Below, piece after piece: positions 1 through 64,000 of a DNA stretch of 64,000 bases. Below the pieces are notes generated by a model that ran no database searches, was not told where the DNA came from, and saw nothing but the letters and a program-made list of their open reading frames with translations. Location of the stretch: the NCBI GenBank assembly GCA_030594205.1, contig JAUVFR010000004.1:34689-98688 (forward strand), in the 5' to 3' direction. How positions within the stretch are numbered: position 1 is the stretch's first letter; each line of letters begins with the position of its first letter. Position numbers and translations under genes: made by a program. The DNA comes from Methanobacteriota archaeon (GTDB taxonomy: Archaea; Thermoplasmatota; Thermoplasmata; RBG-16-68-12; JAJISG01).

Positions 1-616
1 CGTCTCCATGGGACCGCCCCTGTTCAAGGACTACCTGGAGCTCTGCCTTGGCATGGGAGCCGACCAGGCGATCCTCCTAAGCGATCGGCTCTTTGCGGGC
101 GCAGACACGTACCCAACCTCTCTCACCCTGGCCCGGGCCATTCAGAAGCTGGGAGGGTACGACCTGGTAATCTGTGGGGAGGAATCCGCCGATGCCAGCA
201 CCGGACAGGTGCCACCCGGCCTGGCAGAGTGGCTCGGTGTCCCTCAGATCACCTTCGTGGACGAGGTCCGAGTCCAGGGAGACACCGTCATCGCCCGGCG
301 GGCCCTGGGATCTAGCTACGAGGTGTTGGAAGCTGAGATGCCTGCCGTCGTATCTGTCGTGGTGGGCTCCAATGAGCCACGGTTCCCTGATTTTGACCGG
401 GTGGAGGCGGCGGCCAAGTCCGGATGGGTGAAGGTATGGACCGCCGCGGAGCTCGGCCTGCGGGATGACGAGGTGGGCCTCAAGGGTTCCTACACCATCG
501 TGCACGACTTGGTGGAAGGGGAGCCCGTCGAGCGGAAGCGACACTTTCTCCAGGGAAGCTTAGAGGAGAAGATTCGGGCCCTTGCGGAAGCGCTGGAGCC
601 CTTCTTGAGGCCCTGA
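1..616 (+). CDS. etfB: Electron transfer flavoprotein beta subunit (FixA/EtfB family), 5' truncated by window edge
   Basis: Translation with GMGADQAILLSDRLFAGADTYPTSLTLARAI...DLVICGEESADASTGQVPPGLAEWLG...; the frame stays open to the left edge. Confidence 0.85.
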   Translation, partial: VSMGPPLFKDYLELCLGMGADQAILLSDRLFAGADTYPTSLTLARAIQKLGGYDLVICGEESADASTGQVPPGLAEWLGVPQITFVDEVRVQGDTVIARRALGSSYEVLEAEMPAVVSVVVGSNEPRFPDFDRVEAAAKSGWVKVWTAAELGLRDDEVGLKGSYTIVHDLVEGEPVERKRHFLQGSLEEKIRALAEALEPFLRP

Positions 617-740
617 ATCGTTCTCTTTCCCTCGGGAGACCGGCTCCACATCATGGATGGGTTGGCGAGCCGTGATCACGACGGTTGACAGTAGCCGTTT
701 CCGCCCGCGGTGAACCCCTCCTCGCCACACCCATCCGAAG

Positions 741-1391
741 TCAATCCACCAGGTTCGAGAGCACCTTCCTCATGGCCGCCCGCAGATGGCGCGCGAAGGT
801 GCTCCGGTCGATACCCATGTCGTCTGCAATCTCCTTGGCAGACTTCCTCCGGCGGGAGTCGAAGTAGCCCTCGGAGAGGGCTCTCCTCAACACCTCCTCC
901 TGCCTCGCCGTCAGGCCGCCGCCCCCCGCCTTCCCGAAGGCAAACCCCCCACTCCCTTGGGAGGTAATCCTTGCCAACTCAAAACTCGGGTAGTGAGCCT
1001 GGACATGATTGACCAGGTCTCGGGCCTCGTCTAGGTCCGAGACCGACACGGAGATTGTCTCCAGGCCTCCCGCCGCCAACACCCTTGAGGGCATCCACCC
1101 ATCCTGGGCCAGGACCGTCCGGATGCATCGAAGGGCGATGACCGCTTGGCCCACAATTCTGTCTGAAGCCTCTTCCTTGACCTGAATCTGAGAGATCCCC
1201 TCGGCCGTCATCAGGGCGTCTCGGAACGCCCCTGCCCGCGAACCTCGGACCTCGAAGACCTCCAAGAATGCGTCCCCCGAGGTGCGGGCCATGTCTAGGT
1301 ACTCGACCTCCACATTCTCGAAGTCGCGTGTGAGGCGCACGAGGGGACAGCCGTCCGACGCCACCCGGAACTCGACCAACAGGGACGCCAC
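741..1391 (-). CDS. Bat-like HTH_10 transcriptional regulator
   Basis: C-terminal GLTARQEEVLRRALSEGYFDSRRRKSAKEIADDMGIDRSTFARHLRAAMRKVL is typical of bacterio-opsin-activator HTH domains; GTG start at 1391 chosen because the longer N-terminus looks non-coding. Confidence 0.8.
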   Translation of the reverse strand: MASLLVEFRVASDGCPLVRLTRDFENVEVEYLDMARTSGDAFLEVFEVRGSRAGAFRDALMTAEGISQIQVKEEASDRIVGQAVIALRCIRTVLAQDGWMPSRVLAAGGLETISVSVSDLDEARDLVNHVQAHYPSFELARITSQGSGGFAFGKAGGGGLTARQEEVLRRALSEGYFDSRRRKSAKEIADDMGIDRSTFARHLRAAMRKVLSNLVD

Positions 1392-1564
1392 ACACGGGAG
1401 GAGGAATCCCTGAATAAAGAAGGTAAGGGGCGCAGGTAAGGCATGGTCGCCGCCGAGACTCTTGGTCGGCGTTTCTGGGGTTCGCCCTCGACCTATAAGC
1501 GCAAGGTCTCGCGAGAGGCAAGCATTGAAGACACCGGCCGGATGTCGTCTCCTCGAGGAGTACA

Positions 1565-1987
1565 ATGAAGCGACACGCTAGTGCCGTATGGATGGGCGGG
1601 CTCCGAGACGGGAAGGGCGCCTTCTCGACCGAAAGCGGGGTCCTGAAGGGGATCCCCTATTCCTTCTCCACCCGGTTCAAGGATGAACCCGGGACGAATC
1701 CCGAAGAGCTCGTGGCCGCGGCCCATGCCAGCTGTTTTTCCATGGCCCTTTCGGGCGCCCTCGGCAACGCGGGCTTCTCGCCGGAGGACATTGAAACGAC
1801 GGCCACGTTGAATTTCGAGCAGACCGAGACGGGATGGACGACGACCTCAATCAACCTGGAAGTGGTCGCCAAGGTTCCGGGTGCGACAAACGAGGCCTTT
1901 CTAGAGGCCGCCAAGGGGGCGAAGGATAATTGCCCCATCTCGCGCCTGCTGAAAACCGAGATCACACTCAACGCCGAGCTCCTTTAG
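1565..1987 (+). CDS. OsmC family (Ohr/OsmC) peroxidase
   Basis: GTNPEELVAAAHASCFSMALS...NCPISRLL motif. Confidence 0.9.
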   Translation: MKRHASAVWMGGLRDGKGAFSTESGVLKGIPYSFSTRFKDEPGTNPEELVAAAHASCFSMALSGALGNAGFSPEDIETTATLNFEQTETGWTTTSINLEVVAKVPGATNEAFLEAAKGAKDNCPISRLLKTEITLNAELL

Positions 1988-2022
1988 GGCCCATAAGGCG
2001 ACGGAGGAGAGGACGATCCCAG

Positions 2023-2565
2023 ATGAACGACGAGGGCCTGGAGCCGGCCACACTCGCTGGGGGTTGCTTTTGGTGCCTTCAGCCCCTCTTTGAGGACCTG
2101 CGCGGTGTCAAAAGCGTCGAGGTGGGGTACTCGGGCGGGACCGTCGTCAATCCCTCGTACCAGCAGGTCGGCACAGGGACCACAGGGCACGCGGAGGCGA
2201 TCCAGATTCACTTTGATTCGGCCGTCCTCTCGTCCGAAGACCTCTTCAGAGTCTTCTTCTCCATCCACGACCCCACGACCCTCAACCGACAGGGCCCCGA
2301 CGTGGGACTGCAGTACCGCTCCGCCATCTTCTTCCACACACCGGCCCAGAAGGACGCCGCCGATCGGGTCATTGCGGAGCTCAATCCGGACGTTTGGCAA
2401 GATCCCATCGTCACGGAAGTCACCCCCTTCGACGCCTTCTACCGGGCCGAGGAGTATCACCAGCACTACTACCTTCGGAATCCCAATCAGCCGTACTGCC
2501 GGGCGATTATCACCCCAAAGATGGCGAAGTTCCGGAAGCAGCTTCAGGTGCATCTCAGAAAGTAG
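2023..2565 (+). CDS. msrA: Peptide methionine sulfoxide reductase MsrA
   Basis: GGCFWCLQPLFEDLRGVKSVEVGYSGG...GHAEAIQI...YHQHYY. Confidence 0.95.
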   Translation: MNDEGLEPATLAGGCFWCLQPLFEDLRGVKSVEVGYSGGTVVNPSYQQVGTGTTGHAEAIQIHFDSAVLSSEDLFRVFFSIHDPTTLNRQGPDVGLQYRSAIFFHTPAQKDAADRVIAELNPDVWQDPIVTEVTPFDAFYRAEEYHQHYYLRNPNQPYCRAIITPKMAKFRKQLQVHLRK

Positions 2566-2659
2566 AGCCCGCGAGCCTCAGTGGACGCGCCCAAATCCCG
2601 GGTCTTCCCCGCCTCCCATGAGGCGTTCGTGAACGTGCTGAATATGGGGGGGTGTTTAT

Positions 2660-3229
2660 TTGCTGCTGAGGCCTCCGGATCGCATGAACGGAGGGACCAC
2701 GGAGCCAAGGGGCGTGTGGACCGGCCGATTCCTTTGGGCAGCGATAATCCAAGGGGGGCTGGCCTTCATCATCATGGCGATTTTCATGTACCTCAACATC
2801 TACGGCGAAACCGGCCAGCAGCCCTCGCGTATCGTTGCAGCAGGGAGCGTCGGAACCTGGCTCTTGGTGGGCTTCAGCGGATACCTGATCCTGATCCTGG
2901 CGATAGGACTCAGCGGGTTCTTCTATCACTATCTGGAGAGCGTCCGAGGTCGCCCCTACCGGAGCTGGCTCGACCGGACCCTTGCCTGGGGGCACCTCGT
3001 CCTGATGAACGCCGGGGCCATCGGGGCGACATGGCTCCTGATGATCGCAGGGTACTCGGGCGGTTCCCACTTACTCACGTCGCAGACACCGCCTCCCGCG
3101 GTGTTCGGCGAGGTGCACGCCCTCATTGAATGGGCCATCGACCCCATCGCGGTCTTCATCCTCGTAGCCGCCCTCGGCGGGCTCCTCGGGGGGCTGGGAT
3201 ACATGAAGGTCCTCCTGAAGAAGGCGTAG
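2660..3229 (+). CDS. Membrane protein of unknown function (about 4 predicted TM segments)
   Basis: Hydrophobic segments AAIIQGGLAFIIMAIFMYL, LLVGFSGYLILILAIGLSGFFY, LVLMNAGAIGATWLLMIAG, VFILVAALGGLLGGLGY; alternative ATG at 2684. Confidence 0.7.
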   Translation: MLLRPPDRMNGGTTEPRGVWTGRFLWAAIIQGGLAFIIMAIFMYLNIYGETGQQPSRIVAAGSVGTWLLVGFSGYLILILAIGLSGFFYHYLESVRGRPYRSWLDRTLAWGHLVLMNAGAIGATWLLMIAGYSGGSHLLTSQTPPPAVFGEVHALIEWAIDPIAVFILVAALGGLLGGLGYMKVLLKKA

Positions 3230-3277
3230 CCAGACAGCAACAACGGTCCGGTCCGGGCTCTGCGGGGGGTCTGACGG

Positions 3278-3631
3278 CTAGCCGCAAAGCTGATGCTGGA
3301 TCCAGATCTCGTAGAGCGCGTCGCCATGTTGGATCGTCTCCGGCCCCCACACCCCGTAAACGGTCTCTTGGAGGCACAAAGACGAGCGGAGCTGATCTGC
3401 CGTCTGGCGAGGGATTCTGAGAACGGTCGGCGTGGCATTCCCGAAATAATACGCCGCATCCACCTCCTGGAGGACGTTCCGGTGCTCCCGATCGGCGCGT
3501 TCCAGCCCCTCTCGAAGGACCCCTCGAGGGCTCGCCACCTCGCGAGCCTCCCGGGCCCTTGCGCCTGGGGTAGGCGGATGCCGCAGGACGTGGAGGGTAA
3601 TCCGGCTGTCGGGGAGCGCGGAGGCGCTCAT
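3278..3631 (-). CDS. Hypothetical protein
   Basis: ORF with protein-like composition (MSASALPDSRITLHVLRHPPTPGARAREAREVASPRGVLREGLERADREHRNVLQEVDAAYYFG...); intergenic to both neighbours. Confidence 0.5.
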   Translation of the reverse strand: MSASALPDSRITLHVLRHPPTPGARAREAREVASPRGVLREGLERADREHRNVLQEVDAAYYFGNATPTVLRIPRQTADQLRSSLCLQETVYGVWGPETIQHGDALYEIWIQHQLCG

Positions 3632-3738
3632 GGGGTGCCTTCCGTGACAGCCTAGGCGTGGCGGGTCTATGTACTTTAAGGTCTGCATATACAAGTCTTT
3701 CACAAAGGCCTTGTTCGGGCAGCATCAATATCGGCCTC

Positions 3739-4863
3739 GTGGCGGTGCGAGCCCCCGAGGGGGCTGCCGGACAGGCCCCCAAGACGTTCGAGGACCTTTT
3801 GCGGGAAGTGTACGGTCCCGGAAGGTGCACCTTCTGCCTCATCTGCCTCGACGCCTGCGCCCGGGAGGGCTGCGACGCGGCCTCGGTCAGCGGTGACACC
3901 TTCGAGTACACACCTGCCGAGTGCGCAACGGCTGGCATGTGCTACGTGTCGTGTCCGGAGGTAGAGGCGTTGGATCTGGCCCTCCAGACCAAATACGGGA
4001 CCCACGACGGGCCCCTGGGCCGTGTCCTACGAGCGACCTGCCTGACCTCCTCCGCGTGGGCCCCTCGACCCGACGACCGGGGAACCCTCCGCTCCATCCT
4101 AACCTACCTCTTCGAGTCCGGACAAATCGACGCCGCCGTGGTCCCCGCGTCTCCCGGCACGAATCCGACCGGTCATGCCCTCATCCGTCGAGGCGATCCG
4201 GTCGATGTGCGTCGGGGGGATCCATTCCGGAAGCCCCATACCGTGCGCTTCCTGCGAGACCTCTGGCACTCCGAGGGGGAGCCCCTTCGCCTGGCTCTCG
4301 TGAGCACCCCCTGCCAGACCCGAATGGTCCGGAGGATGCAGCTCAACGGAGTCCCGCCGAGTCAAGATGTGGTGCTCATCATCGGGGAGTTCTGCTACGG
4401 CGCCCTCTCCAACGCCCGGTGGAAGAGGGGCTTCTTCGAGAGGGCCGTGAGTCCCCAGGGTCGCCTCATCGAATCCATCGACGTCCCGGACGATGTTCTC
4501 GTTCGTTATTACGACGGGACGGAGGCGCGGATCGACCTGGACGATCTCTATCTTGCCTTTGACTCCAGCTGCCTCTCCTGCCTCGATTACTCCAATCGCT
4601 TGGCCGATCTGTCGGTTGGCCGGGCCGGATCTCCGGCGGGGTTTGAGACGGTGCTAGTGCGGACGAAAGCGGGCCTTCGGGCCCTCGAGGGGGCCACGAG
4701 CGGGGAATACGTCCTCGACTGGTCCGCCGTCTTCGGACGCGAAGACCCGGAGACGTTCGCTGGGAGACTCCTCACCGCCGTGGAAGCGAAGCTCCTAGCG
4801 AAAGCGCGTCTCTCCCGGAGGGTGGGCCGAAGGAAGGGTCGACCCGCTCGCTTCCGGACCTAA
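3739..4863 (+). CDS. Coenzyme F420 hydrogenase/dehydrogenase beta-subunit (FrhB-like) family Fe-S flavoprotein
   Basis: CTFCLICLDACAREGCDA..., VPASPGTNPTG, LVSTPCQTRMVRRMQ, GEFCYGAL, CLSCLDYSNRLADLSVGRAG; GTG start at 3739 assumed. Confidence 0.8.
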   Translation: MAVRAPEGAAGQAPKTFEDLLREVYGPGRCTFCLICLDACAREGCDAASVSGDTFEYTPAECATAGMCYVSCPEVEALDLALQTKYGTHDGPLGRVLRATCLTSSAWAPRPDDRGTLRSILTYLFESGQIDAAVVPASPGTNPTGHALIRRGDPVDVRRGDPFRKPHTVRFLRDLWHSEGEPLRLALVSTPCQTRMVRRMQLNGVPPSQDVVLIIGEFCYGALSNARWKRGFFERAVSPQGRLIESIDVPDDVLVRYYDGTEARIDLDDLYLAFDSSCLSCLDYSNRLADLSVGRAGSPAGFETVLVRTKAGLRALEGATSGEYVLDWSAVFGREDPETFAGRLLTAVEAKLLAKARLSRRVGRRKGRPARFRT

Positions 4864-5245
4864 GGACGCCCCCCCCCCCGAACCACATTCCCGATGCCGG
4901 CGCCTCGGCTCGGATCCGGAGCCGGGGGTTCCGGTCTGGCCCCGAGGTACATGGGCAACCAGACGCACACTCAGTCGGAGAGCCGTACAACCGAGGCACG
5001 CCCGATGATGCCGCCCCTCGAACTTCCCGCGGGCGAATCGCCCGAAGGAAGCCGCCCGGAAAGGGCCCGTCCCAGGCGGACGCTGACGGCGTCGTGCAGA
5101 CCTTCCATCCATTGGGTCAGGTCCGGACGGCATTGTGGGCTCGGCCATCGCTGGCTCAGGACGTGGAAGGCGACCCACGTGAAGGCGCCGAGCCTCGCAA
5201 GGATCGGCTTGGGCGGCCCCCTCTACCGACCGGTTCCTTTTGCCT

Positions 5246-5530
5246 TCACACCTGGCTCCGTTGAATGGAGACGAGGATCAGGGCGAATCCGAACGCTCCG
5301 ATGAAGGCCTCGGCCGTATGAGCCGCAGACAGGCTCCATCCGAAGAACTCAAAGAGGATGCCCTCCACGACGGCCCCCAGCGTGACAAGAGCGAACCCCG
5401 CGGTCAAGGGGAGGTAGGTGTTCCGGTGGCCCCGAGTCCGGACCGCAAGGCGGAGCCCCCAGAGGGTCACAATGGCCCCCACGCCGACGATGCCGAGGCG
5501 CAAGATCACGAGCGCCGGGTGGTCGGTCAT
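5246..5530 (-). CDS. Small 3-TM membrane protein (paralogue of 6092-6376; resembles archaeal DUF7521-type proteins)
   Basis: MTDHPALVILRLGIVGVGAIVTLWGLRLAVRTRG...VEGILFEFFGWSLSAAHTAEAFIGAFGFALI; ATGA overlap with upstream gene. Confidence 0.65.
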   Translation of the reverse strand: MTDHPALVILRLGIVGVGAIVTLWGLRLAVRTRGHRNTYLPLTAGFALVTLGAVVEGILFEFFGWSLSAAHTAEAFIGAFGFALILVSIQRSQV

Positions 5531-5826
5531 CTCCCCTCCCGGGCGTGCCGCAATGACCATCCCCAGCGCACGTTCAGCCAGACGGCGAATCCGAGGAGGA
5601 CGGCGAAGTGAACGCCGTCGCTGGCCTCCGCCCAGGCCGGAGGCACGAACATCCCGAGGAGCTCCGTGAGCATCCAGGCGGAGAGGAAGGCGGAGAATCC
5701 AATCCCGAAGCCCAGGGCGTTCTCCCGGCTGCGGACCTGGCCGCGTCGCATTCGAAGGAGGAACATGGCCAGAGAGAGGGCCAGAAGCACAAGGACAACA
5801 GTCTGGAGGACGGGTTCGAGGACCAT
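5527..5826 (-). CDS. Small membrane protein
   Basis: Hydrophobic ORF with overlapping start/stop in a five-gene operon. Confidence 0.6.
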   Translation of the reverse strand: MVLEPVLQTVVLVLLALSLAMFLLRMRRGQVRSRENALGFGIGFSAFLSAWMLTELLGMFVPPAWAEASDGVHFAVLLGFAVWLNVRWGWSLRHAREGR

Positions 5827-5828
5827 GG

Positions 5829-6083
5829 CTAGACCTCTCTCCGAAGCTGCCAGTACACCGCCGCGAAGGCCAGAACGAACGCGGCGGAGAGCGCCTCCAC
5901 GCTCAAGACGACTGCCGGAATTCCGACGAACATGTCGGTGACGTGGAAAGTAACGTGGATGGCCAGAGAGAGGACGAGGAGACCGGCTAGGCGCGCATAG
6001 GCGGAATTCGATTCCCGCAGTCTCAGGGCAAAGTAGGTGGGTGGCAAGGCAGCCGCAGCGAGAGCCACGATGCTGAGGGGCAC
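5829..6083 (-). CDS. Small membrane protein
   Basis: VPLSIVALAAAALPPTYFALRLRESNSAYARLAGLLVLSLAIHVTFHVTDMFVG...; GTG start at 6083. Confidence 0.6.
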   Translation of the reverse strand: MPLSIVALAAAALPPTYFALRLRESNSAYARLAGLLVLSLAIHVTFHVTDMFVGIPAVVLSVEALSAAFVLAFAAVYWQLRREV

Positions 6084-6091
6084 CCAGATGC

Positions 6092-6376
6092 TCAGCCTTT
6101 CACGCCCCTCGGACGTAGCACGATTGCCAGGGTCACCAGTCCTCCGAGGATGAAGGCGGACTCGACGAGGTGGACGGTGGCGAGATTCCACCCGAGGAGC
6201 TCGAAGAGAAGTCCCTCCAGGAAGGTTCCGATTGCGATGAGGGCAAACCCGAAAGAGAGGGCCAGCATGAGAGAACCGCCGTTTCGCCGATATGCTAGGT
6301 ACGAGAGGAGGGCGATGGTCGTACCGAGGATGAGGACAGTCACCTTGGCTGCCACGAGGAGTGGGTGGGCGTCCAC
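6092..6376 (-). CDS. Small 3-TM membrane protein (paralogue of 5246-5530)
   Basis: MDAHPLLVAAKVTVLILGTTIALLSYLAYRRNGGSLMLALSFGFALIAIGTFLEGLLFELLGWNLATVHLVESAFILGG; start overlaps stop of 6376-6738. Confidence 0.65.
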   Translation of the reverse strand: MDAHPLLVAAKVTVLILGTTIALLSYLAYRRNGGSLMLALSFGFALIAIGTFLEGLLFELLGWNLATVHLVESAFILGGLVTLAIVLRPRGVKG

Positions 6377-6738
6377 TATAGCTCCTCCTGGAAGGAGTGG
6401 AAGAGGCGGAACACCTTCTGGACCGCATCGAGGTTGGGGACCGCCGTGATAACCACCTCTCCGGCTTGGAACTTCACGCTCACCTCACGAAACGTCGCCT
6501 TGTACATCAGGTACTTCTTTCCCTCGGGCGTCAGGACGGTCTGGACCACGGCCAGCAGGCCATCCTTCTCGAAATCGTGGAGCCGTCGGTAGACCGACGA
6601 ACTGGGGAGGCCTTCCTCGCGGATCAGGTCCATGGCCGACCGGGGCCGGGTGCTGGTCGCCGCCAGGATCCGCCTACTCTGCTCGTCGGCGAGAGCTCGT
6701 AGCAAGGCCTTTTGCAGCTGGCGGTCCTTGATAAGCAT
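6376..6738 (-). CDS. Winged-helix transcriptional regulator (ArsR-like)
   Basis: LADEQSRRILAATSTRPRSAMDLIREEGLPSSSVYRRLHDFEKDGLLAVVQTVLTPEGKKYLMYKA. Confidence 0.8.
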   Translation of the reverse strand: MLIKDRQLQKALLRALADEQSRRILAATSTRPRSAMDLIREEGLPSSSVYRRLHDFEKDGLLAVVQTVLTPEGKKYLMYKATFREVSVKFQAGEVVITAVPNLDAVQKVFRLFHSFQEEL

Positions 6739-6869
6739 GGGAGTTCATTCCCAGCCCTGGGATTCAGCCTGAGGAATCGTCTCCCTCTTTTATAGATTGG
6801 AAGAGAGATTGTCTAGGTGTGCGAGGAGATGTTGGAAGTGATCGGAAATCGCCCAGGCGATGGGTCTAG

Positions 6870-7382
6870 ATTGGCGTCATCGCCGCCGCTGCGCTGATCA
6901 CCGGGACCACTGCGGCGTTGCTTCTGGCACCCTCGACCCCGCAGCGAACCTTTACCGTAATGGCCTACCACTGGGGGTTCGCCGTCTACGACGAGAAGGG
7001 GAATGAGGTTCCCCAAATCGAAGTGGCTCCGGGAACGCAGGTGACCCTTGAGATACTCGCCGGCGCGTCCCTCGATCACGACGCCCATCATGAGATGATG
7101 GAGCGGACGATCGAGGCGTGGGCCGACAACACGGAGTACGGCGGTAAGCCCGCGATGGAACTCCACGAGCTCATGGAGGAAGCCGAGGCGGCAGGCCTGA
7201 ATGATCACCTCGTGACCATCGCCGCGTTTGGCGTCTCTGTCCTGACTGACCACGAATCATCGGAACCCGTCCGTGTGACCTTCGTCGCCGACCAGACAGG
7301 GACCTTCGACATCCGATGCATGGGCCTGTGCGGCTGGGGCCACCAGTTCATGGTCCTGGAGGGCGGATTGGTCGTCGGATAG
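6870..7382 (+). CDS. Membrane-anchored cupredoxin with CuA motif (cytochrome oxidase subunit II-like); 5' end problematic
   Basis: C-terminal CMGLCGWGHQFM fits CuA CxxxCxxxHxxM; DHLVTIAAFGV aligns with the IHSFxIPxFGV His-ligand strand; signal anchor IGVIAAAALITGTTAALLL lies upstream of the ORF-caller TTG start (6918), just after an in-frame TAG at 6867. Confidence 0.65.
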   Translation: MGVIAAAALITGTTAALLLAPSTPQRTFTVMAYHWGFAVYDEKGNEVPQIEVAPGTQVTLEILAGASLDHDAHHEMMERTIEAWADNTEYGGKPAMELHELMEEAEAAGLNDHLVTIAAFGVSVLTDHESSEPVRVTFVADQTGTFDIRCMGLCGWGHQFMVLEGGLVVG

Positions 7383-7525
7383 GCGGGGACACCCGCCCCT
7401 TTTCCCTTTCTGTCACACCTCTGGCGGAGCCCTGCCGTGAAGTACGAGGGAGAGTCCGTCTCCCTCGGATGATCCCGTGGGTTAAGGGGATTCTAGGTGT
7501 TGTCCTTGACGCCTTCCCCTGACGA

Positions 7526-8392
7526 CTACCGGAATTCTTGGATCAGCGCCTCAGCCTGCTCCTGGGACAGTCCGAGGGGTTGCTTGACCAAGGGGCCCCG
7601 GCTCAAGGCTGGTTCCTCTTCCTCGTAGGTCGCCTTGTCGACTCGGTAGAAGAGACCGATGGGGATCCTTTCACCCCATTCGTGGGCCTTTTCGTAGGCC
7701 GCGAGGAGATCCGACGTGTCGTGGTCCTCGTCCTCTAGCTTGTACACTCGCTCCCGGAAGAAGGGATACGTGTTCACTTTGTTGTACGTGACACAGGGAG
7801 AGAAGACGTCCACCAAGGCGAACCCTTTGTGTCTGAGTCCGCCCTCGATCAGAGTCGCCATCTGTTTGGGATCCCCCGAGAAGCCCCTCGAAATGTATGA
7901 AGCCCCGGCGCTGAGCGCGAGGGCGATAGGGTTCACGGGCCACTCGATCGACCCCCAGGGGGTGGACTTGGTGACCATGCCCTTCTCGCTTGTAGGGGAG
8001 GCCTGCCCGGTGGTGAGCCCGTAAATCTCGTTGTTCATCACGATGTACGTGAGGTCGAAGTTCCGCCGCATCGCGTGGATGAAGTGGCCCAGCCCAATCC
8101 CGTAGCCGTCCCCGTCGCCCCCCGTCGCGATGACGGTCAGGTCCGGATTGGCGAGGCGGATCCCCGTGGCGACGGGCATGACCCGACCGTGGATGCCGTG
8201 GAAGCCGTAAGACCGGAGGAAGTGGGGAAGGTTGGAGGAGCACCCGATGCCGGAGACCACCACAAGGTCCTTGGGATCGAGCTGGGTGGCCTGAACCGCC
8301 TTCAGCGTCGCGTTCAAGATCCCGAAGTCCCCGCAGCCAGGGCACCATGTCGGCTTGGTGTCCGACTTGATGACATGGACCTCAACGGCCAC
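7526..8392 (-). CDS. korB: 2-oxoacid:ferredoxin oxidoreductase subunit beta
   Basis: TWCPGCGDFGILNATLKAV...GIGCSSNLPHF...GDGDGYGIGLGHFIHAMRRNFDLTYIVMNNEIYGLTTGQ. Confidence 0.95.
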   Translation of the reverse strand: MAVEVHVIKSDTKPTWCPGCGDFGILNATLKAVQATQLDPKDLVVVSGIGCSSNLPHFLRSYGFHGIHGRVMPVATGIRLANPDLTVIATGGDGDGYGIGLGHFIHAMRRNFDLTYIVMNNEIYGLTTGQASPTSEKGMVTKSTPWGSIEWPVNPIALALSAGASYISRGFSGDPKQMATLIEGGLRHKGFALVDVFSPCVTYNKVNTYPFFRERVYKLEDEDHDTSDLLAAYEKAHEWGERIPIGLFYRVDKATYEEEEPALSRGPLVKQPLGLSQEQAEALIQEFR

Positions 8393-10130
8393 GCAACACC
8401 TCCTCGGCCTTCGCCACGATCTCGCGCGGGTAGAAGGGCTCTCCGTCGTATTTGCGCAGTGCGTGGCCTAGGGCGATCCCGGTCTCTGCGCGCAGCAGGC
8501 GGTGGAATTGGCCTGTGTAGTTGCCCTCGACCATGAGGGTCTCGGAGGCGGCCTCCAGGGCCCTCCTTGCCTCGTCCACACGGAGGGGCCAGAGGTCGAA
8601 GAACTCCAGGGAGTTGGCCGTGATGCCCGTGCCCTTCAGGATCTCCAGGGCATCTCGCACGGCGGCCTGGGTCGACCCCCAGGAGACAATCGTCAGGTCC
8701 GCGTCCTCGGGCCCCCACAGCTCCGGGGGTTTCATCTCGTTCAGGGCCGTCTCCAGCTTCCGCATCCGTTTCTCCATCATCCGGGTCCGGGTGTCCACAT
8801 ACTCCGGGAGACCCGCCCGGATGTCGCTGATGAGCTCCCCTTTTTCGTCGTGCTCGTCGCTGCCGGCGATGAACATGAGGCCCGCCTGCCCGGGGAACGC
8901 GCGGGGGGAGACCCCCGATTCGGTAATCTCGTACCGCCGGTAGCCCTCACCCCCGTCCTCCGCCACTAGGCCCCGGATGATGGGCACCTGGAAGTCTGGG
9001 GGCTCCACGGTTCGCCACATCTCCCCGAGGTAGAGGTCCGTCAGAATGAACACGGGGCACTGGTAGCTCTCGGCCAGGTTGAAGGCACGCCAGGCTGCCT
9101 CGTAGCACTCCTCAGGGCTCCGAGGAGCCAAGATGATGCGGGGGAAGTCGCCCTGGGAAGCGCCGAAGACCATCTGCAGGTCCCCTTGCTCCGTCTTCGT
9201 GGGCAGCCCGGTGGAGGGGCCAACCCGCTGAGCCTCCACGATGACCGCCGGGGTCTCCGTCATGCCGGCCAGGCCCGTGGCTTCCACCATGAGGGCGTAG
9301 CCACCCCCCGAGGTGGCGGTCATGGCTCGCGCCCCGGCGAAGTTGGCCCCGATGACGAGATTCATGGCGGCGAGTTCGTCCTCCGTCTGCTTGACGAGCA
9401 CCCCGTAGTCCTTGGCGTGGGCTGCCATCCAATGCATGATGCCAGAGGCGGGCGTCATCGGGTACTGGGCAACCAGCTTGACCCCACCCGCGAGGGCGCC
9501 AAGGCAGAGGGACTCGTGGCCGGACATGAGGAGTCGGCCCTCGCCGTTCGGGCGGAGAGCGAATTCGAAGGGCTTGTGTTGCTTCGCGGCGTGGCGGTAG
9601 CCCCGCTCAGCCACGGTCTCGTTGAGCTTCACGATTTCCTCCCCCTTCCGGCCGAACATCTTCGCGAGGCTCCCGTGGAGGACCTTGAGATCGAGCCCCA
9701 CGTGGTGTGCAAGTGCCCCCAGGGTGGCGACGTTCTGCATAAGGGGCTTCCCGCTCACGTCCATGGAGATGGCCTGGGCGGGCACGGGGAGGGACTGGAC
9801 GCCTTCCGGGAGAATGCCCTCATCCAGGTCGTGTCGGTCGTTGTCGTGGATCACTCCTCCGGGGGCCGACAGAAGGGGGGCATGGACGTCGAGGGTCTGC
9901 TGATCTAGGCCTATGAGGAGCTGAAACGTGTCCCCCTGAGAGTACCGTTTCTCGTTGGCTGCCCGAATCTGAAACCAGACGTGGCCTCCTCGGATGACCG
10001 ACTGATAGCTCTCGTACGTGGTGACGTGGAGGCCGCTCCGGGCACACGCGATGGCGTAGACCTCGCCCGTCGAGGTGACCCCATCCCCGGCGGCGCCTCC
10101 AATCCGGATTGCGACGTCTCCCTCTGGCAT
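8382..10130 (-). CDS. korA: 2-oxoacid:acceptor oxidoreductase subunit alpha (gamma-alpha fusion)
   Basis: IRIGGAAGDGVTSTGEVYA...YPMTPASGIMHWMA...EDELAAMNLVIGANFAGARAMTATSGGGYALM. Confidence 0.95.
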   Translation of the reverse strand: MPEGDVAIRIGGAAGDGVTSTGEVYAIACARSGLHVTTYESYQSVIRGGHVWFQIRAANEKRYSQGDTFQLLIGLDQQTLDVHAPLLSAPGGVIHDNDRHDLDEGILPEGVQSLPVPAQAISMDVSGKPLMQNVATLGALAHHVGLDLKVLHGSLAKMFGRKGEEIVKLNETVAERGYRHAAKQHKPFEFALRPNGEGRLLMSGHESLCLGALAGGVKLVAQYPMTPASGIMHWMAAHAKDYGVLVKQTEDELAAMNLVIGANFAGARAMTATSGGGYALMVEATGLAGMTETPAVIVEAQRVGPSTGLPTKTEQGDLQMVFGASQGDFPRIILAPRSPEECYEAAWRAFNLAESYQCPVFILTDLYLGEMWRTVEPPDFQVPIIRGLVAEDGGEGYRRYEITESGVSPRAFPGQAGLMFIAGSDEHDEKGELISDIRAGLPEYVDTRTRMMEKRMRKLETALNEMKPPELWGPEDADLTIVSWGSTQAAVRDALEILKGTGITANSLEFFDLWPLRVDEARRALEAASETLMVEGNYTGQFHRLLRAETGIALGHALRKYDGEPFYPREIVAKAEEVLRGR

Positions 10131-10296
10131 GGCACACCGCCTGGACGCTCGCCAGCCATCTCAATAGACCCAGGTCGGGTAAATACCTGTGGAATGGGGG
10201 CCAGGCAGCTTCCACCGCGGTTCCAACTCCGCCATGTCGTCAGATTCATAGATGGCCCCGCCTTATCGAGAGACCCCCAGCAGGAGGAGACAATAC

Positions 10297-12894
10297 ATGA
10301 CCGCCGACGAATCGTACCGGCTCCCAGGAAACGTGATTCCCGAAAAGTACACCCTCTCCCTGACCCCCGATTTGGAGGCATTCACCTTCCAGGGGGAGGC
10401 CGACATCGAGGTGGAAGTGAAGGAGGCCACATTGGCCATCTCGATGAACGCCGCAGAACTCGAGATCTCCGCTGCGTACGTCACCCTTGCCGACGAGAGC
10501 GTTCGGGAGCCTCAGGACGTGTCGCTGGACGAGGACTTAGAGCGGGTCACCCTGACGTTCGGCGAGACGCTCCCTCCCGGGCGGACCACGGTGTCCCTCC
10601 GCTTCTCGGGCATCCTAAACGACCAGCTCCGGGGATTCTACCGCAGCCGATACACGACTCCCGAAGGGGAGGACCGTTACATGGCGACCACCCAGTTCGA
10701 GGCCACCGACGCCCGAAGGGCATTCCCCTGCTGGGACGAGCCTGCCCGCAAGGCAGCCTTCGACGTCACGCTCATCGTCCCCTCCGAACTCACCGCCTTC
10801 AGCAACACGCCCGTGGCGAGCGAGGTGGACTTGGGGGATGGAACGAAGGCGGTGCGATTCGCCGAAACCCCCCGCATGTCGACATATCTCCTCGCCTTCC
10901 TCGTCGGCGACCTGGCGACGGTGGAGGACTCCGCCAAGGGGGGGACCCTCGTGCGCATTGTGACCGTCCGAGGGAAGGAGGAGCTGGGGCGGTTTGCCTT
11001 GGAGAGCGCCCTGCGCATCCTCGACTACTTCGACGACTACTTCGGCATCCCGTACCCCCTCCCCAAACTCGACCACTTCGCCATCCCCGACTTCGCAGCG
11101 GGGGCGATGGAAAACTGGGGGGCCATCACCTACAGAGAGCGCGTCCTTCTCTTCGATCCACACGAATCGTCCACGATCACGCGCCAGTTCATCGTGGACG
11201 TCATGGCCCACGAGATCGCGCACATGTGGTTCGGCGACTTGGTGACCATGGAGTGGTGGGATGACCTGTGGCTCAACGAGAGCTTCGCCTCTTGGATCGG
11301 GACGAAGGCCGTGGCCGACCTCTATCCCGAGTGGAACATGTGGACCCAATTCCTGTACCAGGACACCGCCGGGGGTCTCACCTTGGACGGCCTCCGGAGC
11401 TCCCACCCCATCGAGGTGCCTGTCCACAACCCTGCGGAGATCCGGGAGATCTTCGATGCCATCAGCTACAACAAGGGGGCCAGCGTCCTCTGGATGCTGG
11501 AGAACTTCTTGGGGGAAGGGGCGTTCCGCAAGGGCCTCCGGGCGTACATGGACGCGCACGCGTATGGCAACGCCCGCACCGAGGACCTTTGGGAGGCTCT
11601 GGAGCGAGCGTCGGGCCGGCCGGTTCCAGCCTTGATGGCCAGCTGGCTTCGACAAACAGGATTTCCGCTACTCGAGGTGAAGAGCCACCGGGAGGACGGA
11701 GACCTTCGGGTAGATCTAACCCAATCGAGGTTCCTCTATGAGAACCTCGAAGGGTCGGCTGAGGACGACACTCTGTGGAAGGTACCCGTCACCATCCAGC
11801 GCGCCGACGCCGCGCCTATGTCGTTCCTCACGGAAGAGCGAACGGGACGTCAGAGGTTGCCATCCAAGAGGTCGAAGGGCCTCGACTGGTTCAAAGTGAA
11901 CGCTGGACAGACGGGGTTCTATCGCGTCAATTATCCACCGGAGGAATGGGAGCGCCTCTCCTCGGCTATCCAGACCCGCGGTCTCCCTGCCGTGGACCGT
12001 CTCGGGCTACAGAGTGACGCCTACGCCTTGATGCGCGCAGGCTATGTTCCAGCCACCCTCTACCTGTCCCTGACCCAAGCCTTCGCCGACGAGACGGACT
12101 CGACCCTATGGCGAGAAATCTCCGCCAACCTTCGGTCTTTTGAGGTCCTGATCGCCGACGAGGCCTACCTTCCGGAGTTCCAGTCCTACGTCCGCCGCCT
12201 CTTTCGGGGGCCGGCCGAACGCGCTGGTTGGGATGCCCCGCCTGACGAGGGGCACTTGGACGCCCTCATGAGAGGTGCCCTTCTGGGACGTCTCGGGGCG
12301 GTCGAAGACACGGCGACGATCCGGGAAGCCCTCAGTCGGTTCGGGACGTACCTGGAAGACCCGGCCTCCCTCTCTCCCGACCTGCGGGATGTCGTCTACC
12401 ACATCGCAGGACAGGAGGGAGGCGAGACGATCTACGAGACCCTCTGGCGGCTAGAGAGAGAGGCAGGATTGAATGAGGAAAAACTCCGACTCCTCACAGC
12501 CGTGACACGGCCCAAGACCGAGGAGCTGCTACAGAGAAGCCTCGATCGGTCCCTCCTCGAGGAGGAGGTGCGAATCCAGGACGCCGTGATCATGGTCGTC
12601 GGCGTGGGTGCGAATCGCCACGGGCGAGACCTCGCTTGGGACTTTCTGCGGGCGAACTGGGAGGAGTTCGATCGCCGCTACAGCAAGGGGGGCTTCGCTC
12701 TCGGGAGGCTGGTCAGCATCACCGACGCCTTCACCACCCCCGAGCGTGCCGAGGAAGTCGAGGCCTTCTTCAAGGCCCATCCGGCGCCCGCGGCCAAGCG
12801 GCGCATCCGGCAATCCCTGGAACGAATCCGCCTCAACGGCCACTGGCTGGAGAGGAACAGAGAGGACCTGGCCGACTGGCTGTCCGACGCTTGA
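10297..12894 (+). CDS. M1 family aminopeptidase (tricorn interacting factor F2/F3-like)
   Basis: GAMENWGAITYRE and HEIAHMWFGD...WLNESFASW zinc motifs; ATG at 10297 preferred over 10252. Confidence 0.95.
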   Translation: MTADESYRLPGNVIPEKYTLSLTPDLEAFTFQGEADIEVEVKEATLAISMNAAELEISAAYVTLADESVREPQDVSLDEDLERVTLTFGETLPPGRTTVSLRFSGILNDQLRGFYRSRYTTPEGEDRYMATTQFEATDARRAFPCWDEPARKAAFDVTLIVPSELTAFSNTPVASEVDLGDGTKAVRFAETPRMSTYLLAFLVGDLATVEDSAKGGTLVRIVTVRGKEELGRFALESALRILDYFDDYFGIPYPLPKLDHFAIPDFAAGAMENWGAITYRERVLLFDPHESSTITRQFIVDVMAHEIAHMWFGDLVTMEWWDDLWLNESFASWIGTKAVADLYPEWNMWTQFLYQDTAGGLTLDGLRSSHPIEVPVHNPAEIREIFDAISYNKGASVLWMLENFLGEGAFRKGLRAYMDAHAYGNARTEDLWEALERASGRPVPALMASWLRQTGFPLLEVKSHREDGDLRVDLTQSRFLYENLEGSAEDDTLWKVPVTIQRADAAPMSFLTEERTGRQRLPSKRSKGLDWFKVNAGQTGFYRVNYPPEEWERLSSAIQTRGLPAVDRLGLQSDAYALMRAGYVPATLYLSLTQAFADETDSTLWREISANLRSFEVLIADEAYLPEFQSYVRRLFRGPAERAGWDAPPDEGHLDALMRGALLGRLGAVEDTATIREALSRFGTYLEDPASLSPDLRDVVYHIAGQEGGETIYETLWRLEREAGLNEEKLRLLTAVTRPKTEELLQRSLDRSLLEEEVRIQDAVIMVVGVGANRHGRDLAWDFLRANWEEFDRRYSKGGFALGRLVSITDAFTTPERAEEVEAFFKAHPAPAAKRRIRQSLERIRLNGHWLERNREDLADWLSDA

Positions 12895-13029
12895 GCGGAT
12901 GGCGCTCGCTTCTCCACGCCTTGAGTTTAAAAAGCCGGGCCTCTGTATCCTCCACGCCTATGCGCCTCTGGCCCGGCCACGCATGCCCACCATCCCCACG
13001 GACCGAGGCAGGGGAGGGGGTGTGCCCTC

Positions 13030-14139
13030 ATGCCGATTAAGACGGTGGATCTCGACTCCGAAATCACACACCTTTCCATCCTCGATGAGAAGGGTCGGGT
13101 GGACGAAGAGCTGGAGCCTGACATTCCGGAGGAGGACCTCCTGGACCTCTTCAAAACGATGCTGCTCGTCCGGGAGTTCGACGAGCGGAAGGAAAAGTTG
13201 CAGCGACAGGGCCGGATCGGGACCTTTGCCCCAGTCCGCGGCCAAGAAGCCGCCCAGCTCGGGAGCATCTATGCCCTCCGGAAAACGGACTGGTTTGTGC
13301 CGTCCTTCCGGGAGACCGCCGCCACGATCTGGAGGGGGATGCGGCTGGAAGACGACCTAGTCTACACGGCCGGTTACGAGGAGGGCATCCGCTTCACGAA
13401 GGAGTCCCGGGACCTCCCTATCGCCGTTCCGGTGGCCAGCCAGATTCCTCATGGCGTGGGGATTGCATGGGGCATCCAGCTGAAGGGCGCGGACGACGTC
13501 GTCCTCACCTTCTTCGGCGATGGGGCGACCAGCGAGGGGGACTTCCACGAAGCGCTGAACTTCGCCCAAGTATTCAGGCTTCCCGTGGTCTTTCTCTGCC
13601 AGAACAACCGGTGGGCCATCAGTGTCCCCCTCCACAAGCAGACCCACTCCAAGACCCTGGCCCAGAAGGGAATCGCCTACGGGATGCGGTCCCTCCAGGT
13701 GGACGGCAACGACATCTTGGCCGTCTATGTAGCCACCCGGGAGGCGATCGAACGCGCGCGGAAGGGGAAAGGCCCGACCTTCATCGAGGCACTCACGTAT
13801 CGTCTGAGCTTTCACACCACGGCGGACGACCCCACGAAATACCGGCCCGCCGACGAAGTAAAGGAATGGGAGAAGCGGGATCCTCTCCCCCGGTTCCAGG
13901 AGTACCTCATCAAGCGGGGGCACCTCGACAGGGATATGGTCAAGAACTGGACCACGGCGGCTGTCATCGAGGTGGACCACGCAGTGGAGCGCTTCGAGAG
14001 ACGGCTGGATGGGATGGGTCGGGACCCCGACGCCATCTTCGAGCACGCCTACGCCAAGAACCCCCCATACGTGGAGCGGCAGCGCCGTGAGGTGGAGGAC
14101 TGGGTTCGCGCCCGTCGTGAGGAGGGAGGAGGGGAGTAA
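13030..14139 (+). CDS. pdhA: Pyruvate/2-oxoacid dehydrogenase E1 component subunit alpha
   Basis: VREFDERKEKLQRQGRIGTFAPVRGQEAAQLGSIYAL...FGDGATSEGDFHEALNFAQVFRLPVVFLCQNNRWAIS. Confidence 0.95.
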   Translation: MPIKTVDLDSEITHLSILDEKGRVDEELEPDIPEEDLLDLFKTMLLVREFDERKEKLQRQGRIGTFAPVRGQEAAQLGSIYALRKTDWFVPSFRETAATIWRGMRLEDDLVYTAGYEEGIRFTKESRDLPIAVPVASQIPHGVGIAWGIQLKGADDVVLTFFGDGATSEGDFHEALNFAQVFRLPVVFLCQNNRWAISVPLHKQTHSKTLAQKGIAYGMRSLQVDGNDILAVYVATREAIERARKGKGPTFIEALTYRLSFHTTADDPTKYRPADEVKEWEKRDPLPRFQEYLIKRGHLDRDMVKNWTTAAVIEVDHAVERFERRLDGMGRDPDAIFEHAYAKNPPYVERQRREVEDWVRARREEGGGE

Positions 14140-15123
14140 GTGGCCGGCGTGACCATGGTCCAGGCCCTGAACCAGGCCATGCGGGAGGAGATGGCCCGAG
14201 ACGAGACCGTCCTACTCCTGGGCGAGGATGTGGGAGTGGATGGCGGCATCTTTCGCGTCAGCGATGGGCTTCTCGACGAGTTCGGTGAGAAGCGAGTCGT
14301 GGACACCCCGCTGTCGGAGGTGGCCATCGTCGGGTCGGCCATCGGCCTCGCCCTCTACGGCTTCCGTCCTATCGCCGAACTGCAATTCAGCGGCTTCTCC
14401 TACCAGGCCTTCCACCAGGTGGAGGGTCATGTCTCTCGGTACCGGAAGCGGAGCCAGGGTCGCTACACCGTTCCTCTCGTTATCCGGATGCCCTACGGAG
14501 CCGGCGTGCGGGCCCTGGAGCACCACTCGGAGAGCCGGGAGGCATATTACGCCCACACGCCGGGCCTGAAGGTCGTGATCCCCCGCTCGCCTCGGAAGGC
14601 CTGGGAACTGCTCAAGGCCTCCATCCGTGACCCGGACCCGGTGGTCTTCATGGAGCCCAAGGGCCTCTATCGACGGGGGCGGGAGGAGCTGCCCAAGGAC
14701 CGCCGGAAGGTCCCGGCCTTGGACGGTGCGGAAATCGTCCAGGAGGGGGAGGACATCACCGTGGTCGCCTACGGGGCCATGCTATATCGGGCGATGGAGG
14801 CGGTGAAGACCCTCGAGCGGGAGGACGTGGTCAACGCGGAGATCATCGATCTCCAGATGATCGCCCCGCTAGACAGCGATACAGTCAACGCGTCCGTCCA
14901 GAAGACCGGGCGAGCGGTGGTCATCCACGAAGCGCCTCGAACCCTGGGGGTCGGCGCGGAGATTGCCGCGCGCATCACGGAGGAGTCGTTTCTGAGCCTC
15001 GAGGCGCCGGTCAAGCGCATCACGGGCTACGATGTCCAGGTTCCCATGTTTGCACGGGAACAGCTCTACTTACCGAGTGAGGAGCGGATCCTGCAGGGAA
15101 TGCGGGATACGTTGGCCTTCTAA
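14140..15123 (+). CDS. pdhB: Pyruvate/2-oxoacid dehydrogenase E1 component subunit beta
   Basis: MVQALNQAMREEMARDETVLLLGEDVGVDGGIFRVSDGL...FSGFSYQAFHQVEGH; GTG start at 14140. Confidence 0.95.
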   Translation: MAGVTMVQALNQAMREEMARDETVLLLGEDVGVDGGIFRVSDGLLDEFGEKRVVDTPLSEVAIVGSAIGLALYGFRPIAELQFSGFSYQAFHQVEGHVSRYRKRSQGRYTVPLVIRMPYGAGVRALEHHSESREAYYAHTPGLKVVIPRSPRKAWELLKASIRDPDPVVFMEPKGLYRRGREELPKDRRKVPALDGAEIVQEGEDITVVAYGAMLYRAMEAVKTLEREDVVNAEIIDLQMIAPLDSDTVNASVQKTGRAVVIHEAPRTLGVGAEIAARITEESFLSLEAPVKRITGYDVQVPMFAREQLYLPSEERILQGMRDTLAF

Positions 15124-15144
15124 AGGAGAACCGAGTCGGTCGGT

Positions 15145-16272
15145 ATGACAGGGACAAGTCTCGTGTACGTCGAAGCGGAGGGGAGCCCCAGGGACGTCGG
15201 CGGGGCCCACGGCCGCGAGGCCGGAGACCTCATCAGGCGGAACCTGGACCTCTACTTCCACCGCTTCGAGGCCGAGTGGGGCCTCCCGAAGGAGGAAGTC
15301 TTGGACAGGGCTCGCCGCTACGAGGAGGTGGTCGCCAAGGCGGAACCGGATTATCTGGAAGCGCTCCGGGGGGTCGCCGAGGGCTCTGGCCTACCCGAAG
15401 CGGAGGTCCTGGCCCTCAACCTCCGGTACGAGATTGTGTACAGTGAATCTTCCCGACGGGGATTGGACTTGGCGGACGACCGGCTTCCCAGCGGATGCAC
15501 ATCCCTCGCCCTGCTCCCCCACCGGACCGTCGGCGCCCACCTTCTGATGGCCCAGAATTGGGACTGGATTCCCGGCATCAAAGCCGTGGTCGTGAAGTAT
15601 CGCCTCGATGGGGGCCCCACCGTCCTGGCCTTCACGGAGGCGGGCATCGTAGGCCCAAAGATCGGCCTCAATTCCGCAGGCCTCGGCCTGCTCATCAACG
15701 GGATGCTTTCCGACCAGGACAACTGGGAACGGTTCGGGGTTCCCTTCCATGTCCGTTGCTGGCAGATCCTGCGGTGCGAGACCCTGGATGCCGCGGCCCG
15801 GGTGGTGCGCGATTCCCTGGGATCCTGCTCCGCGAACTTCGTCCTCGGCCAGGCCCGCGGGAACTATTCGCAGATTCTCGACCTCGAATCCTCCCCCGTC
15901 GGCACGACGGAAGTGGCGCCCTCGGAGGGCGTGCTCACCCACGCCAACCACTTCCACAACCCGGATGCTTTGGGTATCTGGCAGCCCCTGATCTACGAGA
16001 AGACTTCCACCTTCGAACGGCAGGAACGCATCGACGAGCTCCTCCCACGTGGCTCGACGAAAGAGCTGGCTATTCCGGACATCCAGGCAATGCTTCAGGA
16101 CCATGAGAACGCCCCCAAGTCCCTCTGCCGACACCCCATGACCGAGTTGCCAGAGGAAGAACGGTATCAGACCGTCGTCTCTGCAATCATGGACGTGGAC
16201 GCGCGACGATTCCTCATCGCCCACGGGCCCCCGTGCGAGACTGAATACCTCGAGTATTCCTTGGAAACGTAG
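15145..16272 (+). CDS. C45 family peptidase / acyl-CoA:6-aminopenicillanic-acid acyltransferase-like Ntn hydrolase
   Basis: GGAHGREAGDLIRRN..., SGCTSLALL...LLMAQNWDW...NSAGLGLLINGM. Confidence 0.8.
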   Translation: MTGTSLVYVEAEGSPRDVGGAHGREAGDLIRRNLDLYFHRFEAEWGLPKEEVLDRARRYEEVVAKAEPDYLEALRGVAEGSGLPEAEVLALNLRYEIVYSESSRRGLDLADDRLPSGCTSLALLPHRTVGAHLLMAQNWDWIPGIKAVVVKYRLDGGPTVLAFTEAGIVGPKIGLNSAGLGLLINGMLSDQDNWERFGVPFHVRCWQILRCETLDAAARVVRDSLGSCSANFVLGQARGNYSQILDLESSPVGTTEVAPSEGVLTHANHFHNPDALGIWQPLIYEKTSTFERQERIDELLPRGSTKELAIPDIQAMLQDHENAPKSLCRHPMTELPEEERYQTVVSAIMDVDARRFLIAHGPPCETEYLEYSLET

Positions 16273-16286
16273 GCCGCGCGGTGCCC

Positions 16287-16598
16287 TCAGTCGAGAACCA
16301 CGTACACGGCATCGCCCTCTACCTCAACAGGATAGGTCCGCAGAGCCTCCTCCGCAGGAGGGCTGACCGCCTCCCCCGTCTCCACGTCGAATTGCGACAG
16401 GTGCAGGGGACATCGCACTTCCTCCCCTGTCAAGAAGCCTATGGCAAGCTCCGCGAAGGCGTGAGTGCAAATCCCGTCGAGGACATGAAGCGTCCCCTCG
16501 AGGTTGACGAGGATGAGTTGCCGTCCGTCGACCTGCAGGCCGTGGATGCGACCCGCCTCGAACTCATCGAACGTGCCGATGGGAACCCGTTTCGCCAT
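16287..16598 (-). CDS. Rieske [2Fe-2S] ferredoxin
   Basis: LDGICTHAFAELAIGFLTGEEVRCPLHLSQFDVETGE (CxH...CxxH). Confidence 0.9.
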   Translation of the reverse strand: MAKRVPIGTFDEFEAGRIHGLQVDGRQLILVNLEGTLHVLDGICTHAFAELAIGFLTGEEVRCPLHLSQFDVETGEAVSPPAEEALRTYPVEVEGDAVYVVLD

Positions 16599-16599
16599 C

Positions 16600-17907
16600 C
16601 TACGCGACCCACTTCGTGTCGATGAGGTCGTACAGCTGCTTCCGCGCGTCGGGGAGCGGTATCTTCTCGACGATGGGCGTCAAGAACCCCTCGACGAGCA
16701 TGCGGCGCGCCCTGTCTCGGGGGATACCACGACTCATGAGGTAGAAGACCTGGTCTTCGTCGAGTTGAGCCACCGAAGCCGCGTGCTGGGCTCGCTGGAC
16801 GTCGTTCGTCATGATCTCCAAGCTGGGGATCGCCGTGGACTTCGCCTTCCGGCTAAGGAGCATAGAATATTGCCCCAGGTAGGAGTCGGCGTTTCCCGCT
16901 TCCTCTTCGATGGTGATGACCCCCTTCAAGGCGGAGCGAGAACGCTCCTGCATGACCGCCTTGGAGAGGAGGTCGCTGACCGAATCGCGACCCCGATGGG
17001 TGACGAAGTTCGTGTTGTCGTACCGCTCCTGGCCGGTCCCGTACACGACCTCCACTTGACGAATCCGAGAGCCCTGGCCTACGAGGAGGCAATCGGTCCG
17101 AGACTTCGTTAGGAAACCGCCAAAACTCCCCATGGCCTGATGGAAGCTCCCGTCGCGGCCGACAGTGGCTTGACGGGTAAGGAATGAGACGACGTGGTCG
17201 GAGAACCGCTCGATGGCCACGTGGTCCAGGCGGGCCCCGTCCTCCAGATATACCTCCGTGGCGTTCCCGAAGAGGCTCTGGGCTCCGTTGCCATCGCCGG
17301 ATCCCTCCGGGACGAACTCCTCGATCACCGAGGCCCGGCTCCCGGCCCCGAGATGGATGAGGGTCCGCGTATGCAGCGCAGACGAGGGATCGCCGAAGGA
17401 CCACAGAAGGTGGATGGGGCGCGTGATCTCCAGTCGGGGGGGCACCGAAAGGACAAGGGCCGAGGAGAACAGGGCGCGGCTCATCATTCCGAACTTGTCG
17501 TCCTTGGGGAGGGAATCGGGTCGGGCCAGGAGGCCCTTCGCGGCCTTGGGTCGCTCCTCAAGGAAGCCCGAGGCCTCGTTGAGAAAGAAATCGTGCTCTC
17601 GCAGCTTTTCGGAGATCCGGAGTTCCCGGAGCTGACCCTCGACAACGTGGGCGACCGCCGCCTCTTCTCCTCCGTCGTAGACGGGCGTGACCGCCCCCTC
17701 GAACCCGTGCTTGGCCGGGGCGACCTCCCCGACGTCGACCCCCCGCAAATCCGTGTGGCGAATGAAGAGCGGAAGGGGCTCCACGGGCATGGCACGGAAG
17801 GCATGAAGGGCCTGCGTCCGATCCTTGCGAAGGTAGGCAGGTTCCCCCCGTTCCTTGGAGAGCTCATCCACCCTCTCCTCGGTGGCGCACCCTAGGTCAA
17901 ACTCCAT
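16600..17907 (-). CDS. sufD: Fe-S cluster assembly protein SufD
   Basis: SRALFSSALVLSVPPRLEITRPIHLLW...FLTRQATVGRDGSFHQAMGSFGG...SRGIPRDRARRMLVEGFLTPIVEKIP. Confidence 0.95.
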   Translation of the reverse strand: MEFDLGCATEERVDELSKERGEPAYLRKDRTQALHAFRAMPVEPLPLFIRHTDLRGVDVGEVAPAKHGFEGAVTPVYDGGEEAAVAHVVEGQLRELRISEKLREHDFFLNEASGFLEERPKAAKGLLARPDSLPKDDKFGMMSRALFSSALVLSVPPRLEITRPIHLLWSFGDPSSALHTRTLIHLGAGSRASVIEEFVPEGSGDGNGAQSLFGNATEVYLEDGARLDHVAIERFSDHVVSFLTRQATVGRDGSFHQAMGSFGGFLTKSRTDCLLVGQGSRIRQVEVVYGTGQERYDNTNFVTHRGRDSVSDLLSKAVMQERSRSALKGVITIEEEAGNADSYLGQYSMLLSRKAKSTAIPSLEIMTNDVQRAQHAASVAQLDEDQVFYLMSRGIPRDRARRMLVEGFLTPIVEKIPLPDARKQLYDLIDTKWVA

Positions 17908-17934
17908 GCAACCCCGCCAAGGACCGCGTTCGGT

Positions 17935-19335
17935 CTATCCCACGTTGCCCTCGATCTCCATCTTGATGAGGCGGTTGAACTCCACGGCGTACTCCATGGG
18001 CAGCTCCTTGGTGAAGATCTCCAGGAAGCCCAGGACGACCATGTTCATCGCCTCGTTCTCCGTGAGTCCACGTGACATCAGATAGTAGAGGACGTCCTCG
18101 CTGATCTTCCCCACCGTTGCTTCGTGGGTGATCGAGGCGTCCTCCTCCTCGATGTCCATGTAGGGGTAGGTGTCCGATCGGGAGACGGCGTCCAACATGA
18201 GGGCGTCGCAGCGAACGTTGGACTTCACGTTCCTGGCCCCCTTCGCGACGGCGAGGTGGCCCCGGTATGTCACGCGCCCGCCGTTCTGGGAGACGGACTT
18301 GCTCGTGATTCGAGACTGGGTGTCCGATGCGAGGTGAATCGCCTTGGCCCCCGCGTCTTGGTGCATCCCCTTCCCGGCGTAGGCCACGGAGAGAATCTCC
18401 GTCTTGGCCCCCTTCCCTACAAGGTAGACAGAGGGATACTTCATCGTGAGGCGGCTGCCGATGTTGGCGTCCACCCACTCCACCGTGCTGTTCTCGTAGG
18501 CGTAGGCCCGCTTCGTCACTAGGTTGTACACGTTGTCCGACCAGTTCTGCAGGGTCGTGTACCGGACGATCGCCCCCGGCTTTGCGATGACCTCCACCAC
18601 GGCCGCGTGGAGGGAGTTGGTCGTGTAGGTCGGGGCCGTGCACCCCTCGATGTAGTGGAATTGGCAGTCCTCGTCCCCGATGATGAGGGTCCGCTCGAAC
18701 TGGCCCATGTTCTCCGAGTTGATGCGGAAGTATGCCTGCAGGGGTTGCTCCACCTTGACCCCCTTCGGGACGTAGACGAAGCTTCCGCCGCTCCAGACGG
18801 CGGTGTTCAGGGCGGCGAACTTGTTGTCCTCAGGCGGGACCAGGGTCGCGAAGTATTCCTTGAAGATCTCTGGGTACTCCTTCAGCGCTGCGTCCGTGCC
18901 CATGAAGACGACGCCTTGCTCCTCGAGGTGTTTCAGGGTCTTGTGATAGACCACCTCGGAGTCGTACTGGGCCCCCACCCCGGCCAGGAACTTGCGCTCG
19001 GCCTCGGGGATCCCCAGCCGATCGAAGGTTTCCCGGATCTTGTCCGGAACCTCATCCCAGGATCGGCCCTCCTTCTCCGAGGGCTTGAGATAGTAGCGGA
19101 TGTCGTCGAAGTCGATGTCGTCGAGGTCCCCGCCCCAATCAGGCATGACCCGCTCCAGGAAGTGGCTGTACCCCCGGAGGCGCATCTTGAGCATCCACTC
19201 GGGCTCATCCTTGAGCCCGGAAATCTCCCTGACCACGTCCTCGCTGAGGCCCTTGGCGGTCCGATAGACATACTCGATGTCGTCACGGAATCCGTACTTG
19301 TACTCTCGATTCACCGTCTCCTGCTCGAGGACCAT
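17935..19335 (-). CDS. sufB: Fe-S cluster assembly scaffold SufB
   Basis: [45 protein letters not shown]...[50 protein letters not shown]. Confidence 0.98.
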
Positions 19336-19336
19336 A

Positions 19337-20101
19337 CTAGGTCACCTCAACAGTAGCTTCTTCCTTTATCCATTTGTACCCCAGCTCCTCCAGTTTCTGG
19401 GCCAGGTCACTGCCACCCGAGCGGACGATCCTACCGTCCACCATGACGTGCACAAAGTCGGGTGTCACATAGTCGAGGAGACGCTGGTAATGGGTAATCA
19501 GGAGGATGCCCACCTCGGGGCTCGCGAAGTGGTCGATGGCCTCGGCCACGGTCTTCAACGCATCAATGTCCAGGCCCGAGTCGCTCTCGTCGAGGATGGC
19601 GATCCGGGGCGCGAGGACGAGCATCTGGAGAACCTCTGCCCGTTTCTTCTCCCCGCCCGAGAAGCCATCGTTCAGGTACCGGGCCCCAAAGCTGGGGTCC
19701 AGCTTCAAGAGGTTCATTCGCTCGTCCACATAGGCGAAGAACTCGGGGATTTCCATCTCGTTCTCGGGGTGCATCCGCTTGTAGGCCGCGTTCAGGAAGC
19801 TCCCCATCTTGATCCCGGGGACCTCTTGGGGGTACTGGAACCCGAGGAAAAGGCCCAGGCGGGCCCGGTAGTGAGGCAGGAGTCCGAGAATGGACGTTCC
19901 GTCCAAGAGAACGTCGCCCTCGTAGACCTCGTATCGAATGTGGCCCATGAGAACGTGGGAAAGGGTGGATTTGCCGCTGCCGTTGGGCCCCATCAGGGCA
20001 TGGATCTCGCCCGCCCTTACGGTGAGATCCAGGCCGTGAAGGATGGCCTTCCCGTCGACTCCGGCGTGCAGATTCTTGACCTCGAGGGCGGTCATGCCCA
20101 A
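19337..20101 (-). CDS. sufC: Fe-S cluster assembly ATPase SufC (copy 1)
   Basis: [23 protein letters not shown]...[19 protein letters not shown]...[37 protein letters not shown]. Confidence 0.97.
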
Positions 20102-20136
20102 TGACCTCTGGACGGTCTCCCTGACCTCACCGAAGC

Positions 20137-20151
20137 AATAACGGCGTTATT
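20137..20151. promoter_or_regulatory. Palindromic operator-like site upstream of sufC copy 1 (AATAACGGCGTTATT)
   Basis: Perfect 7-1-7 palindrome adjoining the TATA element attatataa (20149-20157); near-identical copy at 21061-21075. Confidence 0.75.
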
Positions 20152-20157
20152 ATATAA
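20149..20157. promoter_or_regulatory. TATA-box candidate (attatataa) for sufC (minus) and possibly the regulator (plus)
   Basis: AT-rich TATA element in the divergent intergenic region. Confidence 0.6.
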
Positions 20158-20237
20158 GCGTAACCAGCCCGGCTTTCGCCGGCGATGACGGGTCCGCAAC
20201 TTTTTATCTGCCACGGTCCATATCACACCGTATTGAA

Positions 20238-20964
20238 CGTGGACGACCTGGGCGGGCGCCAATGGTGTGAATACGCTGTGCCGGAGTTTCTCCCGGCGCT
20301 GCGTGCCGGAATCGCATACGACCTCGCCACCGAACACAATCTGAGTCAGCGGGAGATCGCCGAGCGCATGGGACTCACGCAGGCGGCCGTCAGCCATTAC
20401 ATCACGAAACGGCGCGGACGCCGTCCCCAAAGGCGGGACCACCGGCTGCGCAAATACGGGGAACGGCTGGCGGCTCGGATCGCCACCGGACTATCTGGCC
20501 CCAGGCTCACCGCGGCCATCTGCCGAACCTGTACCTCCTATCGAAAGACGGAGGAAGTCGGCCCATGCCCCTGCATCCTCGGCGGGGTCTCGAAACCCAA
20601 ATTCCTTCTCGCCCTCGGGGAACCTGGCGGGTTTCCCAAGCAGCCTTGCGAGACCTTTGTCGTCGAACGACTGTTGCCGTTCGTCCGCTCCGAGATCGCC
20701 AGGCGACTCGTCCCCGAGCGGGGCCAGGTTCGTGTGGCCCCCCTCCTCGGCGTCAGCCAACCCGCCGTGAGCCAGTACATGACCGGGCGGCGCGGGGAGG
20801 ACTCGACTCTCAAGAGCCACCCTGCCGTGAAGGAGCAGCTTGCCGGTTTGGAACGGCGCCTCGCTGAAGGCGTCCCGGACTCGGACCGGAAGCAGGCCCT
20901 GTGCGACGCATGCATCCAAATTCGGTCCCAACTGCTCGAATCCGGCGGCCTCCCCGCGGCATGA
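20238..20964 (+). CDS. Tandem-duplicated HTH (XRE-like) regulator with cysteines in each half; putative Fe-S-responsive suf regulator
   Basis: Two copies of CE..V...LP..R..IA..L...............GlTQ/SQ.AVSqYmT.RRG, each followed by CxxC (ICRTC, LCDAC), plus CPC; ORF caller start is 20185, but a TATA-like tttttatc at about 20203-20210 suggests a start near TTG 20232 or GTG 20238. Confidence 0.8.
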
Positions 20965-21060
20965 GTTATCGGACGGGGGACCCATCCGCTCGTCACCAAA
21001 CCCTTAAAATCTGCTCTCGATTTCTCCCGGGGCCGCATGAGAGAGAAGAACTACTTAACC

Positions 21061-21075
21061 GATAACGCCGTTATT
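21061..21075. promoter_or_regulatory. Palindromic operator-like site upstream of sufC copy 2 (GATAACGCCGTTATT)
   Basis: Matches the reverse complement of the 20137-20151 site except for one end base; lies between TATA-like ctacttaa (21051-21058) and the ATG at 21099. Confidence 0.75.
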
Positions 21076-21098
21076 GGGCCTAGGGTTCAGGAGCGTTC

Positions 21099-21842
21099 AT
21101 GCCAATCCAATTGGACATCCTAGACCTCCATGCCGGAATCGAGGAGAAGAAAATCCTTCGAGGCATCAGCCTCTCGGTTCGGCAGGGGGAAATCCACGCC
21201 TTGATGGGGCCGAACGGCAGCGGAAAGTCCACCCTCGCGTACGTCCTACTCGGGCATCCAGGCTACCGCGTCTTCGACGGGCAGGTGCTCCTGGACGGGG
21301 AGGACCTCCTGGCCATGGACACCGACGAGCGCGCCCGCCGCGGGTTGTTCCTGGGCTTCCAATACCCGACGGATCTGCCGGGGGTCAAGATGCGGCGCTT
21401 CCTCCGGGAGTCCTACCGGTCCATCCGGCCCGAGGAACCCGACGGGGAGGCGTTTGATGCGCGGGTGCAGGAGGAGCTTGGGAATCTGGACATCGACGAC
21501 ACCTTCCTCGGCCGGTACGTGAATCAAGGCTTCTCCGGGGGGGAGAAGAAGCGGGCGGAGGTCCTGCAGATGGCCCTGTTCCGGCCTCCCCTGGCCGTCA
21601 TGGACGAAACGGACTCCGGCCTCGATATCGACTCCCTTCAGGTCGTCTCCGACGCCATGAATCGACTCGCCCAGGAGGGCACGGGCATCCTGCTCATCAC
21701 GCACTATCAGCGCATCCTCCGGTACATCGTCCCGCAGGAGGTGCATGTCTTGATCGACGGGCGGATTGCCCGGTCGGGAGGCAAGGGCTTGGCGGCCAAG
21801 CTGGAGAAACGGGGATACGATTGGTTGCGTGAGGAGGCGTAA
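21099..21842 (+). CDS. sufC: Fe-S cluster assembly ATPase SufC (copy 2)
   Basis: [27 protein letters not shown]...[37 protein letters not shown]. Confidence 0.97.
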   Translation: MPIQLDILDLHAGIEEKKILRGISLSVRQGEIHALMGPNGSGKSTLAYVLLGHPGYRVFDGQVLLDGEDLLAMDTDERARRGLFLGFQYPTDLPGVKMRRFLRESYRSIRPEEPDGEAFDARVQEELGNLDIDDTFLGRYVNQGFSGGEKKRAEVLQMALFRPPLAVMDETDSGLDIDSLQVVSDAMNRLAQEGTGILLITHYQRILRYIVPQEVHVLIDGRIARSGGKGLAAKLEKRGYDWLREEA

Positions 21843-21844
21843 CG

Positions 21845-23095
21845 GTGGGGAAGCTCAAGGAGAGCGCATTGGACACACGGGCCATCCGACAGGATTTCCC
21901 AGTCCTGGACCAAGAGGTCCACGGGAAGCGGTTGGTCTACTTGGACAACGCGTCCACATCCCAGAAACCGCGTCCCGTGGTAGAGAAAATGAACGAGTAC
22001 CTCAACCTCTACACGGCCAACGTCCACCGGTCAATCTACCAGCTCGGGGAGCGGGCCACGGAGGCGTACGAGGGCGCACGAGACAAGATCCAGGCGTTCC
22101 TCAACGTCCGGGCCCGGGAGGAAGTCATTTACACCAGCGGGACCACGGAAGCCATCAACGCCGTGGCCTACAGCTGGGGAATGAAGGGAGGCCTTCAGGA
22201 AGGAGACGAGATCGTCTCGACGGTCATGGAACACCACTCCAACACGATTCCCTGGTACTTTCTACAAGACAAGCTCGGCGTGGTCCTCAAGTGGGTCGAC
22301 ATCCACGACGACGGTACGCTCAAGATGGAGGACTACGACGAGCTCATCACCTCGAGAACCAAGCTTGTCACGGTCACCCAATGCTCCAACGTATTGGGGA
22401 CCATCAACCCCGTGGCGGAGATCGCCAAACGGGCTCACGAGGCCGGGGCCCTCTGCCTCGTCGATGCGGCCCAGTCCGCGCCGCACATGCCCGTGGACGC
22501 CCAGGCCATCGACGCCGACTTCCTGGCGGTCTCGGGGCACAAGATGCTGGGACCCACCGGGATTGGCGTGCTCTGTGGGCGGGAAGACATCTTGGAAGAG
22601 ATGGAGCCCTTCATGGGGGGCGGGGAGATGATCCGGGAGGTTCACCTCGGATGGGCCCGGTGGAACGACTTGCCGTGGAAGTTCGAGGCGGGGACCCCCA
22701 ACATCATGGGGGCCATCGGCCTCGGGGCGGCGGTCGACTACCTGGAAGGTCTCGACATGCATCTCGTCCGGGAACACGAGAAGGCCCTCACCGCCTACGC
22801 CCTCGAACGCCTCGCAGGAATCGAGGGTCTCCGCGTTTACGGGCCCACGGACGTGAGCCAGCGGGCCGGCGTCGTCCCCTTCTTGCTCGAGGGTGTCCAC
22901 CCCCACGACATCGCATCCATCCTGGATTCGGAGGGCATCGCGGTGCGGGCAGGCCATCACTGCGCCCAGCCCCTGATGGATCGGCTGGACGTGCCCGCCA
23001 CGACCCGGGCGAGCTTCTACCTGTACAACACGGCGGAAGAGGCCGACCGTCTCGCAGAGGCGCTGAAGCGCGTCAAGGAGGTCTTCCGGCTGTGA
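21845..23095 (+). CDS. sufS: Cysteine desulfurase SufS
   Basis: RQDFPVLDQEVHGKRLVYLDNASTSQKPRPV...SGHKMLGPTGIGVLCGREDILEEMEPFMGGGEMI...VRAGHHCAQPLM. Confidence 0.97.
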   Translation: MGKLKESALDTRAIRQDFPVLDQEVHGKRLVYLDNASTSQKPRPVVEKMNEYLNLYTANVHRSIYQLGERATEAYEGARDKIQAFLNVRAREEVIYTSGTTEAINAVAYSWGMKGGLQEGDEIVSTVMEHHSNTIPWYFLQDKLGVVLKWVDIHDDGTLKMEDYDELITSRTKLVTVTQCSNVLGTINPVAEIAKRAHEAGALCLVDAAQSAPHMPVDAQAIDADFLAVSGHKMLGPTGIGVLCGREDILEEMEPFMGGGEMIREVHLGWARWNDLPWKFEAGTPNIMGAIGLGAAVDYLEGLDMHLVREHEKALTAYALERLAGIEGLRVYGPTDVSQRAGVVPFLLEGVHPHDIASILDSEGIAVRAGHHCAQPLMDRLDVPATTRASFYLYNTAEEADRLAEALKRVKEVFRL

Positions 23096-23478
23096 GCTAC
23101 GAGATGTATCAGGAGGTGATCCTGGACCACTACCAGAACCCCCGAAACAAGGGAGACCTGGATCCCGCGGACATCTGGGCCCGGGAAGACAACCCTCTCT
23201 GCGGGGATGAAATCGCCCTCTATCTCAAGCTCAACGACGCCAGCGTGGTGGAAGACGTGAAGTTCCAGGGCCAGGGATGCGCTATCAGCCAGGCCTCCGC
23301 TTCCATGCTCACGGTCAAACTCAAAGGGAAGACCTTGGAGGAGGTCCTCGCCATCGACGAGGACGCCGTCTTGCAGACCCTTGGCATCCCCATCAGCCAC
23401 GCCCGCCTCACGTGTGCCCTCCTCCCCTTGAGCGCTCTCCGAATCGGGCTCGAGACCTACCAAGAGGACGGCGCCTAG
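23092..23478 (+). CDS. sufU: SufU/NifU-like Fe-S scaffold or sulfurtransferase
   Basis: YQEVILDHYQNPRNKGDL...NPLCGDEIALYLKL...GQGCAISQASASML...LTCALLPL; GTG start overlaps sufS stop (GTGA). Confidence 0.95.
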   Translation: MSYEMYQEVILDHYQNPRNKGDLDPADIWAREDNPLCGDEIALYLKLNDASVVEDVKFQGQGCAISQASASMLTVKLKGKTLEEVLAIDEDAVLQTLGIPISHARLTCALLPLSALRIGLETYQEDGA

Positions 23479-24420
23479 ATGCAACGCAGCGTGGCGGGTT
23501 CTCCAGGCCGCAGGCTCGAGGAAGCACCCATCACCCGGCTCATCGGAAACACGCCGCTCGTCCAATTGAACGCGAAGACCTGGGGTCTCGAGGGGGTGAC
23601 CCTCCAGGCCAAAGCGGAGTGGTTCAACCCCGGGGGAAGCGTCAAGGATCGGCCCGCGCTCTGGATGGTTCGGGCTGCCCTCAAGCAGGGGGCCTACCGC
23701 GACGGGATGTCCCTTCTCGACGCGACATCCGGAAACATGGGTATCGCCCTTGCCATGCTCGGAGCGGCGTTGGGTGTCCCCACGAAGCTGGTCATCCCGT
23801 CCAATGTGAGCCAGACACGGCAGAACATCCTGCGCTCCTTCGGGGCCACGCTCGTTCTCTCGGACCCCTTGGCAGGGACGGACGGCGCGCAGCGGGTGGC
23901 GCGTCGCATCCAGACCGAGGATCCCGAGGCTTACCTCTACGTGGACCAATACAACAACCCCGCGAATTGGACCGCCCATTACGAAAGCACAGGCCCGGAA
24001 ATCCTCGACCAGACCGAGGGTGGCGTGACCCGTTTCGTCGCGGGCGTGGGGACGGGCGGAACCCTCGTGGGCACGGGGCGCCGCCTGAAGGAGGACGACA
24101 CCACGACCCAGATCATCGGATTCCAGCCCGCGGAACCCCTCCACGGCATCGAGGGACTCAAGCACATGGAGACCTCCCTGCAACCGGGGATCTTCGATCC
24201 CTCCATTCAGGACCGTGCCCTATTCGTGGAGACCGAGGAGGCTCAGCGTTACGCACGCCTCCTGGCCGAGCGGGAGGGGCTCCTGGTGGGCACTTCCTCG
24301 GGAGCGGCCCTGGCAGCCGCCCTCCAGGTGGGAGCAGGGCTCCATGAGGGCACCATTGTGACCGTTTTCCCGGATGCGGGGGAGCGTTACCTCAGCGAGC
24401 GTTACTGGGAGGATGGATAG
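23479..24420 (+). CDS. cysM: Cysteine synthase (CysM/CysK family PLP enzyme)
   Basis: ITRLIGNTPLVQLN...WFNPGGSVKDRPALWM...DATSGNMGIALAM...GVGTGGTLVGTGR...VGTSSGAAL. Confidence 0.9.
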   Translation: MQRSVAGSPGRRLEEAPITRLIGNTPLVQLNAKTWGLEGVTLQAKAEWFNPGGSVKDRPALWMVRAALKQGAYRDGMSLLDATSGNMGIALAMLGAALGVPTKLVIPSNVSQTRQNILRSFGATLVLSDPLAGTDGAQRVARRIQTEDPEAYLYVDQYNNPANWTAHYESTGPEILDQTEGGVTRFVAGVGTGGTLVGTGRRLKEDDTTTQIIGFQPAEPLHGIEGLKHMETSLQPGIFDPSIQDRALFVETEEAQRYARLLAEREGLLVGTSSGAALAAALQVGAGLHEGTIVTVFPDAGERYLSERYWEDG

Positions 24421-24864
24421 GTGCTGGAGCTCCCCGAGGACCTGCTTGAAGAACTCCGCCGGCACGCGGGAGAGGGGTACCCTGCCGAGGTGTGCGGCCT
24501 ACTGCTGGGCCTCGATGGGGAGATTCGGCGTATCACGGCGACCCGCCGGGCCACGAACCTCCGGGCCGCCACGACGCGCGACCGCTACGAAATCGACCCC
24601 CAGGACATCGTCGACGGGGACCGAGAAGCCCGGGAGGGGAATCTCGTGATCTTGGGCTTCTACCACTCGCACCCCGACCATCCCGCGGCCCCCTCCCGGT
24701 ACGATGCGGAGCGGGCATGGCCATGGTATTCCTACGTCATCCTAGCCGCCACGGCGGAGAGGGCGGAGCAAGCGACCGCGTGGCGCCGCGAGGGGACCGG
24801 GATGGTGGAGGAATCCTTGAGGTTTATTAGTCCTGGGAAAGTAGGAGAGTGTGAGCATGAGTAA
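24421..24864 (+). CDS. JAMM/MPN+ metalloprotease (Mov34/Mec+ family)
   Basis: EVCGLLLG...FYHSHPDHPAAPSRYDAERAWPWYSYVI; GTG start adjoining cysM stop. Confidence 0.93.
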   Translation: MLELPEDLLEELRRHAGEGYPAEVCGLLLGLDGEIRRITATRRATNLRAATTRDRYEIDPQDIVDGDREAREGNLVILGFYHSHPDHPAAPSRYDAERAWPWYSYVILAATAERAEQATAWRREGTGMVEESLRFISPGKVGECEHE

Positions 24865-26314
24865 GCCTCGCGTGACCATTCGCATCCCCACGCCGCTGCG
24901 GCCGTACGTGGACGACCGCGACAGCCTGGACCTAGAGGGGGAGACGGTCCAGGAGCTCCTGGACGGGCTCGTCGATCGATACGGACCCCTGAAGCGGTAC
25001 CTCATGGGAGACGACGGGAAGCTCCGCAACTTCGTGAACGTCTACGTGAACGACCAAGACATCCGGTACCTGGAACAAGAGAACACCGCGGTGGACGAGG
25101 GGGATACCGTCATCATCGTTCCCAGCGTCGCGGGAGGGGCTTTCCCCCACGTCACCCTGGGTCCCCGCCCTCCGGTCCGGGAAGGTCTCACCCAGGAGGA
25201 AATCAAACGGTACAGCCGCCATCTCATCCTACCTGAAGTGGGGTTGGAGGGGCAGGAGAAGCTCCGCCGTTCCAGCGCCCTGATCGTGGGCATGGGGGGT
25301 CTCGGGGCTCCCCTCGGGATGTACCTGACCGCCGCGGGCGTCGGGCGCCTCGGCCTGGTGGACTTCGACGTAGTGGAGGAGAGCAACCTGCAACGCCAGG
25401 TTCTGTTCGACACGAAAGACCTGGCCCGGCCAAAGCTCAGGGCGGCCCAGGACAGGCTGGAGGGGCTCAACCCGGGCGTGCAGGTGGAGACCCACGAGGC
25501 CCGCCTCACCAGCGACAACGCTTTGGATATCCTTACGGACTACGACGTCGTCATCGACGGGACCGACAATTTCCCCACCCGATATCTGGTCAACGACGCC
25601 AGTGTCCTTCTGGGGAAGCCCAACGTCTACGGAAGCATCTTTCGCTTCGAAGGGCAGGTCTCGGTCTTTGACGCCGCCCAAGGCCCTTGCTACCGCTGCC
25701 TCTACCCCGAACCGCCGCCCCCGGGCCTTGTCCCGAGCTGCGCGGAGGGCGGGGTCCTCGGCGTCCTGCCGGGAGTCGTGGGCAGCCTGCAGGCCGTGGA
25801 GGCGCTGAAGGTCCTCCTGGGGAAGGGGGACGCCCTCGTGGGTCGACTCCTCCTCTTCGACGCGATGAAAATGCGCTTCCGCGAGCTGAAGCTGCGGAAG
25901 GACCCGGGCTGTATGGTGTGCGGGGAGGATCCTACCGTGACGGAGCTCATCGACTACGAGGCATTCTGCGGCCTGGGGGAGGAGGACGCCCTGGATAGCG
26001 CGTTCCAGATCGACGTGACGGAGGCCGCCGCAATGATCGAGAAGGGGGATGCGATGCTCCTGGATGTCCGCGAGCCGATGGAGTGGCAGATCGTCCACAT
26101 CGACGGAGCCAAGCTCATGCCCGTGGGCGAGGTCCCTTACAAGGTCGGGGATCTCAGCACGGCAGACAACATCATCGTCCAGTGCCACACCGGAACCCGT
26201 AGCGCCCACATCACCCAGTTTCTCCGCGACCTGGGTTTCCAACGGGTCTGGAACATGGCCGGGGGCATCGACGCATGGGCGGCGCAGGTCGACCCGACCC
26301 TCACTCGATACTGA
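24857..26314 (+). CDS. Fusion: ubiquitin-like sulfur carrier (MoaD/ThiS/CysO-like) + E1-like MoeB/ThiF adenylyltransferase + rhodanese
   Basis: N-terminal FVNVYVNDQDIRYLEQENTAVDEGDTVIIVPSVAGG; IKRYSRHLILPEVGLEGQEKL...VGMGGLGAPLGMYL...IDGTDNFPTRY...CYRCLYPE; C-terminal LLDVREPMEWQIVHI...CHTGTRSA. Confidence 0.95.
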   Translation: MSKPRVTIRIPTPLRPYVDDRDSLDLEGETVQELLDGLVDRYGPLKRYLMGDDGKLRNFVNVYVNDQDIRYLEQENTAVDEGDTVIIVPSVAGGAFPHVTLGPRPPVREGLTQEEIKRYSRHLILPEVGLEGQEKLRRSSALIVGMGGLGAPLGMYLTAAGVGRLGLVDFDVVEESNLQRQVLFDTKDLARPKLRAAQDRLEGLNPGVQVETHEARLTSDNALDILTDYDVVIDGTDNFPTRYLVNDASVLLGKPNVYGSIFRFEGQVSVFDAAQGPCYRCLYPEPPPPGLVPSCAEGGVLGVLPGVVGSLQAVEALKVLLGKGDALVGRLLLFDAMKMRFRELKLRKDPGCMVCGEDPTVTELIDYEAFCGLGEEDALDSAFQIDVTEAAAMIEKGDAMLLDVREPMEWQIVHIDGAKLMPVGEVPYKVGDLSTADNIIVQCHTGTRSAHITQFLRDLGFQRVWNMAGGIDAWAAQVDPTLTRY

Positions 26315-26350
26315 ACCACTCCCGTCGGTGGTTCCCGGGGGAGGCCAGGC

Positions 26351-26746
26351 ATGGTTGAGCGGGTCCTCTTCATCTGTGTGGGGAACAGCTTTCGTAGCCA
26401 GATGGCAGAGGGGTTCGCGCGTCACTACGCCACGCCGAGGGTCCTGGTTCGAAGCGGAGGGATGAAGCCCGCCTCCGAGGTCAGCCCCGCGGCCATCCGT
26501 CTGATGTGGGAACGGGGCATCGACATCTCCCGCCATACGCCTAAGGCGGTGGACATGGCCTTTGCGAGTCAAGCGGACCGCATTGTTACGATGGGGTGTA
26601 GCCCCGAGGACGCGTGTCCCGCGGACCTCCTGGACCGAGCCGAGGAATGGTCCCTCCCCGACCCGGGAGGGATGGGAGAGGCAGAAGCCAGAGAACTGCG
26701 TGACGCGATCGATCATCGAACCCAGGCCCTATTGGACGAGCTGTAG
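26351..26746 (+). CDS. Low-molecular-weight phosphatase / thioredoxin-type arsenate reductase family
   Basis: VLFICVGNSFRSQMAEGFARHYA (CX5R)...GIDISRHTPK...VTMGCSPEDACP...WSLPDPGG. Confidence 0.9.
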   Translation: MVERVLFICVGNSFRSQMAEGFARHYATPRVLVRSGGMKPASEVSPAAIRLMWERGIDISRHTPKAVDMAFASQADRIVTMGCSPEDACPADLLDRAEEWSLPDPGGMGEAEARELRDAIDHRTQALLDEL

Positions 26747-26946
26747 AGCGGGCCCAAAGCAACCTTTATTGCCTTGTGGTTGCCAAAATAATCTTGTTAG
26801 TTTGGCTCATCGGTATGCCATCCAACCATCCTCATCCTGGGACCCTGAAGGGCGCTTATGATGAGGTCGCTTGACCGGCTTGTCTGCGAAGAAGGATTGG
26901 TATTCCTGCTCGTAGACCTCGTTTTGGGTACCTGTAGATCAAAGCA

Positions 26947-27813
26947 TCAATAGTAGATCGACGGTAAGAACGATCCCGAAGGCTCGTTGTAGAGGCCGAG
27001 GCTCATGAGGGTCATAGGCTGGACGACTTTGAGGCCATTCTGCAAGCACCACCTAAACAGCTCTCCGTTGCGAGTTGGCAGGAGAAAGCCGGCTGGCCCA
27101 ACGAATTCAGGCGCTGCCCCGATTAGAGCCTTCACGTCGTCATTGCTTTCTCCGACGGCATGGCCTGGGAACCCGATCACTGTCGCATATCCGGTAATCC
27201 GATCCCCACTCTCGACCACGATCGCGGTGCCCTGCTCAATGGCATCGAGTAGCGCCCCACCCCTTTCGTGACCGTGCACGCGATTGCACATTTGGTTGCA
27301 GAAATCTAGGTCGGTCTTTGTCGCCGGTCGGATTTCGTGACCAGGGATTTGCGAATGAAGCGGCGGCCCCTGCATGGAAACCAACATCTCGCGAACTTCA
27401 AAGCCCAGCTTGGCATACAAGACCAGGGAGCGGCGGTTGTAGGCCGCCTGCACCAGGCGCACACCGGGATGCTGCTTCTCAGCGGACCGGCGCAGAACAT
27501 CCTCCATCAGCCGCCGGCCAACTTTGTTATCTTGGACCGATGGATCAATCGTGAGGGGGCCGACACCAGCAACTGAATCGCGCTCATCGAGGATGTTGCT
27601 GCCGACGATGCGTCCGTCGAGTTCGGCGACAACTACATAGAAAGCCGGGGTTGAGAACCGTTTCGACCAGGCCGACGCGGTCCCGCTGTCAGGAGGCGTG
27701 ACGTCAGGGGGGAAGTTATGTTGTTTGGCGACTGTCTTAAATGCTTCATAGAAGATCGCAGTACATTGAGCCGCGTCCTCGACCTTGCCGCGACGAATTA
27801 CGATATCCATCAA
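26947..27813 (-). CDS. GNAT family N-acetyltransferase (two GNAT-like halves)
   Basis: IVIRRGKVEDAAQCTAIFYEAF...VGPLTIDPSVQDNKVGRRLMEDVLRRS...VRLVQAAYNRRSLVLYAKLGFE. Confidence 0.85.
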   Translation of the reverse strand: MMDIVIRRGKVEDAAQCTAIFYEAFKTVAKQHNFPPDVTPPDSGTASAWSKRFSTPAFYVVVAELDGRIVGSNILDERDSVAGVGPLTIDPSVQDNKVGRRLMEDVLRRSAEKQHPGVRLVQAAYNRRSLVLYAKLGFEVREMLVSMQGPPLHSQIPGHEIRPATKTDLDFCNQMCNRVHGHERGGALLDAIEQGTAIVVESGDRITGYATVIGFPGHAVGESNDDVKALIGAAPEFVGPAGFLLPTRNGELFRWCLQNGLKVVQPMTLMSLGLYNEPSGSFLPSIYY

Positions 27814-28097
27814 GCGTCCCCCTCTTCCCAGTCCGTCAAGCGTTGTAGGAATGCCATTCCCCCTAGGAAGCGCTCGGTGACATACAGTGGTGTCTATTGA
27901 AGCTCTTCAGAGTAGTCTAGTCAAATTATGCAGGTTTCAGGAAGATCAAGAATCCTAAGAACTTCCCTCTCTCTCTACCCCGGCAGCTTTGGTTCTCGGT
28001 ACGAAAACTCAAGATTACCCCGTGCCAGCATGGACCGCTAGGAAGGATAAGCCCTACATCACCGCTGGCATTTTAGTGCTGTAGTGGAGAACTCAAG

Positions 28098-28640
28098 TTG
28101 AAGACTTTCTACTTCACTCCAGGGCAGAAGCAGGAAATCCTCTCTGTTGTCGACGACTTGACCCACAAGGCAGCCCTCGAACTAGGCTTCGCAGTCGGCT
28201 GCCGAGTCTCCGAGGCTCTCGAGCTGACCGTTGAAGATGTGGACTTTGAGAAGGGCTGGGTCCGGGTTCCTGATGTGAAGAAGAAGGACCGCAGAATCGT
28301 GCCCGTTGCCCCTGGAGTTCAAGCCATCCTGAAGATGTACATCCGGGAAAGGGGGCTGAAACCGCGAGACCGGTTGTTCACGGTCTCCAGCGTGACCCTC
28401 AACAATTGGCTTCGGAGATATGCGGGAAAAGCCACAATCCAGCCCCGGCCCGAAGAGGGCAATTTGCGGTAGCATAGCCTCCGAGGGACGTTCATTCGGG
28501 AGCATCAGGATTTGCCGGTGAAGATGGTGGAACAGATGGCTGGGGATTCCTACCAGACGCTGAATGAATACTACCAGGAGTATCGGCCCGAGGATATCAA
28601 GAGGACTCTGGAGGAGAAGTGGGAGAACGACGCAAGGTAA
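28098..28640 (+). pseudogene. Small tyrosine recombinase/integrase catalytic domain interrupted by an in-frame TAG (28470-28472)
   Basis: ALELGFAVGCRVSEALELTVEDVDF...NLR[TAG]HSLRGTFIREHQDLPVKMVEQMAGDSYQTLNEYYQEYRPEDIKRTLEEKWENDAR; box II HxLR lies just after the TAG; frame otherwise continuous to TAA at 28638. Confidence 0.8.
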
Positions 28641-28670
28641 ATCTACGGGGTCCGGACCGAGCTAATACGG

Positions 28671-29036
28671 TTGGCAACTGACAGGCCAATGGAAGAGGCT
28701 AGGCTGCTCATTGAAGACATCCAACGGCCCAGGTACCCGTTCATCGAAACGGTCATGGGACGACCCCTAGTGCTGATTCCCGAATTGAGCACCAGAGAGG
28801 AGCTCCTCCTTGTTCTATACGATTCGCACTCGTGGAGCGGTACTGTATCCCTTCAAGAAATCTATGAGGCTCTTGACAGGAGAACCAAGAGTGCAGTCAG
28901 AAATGCTGTTCATCGTCTCAGAGCGGCTCGGAAAGTGGAAGGTAGTGCAGGTCAAGGCTATGCCCTAACCAGGACGGGGCTCCAAGAAGCCATCAAGGTC
29001 GTACGAAAGGTCACAGAGGAGAACGACCACGGCTGA
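28671..29036 (+). CDS. Small winged-helix-like protein
   Basis: LSTREELLLVLYDSHSWSGTVSLQEIYEALDRRTKSAVRNAVHRLRAARKVEGSAGQGYALTRTG; TTG start, alternative ATG at 28689. Confidence 0.55.
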   Translation: MATDRPMEEARLLIEDIQRPRYPFIETVMGRPLVLIPELSTREELLLVLYDSHSWSGTVSLQEIYEALDRRTKSAVRNAVHRLRAARKVEGSAGQGYALTRTGLQEAIKVVRKVTEENDHG

Positions 29037-29216
29037 GGTGTCGCCAACTCGCCTCGAGAATTCATGAAAATCCTGACTGAGGTCCTCCATACCAAATTGC
29101 CTTCACCTCCGATCAAAGTTGACATCCGATGGAGAAGGGAACCATAGCTTGGCCAGTGCCCTGTCTATGTCAACAAGAAAAAGAAAAGAGAAAGAGGGGG
29201 CAGATTTCCAGCCGCT

Positions 29217-29546
29217 TTGCCTATGGAACCTTTATTCCTCTGGGACCCTTTCTTCGATTGGGACGAGAGGATGACCGCGGAGAACGTCACGCACCTCGTC
29301 GGCTTGTGCAAGGACTTCGTTCTCGCCATGCTGCGGACGGAGGAAGCCGTCTCTCGAATGGATGAGGACCTCACGACGGAGGAGATGAAAGAGGCGTTGG
29401 GGGAGGTTCTCGGTTGGATCCAGGAGACGGATGAAATCCCGGAGAACTCCTTTACGCGGGAACTCGCGCGAGAGATCATCGGGCAACTCTCGAGCGTCGT
29501 GGTCCTGAAGGACTACAAGGGCTCGGCCGACCGCTACATCGCCTAG
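29217..29546 (+). CDS. Conserved-looking hypothetical protein, acidic alpha-helical
   Basis: ORF immediately upstream of larC, same strand; MTAENVTHLVGLCKDFVLAMLRTEEAVSRMDEDLTTEEMKEALGEVLGWIQ. Confidence 0.65.
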   Translation: MPMEPLFLWDPFFDWDERMTAENVTHLVGLCKDFVLAMLRTEEAVSRMDEDLTTEEMKEALGEVLGWIQETDEIPENSFTRELAREIIGQLSSVVVLKDYKGSADRYIA

Positions 29547-29556
29547 AGGCAGTCCC

Positions 29557-30792
29557 GTGGCCGGCGTGCTCCTCCTGGACCCGTCGCTGGCCGGCATCAG
29601 CGGAAACATGCTCATCGGCTGTCTGCTGGACCTGGGGGCGGACCGCGGGTCGCTGGACGCTCTCATCCAGACTGTGTCGGAGGACACGGGACAGCCCGTC
29701 GGCCTGGAGGTGAAGGGCGTCCACCGCGCGGGACTGCGTGCCCAGTGGGCAGATTGGTCTCTGCCCACAAAGGAAGGCGAGAGGTCAGGTTCCGAGTTCC
29801 TTGCCGTCCTCAAGGAGACCAGCTCGGGCCTCACCCTGACCGACCAGGCTCGGGAGGTCGCGCTGCGGACGGGCGACATCCTCGTGGAGAGCGAGGGCGA
29901 GGTCCACGGGAGGGACCCCGATGCCACGCTCTTCCATGAGTTGGGATCGCTGGATACCCTTTTGGACCTCCTGGGAACCGTGACCCTGCTCGACGACCTG
30001 GACCTCTTGGACGGAAGGACCCAGATCGTCTCAACCCCCGTTGCGGTCGGAAGAGGGGCAGTGGAGTCCCGGCACGGGCGCCTGCCGGTCCCTCCCCCCG
30101 TGACGGCCGAGATCCTGACCGCCTACTCAATCCCCTTTCACATGACGCCCGTGGACGGTGAATTCGCGACGCCGACGGGGGTGGCCCTGTTGGCCGCGCT
30201 GGTGGACAGTTTCGATCCGACCTTTACCATGCGGGCGGAGGCCATCGGCTACGGGGCAGGGGGCCGAGAGGTCGCAGGCCTCCCGAACGTCCTGCGAGCC
30301 ATGATGGGTAAGATCGGGCCGCCAGGGGAGGAGGTCATCTCGGTCCTGGAGACCAACCTTGACGACGTGACAGGAGAGGTTCTGGGGCACCTCGCCCAGC
30401 GCCTGACGGAAGCTGGGGTGCTGGACTTCCACCTGTTGCCCACGGTGACGAAGAAGAACCGTCCGGGACACCTCCTCCAGGTCTTCAGTCCACCTGGGAT
30501 GGAGGATCGGATCGTCGGCCTGATCCAACGAGAAACGGGGACGTTGGGGGTTCGGGTGAACTACACCCAGCGTCGGATGGTCCTCGAGCGGGAAATGAAA
30601 ACGCTCGAAGTACCGGCGCTCGAGGGGGCAAAGATCCGGTTTAAGGTCGCGCGGGACGGGCAGGGGGAGGTGCTGAACGTCAAGCCCGAGTATGAGGACG
30701 TGCGGGAGGCGGCGGAATCCCTCGGGATTCCCCTCCGGGACGCGATTCAGCAGGCCGAGGAAGTCGGCCGTCGGCTCAGGCGAAAAGGTTGA
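29557..30792 (+). CDS. larC: Nickel-pincer cofactor biosynthesis protein LarC (DUF111)
   Basis: LLLDPSLAGISGNMLIGCLLDLGAD...TPVAVGRGAVESRHGRLPVPPPVTAEIL...ETNLDDVTGEVLGHL. Confidence 0.93.
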   Translation: MAGVLLLDPSLAGISGNMLIGCLLDLGADRGSLDALIQTVSEDTGQPVGLEVKGVHRAGLRAQWADWSLPTKEGERSGSEFLAVLKETSSGLTLTDQAREVALRTGDILVESEGEVHGRDPDATLFHELGSLDTLLDLLGTVTLLDDLDLLDGRTQIVSTPVAVGRGAVESRHGRLPVPPPVTAEILTAYSIPFHMTPVDGEFATPTGVALLAALVDSFDPTFTMRAEAIGYGAGGREVAGLPNVLRAMMGKIGPPGEEVISVLETNLDDVTGEVLGHLAQRLTEAGVLDFHLLPTVTKKNRPGHLLQVFSPPGMEDRIVGLIQRETGTLGVRVNYTQRRMVLEREMKTLEVPALEGAKIRFKVARDGQGEVLNVKPEYEDVREAAESLGIPLRDAIQQAEEVGRRLRRKG

Positions 30793-30829
30793 ATCCTCCG
30801 GGCGTCGTGGTTCCGTCCTCGTGGAACCC

Positions 30830-31450
30830 GTGGCCTGCCCAACCATCAAACGGAAGGACCTAGCCATCTTTCTCCAGAATCTCGATCCGCTCCCTCATCC
30901 CAAAGACGAACTCGAGCAGTATCCCGTCCCGGCCGACATCGCCGCGGAGGTCCTCTTTCGTGCCTATGGCCACCGTGACGTCTGGCAGCGGCATGTGGCG
31001 GATCTGGGATGCGGGAACGGCGTCCTGGCCATTGGGGCGGCCTATCTCGATGCCTCCCGGATCGTGGCCTGGGATCTGGACGAGGAGGCCCTGGCGGTCG
31101 CTCGCACCAACGCGGACCGGCACGGCTTGGAGGTCGCGTTCGCCCAGGGCGACGTCCGAGACTTCAACGAGACGGTAGATACGGTGTTCATGAACCCTCC
31201 CTTCGGCGGCCAGCGAAAGCACGCCGACCGGCCCTTCCTTGCGGCGGCCCTCCAGACGGCCGGTGTCGTGTACACCTTCCATAACGCCACGACGAAGGAA
31301 TTCATCGAAAGGGAGGTGACCCGCCTGGGAGCCGTCGTGGGAGACCGGAGAACGTATAAGTTCCCGCTGCCCCATCTCCAGCCCTACCATCGAAAACGCG
31401 TGAGCGAGGTTGAGGTCGCCCACTATCGGATAGTAAAGAGGGACGCATGA
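30830..31450 (+). CDS. METTL5-like N6-adenine RNA methyltransferase
   Basis: LEQYPVPADIAAEVLFRA...VADLGCGNGVLAIGAAYL...DTVFMNPPFGGQRKHADRPFL; GTG start 30830 (alternative 30821). Confidence 0.88.
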   Translation: MACPTIKRKDLAIFLQNLDPLPHPKDELEQYPVPADIAAEVLFRAYGHRDVWQRHVADLGCGNGVLAIGAAYLDASRIVAWDLDEEALAVARTNADRHGLEVAFAQGDVRDFNETVDTVFMNPPFGGQRKHADRPFLAAALQTAGVVYTFHNATTKEFIEREVTRLGAVVGDRRTYKFPLPHLQPYHRKRVSEVEVAHYRIVKRDA

Positions 31451-32016
31451 AAGCGAAAGTCGTATTTCCAGGTCAACGGGTTGCTGTGGTTGAAGAATAC
31501 ATCCCGGGCGAGGGAACGTACGAGATCGGGGGAGACATCTATGCCTCCCAGATGGGGGAGCTGAATCTCGATCCGCAAGAGCGCGTCGCGCGGGTGCGGG
31601 GGTTCAACCCGCCCTTGGAGCTCAAGGTCGGGGACATCGTGCTCGCCAGCGTGAAGGACAGCCGCCCGAGCATGGTCATCGTCGACGTCGAGGCCGTGGA
31701 AGGGAACGAGCGGGCCGTGACCGGAAGGACGGAGGGCACCATCCACATCTCCAAGATCTCCGACCAGTACACGGAGGATGTGAAGCGAGAGATGCGGATT
31801 GCAGATCTGGTCCGGGCTCGGGTGGTCCAGGTCAAGCCTTCGCTCCAGCTGACCACCAACGAGCCACCCCTGGGCGTCGTCCGGGGCCTCTGCACGCGCG
31901 ATCGTCGGCCCATGGTGAAACAGGGTCGGCAGCTCTACTGTGAGTCCTGCGAGCGGACCGAGCCCCGGAAGGTGTCCACGGTATACGACTCCGTTGTGGG
32001 CTGGAGAAAGGATTAA
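31447..32016 (+). CDS. csl4: Exosome complex RNA-binding protein Csl4
   Basis: VVFPGQRVAVVEEYIPGEGTYEIGGDIYAS...GTIHISKISDQYTEDVKREMRIADLVRARVVQV...C-terminal Zn ribbon. Confidence 0.95.
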   Translation: MKAKVVFPGQRVAVVEEYIPGEGTYEIGGDIYASQMGELNLDPQERVARVRGFNPPLELKVGDIVLASVKDSRPSMVIVDVEAVEGNERAVTGRTEGTIHISKISDQYTEDVKREMRIADLVRARVVQVKPSLQLTTNEPPLGVVRGLCTRDRRPMVKQGRQLYCESCERTEPRKVSTVYDSVVGWRKD

Positions 32017-32057
32017 ACCAAGGCTCCGCGTAGGCCGAAATCGCAGGGGAAAGCTCC

Positions 32058-32228
32058 ATGGAGGAGAGCAGGGACGAGCTTACGGCGGAGGTCAAGCGGC
32101 TACGGGAAGAGATCGCCCAGCTTCGGGAGATGGTCGGCGCCCTGTTCGGCGTCGTGTTCGAGGACATGGGGGACGAGGAGGGTCCTGAGGAGTTCCCCAC
32201 CAGAGACGACCTGTCGATGTACAACTGA
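32058..32228 (+). CDS. Small coiled-coil protein (56 aa)
   Basis: MEESRDELTAEVKRLREEIAQLREMVGALFGVVFEDMGDEEGPEEFPTRDDLSMYN; below ORF-track length cut-off, directly downstream of csl4. Confidence 0.6.
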   Translation: MEESRDELTAEVKRLREEIAQLREMVGALFGVVFEDMGDEEGPEEFPTRDDLSMYN

Positions 32229-32307
32229 ATCCGTGTCGTCCCTGGACGCGCCGCTGGCGCGCCATTCCGCAAGGACCCGTTCCCGCCCCGGCGTTCCCTG
32301 GGGAGTC

Positions 32308-33270
32308 CTACGGGATCTTCCCTCGGAGGATGGTCTCAAGGAGGCTTGAGTCCAGGTTGCCTCCCGAGACCACGCAGACGACCCTCTCACCCTCGACCCC
32401 TCCCGTGAGCGCCGCTGCGACGGACGTGGCCCCCGCCCCTTCGACGACGATTCGATGTCGTTCCAGTAGGAGGCGAATGGTCTGCACAACTTCCTGTAAG
32501 GGGATCACCAACGCGGCCGTCAGCAACTTGCGCGCGAGGGGCCACATGTCGGGATAAAGGAGGGGGTGCCCGATGCCATCGACGAAACTCGGTTCCCGGA
32601 TGACCTGGTGGGGAGCGCCGGCAGCCAGGGACGCGGCCAAGGGAGCGGCCGTTTCCACCTCCGAGGCAAAGGACCTCACCCCCGGATCCAGGGCCGAGAG
32701 GGCGGAGGCAATCCCGGCGCTGAGTCCTCCTCCGCCGTACGGAATCACCACGGCGTCCACCCGGGGGAGGTCCTCCAGGATCTCGAGGCCGATGGTGCCG
32801 TTCCCCGCCATCACATCCGGGTCTGCGAAGGGATGGATGAAATGACCTTGGATGCCGGCGTACCGCCCTGATTGTGCGACCCGGAATGTTTCCTCCACGG
32901 GAGCGCGAACGATGTCGGCCCCCATCCGCTCCAGAGCGCCGAGTTTGGTCGCAGGGGCATCCTCGGGAACGAGGACGCTGCAGGGCAAGCCCACGTGGCG
33001 CGCATACCACGCAAGGCCTTGCGCCATATTCCCCGCGCTTACGGTCCACACGCGCTCCGTGAGCCCCTCGGCCTTCGCCTTCAGCACGGCGTTCCCCGCA
33101 CCACGCATCTTGAAGGAGCCGACAGGCTGGAGGTTTTCCAATTTCAGGTAGATGTCAGCAGGAGGGTCCTCCAAGTTGAGAGGAATCAGCGGTGTCCGGA
33201 TGGCGGTGTCGGCGATTCGCTCCTGAGCGGCCTGGATCTGCGCCAGGGGAATGGGTTCCCGGCCGCTCAT
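32308..33270 (-). CDS. PLP-dependent threonine/serine dehydratase family
   Basis: IRTPLIPLNL...LKLENLQPVGSFKMRGAGNAVLKA...VSAGNMAQGLAWYAR...VVIPYGGGGLSAGI. Confidence 0.92.
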   Translation of the reverse strand: MSGREPIPLAQIQAAQERIADTAIRTPLIPLNLEDPPADIYLKLENLQPVGSFKMRGAGNAVLKAKAEGLTERVWTVSAGNMAQGLAWYARHVGLPCSVLVPEDAPATKLGALERMGADIVRAPVEETFRVAQSGRYAGIQGHFIHPFADPDVMAGNGTIGLEILEDLPRVDAVVIPYGGGGLSAGIASALSALDPGVRSFASEVETAAPLAASLAAGAPHQVIREPSFVDGIGHPLLYPDMWPLARKLLTAALVIPLQEVVQTIRLLLERHRIVVEGAGATSVAAALTGGVEGERVVCVVSGGNLDSSLLETILRGKIP

Positions 33271-33338
33271 AGGAGGTATCGTAGCCTTCTGTCCGCAATA
33301 AAGGGGGGCGGTGACCGGATGCGGGGGAGCCTATAAGG

Positions 33339-34429
33339 ATGACTACCCTTCAGCGACACGAAGAGCGCCGCGTCAGGGAGCGCATCCCGTGGTGGAACGG
33401 CCCGAATCCGGAGACGGGGGGACGAGGCTGGGGCCGATGCCGGTCGAAGGAGGGGTTCACCGGACGGAACCTGGGATGGGGGAAGCCGCCGGGCTACCGG
33501 GGACACACGTCACAATCGTGGGGCTTGGCGCCGTCGGAGCCATCGCCGCGGAGCAGTTGACGATGGGGGGCGTGGGCTGCTTAAGGCTTGTCGATAGGGA
33601 CCTTGTGGAACGGCGGAACTTGGAGCGGCCCTCGCTGTATGAGATGGCGAACATCGGAGCCCCTAAGGCGACCGCGGCGGAGGCGCGACTCCGGCCCGTG
33701 AATCCCGAGGTTCGAGTCGAGGCCCGGGTGAAGGACCTTCATGCAGGAACGGTCAGCGAGCTCGTAGCGAACACGGACATCGTCGTCGACGGGACGGACA
33801 ACCTGGCCACGCGGTACGTCCTCAACGAGGCGTGCATACAGCAGAGGATCCCGTTCCTTTACGGCGCGGCCAGTGACGCCCTAGGGATGGTGAGTCCCCT
33901 TTCGCCCCCGAGGACGCCTTGCTTCCGGTGTCTCCTGCCGCCCCCTTCCGACGTGGGCCGGGTCGAGCCTTGCGCGACGGGCGACGCGAGAGTCGCCCCT
34001 CGAGTCGGTCAGCTGCTCGCCTCGCACGCCCTCCACTTTCTTGAAGGCGGAACCCTCCATGGAGGACTCTACCTGGTGCGAGCGGAGGTATCGGAGGTCG
34101 AGCGGCTGGAGGTTTCTCCCCGTGCGGGTTGCCTCGCGTGCCAGCAGCGAGCGCAGGAATTCCTCGTCAGGCCAGAGGGGCCCACCGTCGTCCAACTCTG
34201 CGGGGGCAACGCCGTTTCGCTTGACCCCGGATGGAGAAGGACGATTCGGCTCGCCGATCTAGCTGCCCGGCTTGCCCCTTTCGGCCGGGTCCGTCTCACC
34301 CCGTACCTGGTCTCACTCGAAGTTCCGCCATACGATCTCTCCGTCTTTCCGGACGGCCGTGCGATTGTCCGGGGGGCCCGGTCCCCGCAGGCCGCGCAGG
34401 CCCTCTACCGGCGGTACGTGGGGCGGTAG
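33339..34429 (+). CDS. E1-like ThiF/HesA/MoeB family protein; N-terminus likely frameshifted at a G run near 33416-33421
   Basis: VTIVGLGAVGAIAAEQLTMGGVGCLRLVDRDLVERRNLERPSLYEM...VDGTDNLATRYVLNEACI...CFRCLLPP; N-terminal MTTLQRHEERRVRERIPWWNGPNPETGG lies in a different frame. Confidence 0.8.
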
Positions 34430-34459
34430 GCGACCCGCCAACCGTTATATGGCCCCATC

Positions 34460-35125
34460 GTGCTCAATGAGGTGATTACGGTGGCGAAGGGAACGCTCCT
34501 CCTGAGTGGCGGGATTGACAGTCCCGTTGCCGGTCATCTCATGGCGACGGAGGGCACGGACATCCTCGCGCTGCACTGCTCGCTCGAGCCTTTCACCGAC
34601 AACGCCCCTGAGGAGAAGTCTCGAAGAATTGCCGAAACGCTCGGGTTCTCCGCCTTCTACGTCGCCCACCTTGGGGATGCCTTAGCCGAGATCGCCCGGA
34701 AGGCCCGTCAACGCTACTACTTCGTCCTGTCCAAACGGCTGATGTTCCGGGTGGCCGAAGCGCTGGCGCACCGTCAGGCAGCGAAGTTTCTCATTACGGG
34801 AGAGAGCCTCGGTCAGGTGTCCAGCCAGACGCTTTGGAACCTTCGGGCCATCGAGGCCGCCGTGGATCTCCCGGTGTACCGACCCCTCATCGGCTGGGAC
34901 AAGATGGACATCGTGCGCGAAGCCGAGGCGATCGGCACGTACCCTATCTCGGTGGGTCCCGAAGTCTGCGACGTCCTAGGCCCCGCCCACCCTACGACCC
35001 GGGCCAAGCTGGAGGTCGTGGAGGCCGAAGAGACAAGGCTCCACTACGACGCGCTCCTCGAGGGCTCGCTGGCGACACTGAAGGAGGCGACCCTCGCCGC
35101 CCCTCCCGCGGCGCAAGCTAAATAG
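34460..35125 (+). CDS. ThiI-like PP-loop sulfurtransferase (lacking THUMP domain)
   Basis: TLLLSGGIDSPVAGHLMA...FLITGESLGQVSSQTLWNLRAIEAAVDLPVYRPLIGWDKMDIV. Confidence 0.88.
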   Translation: MLNEVITVAKGTLLLSGGIDSPVAGHLMATEGTDILALHCSLEPFTDNAPEEKSRRIAETLGFSAFYVAHLGDALAEIARKARQRYYFVLSKRLMFRVAEALAHRQAAKFLITGESLGQVSSQTLWNLRAIEAAVDLPVYRPLIGWDKMDIVREAEAIGTYPISVGPEVCDVLGPAHPTTRAKLEVVEAEETRLHYDALLEGSLATLKEATLAAPPAAQAK

Positions 35126-35152
35126 ACGCCCGGCGATTGATGGTCGCTCCTT

Positions 35153-35434
35153 ATGAGCTATTTCATGATGCGACCGTGTCGAACCGCCGCGGCCTATGTG
35201 GCCACCCTCAGGAAACACCTCGTCCTGAACCTGGGGGAAGCTCGGGACGCCTTGGCCGAGAAGGGCTTTCACATCACGGACTGCGGGGTCCTGCTCCTGA
35301 TCCACGACGAGCCCGAGAGGACCCTCTACAAGACAGGCCGCATCCTGGTCAAGGGGGGCCAAGAACCCGACGCGCGACGGGCCGTGGAGGAGATTTACGA
35401 CCGATTGGAGATTACAGAGCGGTTGGCCGCGTAG
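35153..35434 (+). CDS. Hypothetical protein
   Basis: ORF with coding-like composition directly upstream of nob1. Confidence 0.6.
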   Translation: MSYFMMRPCRTAAAYVATLRKHLVLNLGEARDALAEKGFHITDCGVLLLIHDEPERTLYKTGRILVKGGQEPDARRAVEEIYDRLEITERLAA

Positions 35435-35452
35435 ATCCCGCCGGGGTGCCCT

Positions 35453-35920
35453 GTGAAGCTCGTTCTCGATACCTCCGCGATTCTCTCCGGCATGGACTTC
35501 GCGGGGGAGGTGTACGTTCCCTCTGGCGTCCTCCAAGAAGCGCGAAAGAGCGGCCTGGACCCGCGTCTGGAAGCGGTGCTGGAAACGAAAAGCCGAGTCT
35601 TTGAGCCACGCAACCGAGACTTGCGGGCTGTGTCCCAAGCGTCCCTCGAAACGGGGGACGACGCCAGCCTCTCGCAGACGGATCAGGAAGTCCTCGCCCT
35701 GGCCCTGCAGCTGGAAGCCGCGGTCGTGACCGATGACTACGCCATCCAGAACGTGGCCGCGCGATTGGGCCTCCGGTACCAGCCCGCCCTGCTCCCCGGG
35801 ATTCGCAGACGGGTGGATTGGTCCTTTCGCTGTCGGGGTTGCGGACGATACTGGCCCCAGACCTTGGAGGCGTGTCCTGTCTGTGGGGCCGAGGTGCGAC
35901 GGTACCGACGCCGTGCCTAG
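35453..35920 (+). CDS. nob1: rRNA endonuclease Nob1 (PIN domain + zinc ribbon)
   Basis: LVLDTSAILSGMDF...LSQTDQEVLALALQLEAAVVTDDYAIQNVAARLGL...CRGCGRYWPQTLEACPVCG. Confidence 0.93.
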   Translation: MKLVLDTSAILSGMDFAGEVYVPSGVLQEARKSGLDPRLEAVLETKSRVFEPRNRDLRAVSQASLETGDDASLSQTDQEVLALALQLEAAVVTDDYAIQNVAARLGLRYQPALLPGIRRRVDWSFRCRGCGRYWPQTLEACPVCGAEVRRYRRRA

Positions 35921-36699
35921 TGCCCGAACCGACGTCGGCGCATCTGGTAGGAACGGATCGCCCGGAGGAAATCGATTTTCCGAAAGCCGGGCCAGAAGAC
36001 GTCGACAAAGTACAGTTCGCTGTACGCGAGCTGCCACAATAGGAAGTTGCTGATGCGTGTCTCCCCCGATGTGCGCAGGATCAGATCGGGGTCGGGGAGG
36101 TCCCCCGTGTAAAGCCGCTTGGCGAACACGTCCTCGTCGATCTCGTCCAGAGAGATGCGCCCCTCCATGGCGTCCTCCACCAGGCCTCGTATCGCGTCGA
36201 GGATCTCCTCACGCCCGCCGTAGGCGACGGCGAGATTGAACAGATAGGAATCGTAGTCGGCCGTTCGCTCCTCCACGTATCGGATCGCGTCCTGAACCTC
36301 CGACGGAAGGCGTTCGGTCTGGCCGAGAACGCGGATGCGTATCCGATTCTCGTGGACCCGTTTGTCGTCACCGGCCCGACGGAAATTCTTCGCGAAGAGG
36401 CTCATCAGATCATCGAGTTCCCCATCGTCCCGGTTCAGGTTCTCCGTGGAGAAGGCATAGACCGTTAGGATGCGGATATCCAGGTCCATGCACCACTCCA
36501 AGACCTCCTCCAGCTTCTCCCGTCCTCGATCGTGGCCGTCCGCGGAACTCAGACCCACCTCCTCCGCGAACCGGCGGTTCCCATCCATGATGATGGCGAG
36601 GTGATGGGGCACGGGGGCTTCGAGGACCTCCCGCATGAGCTTCTTCTCGTAGGCTTGGTAGGCCGCCTCTGAGATAACCCGGGCAATCTCTGCCGCCAT
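35917..36699 (-). CDS. uppS: cis-Prenyltransferase / polyprenyl diphosphate synthase
   Basis: HHLAIIMDGNRRFAEEVGL...LTVYAFSTENLNR...DLILRTSGETRISNFLLWQLAYSELYFVDVFWPGF. Confidence 0.95.
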   Translation of the reverse strand: MAAEIARVISEAAYQAYEKKLMREVLEAPVPHHLAIIMDGNRRFAEEVGLSSADGHDRGREKLEEVLEWCMDLDIRILTVYAFSTENLNRDDGELDDLMSLFAKNFRRAGDDKRVHENRIRIRVLGQTERLPSEVQDAIRYVEERTADYDSYLFNLAVAYGGREEILDAIRGLVEDAMEGRISLDEIDEDVFAKRLYTGDLPDPDLILRTSGETRISNFLLWQLAYSELYFVDVFWPGFRKIDFLRAIRSYQMRRRRFGH

Positions 36700-36729
36700 G
36701 GCCGTTACGTTGAAGCCATGGGTCGGACT

Positions 36730-37045
36730 TTAGCTTTGCGATTTCAGCCCGTGCGTCTCGCCGGGCGCCAAGACGACGACCTCACTGCGGGTCTTCTCGG
36801 ATACAGACGCACGGATTGCCTGCGGGTCTTGCTCGATCGCGGCGAAGGTGTTGTAGTGCATGGGGCTGACCCGATGGACCGCGAGAAGTTCCGTTGCCTT
36901 GGTGGCCTCCCGGAGGCCGACCACCGAGATCTCGCAGATGGCCACCAGAGGGACGTCTAGTCGCGAGGCGATGGCGTCTCCGAAGTGATCCCCGTGAGCG
37001 TGGGTCAGAAACGTAGTGGTATGCGTATCACCATAGGGTGCCGGT
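36730..37045 (-). pseudogene. Remnant of UPF0173-type metallo-beta-lactamase fold hydrolase (N-terminus missing, internal deletion)
   Basis: FLTHAHGDHFGDAIASRLDVPLVAICEISVVGLREATKATELLAVHRVSPMHYNTFAAIEQDPQAI...VVVLAPGET; the early THxHGDHxGDA block is joined almost directly to the late P-MHYNTFxxIEQDP block. Confidence 0.7.
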
Positions 37046-37051
37046 TTACGC

Positions 37052-37681
37052 CTAGAGTTTCGCCACGGCATCCTTTAGCCGATTCGAGGCCCCGGAAGCC
37101 ATTGCCGCCCCGTGACCCACGATGAGTGCCTCGAAGGAGAACCCTGTCAACTTCCTCAAGGAATCTCTGTGCTGAGCAGGGTCGATGTTGTAGGTGTCGT
37201 CCATCGGTGCGATGAGCCCGTCATCGAGGACTCGCATGCTGTCTCCGGCGATGAGAAGGTCGTGGGCCTCGTCGAGCAAGGCAATGCTTCCCGGTGTATG
37301 ACCAGGGGTGTGAATGACGGTAAGCTCCTGATAGCGGTCTCCATCCTCTAGGGGCACGTCCACTTCGACAGGTGCGTGGGCGAGGTCCCAATCGAAATAG
37401 GGCTTGCGCTTCGAGATGAATTCCGCCTCAATCTGATGGGCCGCAACCTCTGCGTCGGAGGCATCCTTCAGCGCCGCGAGGCCTGCCACGTGGTCCGGGT
37501 GAACGTGACTGATGAGGATGCTCGCGATATCCGTCGGCTTGAATCCCGTCTTCTTCAGGTAGGCGAGAACGTCCGTCGCCTGCGCGTCATCCGTCGTGTC
37601 GACCAGGATGAGCCGGTCCTCTGTCAGTAGCGCGGAGTTGGCCATGCTCTCGATGACGTGAACTCCCTTTAACAGCTCCAT
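37052..37681 (-). CDS. MBL-fold metallo-hydrolase
   Basis: ILVDTTDD...ILISHVHPDHVAGLAAL...VIHTPGHTPGSIALLDEAHDLLIAGDSM. Confidence 0.9.
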   Translation of the reverse strand: MELLKGVHVIESMANSALLTEDRLILVDTTDDAQATDVLAYLKKTGFKPTDIASILISHVHPDHVAGLAALKDASDAEVAAHQIEAEFISKRKPYFDWDLAHAPVEVDVPLEDGDRYQELTVIHTPGHTPGSIALLDEAHDLLIAGDSMRVLDDGLIAPMDDTYNIDPAQHRDSLRKLTGFSFEALIVGHGAAMASGASNRLKDAVAKL

Positions 37682-38017
37682 GCAGACCCCCGCTTACGAT
37701 GGGTCCCGGACAATTAAGGCCTTCGCCCCGCCCCCGCTCCACAACATGTGCTGAGAACTCCTTGATGTAATTGAGTTCCACCATCGGCAGGTCTGAGTGG
37801 GCGGAATCTTGGCCTAGGTAGATGACTGCGGACGCGACGTTGGCCGCTGAGTATGTTGCGAATTTGTTGATTATGGGGATACAACAAGGTGACGCCGAAG
37901 CGCGCGCCGAACCCTTATCCTAACCCGTGTAGTATCCTGATCGAGTCGCGGATGGGAGACTGGCCTCATAACGCTTTAATAAAGTTCGCCCCAATATGAA
38001 ACCCTGGAAACATCGTC

Positions 38018-38764
38018 ATGGACCACCAGACCTACAAGGATCTCTACAGGAGCCTGGTGACGCGCCGGGATCTGGAGCGGCTGATCCGGACATCCCCGTA
38101 CGACGAGGAACTTCTCACGGTCATTTACACGCACCAGGTCGTGCGAGATGCGACGAAGCGATTTTACAAGGTGAAGCGCCAGAGCCGACGCCTGCGCCAT
38201 CAGTGGAAGCAGGGTACCTCCTTCGTGGAACTCGCCCGTCGGCGGAACTTCCCGCCCATTCTCTTGGCCCTCCTTGTGATGGGGGAGGAGGGCATCTCCC
38301 GCAAGCGGTTCTGGAAGATGGTCAAGGACCTGGACAGCGTGGAGGACGATCGTCTGCGGAGAGAACTGCAGAGGGCGAGCGAAGAAGATCTCATCTACTC
38401 CCCTGCAGGAACGGAGCGTCAGTATCAACGCGGGGCTTGGGGCGAGGCCCGTCTGTGGGAGTGGCTGGAAGCCCGGGACATCCCGTTCCAGAAGGAGGCG
38501 GACCTCCGGAGCCGCTACCAGAAGACCCCCGACGCCCTGCTGCAGGAGCCCCTCGATTTCGACGGCCGTTCGGTCCAATGGATGGAGAGCAAGGCCAGTT
38601 TCGGCGACCCCTACGAAATCAGACGCCACGTGCGCCGGCAGCTTAGCCCGTACGTGGACCTCTTCGGCGAAGGTGTGGTCGTCTACTGGTTCGGGTTCGT
38701 GCACGACGTGGAACTCCGACTTCCGGACGGTGTCCTCATTACGGACGAGCGTCCGTTCTCGTAG
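38018..38764 (+). CDS. Archaeal CDIN1/C15orf41-like protein (TPD sequence-motif family, PD-(D/E)XK-like nuclease)
   Basis: QYQRGAWGEARLWEWLEARDIPFQKEADLRSRYQKTPDALLQEPLDFDGRSVQWMESKASFGDPYEIRRHVRRQLSPYVDLFGEGVVVYWFGF; TPD and ExK motifs. Confidence 0.8.
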   Translation: MDHQTYKDLYRSLVTRRDLERLIRTSPYDEELLTVIYTHQVVRDATKRFYKVKRQSRRLRHQWKQGTSFVELARRRNFPPILLALLVMGEEGISRKRFWKMVKDLDSVEDDRLRRELQRASEEDLIYSPAGTERQYQRGAWGEARLWEWLEARDIPFQKEADLRSRYQKTPDALLQEPLDFDGRSVQWMESKASFGDPYEIRRHVRRQLSPYVDLFGEGVVVYWFGFVHDVELRLPDGVLITDERPFS

Positions 38765-38840
38765 GTTCCTCCGGGGGGGTCCTCGATGAGGCGTTGTCTC
38801 GTCGGTACAGACTGGCCAATGCTGAAATACGTGGTCTCGC

Positions 38841-39167
38841 ATGCTGCAACCCTTGGCAAAGGAAGAAGAGGGCAGGCACATTCGTAGTCGCCTCCCGAAC
38901 AAGAGGAAGGGAGAGATGTTCGGGATTGCGGACCAGCTCTTGGGCGCCTCCCACATCAGGGTCGCGTCCGCCGACGGGGTGTCCCGCCTCGCCCGGATCC
39001 CAGGCAAGTTGCGCAGACGAATGTGGATTCGGGAGGGCGACCTGGTCATCGTGAAGCCCTGGGACTTCCAGCCCTCGAAGGCCGACATCGTCTATCGCTA
39101 CCTGAGGACGGAGGCGACCTACCTCAGCCGGAAGGGCGTCATCCCCGAGAGCGTGGACATCTTCTGA
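38841..39167 (+). CDS. Translation initiation factor aIF-1A
   Basis: GEMFGIADQLLGASHIRVASADGVSRLARIPGKLRRRMWIREGDLVIVKPWDFQPSKADIVYRY. Confidence 0.95.
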   Translation: MLQPLAKEEEGRHIRSRLPNKRKGEMFGIADQLLGASHIRVASADGVSRLARIPGKLRRRMWIREGDLVIVKPWDFQPSKADIVYRYLRTEATYLSRKGVIPESVDIF

Positions 39168-39184
39168 CGGACGACGGTCGGAGC

Positions 39185-39940
39185 ATGGAGGCTACACTCC
39201 GGCGCCTCGAGACCCAGGTGGAGGCCTGGCGGAAGCGGGTCAAGGACGCGAACGAGCGCAAGACCTACGACGAGGTCTTCGACCACGCGACCCTCCGCGT
39301 CCTCCAGCGCCTCATCAGTCATGGCGTTATTGACACCCTGGATTACCCCGTGGCCACCGGGAAGGAGGGCAATGTCTTCCGGGCGACGAGTCGGCACGGA
39401 GGTCGGGCAGTCAAGATCTACCGGATCTCCACCTCCACTTTCCGGTCCCTCGCCCGGTACATCAGAGGAGACCCGAGGTTCCTTCGGGTTGGGGGGAGCC
39501 GGCGTAAGCTCATCTTCGCTTGGGCCACCAAGGAGTTCAGGAACCTGACTCGCATGCGGCAGTTCCACGTTCGGGTCCCGCCTCCGCTCGTCGTTCGGGA
39601 CAACGTCCTGGTCATGGGTTACCTCGGGAGCAAAGCCCGTCCCGCTCCCGAGCTGCGTCACGTGCGGGTCGACGACCCGGAGCGCCTTCTCCACCTCCTC
39701 CTCCTGGACCTGAAACGGCTGCACCGAGCGGGCCTCGTGCACGGCGACTTGAGCGAGTACAACCTCCTCCTCTGGCGGGGCCTGCCCTACATCATCGACG
39801 TGGGCCAGGCGGTTCCGCTGGCGCATCCGCGGGCCGAGGAGTGGTTCCTCCGGGACATGCGGAACCTCGCGCGCTATCTGCGGACCCTCGGCCTGGACAT
39901 CGACGAAGAAGAGCTGGGTCGTAGGGCCCGGGGTGGTTAG
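39185..39940 (+). CDS. rio1: RIO1 family serine kinase
   Basis: ATGKEGNVFRA...AVKIYRISTSTFRSLARYIRGDPRF...LVHGDLSEYNLL...YIIDVGQAV. Confidence 0.95.
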   Translation: MEATLRRLETQVEAWRKRVKDANERKTYDEVFDHATLRVLQRLISHGVIDTLDYPVATGKEGNVFRATSRHGGRAVKIYRISTSTFRSLARYIRGDPRFLRVGGSRRKLIFAWATKEFRNLTRMRQFHVRVPPPLVVRDNVLVMGYLGSKARPAPELRHVRVDDPERLLHLLLLDLKRLHRAGLVHGDLSEYNLLLWRGLPYIIDVGQAVPLAHPRAEEWFLRDMRNLARYLRTLGLDIDEEELGRRARGG

Positions 39941-40478
39941 GTTGCTGTACACACGCATTCCCATGGACCGGCTCGGCGTTCTGATCGGGCCCGAGGGCCG
40001 GACGAAGAAGGCCCTGGAGGAGATGACCGGCGTTCACCTCGACGTCGACTCCAAGACGGGGGAGGTGACCATCGACGAGTCGCGGAGCGACGATCCCTCC
40101 CTGGGGCTCCGGGTCAAGGACGCTGTGACCGCCATCGCCCGAGGCTTCTCGGAGGCGCGGGCCCTCCGACTCCTGGAGGACGAGACCTACCTCCGTATCT
40201 ACTCCGTGAAAGACTATGCCGACATGCGGCCTCGACGGCTTCAGCTCAAGGGACGGGTCATCGGCGCCAAGGGGAAGACCCGTTCCCTCATCGAGGAGCT
40301 GTCGGGTGCGTACGTATCGGTCTATGGCCTAACTATCTCCGTCATCGGTCGAACCTTTCCCCTGGATGTGGCCTGCCGAGCCGTAGAGATGCTCCTCCGT
40401 GGCAGCGAGCACGCGGCGGTCTATCGCTATCTGGAGCGCATGCGGGCGGCCCTCCGGGAAGAGGAGAAGGCCTTCTAG
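39933..40478 (+). CDS. KH-domain RNA-processing protein (Pno1/Dim2-like)
   Basis: IPMDRLGVLIGPEGRTKKALEEMTGVHLDVD...LKGRVIGAKGKTRSLIEELSGAYVSVYG; overlaps rio1 end. Confidence 0.93.
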   Translation: MVRLLYTRIPMDRLGVLIGPEGRTKKALEEMTGVHLDVDSKTGEVTIDESRSDDPSLGLRVKDAVTAIARGFSEARALRLLEDETYLRIYSVKDYADMRPRRLQLKGRVIGAKGKTRSLIEELSGAYVSVYGLTISVIGRTFPLDVACRAVEMLLRGSEHAAVYRYLERMRAALREEEKAF

Positions 40479-40533
40479 GGTCGGCCAAGCCTTTTTACCG
40501 CCTCCCTCCATCGGCTTTCGGCCCGGGGTGGCC

Positions 40534-43179
40534 ATGCGGAGGTTTGTCTACAGCTTCCAAGAGGGCGTCGGGCGGGACAGGGCCATCCTCGGGGGCAAGG
40601 GGTTTGGCCTAGCCGAGATGACGGGGCTCGGTCTCCCCGTTCCTCCTGGGTTCACCATCACCACGGCAGCCTGTCGGGCCTATTTGGAGTCCGGAAAACT
40701 CCCGGCGGGGTTGAAAGACGAGGTCAGCACGAACCTCCAGGCCCTTGAGGAGGCGACCGGCCGCCGGTTCGGGGATCCGGTGAATCCTCTCCTGGTCTCC
40801 GTGCGCTCGGGGGCCCCCATCTCGATGCCGGGGATGATGGATACCGTCCTGAACCTCGGGTTGAACGACGAGACGGTGAAGGGCTTAGCCCACCAGACCG
40901 GCAACGAAACCTTCGCCCTCAACAGCTACCGTCGACTCCTTTCCATGTTCGGGGACACGGTGGCCGGAATCCATCGGTCGCGGTTCGAGGATCACCTGGA
41001 ACGGGTGAAGGCGGCGGCGGGGCTGAAGGACGACACCGAGCTGGACGCGGATGCCTGGAGGGAGGTCGTCGCGGCCTACGAGGCGGTCTTGGACGCCGAG
41101 GGGCAGCGCGTTCCGCAGGACCCCCACGATCAGTTATGGGAGGCGATCTCCGCGGTGTTCCGCTCCTGGAACAGCGACAGGGCGGTGAAGTACCGGGCGG
41201 AGATCGGCATCCCCGAGGACCTGGGCACCGCCGTGAATGTGCAGGCCATGGTGTTCGGCAACCGAGGAGTCAACAGCGGGACGGGTGTCGCCTTTACGCG
41301 CGATCCCGCCACGGGGACGCGAGCGCTCTACGGGGAATACCTCCTAAACGCCCAAGGTGAGGACGTCGTCGCGGGCATTCGAACCCCGCAACCCATCCGG
41401 CGGCTCCAGGAGGACATGCCCTCCATCTTCGGAGAGTTCTCCCAGATAGCCGAGCGGTTGGAGAACCACTTCCGAGACGTTCAGGACATCGAGTTCACCA
41501 TCGAGGAGGGACGGCTCTTCATCCTCCAGACTCGCACGGGCCAGCGAGCCGCGGGAGCCGCGGTGAAGGTGGCAGTGGACATGGTCGAGGAGGGCCTCAT
41601 CTCTCCGGAGGAGGCCGTACGCCGGGTGAGTCCCGAACAGGTGGAGCAACTTCTGCATCGGCAGATCGATCCCACGGCGGAGCTGGAAGTCCTCGCTACG
41701 GGCCTGAACGCATCGCCGGGCGCCGCCGTAGGTTCCGTGACATTCGACCCGACGGAGGCCGAGGAAGCTGCATCGGCGGGAGAGGCCGTCATCCTCGTCC
41801 GCCTCGAAACCACGCCCGACGACATCCACGGCATCGTCGCCGCCCAGGGGGTCCTCACGGGGCGCGGGGGACGAACCTCTCACGCGGCGATCGTTACGCG
41901 CGGCATGGGGAAGCCGTGTGTGGCGGGGTGCGAGGCCCTCCGCATCGACTACGGAGCCCGAACCTTCAGCGTAGGAGACCGGGTTGTCCGGCAGGGCGAC
42001 CTTCTTACCATTGATGGCACAACGGGCCGGGTGTTCCTGGGCGAGGCTCCCCTCGTGGAGCCCGAGATGACCGAGGAGTTTCGAAGCCTCCTGAAGATGG
42101 CCGACGCCGTGCGCCGCTTGGGGGTGCGTGCCAACGCCGACACCCCCGAGGACGCGGCTCGAGCCCGGGAACTGGGGGCCGAGGGCATCGGGCTCTGCCG
42201 CACGGAACACATGTTCATGCAGGCCGACCGCCTCCCTATCATGCAGGCCATGATCCTGGCGACCTCCCGGGAGGAGCGACTTCAGGCCCTCAACCAGCTC
42301 CTACCGCATCAGCGGGACGACTTCGTCGCCATCCTGAAGGAGATGGAAGGACTGCCGGTCACCATCCGGCTCCTGGACCCGCCCCTCCACGAGTTCCTCC
42401 CGCGGTTTGAGGAGCTACTGGTGGAGGTAACGGAGCTCCGCCACGAGAGGGGAGAGGAACAGAAGTTGCGCGCCAAAGAGGCCCTCCTCGAGCGCGTGGC
42501 CGCCTTGCGGGAGATCAATCCCATGCTCGGGCTGCGAGGGTGCCGACTGGGCCTCCTCTACCCCGAGATCAACGAGATGCAGGTCCGCGCCATTCTCGAA
42601 GCGGCCTCCGAGCTGGGGAAGCAGGGATACGAAGTCTTCCCGGAGATCATGATTCCCCTAGTGGGCCACCCCAACGAGCTGCTGCGGGTGAAGGAGGATC
42701 TGGAACGCGTTGCCCAAGATGTGATGGAGGAGCAGGGCGCGGAGGTCTCCTACGCCTTCGGAACCATGATCGAGGTTCCACGTGGGGCCCTAGTGGCCGA
42801 CGAGATCGCCCAGGAGGCGGAATTTTTCTCCTTCGGGACCAACGACCTGACACAGACCACCTACGGATTCAGTCGGGACGATGCCGAGGGGAAATTCTTG
42901 GTGCGATACCTGGAGGACGGTTACATCCTCGAGGAGAATCCCTTCGAGGTTCTCGATGAGAAGGGCGTGGGGGAGCTAATGCGCATCGCGGTCGAGAGAG
43001 GACGTGCCACTCGCCCCGATCTCAAAATTGGAATCTGCGGGGAGCACGGCGGGGAACCCCGGAGCATCGGGCTCTGTCACCGGCTCGGCCTGGACTACGT
43101 CTCCTGCTCTCCCTTCCGGATTCCCGTGGCCCGCCTTGCGGCCGCACACGCGGCGCTGGAGGAGATTGACGAGACGTGA
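40534..43179 (+). CDS. ppdK: Pyruvate, phosphate dikinase
   Basis: LGGKGFGLAEMTGLGLPVPPGFTITT...GGRTSHAAIVTRGMGKPCVAGCEAL...GTMIEVPRGALVADEIAQEAEFFSFGTNDLTQTTYGFSRDD. Confidence 0.97.
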   Translation: MRRFVYSFQEGVGRDRAILGGKGFGLAEMTGLGLPVPPGFTITTAACRAYLESGKLPAGLKDEVSTNLQALEEATGRRFGDPVNPLLVSVRSGAPISMPGMMDTVLNLGLNDETVKGLAHQTGNETFALNSYRRLLSMFGDTVAGIHRSRFEDHLERVKAAAGLKDDTELDADAWREVVAAYEAVLDAEGQRVPQDPHDQLWEAISAVFRSWNSDRAVKYRAEIGIPEDLGTAVNVQAMVFGNRGVNSGTGVAFTRDPATGTRALYGEYLLNAQGEDVVAGIRTPQPIRRLQEDMPSIFGEFSQIAERLENHFRDVQDIEFTIEEGRLFILQTRTGQRAAGAAVKVAVDMVEEGLISPEEAVRRVSPEQVEQLLHRQIDPTAELEVLATGLNASPGAAVGSVTFDPTEAEEAASAGEAVILVRLETTPDDIHGIVAAQGVLTGRGGRTSHAAIVTRGMGKPCVAGCEALRIDYGARTFSVGDRVVRQGDLLTIDGTTGRVFLGEAPLVEPEMTEEFRSLLKMADAVRRLGVRANADTPEDAARARELGAEGIGLCRTEHMFMQADRLPIMQAMILATSREERLQALNQLLPHQRDDFVAILKEMEGLPVTIRLLDPPLHEFLPRFEELLVEVTELRHERGEEQKLRAKEALLERVAALREINPMLGLRGCRLGLLYPEINEMQVRAILEAASELGKQGYEVFPEIMIPLVGHPNELLRVKEDLERVAQDVMEEQGAEVSYAFGTMIEVPRGALVADEIAQEAEFFSFGTNDLTQTTYGFSRDDAEGKFLVRYLEDGYILEENPFEVLDEKGVGELMRIAVERGRATRPDLKIGICGEHGGEPRSIGLCHRLGLDYVSCSPFRIPVARLAAAHAALEEIDET

Positions 43180-43985
43180 TAGACATCGTCGCCCAGACAG
43201 GACTTCTCGCGGTTCCTGTGGTTTTGGTCCTCATCCTCTTCGCCTTCCTCCCGCCCGTCATCTTCGTCATCTGGTTCCGGAATGCGGAGCGCTACGAGCG
43301 AGAGCCCTGGAGCCAGGTCTTTCGGGCCTTCGGCTGGGGTGCCTTCATCGGCGTTATCGTCGCCATCATCTTGAGCCTCATCCTGGCTGCCGTTCTCTTG
43401 GGGGCCGGTACCTTCGTGCTGCAGCACATCCACGTAGGCCTTGCCGAAGCGCTAGACGCCCAACTGAACCTTAGTGTCCTTATCCTCCTCGTCGTCGTCG
43501 CCCCCATTGCCGAGGAGTTCGCGAAGGGGCTCGGAGTGTTCCGAGTGCGACAGCACATTGACGAAGTCGAGGACGGCGTTGTCTACGGCGCCGCCGCCGG
43601 GCTGGGATTCGCCGCGACGGAGAACGTAATATTTGGGGCCGTCGCCTTTGCCGCCGCAGGGTTGGGGGCGTCGCTGATCCTCATCGGTATGCGAAGCTTC
43701 TCGTCCGCCCTCCTTCACGCGGCGGCAACCGGGACCTTCGGGTACGGCGTCGCGGTCAGCAAGCTGGTGTCCGGCAAGAAGCTGCTCCCCTTCTACCTCC
43801 TCGCCGTCCTCATGCACGGGATCTACAACTTCTTCGCCGGCCTGGGCGAGCTCTTCGTCCAGGACATTGGTGTCGCGGCCGCCTCCATCGGGCTCATCGT
43901 GGCCGTGGTGTTGGCCCTCATCGCCATCAACCTCACCCGATCCACCATCGCCCGGTACGACCGGCCAACCCAGCCGCCTGCGTAG
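43176..43985 (+). CDS. PrsW-family intramembrane metalloprotease
   Basis: RYEREPWSQVFRAFGWGAFIGV...APIAEEFAKGLGVF...DGVVYGAAAGLGFAATENVIF...LLHAAATGTFGYG; GTGA overlap with ppdK. Confidence 0.9.
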   Translation: MIDIVAQTGLLAVPVVLVLILFAFLPPVIFVIWFRNAERYEREPWSQVFRAFGWGAFIGVIVAIILSLILAAVLLGAGTFVLQHIHVGLAEALDAQLNLSVLILLVVVAPIAEEFAKGLGVFRVRQHIDEVEDGVVYGAAAGLGFAATENVIFGAVAFAAAGLGASLILIGMRSFSSALLHAAATGTFGYGVAVSKLVSGKKLLPFYLLAVLMHGIYNFFAGLGELFVQDIGVAAASIGLIVAVVLALIAINLTRSTIARYDRPTQPPA

Positions 43986-43993
43986 GGGACCAT

Positions 43994-44659
43994 ATGGGAT
44001 GGTTGGAGACCCCGGACGGACGGCTTCGAGTCGGCAAGGTCCTCGGCCTCGTCCGTAACTACCGCGCCCACGCCGAGGAAAGCGGGATGCAGCCGCCGTC
44101 GGAACCCGTGTTTTTCCTCAAACCCACTACGGCGCTCTTACCCGATGGAGGACGCCTCGTCGTCCCGCCCGACGCGGGTGTCCTCGATGCCGAGGCGGAG
44201 CTGGCCCTCGTCATCGGGGAGACGACGAAAGCGGTCCCTGCCGCGCAGGCGGACGCGTCCATCCTGGGGTACTGCGCCTTCTTGGACATCACGGCTCGCG
44301 ATCTGCAGCGACATGCCATGGCGGAGGGACTTCCGTGGACGTTAGCGAAGGGGATGGACGGTTTCGCGCCCATCTCCGCCCTTCGGCCCAGGGAGGAGGT
44401 GGGGGATCCCCACAACCTCGACATTCGCCTGGCAGTAAACGGGGAGGGGGCGCAGCAGGGATCCACGGCGGAGATGGTCCACCGTATCCCCGAGATCGTG
44501 GCCGCCGTTTCGGCCCGGCTCACCCTGGAACGGGGGGACGTGATCGCGACGGGGACCCCAGCCGGGGTCCCGCGGATCGGGGCGGGGGATCAGCTGGACC
44601 TTCGCATCCCCAGCGTGGGGCGACTCCGGGTCACGGTGAAGGCGTCGGGCTCCCCCTGA
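43994..44659 (+). CDS. Fumarylacetoacetate hydrolase family protein
   Basis: KVLGLVRNYRAHAEE...PVFFLKPTTAL...EAELALVIGETTKA...VIATGTPAGVPRI. Confidence 0.93.
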   Translation: MGWLETPDGRLRVGKVLGLVRNYRAHAEESGMQPPSEPVFFLKPTTALLPDGGRLVVPPDAGVLDAEAELALVIGETTKAVPAAQADASILGYCAFLDITARDLQRHAMAEGLPWTLAKGMDGFAPISALRPREEVGDPHNLDIRLAVNGEGAQQGSTAEMVHRIPEIVAAVSARLTLERGDVIATGTPAGVPRIGAGDQLDLRIPSVGRLRVTVKASGSP

Positions 44660-44665
44660 TGTCCC

Positions 44666-44812
44666 CTACCGCTCAATCTCCAGCAGGTCGAGACAATCGA
44701 AGCAGTAGCCCTGCCTTCGGTCGTTAGGGAGGAGGATGAGTCTCGCTCCACAGCGGCGGCAATAGCCCACGCGGTCCTCCGAATCCTCGAACTGCCTCGC
44801 GTCCCTCCGCAA
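44666..44812 (-). CDS. Small zinc-ribbon protein (48 aa)
   Basis: MRRDARQFEDSEDRVGYCRRCGARLILLPNDRRQGYCFDCLDLLEIER, two CxxC knuckles; TTG start; below ORF-track length cut-off. Confidence 0.5.
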   Translation of the reverse strand: MRRDARQFEDSEDRVGYCRRCGARLILLPNDRRQGYCFDCLDLLEIER

Positions 44813-44944
44813 CTCAAATGCGATGGCTCGTCCCCCTCAAACCCACCCGGCTTCAGCGGGAGAACCATGCGTTATATTAAGGTTTTCAATCGCCGATCCG
44901 GCCCTCCCCGGCCCCTTTATCTGACCCGCCCTCCTGGAACCCCC

Positions 44945-45541
44945 GTGACCCTCTTTGTGACCCTCGAGGGCATCGACGGGACGGGGAAGACCACCCTGGC
45001 GAAGAGCCTCGCGGATCGCCTCCAGGACCGGGGATATGACGTCGTCCGGACGAAGGAGCCGACGGATTGTTGGTTGGGGGAGGCCGTCCGACGGGCGGTG
45101 GATGAGGACGAGGATCCCCGGATCCAGGCCCTCCTCTTCTTGGCCGACCGGAGCCTGCACCAAGAGAAAATCGAGGAGTGGCTTTCCCTGGGCCGCGTCG
45201 TTCTTTGCGATCGCTATCACGACTCCACTCTGGCCTACCAGACGGTGGCCCTGGAAGGAAAGGTGGACCGCCCGCGGGAATGGCTGGAGCGGGCCTCCGC
45301 GTTCCTTAGCCTCGAGCCGGACCTCACCCTGCTCCTTCTCCTTGATCCCGCCGAGGGGTTGGCACGCATCGCCACGCGCGCCAGAAGCCCCTTCGAGCGG
45401 GCGGCCTTCCTGACGAAGGTCCAGCGGGCGTACGAAGAGATGGCCGTCCCCCCCCGTTTCGTGAAGCTCGATGCGACCCTTCCTCCGGAAGAGCTTGCCG
45501 AGGCGGCCGAACGGTCCGTCCTCCAACGGCTTCAGGCCTGA
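44945..45541 (+). CDS. tmk: Thymidylate kinase
   Basis: LFVTLEGIDGTGKTTLAKSLADRL...VVRTKEPT...VVLCDRYHDSTLAYQ; GTG start at 44945. Confidence 0.95.
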   Translation: MTLFVTLEGIDGTGKTTLAKSLADRLQDRGYDVVRTKEPTDCWLGEAVRRAVDEDEDPRIQALLFLADRSLHQEKIEEWLSLGRVVLCDRYHDSTLAYQTVALEGKVDRPREWLERASAFLSLEPDLTLLLLLDPAEGLARIATRARSPFERAAFLTKVQRAYEEMAVPPRFVKLDATLPPEELAEAAERSVLQRLQA

Positions 45542-45681
45542 TCGATTCCGTTTCCGTTCTTCGCCATGAGGAACGCGCGGGCGAAGACCGTGGCAAGCTC
45601 CACGTCCCCCCGGTTCAGGTGGATGAGAAAGGCTCGGCTATACACCTGCTTAATTCGGGGAGGATTGCGGCTCACCGACAC
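45532..45681 (-). CDS. Possible small protein (49 aa)
   Basis: MSVSRNPPRIKQVYSRAFLIHLNRGDVELATVFARAFLMAKNGNGIDQA fills an otherwise empty gap; GTG start. Confidence 0.3.
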   Translation of the reverse strand: MSVSRNPPRIKQVYSRAFLIHLNRGDVELATVFARAFLMAKNGNGIDQA

Positions 45682-45785
45682 GGTCTCGAGGAGTCGGCTT
45701 TTTGAGTCTGTCGCTATGAGAATCCGGGCTGATTCCAGACGGGACCGCCGCGGGGGCCTTTATCATGCGAGGGGGTTGGGGGTCC

Positions 45786-46073
45786 ATGAGCACGGCCCTG
45801 GAGGAGAAGCTGGAGAGAGACCTGGCGCTGACAGGGAGGGCCTTGGAAAAGGTCAAGGTCATCGCCCCGGAGCAGTCGTACGTCCGGAAGATCGCCCAGG
45901 ACTTCCTCGGGATGGCTCGATCCTACTTCGAGGACGCTGGCCACTTCCGGTCGGAGGGGCGGGCCTTGGAGGCCTTCGCCGCCGTGAACTATGCCCACGG
46001 ATGGCTCGACGCGGGGGCGCGCCTGGGCGTCCTCGACGTGGGGGGGGACGACCGGCTGTTCACGCTCCTCTGA
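45786..46073 (+). CDS. DUF357 domain protein
   Basis: DFLGMARSYFEDAGHFRSEGRALEAFAAVNYAHGWLDAGARLGVLDVGGDDRLF. Confidence 0.85.
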   Translation: MSTALEEKLERDLALTGRALEKVKVIAPEQSYVRKIAQDFLGMARSYFEDAGHFRSEGRALEAFAAVNYAHGWLDAGARLGVLDVGGDDRLFTLL

Positions 46074-46943
46074 TCAGAGGACCCGGGCGCCTCGGTTGTC
46101 TACGCCCACGACGTAGACGTCCCCCGCCTCGGCCAAGGCCTCCCGCAAACGCCCCGTCTGTCCGATGGCGAAGACCGAGTTGCCGAGAAAGACCATGGAG
46201 GCCTGCCCGTAGAGGCTCGCCCGCATGACCGCCGCCTGAATCTCCGAAGTCGCCATCAGCGTCTGGCGGGCGAACAGCCAGGAGAGGCGGAAGAAGCTCT
46301 CGAGATCTCGCCGGGGTAGGAAGCGCCCGACCATCCGCTCCCCGACCCCGTTCACGCTCCTCCGAATCATGGGGTTGTCCAGGATGTCCTTCGTGTACGT
46401 CGGCGGACCGAGCACCCCCAAGACAACCTCCGCTTCCAGGGGGATGCGATGAACCAGGCCGTGGGGGGGCGCCCCGGGCTTCTCGCGAATGTCGAGACCG
46501 CCTAGGGCCTGGGGGTACACGTCGCCGAGGCCCGTCTTCGCCTCAACCTCCGCGCGGTGGGCGAGGCCGATCAGTTCGTCACGGCCATGGGGCTGTCCCT
46601 GCGCCGCGTTCAAGGCCAGAAGGGTGCTGAGGGCCCCCGCGCCGCTCATGCCGAAACCCTGGCCGACGGGGAGCTGGAGTGTCGAATCCACACGCACCTC
46701 GAGGGGCTCCTCCAGGTACAACTCCACCGCTCGTTGCGTGGTCTCGGCCGACTCCTCACGGCCGTCGAGGCGCACCGTCACCCGCGCCTCCGCGGCCTCC
46801 TCGATTCGGACCCGCGTTTCGACCCCGCGGGTCAGGCTGAGACCGGCCCCCCGAGAACCCGCGCGAAGCGGGTCCTCATCCGGGCACATCTGGAAGAAGG
46901 CCGTAAGATGCCCAGGACAGAAGGCCCTAGCCTCCGAGGCCAT
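46074..46943 (-). CDS. Archaeal pantoate kinase (GHMP family)
   Basis: AFCPGHLTAFFQ...GSRGAGLSLTRGV...LPVGQGFGMSGAGALSTLLALN...TGLGDVYPQALGGLDIREKPG. Confidence 0.92.
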   Translation of the reverse strand: MASEARAFCPGHLTAFFQMCPDEDPLRAGSRGAGLSLTRGVETRVRIEEAAEARVTVRLDGREESAETTQRAVELYLEEPLEVRVDSTLQLPVGQGFGMSGAGALSTLLALNAAQGQPHGRDELIGLAHRAEVEAKTGLGDVYPQALGGLDIREKPGAPPHGLVHRIPLEAEVVLGVLGPPTYTKDILDNPMIRRSVNGVGERMVGRFLPRRDLESFFRLSWLFARQTLMATSEIQAAVMRASLYGQASMVFLGNSVFAIGQTGRLREALAEAGDVYVVGVDNRGARVL

Positions 46944-48129
46944 TCAGAACGGCTCCCCACAGACCGGCTGCGACCTCCCGCTTGGAACCCGTGAGTTCCT
47001 GGCGTCCCCCCTCGCTGCTCAGGAGTACGACCTCAGTGTAGCCGGGCTTCACATCCTCCCATGCATTGGCCACGATGTAGTCCAGCCGGAGTTCCTCCAG
47101 GCGCTTCTGGGCCCGGCTCATGAGCTCCTTCCGTCCGACGCCAGATTCGAGCTTGAAGCCGATGAGGGTCCCATCAAAGACGTCTCGAATGCGTTCCAAG
47201 ACCCGAGCATTCGGACGCAGTTTCACCGTCCACGTGGGGGATCCGGAGGGAACCTTCCCTTCCGCCCGCTCCGGGAGGTAGTCTGCGATCGCGGCGGGGA
47301 CCGCGACAATCTCGTGATCGATCGCCGGGACGCGTTCGAGAAGATCCTCCGTTTCCTCGAACCGCCATACCTTCAGGAACGGCGGGCCGGTCGCGGACGC
47401 ATCACCCATCCAGAGCTCCGCCTCGGCCCCCCGGATGAAGGCAGCCCGCGCGAGCTCGACGCCCATCTCTCCGGTGCTTCGGTTCGTGAGGACCCGAATG
47501 TCATCGACGGGTTCCGATGTGGAGCCGGCGACGACGAGCACCCGACGGCCCACCATGTCCCGCGGCCCAAGACGCCGCAGCGTCCGAGCGGCGATGGCCT
47601 CCACATCCGCGAGCTTGGCCTTCTCCTCGACCCGGAGGGGCTCGACAAATTCCACCCCCAGGTCCTCGAGCGTTCGGATGTTCTTCTGCAGAAGAGGCTG
47701 GTCGTACATGACGGCGTCCATCGCGGGCGCCACAAGGATTGGAAGGCCCGCCCCGAGGGCCGTCGTGGCAAACGTGGTGACCGTGGTGTCGTCCACTCCG
47801 GTGGCCATCTTGGAAATCGTGTTCGCCGTGGCGGGGGCAATGAGAAGGAGATCGGCCTTCCCACCCTTCCCGCACAGGTCCAGGTAGGCCACGGACCCAT
47901 CGAGCTCCACCAGGGGGGGTCGGCCCGTCGCGAACCAGAGGGCGTTGGCGTGGAGGATCCCCTGGGCCGACCGACTCATCACCCCGTGAACCTCCGCTCC
48001 GTGGCGAATCAGCTCGCGGGCAAGCTTGACCGTCTCCACGGCAGCGATGCTTCCGCAAACCGCAAGAACGACAGTCTTCCCCAGCAACTCTTCCCCCTTG
48101 GTGGCCTTGATGGCCTCGCTGGGGTGCAT
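46927..48129 (-). CDS. coaBC: Bifunctional phosphopantothenoylcysteine decarboxylase / phosphopantothenate-cysteine ligase
   Basis: VLAVCGSIAAVETVKLARELIRHGAEVHGVMS...LIAPATANTISKMATGVDD...PAMDAVMYDQP...STSEPVDDIRVLTNRSTGEMGVELA. Confidence 0.95.
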   Translation of the reverse strand: MHPSEAIKATKGEELLGKTVVLAVCGSIAAVETVKLARELIRHGAEVHGVMSRSAQGILHANALWFATGRPPLVELDGSVAYLDLCGKGGKADLLLIAPATANTISKMATGVDDTTVTTFATTALGAGLPILVAPAMDAVMYDQPLLQKNIRTLEDLGVEFVEPLRVEEKAKLADVEAIAARTLRRLGPRDMVGRRVLVVAGSTSEPVDDIRVLTNRSTGEMGVELARAAFIRGAEAELWMGDASATGPPFLKVWRFEETEDLLERVPAIDHEIVAVPAAIADYLPERAEGKVPSGSPTWTVKLRPNARVLERIRDVFDGTLIGFKLESGVGRKELMSRAQKRLEELRLDYIVANAWEDVKPGYTEVVLLSSEGGRQELTGSKREVAAGLWGAVLNGLGG

Positions 48130-48239
48130 GGCGTATCCATCCTCTTCCGGTCTTTTATAGATATTCGAGTCCGACGTCTGGCCAGTCGGAGACGAACTCG
48201 CGAAGGTTTATGGAACGGCGCTGGCCTTAGCGAGGTGGC

Positions 48240-50207
48240 ATGGGCTATGAAGAGAGCCTGAGGTACCTCTACGGACTGGAACGCCTGGGCGTTCGGCTCG
48301 GCCTCGACAACGTCCTCCAGCTTCTCGACCGCCTCGGAAACCCCCACGTCTCCCTTCCGAGCGTCCATGTCGCGGGAAGCAAGGGAAAGGGGTCCGTTTG
48401 CGCCTTCCTCGACGCCGTCCTCCGAAAGGCGGGATATCGGGTGGGCCTCTACACGTCCCCCCATCTGGTCCGTTTCAACGAGCGCATCCGGGTCGGGGGG
48501 GAGGCCATCTCCGATGACGATGTCGTCCGGCTCACGGAGGCGATCCGGCCCCACGCGGAGGCGATGCGAGCCCGGGGGGAAGCCTACCAACCCACCTTCT
48601 TCGAATTCACCACCGCCCTCGCCTTTCTATACTTCCAGGAACGCGGGGTGGAGATGGCGGTCGTGGAGGTAGGCATGGGGGGACGGCTGGACGCCACGAA
48701 CGTCCTCCAGCCCCGGGTTGCCGTCATCACCCACATCGAGCGGGAGCACACGCAATACCTGGGTAAGACTGTCCAGCGCATCGCGCGGGAGAAGGCGGGC
48801 ATCGTGAAGCGGGGGGTGCCGCTCTGGACGGTGGACCAGAAGGCGTTGGGAGTGATCGCCCGCCGTTGCGAAGAATTGGGGGCACCCCTCCACGTGGTGG
48901 GTCGGGACATTCGCGTGGAACGGGTCTCGAACGGGCTTGAGGGGCAGACATTCACCCTTTCGGACGGCGAGGACCGATCCTACCGTATCCCCCTTCTCGG
49001 CACCTACCAACCGGAGAACGTCGCCCTCGCCTACGGGGCCCTCCGGAGCCTCGTGGCGGATGGATGGACCGTCGGCCGAAGGGCCGTTCGGGAGGGATTT
49101 GGCGCGACACGCTGGCCCGCCCGGTTTGAGGTCGTCAGCCACGATCCCACGGTCGTCGTCGACTCGACCCACACCCCGGAGGGGGCTCGTCATCTCCGCA
49201 GGACGCTGGAGGAGGTCTTTCCTGGTCGCAAGGCCCTCGTCGTTCTGGGCGTCCTCGAAGACAAGAATCCCCCGGGCATCGCCGCGGCGCTGGCGCCTGC
49301 TGTGCGACACCTCGTTCTCACCCAGCCTGACACGAAGCGTGCGTTCCCAGCGACGGCCGCGGCCAGGGCCCTGGGGCAGACCGATACCACGGTGGTGACG
49401 CCTGTGGCCAAGGCCGTCGAATACGCCTTGCATAAGGCCGGGTCTACCGAGGTTGTGCTTATCACGGGATCCCTCTACACCGCGGGCGAGGCGCTCACGT
49501 TCTTGGAGGACTGGAAACGGGCGCGCGCCCGGGAAGTGGTGCGACGCCTCAAGGAGGCCTATCTGCCCGGAGAGTTTGCCGCTGCGGATCCGGGGACGGC
49601 CCTGGGTCAGATAGGCCGAAGGACCGAGGACCCTTTCGTCGTTCTGATCTCCACGGTTCTTTCCCAGCGAACGGCGGACCCTACCACGGCCGCGGTCTCC
49701 GCCGCGTTGTTCGCCCGGTTTCCGACGCCGGATGCCCTCGCGATGGCACCGTTAGAGGCGATCGAAGCGACGATCCGACCAGCGAACTTCTACCATACGA
49801 AGGCCCAGGCCATCCGGGACATCGCCGACCGCGTCGTGGGGCAATACGGCGGGAAGGTCCCCGAGGACCTGGAAGAGCTTCTCAGCCTCCCGCTGGTGGG
49901 GCGGAAGACGGCGAACTGCGTCCTCGTGTATGGGTACGGGCGACCCGCCATCCCCGTCGACGTCCACTGCCATCGGATCCCCAACCGGATCGGCATCATC
50001 CATACGAAAGACGCGCGGGAAACCGAAGAGGCGCTGCAGGCCCTCCTGCCTCAGTCCCTCTGGCTCGACGTCAACGAACTCTTCGTACGACACGGCCAGA
50101 AAACATGCCGATCCACGAACCCGGCCTGCGACCGATGCAGTCTACAGGACCTCTGCGCCTACGGGCTCTCTCTCCAGGCCCTGACCCTGGAGAAGAACGC
50201 CGGATGA
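48240..50207 (+). CDS. FolC (folylpolyglutamate/dihydrofolate synthase) - endonuclease III (Nth) fusion
   Basis: FolC: VHVAGSKGKGSVCAFLDAVLRKAGYRVGLYTSPHLVRFNERI...VVEVGMGGRLDATN; Nth from about 49521: VVRRLKEAY...LSQRTADP...LLSLPLVGRKTANCVL...VDVHCHRI...C-X6-C-X2-C-X5-C 4Fe-4S motif. Confidence 0.93.
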   Translation: MGYEESLRYLYGLERLGVRLGLDNVLQLLDRLGNPHVSLPSVHVAGSKGKGSVCAFLDAVLRKAGYRVGLYTSPHLVRFNERIRVGGEAISDDDVVRLTEAIRPHAEAMRARGEAYQPTFFEFTTALAFLYFQERGVEMAVVEVGMGGRLDATNVLQPRVAVITHIEREHTQYLGKTVQRIAREKAGIVKRGVPLWTVDQKALGVIARRCEELGAPLHVVGRDIRVERVSNGLEGQTFTLSDGEDRSYRIPLLGTYQPENVALAYGALRSLVADGWTVGRRAVREGFGATRWPARFEVVSHDPTVVVDSTHTPEGARHLRRTLEEVFPGRKALVVLGVLEDKNPPGIAAALAPAVRHLVLTQPDTKRAFPATAAARALGQTDTTVVTPVAKAVEYALHKAGSTEVVLITGSLYTAGEALTFLEDWKRARAREVVRRLKEAYLPGEFAAADPGTALGQIGRRTEDPFVVLISTVLSQRTADPTTAAVSAALFARFPTPDALAMAPLEAIEATIRPANFYHTKAQAIRDIADRVVGQYGGKVPEDLEELLSLPLVGRKTANCVLVYGYGRPAIPVDVHCHRIPNRIGIIHTKDARETEEALQALLPQSLWLDVNELFVRHGQKTCRSTNPACDRCSLQDLCAYGLSLQALTLEKNAG

Positions 50208-50216
50208 CCGGTGTCC

Positions 50217-53200
50217 CTACGCCTCGGTTAGCGCCAACTTCGCGAGGGCCTGGACCCGATCACCCTCCCGGAGCCGCATCACACGAACCCCCATGGTAGA
50301 CCGTCCCATGACCCGAACGTCCTGGACGGGGAACCGGATGATCATGCCCGCCTCGGTGGTGACCAAGATCTCGTCCTCTTGCGCCACCTCCCGCACCGCG
50401 ACGACGGGACCAATCCGCTCGATGCGTTTGATGTTGATGACTCCCATCGCCCCCCGGCGGGTCTTTCGGTAGTTCCGGACTGTGGTACTCTTCCCGTAGC
50501 CCCCTTCTGTGACGGTGAGGAGTGTGGAGTCCGCCGAGACCAGGGCCATGCTCACGACCACGTCTCCTTCCCGGAGCCGGGCGCCACGCACACCCTGGGT
50601 GTTCCGCGCGGTGGAGCGTACCTCCGCCCCATTGAAGCGTACGGCCTTCCCCAGCTTCGTGGCGAGGATGATCTCGTCCTTGGGCTCACACCGCTTCACC
50701 TCGACGAGCTCGTCGCCCTCGCGCAGCTTGATGGCCCAGATCCCCGGGGCCCGCGGGTTTCCGAAGGCCGCGAGGCTCGTCTTCTTGACTTGCCCGTTTC
50801 TGGTGGCGAAAAGGAGGTATTTCGAGGCCTCAAAGTTCTCCACCTCCACCCGCGCGGCGATCCGCTCTCCCTCCACGAGGCGGGGAAGGAGATTCACGAT
50901 GGGTCGGCCTCGGGCGTGGCGGCTCCCCCGCGGTACCTGCCAGGCGCGGAGCCAATAGACCCACCCTCGGTTCGTGAAGAAGAGGATGTAGTTGTGGGTG
51001 TTCGTCACAAAGAGGTCCACGACGTAATCCTCCTCCTTCGTCTCCATGCCGACGAGGCCCACGCCCCCGCGCTTCTGCTGCCGGTAGTCCTCGAGGTCCT
51101 GGCGCTTGATGTACCCCGTGTGACTGACCATGACGACGACCCGTTCGTTGGGGATGAGGTCGGCCATCTCCAGGTCGGGGGCCGCCTCTTCAATCTGGGT
51201 GCGGCGATCGTCCCCGTACTTCTCCTTGAGTTCGAGGAGATCCTCCTCAATCAAGGCAAAACGTTGCTTCCGGCTTCGCAGGATGGATCGCAGGCTGTCA
51301 ATCACTTCCCGCAAGGACTTCTGCTCTTCCCCGAGGGTCCGACCTTCGAGGGCGGTGAGACGTTGCAGGCGCATCTCCAGGACGGCCTTTGCCTGTCGAG
51401 GCGTGAGCTTGAGCTTCGTTCTGAGGGCCTTCTGGGCGTCTCCCTGGTTCTCGGAGGCGCGGATCAGGGCGATGACGCGATCCAACCGTTTGAGGGCGGT
51501 CAGGAGGCCCTCCACGATGTGGATGCGGCCCTCGGCCTTCCGAAGGTCGAAGCGGGTCCGCCGACGGACCACCTCTTCCCGGAAGGTGAGAAACTCTTGG
51601 AGCATCTTACGAAGCGTAAGACGACGAGGCCGCCCGTTCACCAGCGCCACGTTGATGATGCCGAAGGTGGTCTGGAGAGGGGTGTGGGCGTAGAGCTGGT
51701 TGAGGATGACCTGCTCGTGGACGTCCCGCCGGAGCTCGATCACGACACGAACGCCCTCGCGGTCGCTCTCGTCTCGCAGGTCGACGATGCCGTCGATCTT
51801 CTTCTTCCGGACGAGACTGGCGATGGTCTCCACCAGGCTAGCCTTGTTGACCTGGTACGGGATCTCCGTGATCACCAGCGCCTTCTTCTCTCGCGGGAGA
51901 TCCTCGACCTTGACCCGCCCCCGCACACGGACGAGGCCTCGGCCGGTCCGGTAAGCCTGAAGGATGCCCTCGCGACCCGTGATGATGCCTCCCGTGGGGA
52001 AGTCGGGACCCTGAACGATGGCCTCCAGCTGGGTCGGAGTGGCCTTCGGGTTGGCAATCATGTAGACCAGGGCGTCGACCACCTCTCGAAGGTTGTGAGG
52101 CGGAAGGTTCGTGGACATCCCCACAGCGATGCCACTGGCGCCGTTGACCAACAGGTTCGGGAGCTTTCCCGGAAGGACAATGGGCTCCTCCATGGTGGCA
52201 TCGAAGTTGTCCTGGAAGTCCACCGTCTCCTTCTCGAGGTCTTGGAGGAGCTCCTCTGCGGCGGGGGCCAAGCGGCATTCGGTGTTGTGGCTCACAAAAC
52301 CGTCTGTTAGGAACGCATGGTCAACGCTGTCAACACGCAGTGAGTAGACTGACTGACGGCCCGCTTCCTCGATCGACGCGACCTCCGCATAGTAGTACTC
52401 CCCCGTGACCAGCGGCTCGACCACTGAATGTACTTCGTCCGAAACGATTCGCTCCAGGATGGCGGTACCTCCACCTGCCCAGCGTTCAACCCGGTCGACG
52501 TTGTGTCGTTGCAGCCAGTCCCTGTCGGCCCCTCGAGAGTTGGACTCCGCCCGGATATACTCCGCCATGTACGGGACGTGATCGCTGCTAAGGGCTCGGC
52601 TCTGCTCAGGAATCGTCGACAAGTCGCGCTCCAGCTTCCTCTGCTTTGCGCCGAGGAACCCGACGTTGCCCGCGAACAATCTAGCGTCCCGGCGGTTGGT
52701 AATCACGACCTTAACCTCACCTCGCTGGGATCTACTGATGCGGCTGACGACGCCGAACTGGAGAAGGAGCAGCTGAACGTCGTGGGCGAGGCGTTCACTG
52801 TAGGTCGAATAGGAGACCTGGATCGTATTGCGTGGGAGTAAGGATGACGATCCATCCCCAGTGAACAACGACTGCAAGAATGCACGCTTCGCCTCCATCC
52901 CGGCCCGCCAGACACTCTCAGGTATCAGCTTCGCCGCGCTCTTCTTCCCGATGAGCTCCGCCAGCGGGCTCCTCCGCAGGGCCGATAGATTGTGCACATC
53001 CAGCTCGAAAAGAGTGCTTCCAGACTTGATCGTTCGGTGGTACGTGTAGCGCGGACCTCCCACAATCACGTCGAATGCGCTGACGACCGCGTCGAAGAAC
53101 TCCTTATCGACGTTGTTGAAGCCAGCCCTGGTCTCACCCACCCAACCCTCGGCCACGAAGGCGCCAAGGAGAAAGCCGAGGGTGCGGTCAGGTTCGATGA

Positions 53201-53909
53201 GGTTCTCGCCGGCGGGACGGGGTGTCCGATGGACAAACACGCGATCCCCTGCGCGAATCTCGGCGAGTGTCTTCCACTGCGGGATCGGTACGCCAACGAC
53301 GTTCGCCAGGCAGAGGACCGGATGGTTTCCCGTGCCAGTAATCTCATACCCTTCTCGGGTCCGAAGTCTGAGCGTAGGGTGCTCACCTGAGTGGAACAGC
53401 ATCGACGCCCGCACGGGGCGATTCTGCCGGTCGAAAACCTCGAACTCGATGGGGTTGTCAGATCCCGGCTTCGCGTCGGGAACAATCGAGTCAATTCGAA
53501 TGGTCCCGTTCGGAGTGGCAATCCGAGTCTCGCCCGTTACGCAGTAGCGCATCGCGGCTGGAGGGTCCCCATCCGTGGAGCCGAAGTTGCCCTGGCCGTC
53601 GATCAGGGGGTAGCGGAGACTGAAATCCTGGGCCATGCGAACCAAGGCGTCGTACACGGCCCCCTCCCCGTGGGGATGCAGGCGACCGAGGACCTCCCCG
53701 ACCACGCGGGCGGCCTTGCGATGGGGCCGGCTCGATCGCAGGCCCATCTGGCCCATGGCGTAGAGGATGCGACGCTGGACGGGCTTCAGGCCGTCGCGGA
53801 CGTCGGGGAGGGCCCGTCCGACGATCACGCTCATCGCGTAATCGATGTACGACTGCTCCATCTCCTGCTCAATGGGGCGGTAGCTGAGGGTGGATTGGGC
53901 GGCGGTCAT
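50217..53909 (-). CDS. gyrA: DNA gyrase subunit A, interrupted by intein
   Basis: [32 protein letters not shown]...[45 protein letters not shown]|intein|[13 protein letters not shown]. Confidence 0.98.
52284..53543 (-). mobile_element. GyrA intein (420 aa) with LAGLIDADG-type homing endonuclease motifs
   Basis: Starts C([12 protein letters not shown]...), ends ...DGFVSHN with Thr as +1 extein residue; internal [13 protein letters not shown] and [11 protein letters not shown] resemble dodecapeptide blocks. Confidence 0.95.
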
Positions 53910-53918
53910 AGCAAGGCC

Positions 53919-55874
<1,956 letters not shown>

Positions 55875-55986
55875 TTAAGGGTTATGGGCACAGTCTATAT
55901 AATGATAATGAGACGTCTGGCCCACGTCGTTTTTGGCCCCAAAATGACCCCCATTTCGACGGGTTTTTCCCGGTTCGTCGAGGGGC

Positions 55987-57399
55987 CTATGTCAACCGCC
56001 ACCGGGGACCCTTGGACGTATCCTGAAGTTCGATCCCTAGATCCCCAAGGGCCTTGCGAACCCGGTCGGAGGTCTCGAAGTCCCCCTTCTCCCGAGCTGC
56101 CTCCCTCAGGCCCACCAGAAGACGCACGAGTCCCTGCAACAAGTCGGAGGAGACACCGGTAGGGGTGCGGAAGAGCCCGAGAACCCGACCGTAGACATCG
56201 AAGGCATCCAGATACGCCTGCAACACCGTCTGGCTCAGACCTCTTTCTACTGCCGTATTGAAGGCGGTGGTAAGCTGGAACAGGGCCCCGAGGGCGTCAC
56301 GCGTGTTGAAATCGTCGTCCATCGCCTGATGGAAGGCCTGCGTGGCGTTCTTCAGGGCCTTCCGCAGCTCCGCATCCCCGGGGCTCTTGCCCTTCGAGGC
56401 ATCCTCCCTCTCCCCTCGGGCCCGCCCCAGCGCCTCCGTGAGGCGAGCGTAGGCGCTCTGCGCCTCATCGAGGGCCTCGAAGGTGAAGTCGATGGGGCCC
56501 CGGTATTGCGTGTTCACCAGGAAGAACCGGAGTACCTCCGGTTCCACCCGATCCAGGGCGTCCTGGACCGGCACGATATTTCCCAGGGACTTCCCCATGC
56601 GCTCCCCTTTCGTGACCACGAAGCCCCCGTGCATCCAGTACTTGACGAACGGCGTCACGCCCGTGAAAGCCTCGGCCTGGGCGATTTCTGCCTCGTGGTG
56701 GGGGAAGATGAGGTCGGTGGCGGCCCCGTGGATGTCATACTGGGGCCCGAAGTGGGTAATGGTGATGGCTGTGTCCTCGATGTGCCATCCCGGACGACCC
56801 GGTCCCCAGGGGCTGTCCCACGTGGGCTCGCCGGGTTTCTTCGCCTTCCAGAGGGCAAAGTCCCGCGGATCCCGCTTCCGTTCGTCCACCTCGACCCGGG
56901 CCCCGGCCCGGAGTTTCTCCTGCTTCACCCGCGAGAGCTGGCCCCAGGATGGGTAGCGGTCCACCTCGTAGAACACATCTCCGTCCACTTGGTAGGCGAA
57001 GCCCTTCTCCACCAGGCCGCTGACCTGCTCAATGATCTCGGGGATGTATTCCGTCGCGCGCGCGTAGAGATTGACACTGCTGACGCGCAGGCGGCGCATC
57101 GTCTCCAAGTAGTCCTCCAGGAACGTGTTTCCCAGCTCGTCCCACGACGTACCGCTCTCCGCGGAACGGGTGACGATTCGATCGTCCACGTCGGTGACAT
57201 TCTGGACGTAGAATACGCTGTAGCCGCGGTGGCGGAGGTAGCGTGCGACCACGTCGAAGGTGACGTAGGTGCGCGCATGACCCACATGGGTGTAGTCGTA
57301 AGGGGTAATCCCGCACACGAACATGTTCACGCGCTTCCCCCGAAGCGGCGTGAAGTCCTCCTTGGTGCGGGAGAGGGTGTTGTAGATGTGAAGAGCCAT
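55987..57399 (-). CDS. cysS: Cysteinyl-tRNA synthetase
   Basis: VNMFVCGITPYDYTHVGHARTYVTFDVVARYLRHRGY...GWHIEDTAI...MHGGFVVTKGERMGKSLGN. Confidence 0.98.
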   Translation of the reverse strand: MALHIYNTLSRTKEDFTPLRGKRVNMFVCGITPYDYTHVGHARTYVTFDVVARYLRHRGYSVFYVQNVTDVDDRIVTRSAESGTSWDELGNTFLEDYLETMRRLRVSSVNLYARATEYIPEIIEQVSGLVEKGFAYQVDGDVFYEVDRYPSWGQLSRVKQEKLRAGARVEVDERKRDPRDFALWKAKKPGEPTWDSPWGPGRPGWHIEDTAITITHFGPQYDIHGAATDLIFPHHEAEIAQAEAFTGVTPFVKYWMHGGFVVTKGERMGKSLGNIVPVQDALDRVEPEVLRFFLVNTQYRGPIDFTFEALDEAQSAYARLTEALGRARGEREDASKGKSPGDAELRKALKNATQAFHQAMDDDFNTRDALGALFQLTTAFNTAVERGLSQTVLQAYLDAFDVYGRVLGLFRTPTGVSSDLLQGLVRLLVGLREAAREKGDFETSDRVRKALGDLGIELQDTSKGPRWRLT

Positions 57400-57536
57400 C
57401 GTGGGTGTTCATTATCCAGCTGAATTATTAACGTTGGTGAAGACAGCCACACCTGGACGACGATGATTCACTCCCTCTGGGACGCTTCTATGCTTATCGC
57501 CGGCAGCGTTATAGTCCGGCCATCGCTCCGGCCGCC

Positions 57537-58100
57537 ATGAACTATGACCATCGCAAGATCGCGGGTCTCTTTCTGTTCCTGGCGGCGGCGCAATTTTCCG
57601 TGGGCCTTATGATGGCGGCGGCCCGGTACCCCGGCTACAGCATCGCGGACAACTTCATCAGCGACCTCGGGGTGGGCCCGGCGGCCCTCATTTTCAACAG
57701 TTCCGTAATCCTGGCAGGCGTCCTCGTGTTGGGGGCGACGTTCTCGCTCTATCAGGTCTTCGCAAGCCGGGTCCTCACGGTCGTTGCCATTATTGCAGGC
57801 GCCGGGTTCATCGGGGTCGGCGTCTTCACGGAGGACCTCCCGCTGCTTCACAGCATCTTCTCTCTCGTGGCCTTCGTCTCCCTGGGTCTCCTTGCTCTCG
57901 TCGCGGCGGTCTTTGTGCGATCCCCGCTCCGCTACCTGTCCGTCATCTTCGGCGCGGTGTCTTTCGCCGCGTTGGGTCTCTTCATCACGAGGAACGATCT
58001 CGGCCTCGGGATCGGGGGGATGGAACGTATGATTGTCATTCCCATACTGGCCTGGGCCCTCGCCTTCGGTGGGTATCTGATGGCGGGGGAAGCCACGTAG
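57537..58100 (+). CDS. DUF998-like membrane protein
   Basis: Six hydrophobic segments, YSIADNFISDLGVGPAALIFNSSVI...GIGGMERMIVIPILAWALAFGGYLM. Confidence 0.85.
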   Translation: MNYDHRKIAGLFLFLAAAQFSVGLMMAAARYPGYSIADNFISDLGVGPAALIFNSSVILAGVLVLGATFSLYQVFASRVLTVVAIIAGAGFIGVGVFTEDLPLLHSIFSLVAFVSLGLLALVAAVFVRSPLRYLSVIFGAVSFAALGLFITRNDLGLGIGGMERMIVIPILAWALAFGGYLMAGEAT

Positions 58101-58108
58101 CACGGACG

Positions 58109-58858
58109 CTACACGAGCCGACTCGGAGTCGGCCGTACCTCCCCGAGAACCCCCTCCCCTGGCAGCCGACCGGCATAGGCCTGGAGGTAAGGGCGAAGGT
58201 TACGGAAAATCCGGACCTCCGCCTTCTGGAGGTGCTCGCCGAACGTCGACGGCGACAGGCCGGCACCCTCTGCGAGGCGATCGACACGGGTCTCGGCGGG
58301 GATAGAGTAGTAACCATGCTCGAGCCCCAGGATGAGCGCAGAGAGCTGGCGATCGGTGACCCCAGAGAAAATGTCGGACGCGGGTACGAGCATCATCTGC
58401 TCCAACCCTGCGTTGTCTACAGGTCGCAGGGACGTAATGCGCACTTCCCCGATCTCGCGGATTCTCCGGAAGAGATCCCTGAGCGACTCCTCGCTCCAAG
58501 CGAGGACCCGCCATGACTCCCAGCCGTTGCGGAAGGCGATCGGGGGGATGTCCCATACCCCGGCGGCCCGCACGGCCTCGCCAATGGTCGGGAGGGACGC
58601 CGCCGCACAGGCGCATCGTTGGGTGATGATGAGGGAACTCTCGTCGCGGTCGGAACGGTAGCCAGCCTGGGAAACCTCCTCAACCCATTGCGAGAACCCT
58701 TCCCGTTGCTCGGGAGAGCCAGTTACCTGGAAGATGTCCCGGTTACTGGCGCACCAGCTGAGGATTCGAAGGTCGGGGAACCTCAGGGACGCCTTCCCGA
58801 CCGGGCAATCGTGCAACGCCTCGAACGAGGCTGCGTACATCTCGGCGGCGTCTTCCAT
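58109..58858 (-). CDS. Bat-like HTH_10 transcriptional regulator
   Basis: FSGVTDRQLSALILGLEHGYYSIPAETRVDRLAEGAGLSPSTFGEHLQKAEVRIFRNLRPYL. Confidence 0.85.
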   Translation of the reverse strand: MEDAAEMYAASFEALHDCPVGKASLRFPDLRILSWCASNRDIFQVTGSPEQREGFSQWVEEVSQAGYRSDRDESSLIITQRCACAAASLPTIGEAVRAAGVWDIPPIAFRNGWESWRVLAWSEESLRDLFRRIREIGEVRITSLRPVDNAGLEQMMLVPASDIFSGVTDRQLSALILGLEHGYYSIPAETRVDRLAEGAGLSPSTFGEHLQKAEVRIFRNLRPYLQAYAGRLPGEGVLGEVRPTPSRLV

Positions 58859-58955
58859 GGACCAAACCCGGTTGTCGCAATGTTGGGAGGGTGCTTAAGG
58901 TTGACCCGGGCTACACCGGCCTGCTCCACCGGCTCAAGACCCATGCACTCGGAGG

Positions 58956-58980
58956 TCTTGGTCCATTCTGGTGACCAAGA
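58956..58980. repeat. Short inverted repeat TCTTGGTC-N9-GACCAAGA
   Basis: 8-bp perfect arms just upstream of the 58998 ORF. Confidence 0.5.
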
Positions 58981-58997
58981 TGCGAGCGCGGACCGTT

Positions 58998-59198
58998 ATG
59001 GAAGAACCGGATTCGAAGAACTGGGGCGATGAGAAATTTCAGAGGGACGCAACGCCCGCTCGCCCGGTCGTCCATTGCACGCACGAAACCACGGAGTTTC
59101 TTGGGAGCGGCGGGAGCACCGTCTTCCGGCGCTGCACAGCGTGCGGGGACGTTCTCTTCTCTCAGGCAGGGCGAACGTTCGCCGTGCCGAGTGCCTGA
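58998..59198 (+). CDS. Small putative zinc-binding protein
   Basis: MEEPDSKNWGDEKFQRDATPARPVVHCTHETTEFLGSGGSTVFRRCTACGDVLFSQAGRTFAVPSA (CxH...CxxC). Confidence 0.55.
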   Translation: MEEPDSKNWGDEKFQRDATPARPVVHCTHETTEFLGSGGSTVFRRCTACGDVLFSQAGRTFAVPSA

Positions 59199-59207
59199 AT
59201 CGGGCCC

Positions 59208-60344
59208 CTAAGTCCGAAGGGCATCGAACCCCTGGATCAAGTCCTCGAGGAGGTCCGTCGCGTCCTCGCACCCGACGGAGAAGCGAATGAGACCGTCCCC
59301 GATGCCTTGGGCCTCCCGTTCGGCGCGGGGCACGCTCTTGTGCGTCATGGAGGCGGGGTGCTCGATGAGGGACTCGATGCCCCCGAGGGACTCGCCGAGG
59401 ATGATCAGACGGAGGGCCTTCAGGAACGCATTCGCCTCCTTCTTTCCAGCTAGCGCGAAGCTCACCATGCCGCCAAAGGCCCGCATCTGCGCCTTTGCGA
59501 TCGCGTATTGCGGATGTTCCTCGAGACCCGGGTAGGCGACCCATTCCACCTCTTTCCGTTCCTGCAAGAAGTGCGCCAACAACATGGCGTTCGCGCTGTG
59601 GCGGTCCATTCGCAGCGGGAGGGTCCGGATGCCGCGTAGGACAAGGAAGCAATCGAAGGGGCTGGGGATCGCGCCCACGGCGTTCTGGGCGAAGCGTAGC
59701 CTCTCGTGGGCCTTCTCGTGCGAGGTGACGACGGCCCCGCCCAGGATGTCGCTGTGGCCCCCAAGGTACTTGGTCGTGCTGTGCACGACAATGTCCACCC
59801 CGAGCTTCAGGGGTTGCTGGAGGTAGGGGGAGGCGAAGGTGTTGTCGACGACAGTGTAGACTCCCCTCTCCTTGCCCAGGTCGCCGAGGGCCTTGAGGTC
59901 TACCACCTTCAACAGAGGATTCGTGGGCGACTCTGCCCAAAGCATCCGAGTATCCTCCCGGATGGCGGCTTCGGCGTTCCCCATGTCTGTCATGTCTACG
60001 AAATCGAAGGAGACGCCGAAGTCCTCCATAACCTGGCGGAAGAGACGGTAGGTGCCGCCGTAGACGCTGTCCTCGACCACCACGTGGTCGCCCTGCTTCA
60101 GCAGGGTCATGACGGTGGTAATGGCCGCCATCCCGGAGGCGAAGGCCAGGCCCCGCGTGCCCTCCTCCAGTGTCGCCAGGCTCTCCTCCAGCGCCTCCCG
60201 CGTCGGATTGCGGCCTCGCCCGTAGACGTACTCCTCCTGTTCCGACTGGGAGTAGGTGGAGGTCATGAAAATGGGGACGTTCACGGCGCCCGTCGCGGAG
60301 TCCGGCTTCTGGCCGGCGTGGATGGCCCGGGTGGCCATCCTCAT
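59208..60344 (-). CDS. Cystathionine gamma-lyase / gamma-synthase family PLP enzyme
   Basis: ATRAIHAGQKPDSATGAVNVPIFMTSTYSQSEQEEYVYGRGRNPTREALEESLATLEEG...VHSTTKYLGGHSDILGGAVV. Confidence 0.93.
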   Translation of the reverse strand: MRMATRAIHAGQKPDSATGAVNVPIFMTSTYSQSEQEEYVYGRGRNPTREALEESLATLEEGTRGLAFASGMAAITTVMTLLKQGDHVVVEDSVYGGTYRLFRQVMEDFGVSFDFVDMTDMGNAEAAIREDTRMLWAESPTNPLLKVVDLKALGDLGKERGVYTVVDNTFASPYLQQPLKLGVDIVVHSTTKYLGGHSDILGGAVVTSHEKAHERLRFAQNAVGAIPSPFDCFLVLRGIRTLPLRMDRHSANAMLLAHFLQERKEVEWVAYPGLEEHPQYAIAKAQMRAFGGMVSFALAGKKEANAFLKALRLIILGESLGGIESLIEHPASMTHKSVPRAEREAQGIGDGLIRFSVGCEDATDLLEDLIQGFDALRT

Positions 60345-61714
60345 GCGGCCGCCCTCCGCGTGAGGTACTCGACCACATCGATCCTGGTTACGATGCCCTG
60401 GGGATCGTCCGCCGACCCGAGGATGACAGCGGGGTTCCCGCGGAGGAGGAGCTTTGAGACCACATCCAGGTCGGTCCCCGCGTTGACCACGGGAAAGGGC
60501 TTGTCCATCACTTCCCGGACGCGAGCGTCCGTCATCTCGCCCCGTTCTACCATCTGCGCGAGGAGGGCCTCCTCCCGCACGCTCCCGACCACCTTGCCTC
60601 CATCGAGAACCGGAAGCTGGGACACCGTGTGCTGTCGCATCAGCTGGATGGCGGCCATCACGGGTTCGTCTGCCTCGACGGCTACCAAGGAGGGGATGCG
60701 CCCGTCCTTGGCCTCCAGGATGTCCAGCAAGGGCGGCTGCTCCTCCAGGAAGCCGTTCTCCTTCAGCCACTCCTCATTGTGGGCCTTGCTCAGGTAGCGC
60801 TCGCCCGTGTCCGGGAACAGGACAACGATCACGTCATCGGGTGAGGCCCGTCGGGCCACGCGAACGGCCGCCCCCAAGGCAGTGCCCGCGGATCCCCCGA
60901 CGAGGATGCCCTCTTCGCGGGCCAAACGACGCGCGTACAGGAACGACTCCCGGTCGTCCACCTTCTCGATTTCGTCGATGTACTCGAAGTGGGTCGTCTC
61001 GGGAATCATGTCCTCGCCGATCCCCTCCACCTTGTAGGTATGCCCGTGGACGGTCTCTTGGGTGTAAAAGTAGTCCGCGAGGATCGAGCCCATGGGGTCG
61101 ACGCCGATGACCTTCACCTCGGGGTTCTGCTCCTTCAGATACTTTCCGGCGCCGCTGATGGTCCCGCCCGTCCCCATGCCGCACACAAAGTGGGTGACTT
61201 TTCCCTCGGTTTGCTTCCAGATCTCCGGACCCGTCGTGCGGTAGTGCGCCTCGGGATTCATGGGGTTGGCATATTGGTTGGGGACCACCGAGTGGGGTCG
61301 TTCCTGGTGGAGCCGCTCGGCGACCCGGTAGTAGCTCTCCGGGGAATCCGGCGGGACCGCGGTGGGGGTGACGAGGACCCGCGCGCCGTAGGCCTTGAGG
61401 AGGTTGACCTTCTCTTGCGCCATCTTGTCGGGGATGGTGAAGATGCACCGGTACCCCTTGATCGCCGCCACCATGGCGAGGCCCACACCGGTGTTGCCCG
61501 AGGTGGGCTCGATGATCGTACCCCCCGGTTTCAGGCGCCCCTGCGCTTCCGCGTCCTCGATCATTGCAAGGCCGATACGATCCTTGACGCTCCCTCCGGG
61601 GTTAAGGTTCTCGAGTTTCGCCAACACCAGCGGTTTCGCCCCGTCCATCACCCGGTTCAACTGGACCAGCGGCGTGTGTCCCACCGCCTCCAGGATGTTC
61701 CCGAAGTAGTCCAT
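60341..61714 (-). CDS. Cystathionine beta-synthase (PLP domain + C-terminal CBS domains)
   Basis: VGHTPLVQLNRV...LNPGGSVKDRIGLAMIEDAEAQG...GTGGTISGAGKYLKEQNP...CBS: EPVMAAIQLMRQHTVSQLPVLDGGKVVGSV. Confidence 0.93.
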   Translation of the reverse strand: MDYFGNILEAVGHTPLVQLNRVMDGAKPLVLAKLENLNPGGSVKDRIGLAMIEDAEAQGRLKPGGTIIEPTSGNTGVGLAMVAAIKGYRCIFTIPDKMAQEKVNLLKAYGARVLVTPTAVPPDSPESYYRVAERLHQERPHSVVPNQYANPMNPEAHYRTTGPEIWKQTEGKVTHFVCGMGTGGTISGAGKYLKEQNPEVKVIGVDPMGSILADYFYTQETVHGHTYKVEGIGEDMIPETTHFEYIDEIEKVDDRESFLYARRLAREEGILVGGSAGTALGAAVRVARRASPDDVIVVLFPDTGERYLSKAHNEEWLKENGFLEEQPPLLDILEAKDGRIPSLVAVEADEPVMAAIQLMRQHTVSQLPVLDGGKVVGSVREEALLAQMVERGEMTDARVREVMDKPFPVVNAGTDLDVVSKLLLRGNPAVILGSADDPQGIVTRIDVVEYLTRRAAA

Positions 61715-61881
61715 GGAGACCCCGACCAGCGATGGGGCTTGCCCTATTTGATGATAGACTGGGGGAGGCCCCTTATGGCGGAGTGGTCCTTGCGGCGGCC
61801 GTGGACGAGGTCCGGGTTCGGGAGGAGGGCCGCGTCACCGCGAGAACTTGACGGGCTTCATCTCTCCTTGGCCAGGGCTGG

Positions 61882-62154
61882 TTACCCCCAGAATTCCTTC
61901 TCCGTCACGCCAATCTCGTACCTTATGGGCTCGATTGGAATCTCGTTCTTCTCCACCCACGGCAGGAACTCACGTCCGCCTAGGCCGATATTCCCGGGGT
62001 CGGTCCAGAACAGCCACATGAGGTCCGCGTCTTGGGCATAATACGGACCCTCGATGCGATCCCCGCTCTTCTCCGAAATCTCCTCGAGCTTCGCTTTCAC
62101 CTGCGCCAGCTGCTCACGCGTCCCACCGAAGTTTGCCTTCCAGATGACGAGCAT
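61882..62154 (-). CDS. Hypothetical protein
   Basis: MLVIWKANFGGTREQLAQVKAKLEEISEKSGDRIEGPYYAQDADLMWLFWTDPGNIGLGGREFLPWVEKNEIPIEPIRYEIGVTEKEFWG. Confidence 0.65.
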   Translation of the reverse strand: MLVIWKANFGGTREQLAQVKAKLEEISEKSGDRIEGPYYAQDADLMWLFWTDPGNIGLGGREFLPWVEKNEIPIEPIRYEIGVTEKEFWG

Positions 62155-62286
62155 GATATCAGCGAGGCATTAGCAAGCGCTCCCCCTAGAAGCTTACGAC
62201 CGCCTGGGCACATGGTCATCGGTCCATCGGGGCTCAAGCCTCGAGGGGGCGCAGAGACTTGGTCCGATCGCTCAGTGGCGGCCCCG

Positions 62287-63762
62287 TCACTCCGCCATCT
62301 TCATCCGACAATCGGAACAGGAACGGGAGAGAACCGGCACCAAGCCTGCTTGCTCCTCCCCTAAGAGCTCGCCAATGCGGTCCATCATCTCGACAGAGGA
62401 AATCGGCGCCCCGCAGGACTCGCAGCGGAGGATGGTGCCCTCGTGGAGGACACGTCTGCCGGCACGAAGGAGGTCCGTGTCCAGGGCCTTCTGAAGTTTG
62501 ATGGCACCCTGGGCAATCTCCGGGCACCTCGGGAGGCACTGGTTGCACGCCACGCACAACGCGTGATCAAACGTCAGGACGAACTGATCGTCGTGCACCT
62601 CCGCCACCAGGGCGCCCGGCGGGCACGACTCCCCGCACATACCGCAGGCGGTGCACGCCTCCCCGATGGTGACGAGTCCGAGGGGGGACCGGGGCTCCTC
62701 CAGCCAGACTCGGTCTGTCGTGAACATCCTTGTCAGCTGGTCGAGAATCGCCGGCCCCCTGCCGTAGCCAAATGGATCCTCCACATCGGCAGCCTCAATC
62801 TCCAATCGCGGGGGCGGTTCCATGACGGCGGTCAGCGACACCAGGTCCTCCGCCGTCCCGAGTTCGTGCAGGAGCGCACGGCAGTAACGCACGTGTCCCG
62901 CGATCGCCCAGGCCTGCTGGGCGGGACACTCCGGAGGGCAGGGGATCACGGAGACCGCGCTCGCCCCCATCAGCAGGGGGGCCAGGAGCCATGGGGGCGT
63001 TACCATCCCGGCACATGGTAGGGCGACGGGCATCCAGCCCTCGCCCGTCTGAGGCGGGCTCCCATACTGACAATGAAAGACGATGCCGGTGAGACCGGCC
63101 GACCCTGTATCGAGGAGCGACCGAATTTCCGCCTCCACCTGGGAGGGGGTGAAGGCGGGGTTCAGGATTGCCCCCGTCGGACAGGCAGTCATACAAAGGC
63201 CACAAGGCCAGCACTTCCCCTTGTCGTACTCCATTCGGCCGTTTTCCCACATCAGGGCATCCTGGGGACATATCTCGGCGCAGGCATTGCACCCAATACC
63301 GGATGCGCAGGTAGTGGGGTCAATCGCTGGCGCCGCTAGGTACTCCGAAAAGGAGAGGCGCAACAGGGCACGGCGGCTGACCTTCCGAGCTGAGATGAGT
63401 TTCGCATGCTCGGGCCTGCTACCCGCGAAGGCCCGGGCGCGAGCGAGTGCCGCGCGAAGGCGACGCTTCCCTCGCTCCAGACCGTGCCCGTCCAGGTGGA
63501 TGATCTCCAATCCCAAGGCGTCGAGCCCGAGTTTTCGGGCTTCGGTTTGGAAGTCCGCGAGCCCATAACGGTCGACGTGAAGTCCAAGGACAAGTCGATC
63601 CACTCCGCTCCCCTCCAGGGGCTCTCGCAGTTGCCCGGGCTGCTGACAGAGTCCTTCCACCACACGGAGTTCCACACCGTCTTCGATCGTCCATCCCTCG
63701 ATCTCGCCACTCGCTCCCCAGTCCCCGCAGACCACCACGGCCGCACGGATGGGCCCTGTCAC
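62287..63762 (-). CDS. Polyferredoxin with MvhD/FlpD-like segment (multi-[4Fe-4S] electron-transfer protein)
   Basis: CASGIGCNACAEICP, CWPCGLCMTACP, CTACGMCGESCP, CVACNQCLPRCP clusters; LPCAGMVTPPWLLAPLLMGASAVSVIPCPPECPAQQAWAIAGHVRYCRALLHELG segment; GTG start at 63762. Confidence 0.8.
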   Translation of the reverse strand: MTGPIRAAVVVCGDWGASGEIEGWTIEDGVELRVVEGLCQQPGQLREPLEGSGVDRLVLGLHVDRYGLADFQTEARKLGLDALGLEIIHLDGHGLERGKRRLRAALARARAFAGSRPEHAKLISARKVSRRALLRLSFSEYLAAPAIDPTTCASGIGCNACAEICPQDALMWENGRMEYDKGKCWPCGLCMTACPTGAILNPAFTPSQVEAEIRSLLDTGSAGLTGIVFHCQYGSPPQTGEGWMPVALPCAGMVTPPWLLAPLLMGASAVSVIPCPPECPAQQAWAIAGHVRYCRALLHELGTAEDLVSLTAVMEPPPRLEIEAADVEDPFGYGRGPAILDQLTRMFTTDRVWLEEPRSPLGLVTIGEACTACGMCGESCPPGALVAEVHDDQFVLTFDHALCVACNQCLPRCPEIAQGAIKLQKALDTDLLRAGRRVLHEGTILRCESCGAPISSVEMMDRIGELLGEEQAGLVPVLSRSCSDCRMKMAE

Positions 63763-64000
63763 ATCGCCACCTCTCGGGTCCGCAGCTGAACGAGGTCGAG
63801 GTCGTGAAGGACGAAGGCGTCCGCCGCGTCGGCAAGAACAGCATAGAACGCGACCTCTGTATGCCCCCGGATGCGCTCGTCGAACCGGGGGAGCCATCTC
63901 CCGAGATGACGGTGCAGAAAGCCCCTTTGGTCCTCGAGAACGCGTCTGGCCGCTTCGACACGGCCACCCTTCCACACTTCAGCCTCCATCCCACAGAGCA
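63759..64000 (-). CDS. TorD/DmsD-family chaperone-like protein, N-terminus beyond window edge
   Basis: LCGMEAEVWKGGRVEAARRVLEDQRGFLHRHLGRWLPRFDERIRGHTEVAFYAVLADAADAFVLHDLDLV; frame open to window edge. Confidence 0.7.
   Translation of the reverse strand, partial: LCGMEAEVWKGGRVEAARRVLEDQRGFLHRHLGRWLPRFDERIRGHTEVAFYAVLADAADAFVLHDLDLVQLRTREVAM

Follow-up and report, generated by a model that had tools for sequence, protein, structure and literature searches.

The closest described systems are SufR and IscR, bacterial regulators of Fe-S assembly that themselves hold clusters (PMC8593673). SufR, covered in that review from cyanobacteria and some actinobacteria only, is an autoregulated repressor of the DeoR family (PMC8593673) with cysteines spaced as C-X12-C-X13-C-X14-C. 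IscR, of the Rrf2 family, controls isc and suf through an Fe-S cluster and palindromic type 2 sites, and is a winged HTH protein with Cys92, Cys98, Cys104 and His107. We found no suf regulator of archaea in the literature, which is weak evidence given that only open-access papers were covered; a paper of 2025 about the SmsB-SmsC scaffold of Thermococcus does not mention a regulator.

The window analysed here, a stretch of 64,000 nucleotides of archaeal DNA, encodes a protein that, like SufR, is suf-linked and carries cysteines. However, its cysteine spacing does not fit that of SufR, and no DeoR-family Pfam match appears among the matches listed. Likewise, there is no match to the Rrf2 domain among the families listed, and the spacing differs from the three cysteines and one histidine within about 16 residues of that domain. 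With cysteines in another pattern and neither family among the listed matches, the protein belongs to neither group. By analogy, it probably works like SufR or IscR.

Architecture of the tandem regulator

The regulator gene (20239..20964, plus strand) encodes 241 amino acids from a GTG. An alternative ATG at 20185, from which the reading frame is open to the stop at 20964, would give 259 amino acids, but the GTG is the likelier start because a stop closes the frame of the orthologue L044 just upstream of the equivalent GTG. The first-pass annotation had placed the start one base off, at 20238. It had also read the protein as two tandem modules in one chain, each with a leading CE, an HTH and a trailing CxxC, with a CPC between them, and this description holds. 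The halves are homologous, with 35% identity over 100 columns (E = 2e-12); their Smith-Waterman score of 110 was reached by 0/2000 shuffles, whose mean was 27.6 and maximum 58. The first module (residues 7-102; 20257..20544, plus strand) has its CE at Cys10 and its CxxC at Cys95/98, and the second (residues 134-229; 20638..20925, plus strand) has its CE at Cys137 and its CxxC at Cys222/225, with the HTH between the two motifs in each. The linker CPC (20566..20574, plus strand) comprises Cys110 and Cys112 and is CFC in the orthologue. All eight cysteines (10, 95, 98, 110, 112, 137, 222 and 225 in the 241-residue numbering) are kept in an orthologue that is 55% identical, which disposes of the earlier concern that they might not be conserved.

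The HTH is of the XRE or Cro-C1 type: Pfam HTH_3 (PF01381) matches the chain in two stretches with 35.6 bits against a cut-off of 23, and each half is matched by models of the HTH_3 type. Taken by itself, the second half reaches 12.3 bits against HTH_3, below the cut-off, yet it is predicted as an HTH. An AlphaFold2 model of the tandem chain, made with five tandem sequences as input (pLDDT 78, pTM 0.76), places HTH helices at residues 37-44 and 48-56 of the first half and at 163-170 and 174-182 of the second, the predicted recognition helices being 48-56 and 174-182. The second module folded alone, with 36 module sequences as input, gave a pLDDT of 88 and a pTM of 0.81. Structure prediction thus shows HTH helices in the half where their absence would have counted against the two-module reading. 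A full-length alignment with single-module proteins, in which MAFFT split these across both modules, was left unused for folding. Foldseek searches of the PDB with the tandem protein and with one module returned nothing at E <= 0.001, the weak matches being unrelated or XRE-type, and PDB sequence searches gave generic HTHs only. Searches of NCBIfam and Pfam turned up no family dedicated to the module, and the open-access literature yielded no papers on COG2522. The module may resemble the DNA-binding part of archaeal ThiR.

The palindrome at suf promoters

The regulator gene lies between a divergent sufC-sufB-sufD operon and a sufC-sufS-sufU operon. On the minus strand are sufC1 (19337..20101, with ATG 20095 as the likely start), sufB (17935..19335) and a sufD-like gene (16600..17907). 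On the plus strand, 3′ of the regulator, are sufC2 (21099..21842), a gene for a sufS-like cysteine desulfurase (21845..23095), one for a sufU/iscU-like scaffold (23104..23478) and cysM, followed by genes for a JAMM-type protein and a MoaD-ThiF-rhodanese fusion (24421-26314); the names sufD, JAMM and MoaD-ThiF were read from the sequence. Each of the divergent operons has a sufC gene of its own, and both promoters contain the palindrome described below. Genome G009 has the same arrangement plus two extra ORFs between the regulator and sufC2 (L044 3039-3524 and 3595-4068), which are related to each other and look ferritin-like.

Two copies of ATAAC-N3-GTTAT, 924 bp apart, flank the regulator: AATAACGGCGTTATT (20137..20151) in the divergent sufC1/regulator promoter, where it overlaps TTATATAA (20150-20157), and GATAACGCCGTTATT (21061..21075) upstream of sufC2. 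The window has 4 strand matches to this palindrome where 0.10 would be expected, and these two copies are the only exact ones in the 1.54-Mb genome. The first-pass annotation had supposed that the chain reads one palindrome, and a palindrome fitting this expectation both flanks the gene and recurs with its single-module relatives. Neither the flanking palindromes nor the suf neighbours appeared in that annotation; the modules, cysteines, HTH and palindrome it proposed have stood, whereas the suf target genes had been missed.

Across the order, the exact palindrome lies upstream of the operon in 18 sufB-type loci and, with one mismatch, in a 19th (G009), while 19 palindromes with permuted half-sites gave 0 matches at the same 19 loci. 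Eleven other sufB-type loci fetched in the order are without it; these look like second copies of sufB-like genes farther along a locus, or gene fragments at contig ends. In other families of the class, 0 of 27 suf loci have the palindrome. Genomes G009, G003 and G014 contain one exact copy each, all at suf, and G002 contains three, one at the suf promoter. Further sites lie at a rhodanese-like gene in G012 and at an OsmC-like gene in G005 and G008, and some exact or near sites lie at genes with no known link. As judged from the sites themselves, the palindrome is strongly restricted to suf and sulfur genes.

Several individual sites are recorded here as observations. In the window's genome, a SufT/MIP18-like gene is a likely third target: its start codon is overlapped by ATTACGGCGTTATG (L055 3848-3860, G000:C39:40847), which has one mismatch. 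Another one-mismatch site of that genome (G000:C14:65974), before an M50-protease-like gene, was not accepted as a target. The MoaD/ThiF-like gene of G002 that is homologous to that of the window has its own exact palindrome (L142 5796). In family f4, for which no sufB turned up, an OsmC-like gene has ATAACGGTGTTATG across its start (L146 1052-1064, L147 5443-5455).

The same genome also encodes a single-module paralogue (G000:C57, QPYE type), which may share the operator with the tandem protein. It could even be the suf regulator throughout the order and the true owner of the palindrome, leaving the tandem protein as a competitor, a modulator or a regulator of other targets. In f5 genomes, no family member other than this paralogue type was found, the suf operons carry the same palindrome, and the paralogue promoters have an imperfect copy of it. 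In family f1, however, it is the tandem gene that has the palindrome in its promoter and is flanked by it, while the paralogue promoters have none, and in the Nanobdellota it goes with the cysteine-type members of the family; we consider this assignment unlikely. We infer instead that the tandem protein binds the palindrome.

How many chains would occupy a site is a related question. Two operators flank the tandem gene and the predicted structure is of one chain without DNA, so two chains might sit on one palindrome, or one chain might bridge both palindromes across the 924 bp, rather than act as a single-chain dimer. Against this, the palindrome has two half-sites only and is of the same size as the site of the single-module relatives, and the model is one compact chain with two HTHs; arrangements of this kind seem rather improbable, if somewhat less so than ownership by the paralogue. 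That one chain would cover one palindrome is consistent with the two HTHs, the pTM of 0.76 and the two half-sites.

The module family and its tandem forms

The module recurs in archaea as a protein of roughly 105-150 amino acids; among 36 aligned modules the CxxC is invariant and the CE is present in over 90%. The single-module relatives (e.g. L007, L016-L025 and L237-L241) have the same module with CE and CxxC, and the suf-linked, cysteine-type cases have the same ATAAC-N3-GTTAT as the window; they differ in having one module per chain, presumably as homodimers, and in lacking the CPC linker. The window protein shares both features of this uncurated group, having CE, HTH and CxxC in each module as well as suf linkage with the palindrome.

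The association is also found in the Nanobdellota. In the genome of L007, sufC-sufB comes after a single-module member, and AATATAACACCGTTATATT lies upstream. This genome contains three exact palindromes, against none for the control, and one of the three is located 42 bp ahead of a sufS-like gene. A single-module member is near sufB in 24/30 Nanobdellota loci. Cysteine-type members by suf have the exact palindrome upstream in 7/7 cases. Members without the leading Cys have TTAAC-N4-GTTAA, a second operator spacing, just upstream in 15/17 cases (L242-L262), and permuted half-sites gave 0 matches. The module family is thus connected with suf, and with TAAC...GTTA half-sites, by evidence that does not depend on the window. 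As a separate observation, exact palindromes number 10 in a Nanohaloarchaea genome (L227, G607:C40), against 1 for the control, and some of them are close to an Orc1/Cdc6-like gene; a palindrome pair lies near an Orc1/Cdc6-like gene in L235 (G606:C1).

Five genomes account for the complete double forms among the 116 family ORFs of the gathered loci: G000 (the window), G009, G002, G576 and G535. No other clear tandem appeared among the matches listed from 400 genomes of the class (197 with a match) and 293 of the phylum (124), most of the genomes compared being fragmented assemblies. The G002 protein has eight cysteines in CE, CxxC and CxC motifs, though with the CxC placed after the second module; the recognition helix of that module is changed, its gene is located away from suf, and, the branches in the tree being long, it may or may not share its fusion with G000 and G009. 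The G576 and G535 tandems (L155 8057-8797, L156 3329-4063), from another class of the phylum, resemble the window protein in having two modules per chain with a CxxC in each, but they derive from a separate duplication and adjoin secreted rhodanese-like proteins rather than suf, and the second module of G535, unlike that of the window protein, is without the leading Cys. Their four modules form one clade of their own (98/99), and the tandem therefore arose at least twice. The earlier statement that relatives are usually single-module is generally right, but it is not absolute, as this separately derived tandem in another class illustrates.

The leading Cys and the CxxC tend to occur together (75 members with both, 42 with neither), but after correction for the tree this comes down to one supported independent contrast, which is not significant, and so the co-occurrence is suggestive only. 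CxxC pairs are common zinc ligands, and they would fit a structural zinc site. The module type without the leading Cys shows a C..H..CxxC pattern, and palindromes are also located at genes for OsmC, rhodanese and sulfur carriers; these features suit a zinc site or a thiol-disulfide switch that responds to zinc, oxidants or sulfur. The target genes, however, are Fe-S assembly genes, and the known regulators of such genes in bacteria, SufR and IscR, are cluster-holding proteins (PMC8593673). We regard a non-cluster site as a real though lesser possibility, and each three-cysteine site as probably sensing Fe-S status.

A proposed regulator of iron-sulfur supply

The modules, the conserved cysteines, the suf context, and the operator with its targets are well supported at the level of sequence. 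We favor, with reasonable though not strong confidence, the reading that the gene encodes an autoregulated suf regulator or repressor in which two fused XRE-type modules act as a single-chain dimer that senses Fe-S or redox status. Two copies of an archaeal XRE-type module, normally a single-module protein, would have been fused, each contributing a single HTH and a site of three cysteines (one from CE, two from CxxC), with the linker adding the CPC. The two HTHs of one chain would read the two half-sites of ATAAC-N3-GTTAT, so that one chain would replace a homodimer. In the divergent sufC1-sufB-sufD/regulator promoter the palindrome abuts the TATA element, and it also lies within the sufC2-sufS-sufU promoter; from these positions, binding should obstruct the basal factors, repressing the two operons as well as the regulator's own gene. 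Because the palindrome abuts TATA elements, the regulator is probably a repressor. The cysteines would hold an Fe-S cluster, and its loss when clusters are short would relieve repression.

There is perhaps an even chance of a broader picture, in which a widespread but little-described family of archaeal regulators of Fe-S biogenesis, with an XRE-type HTH and a three-cysteine site, controls suf in this order and in the Nanobdellota, with its subunits fused in some lineages. Its operators would be ATAAC-N3-GTTAT or TTAAC-N4-GTTAA, and in the fused lineages one chain, carrying two sensor sites, would act as a dimer on a single palindrome.

Because the palindrome that flanks the gene recurs at iron-sulfur assembly genes of distant archaea, the gene is probably the cell's regulator of iron-sulfur supply, in a rare fused form. 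The locus thus offers a candidate archaeal suf regulator together with its operator and a small predicted regulon, testable in vitro. In the fused form, the halves can be altered singly, so the need for both sensor sites and for both half-sites could be read out, which a homodimer precludes.
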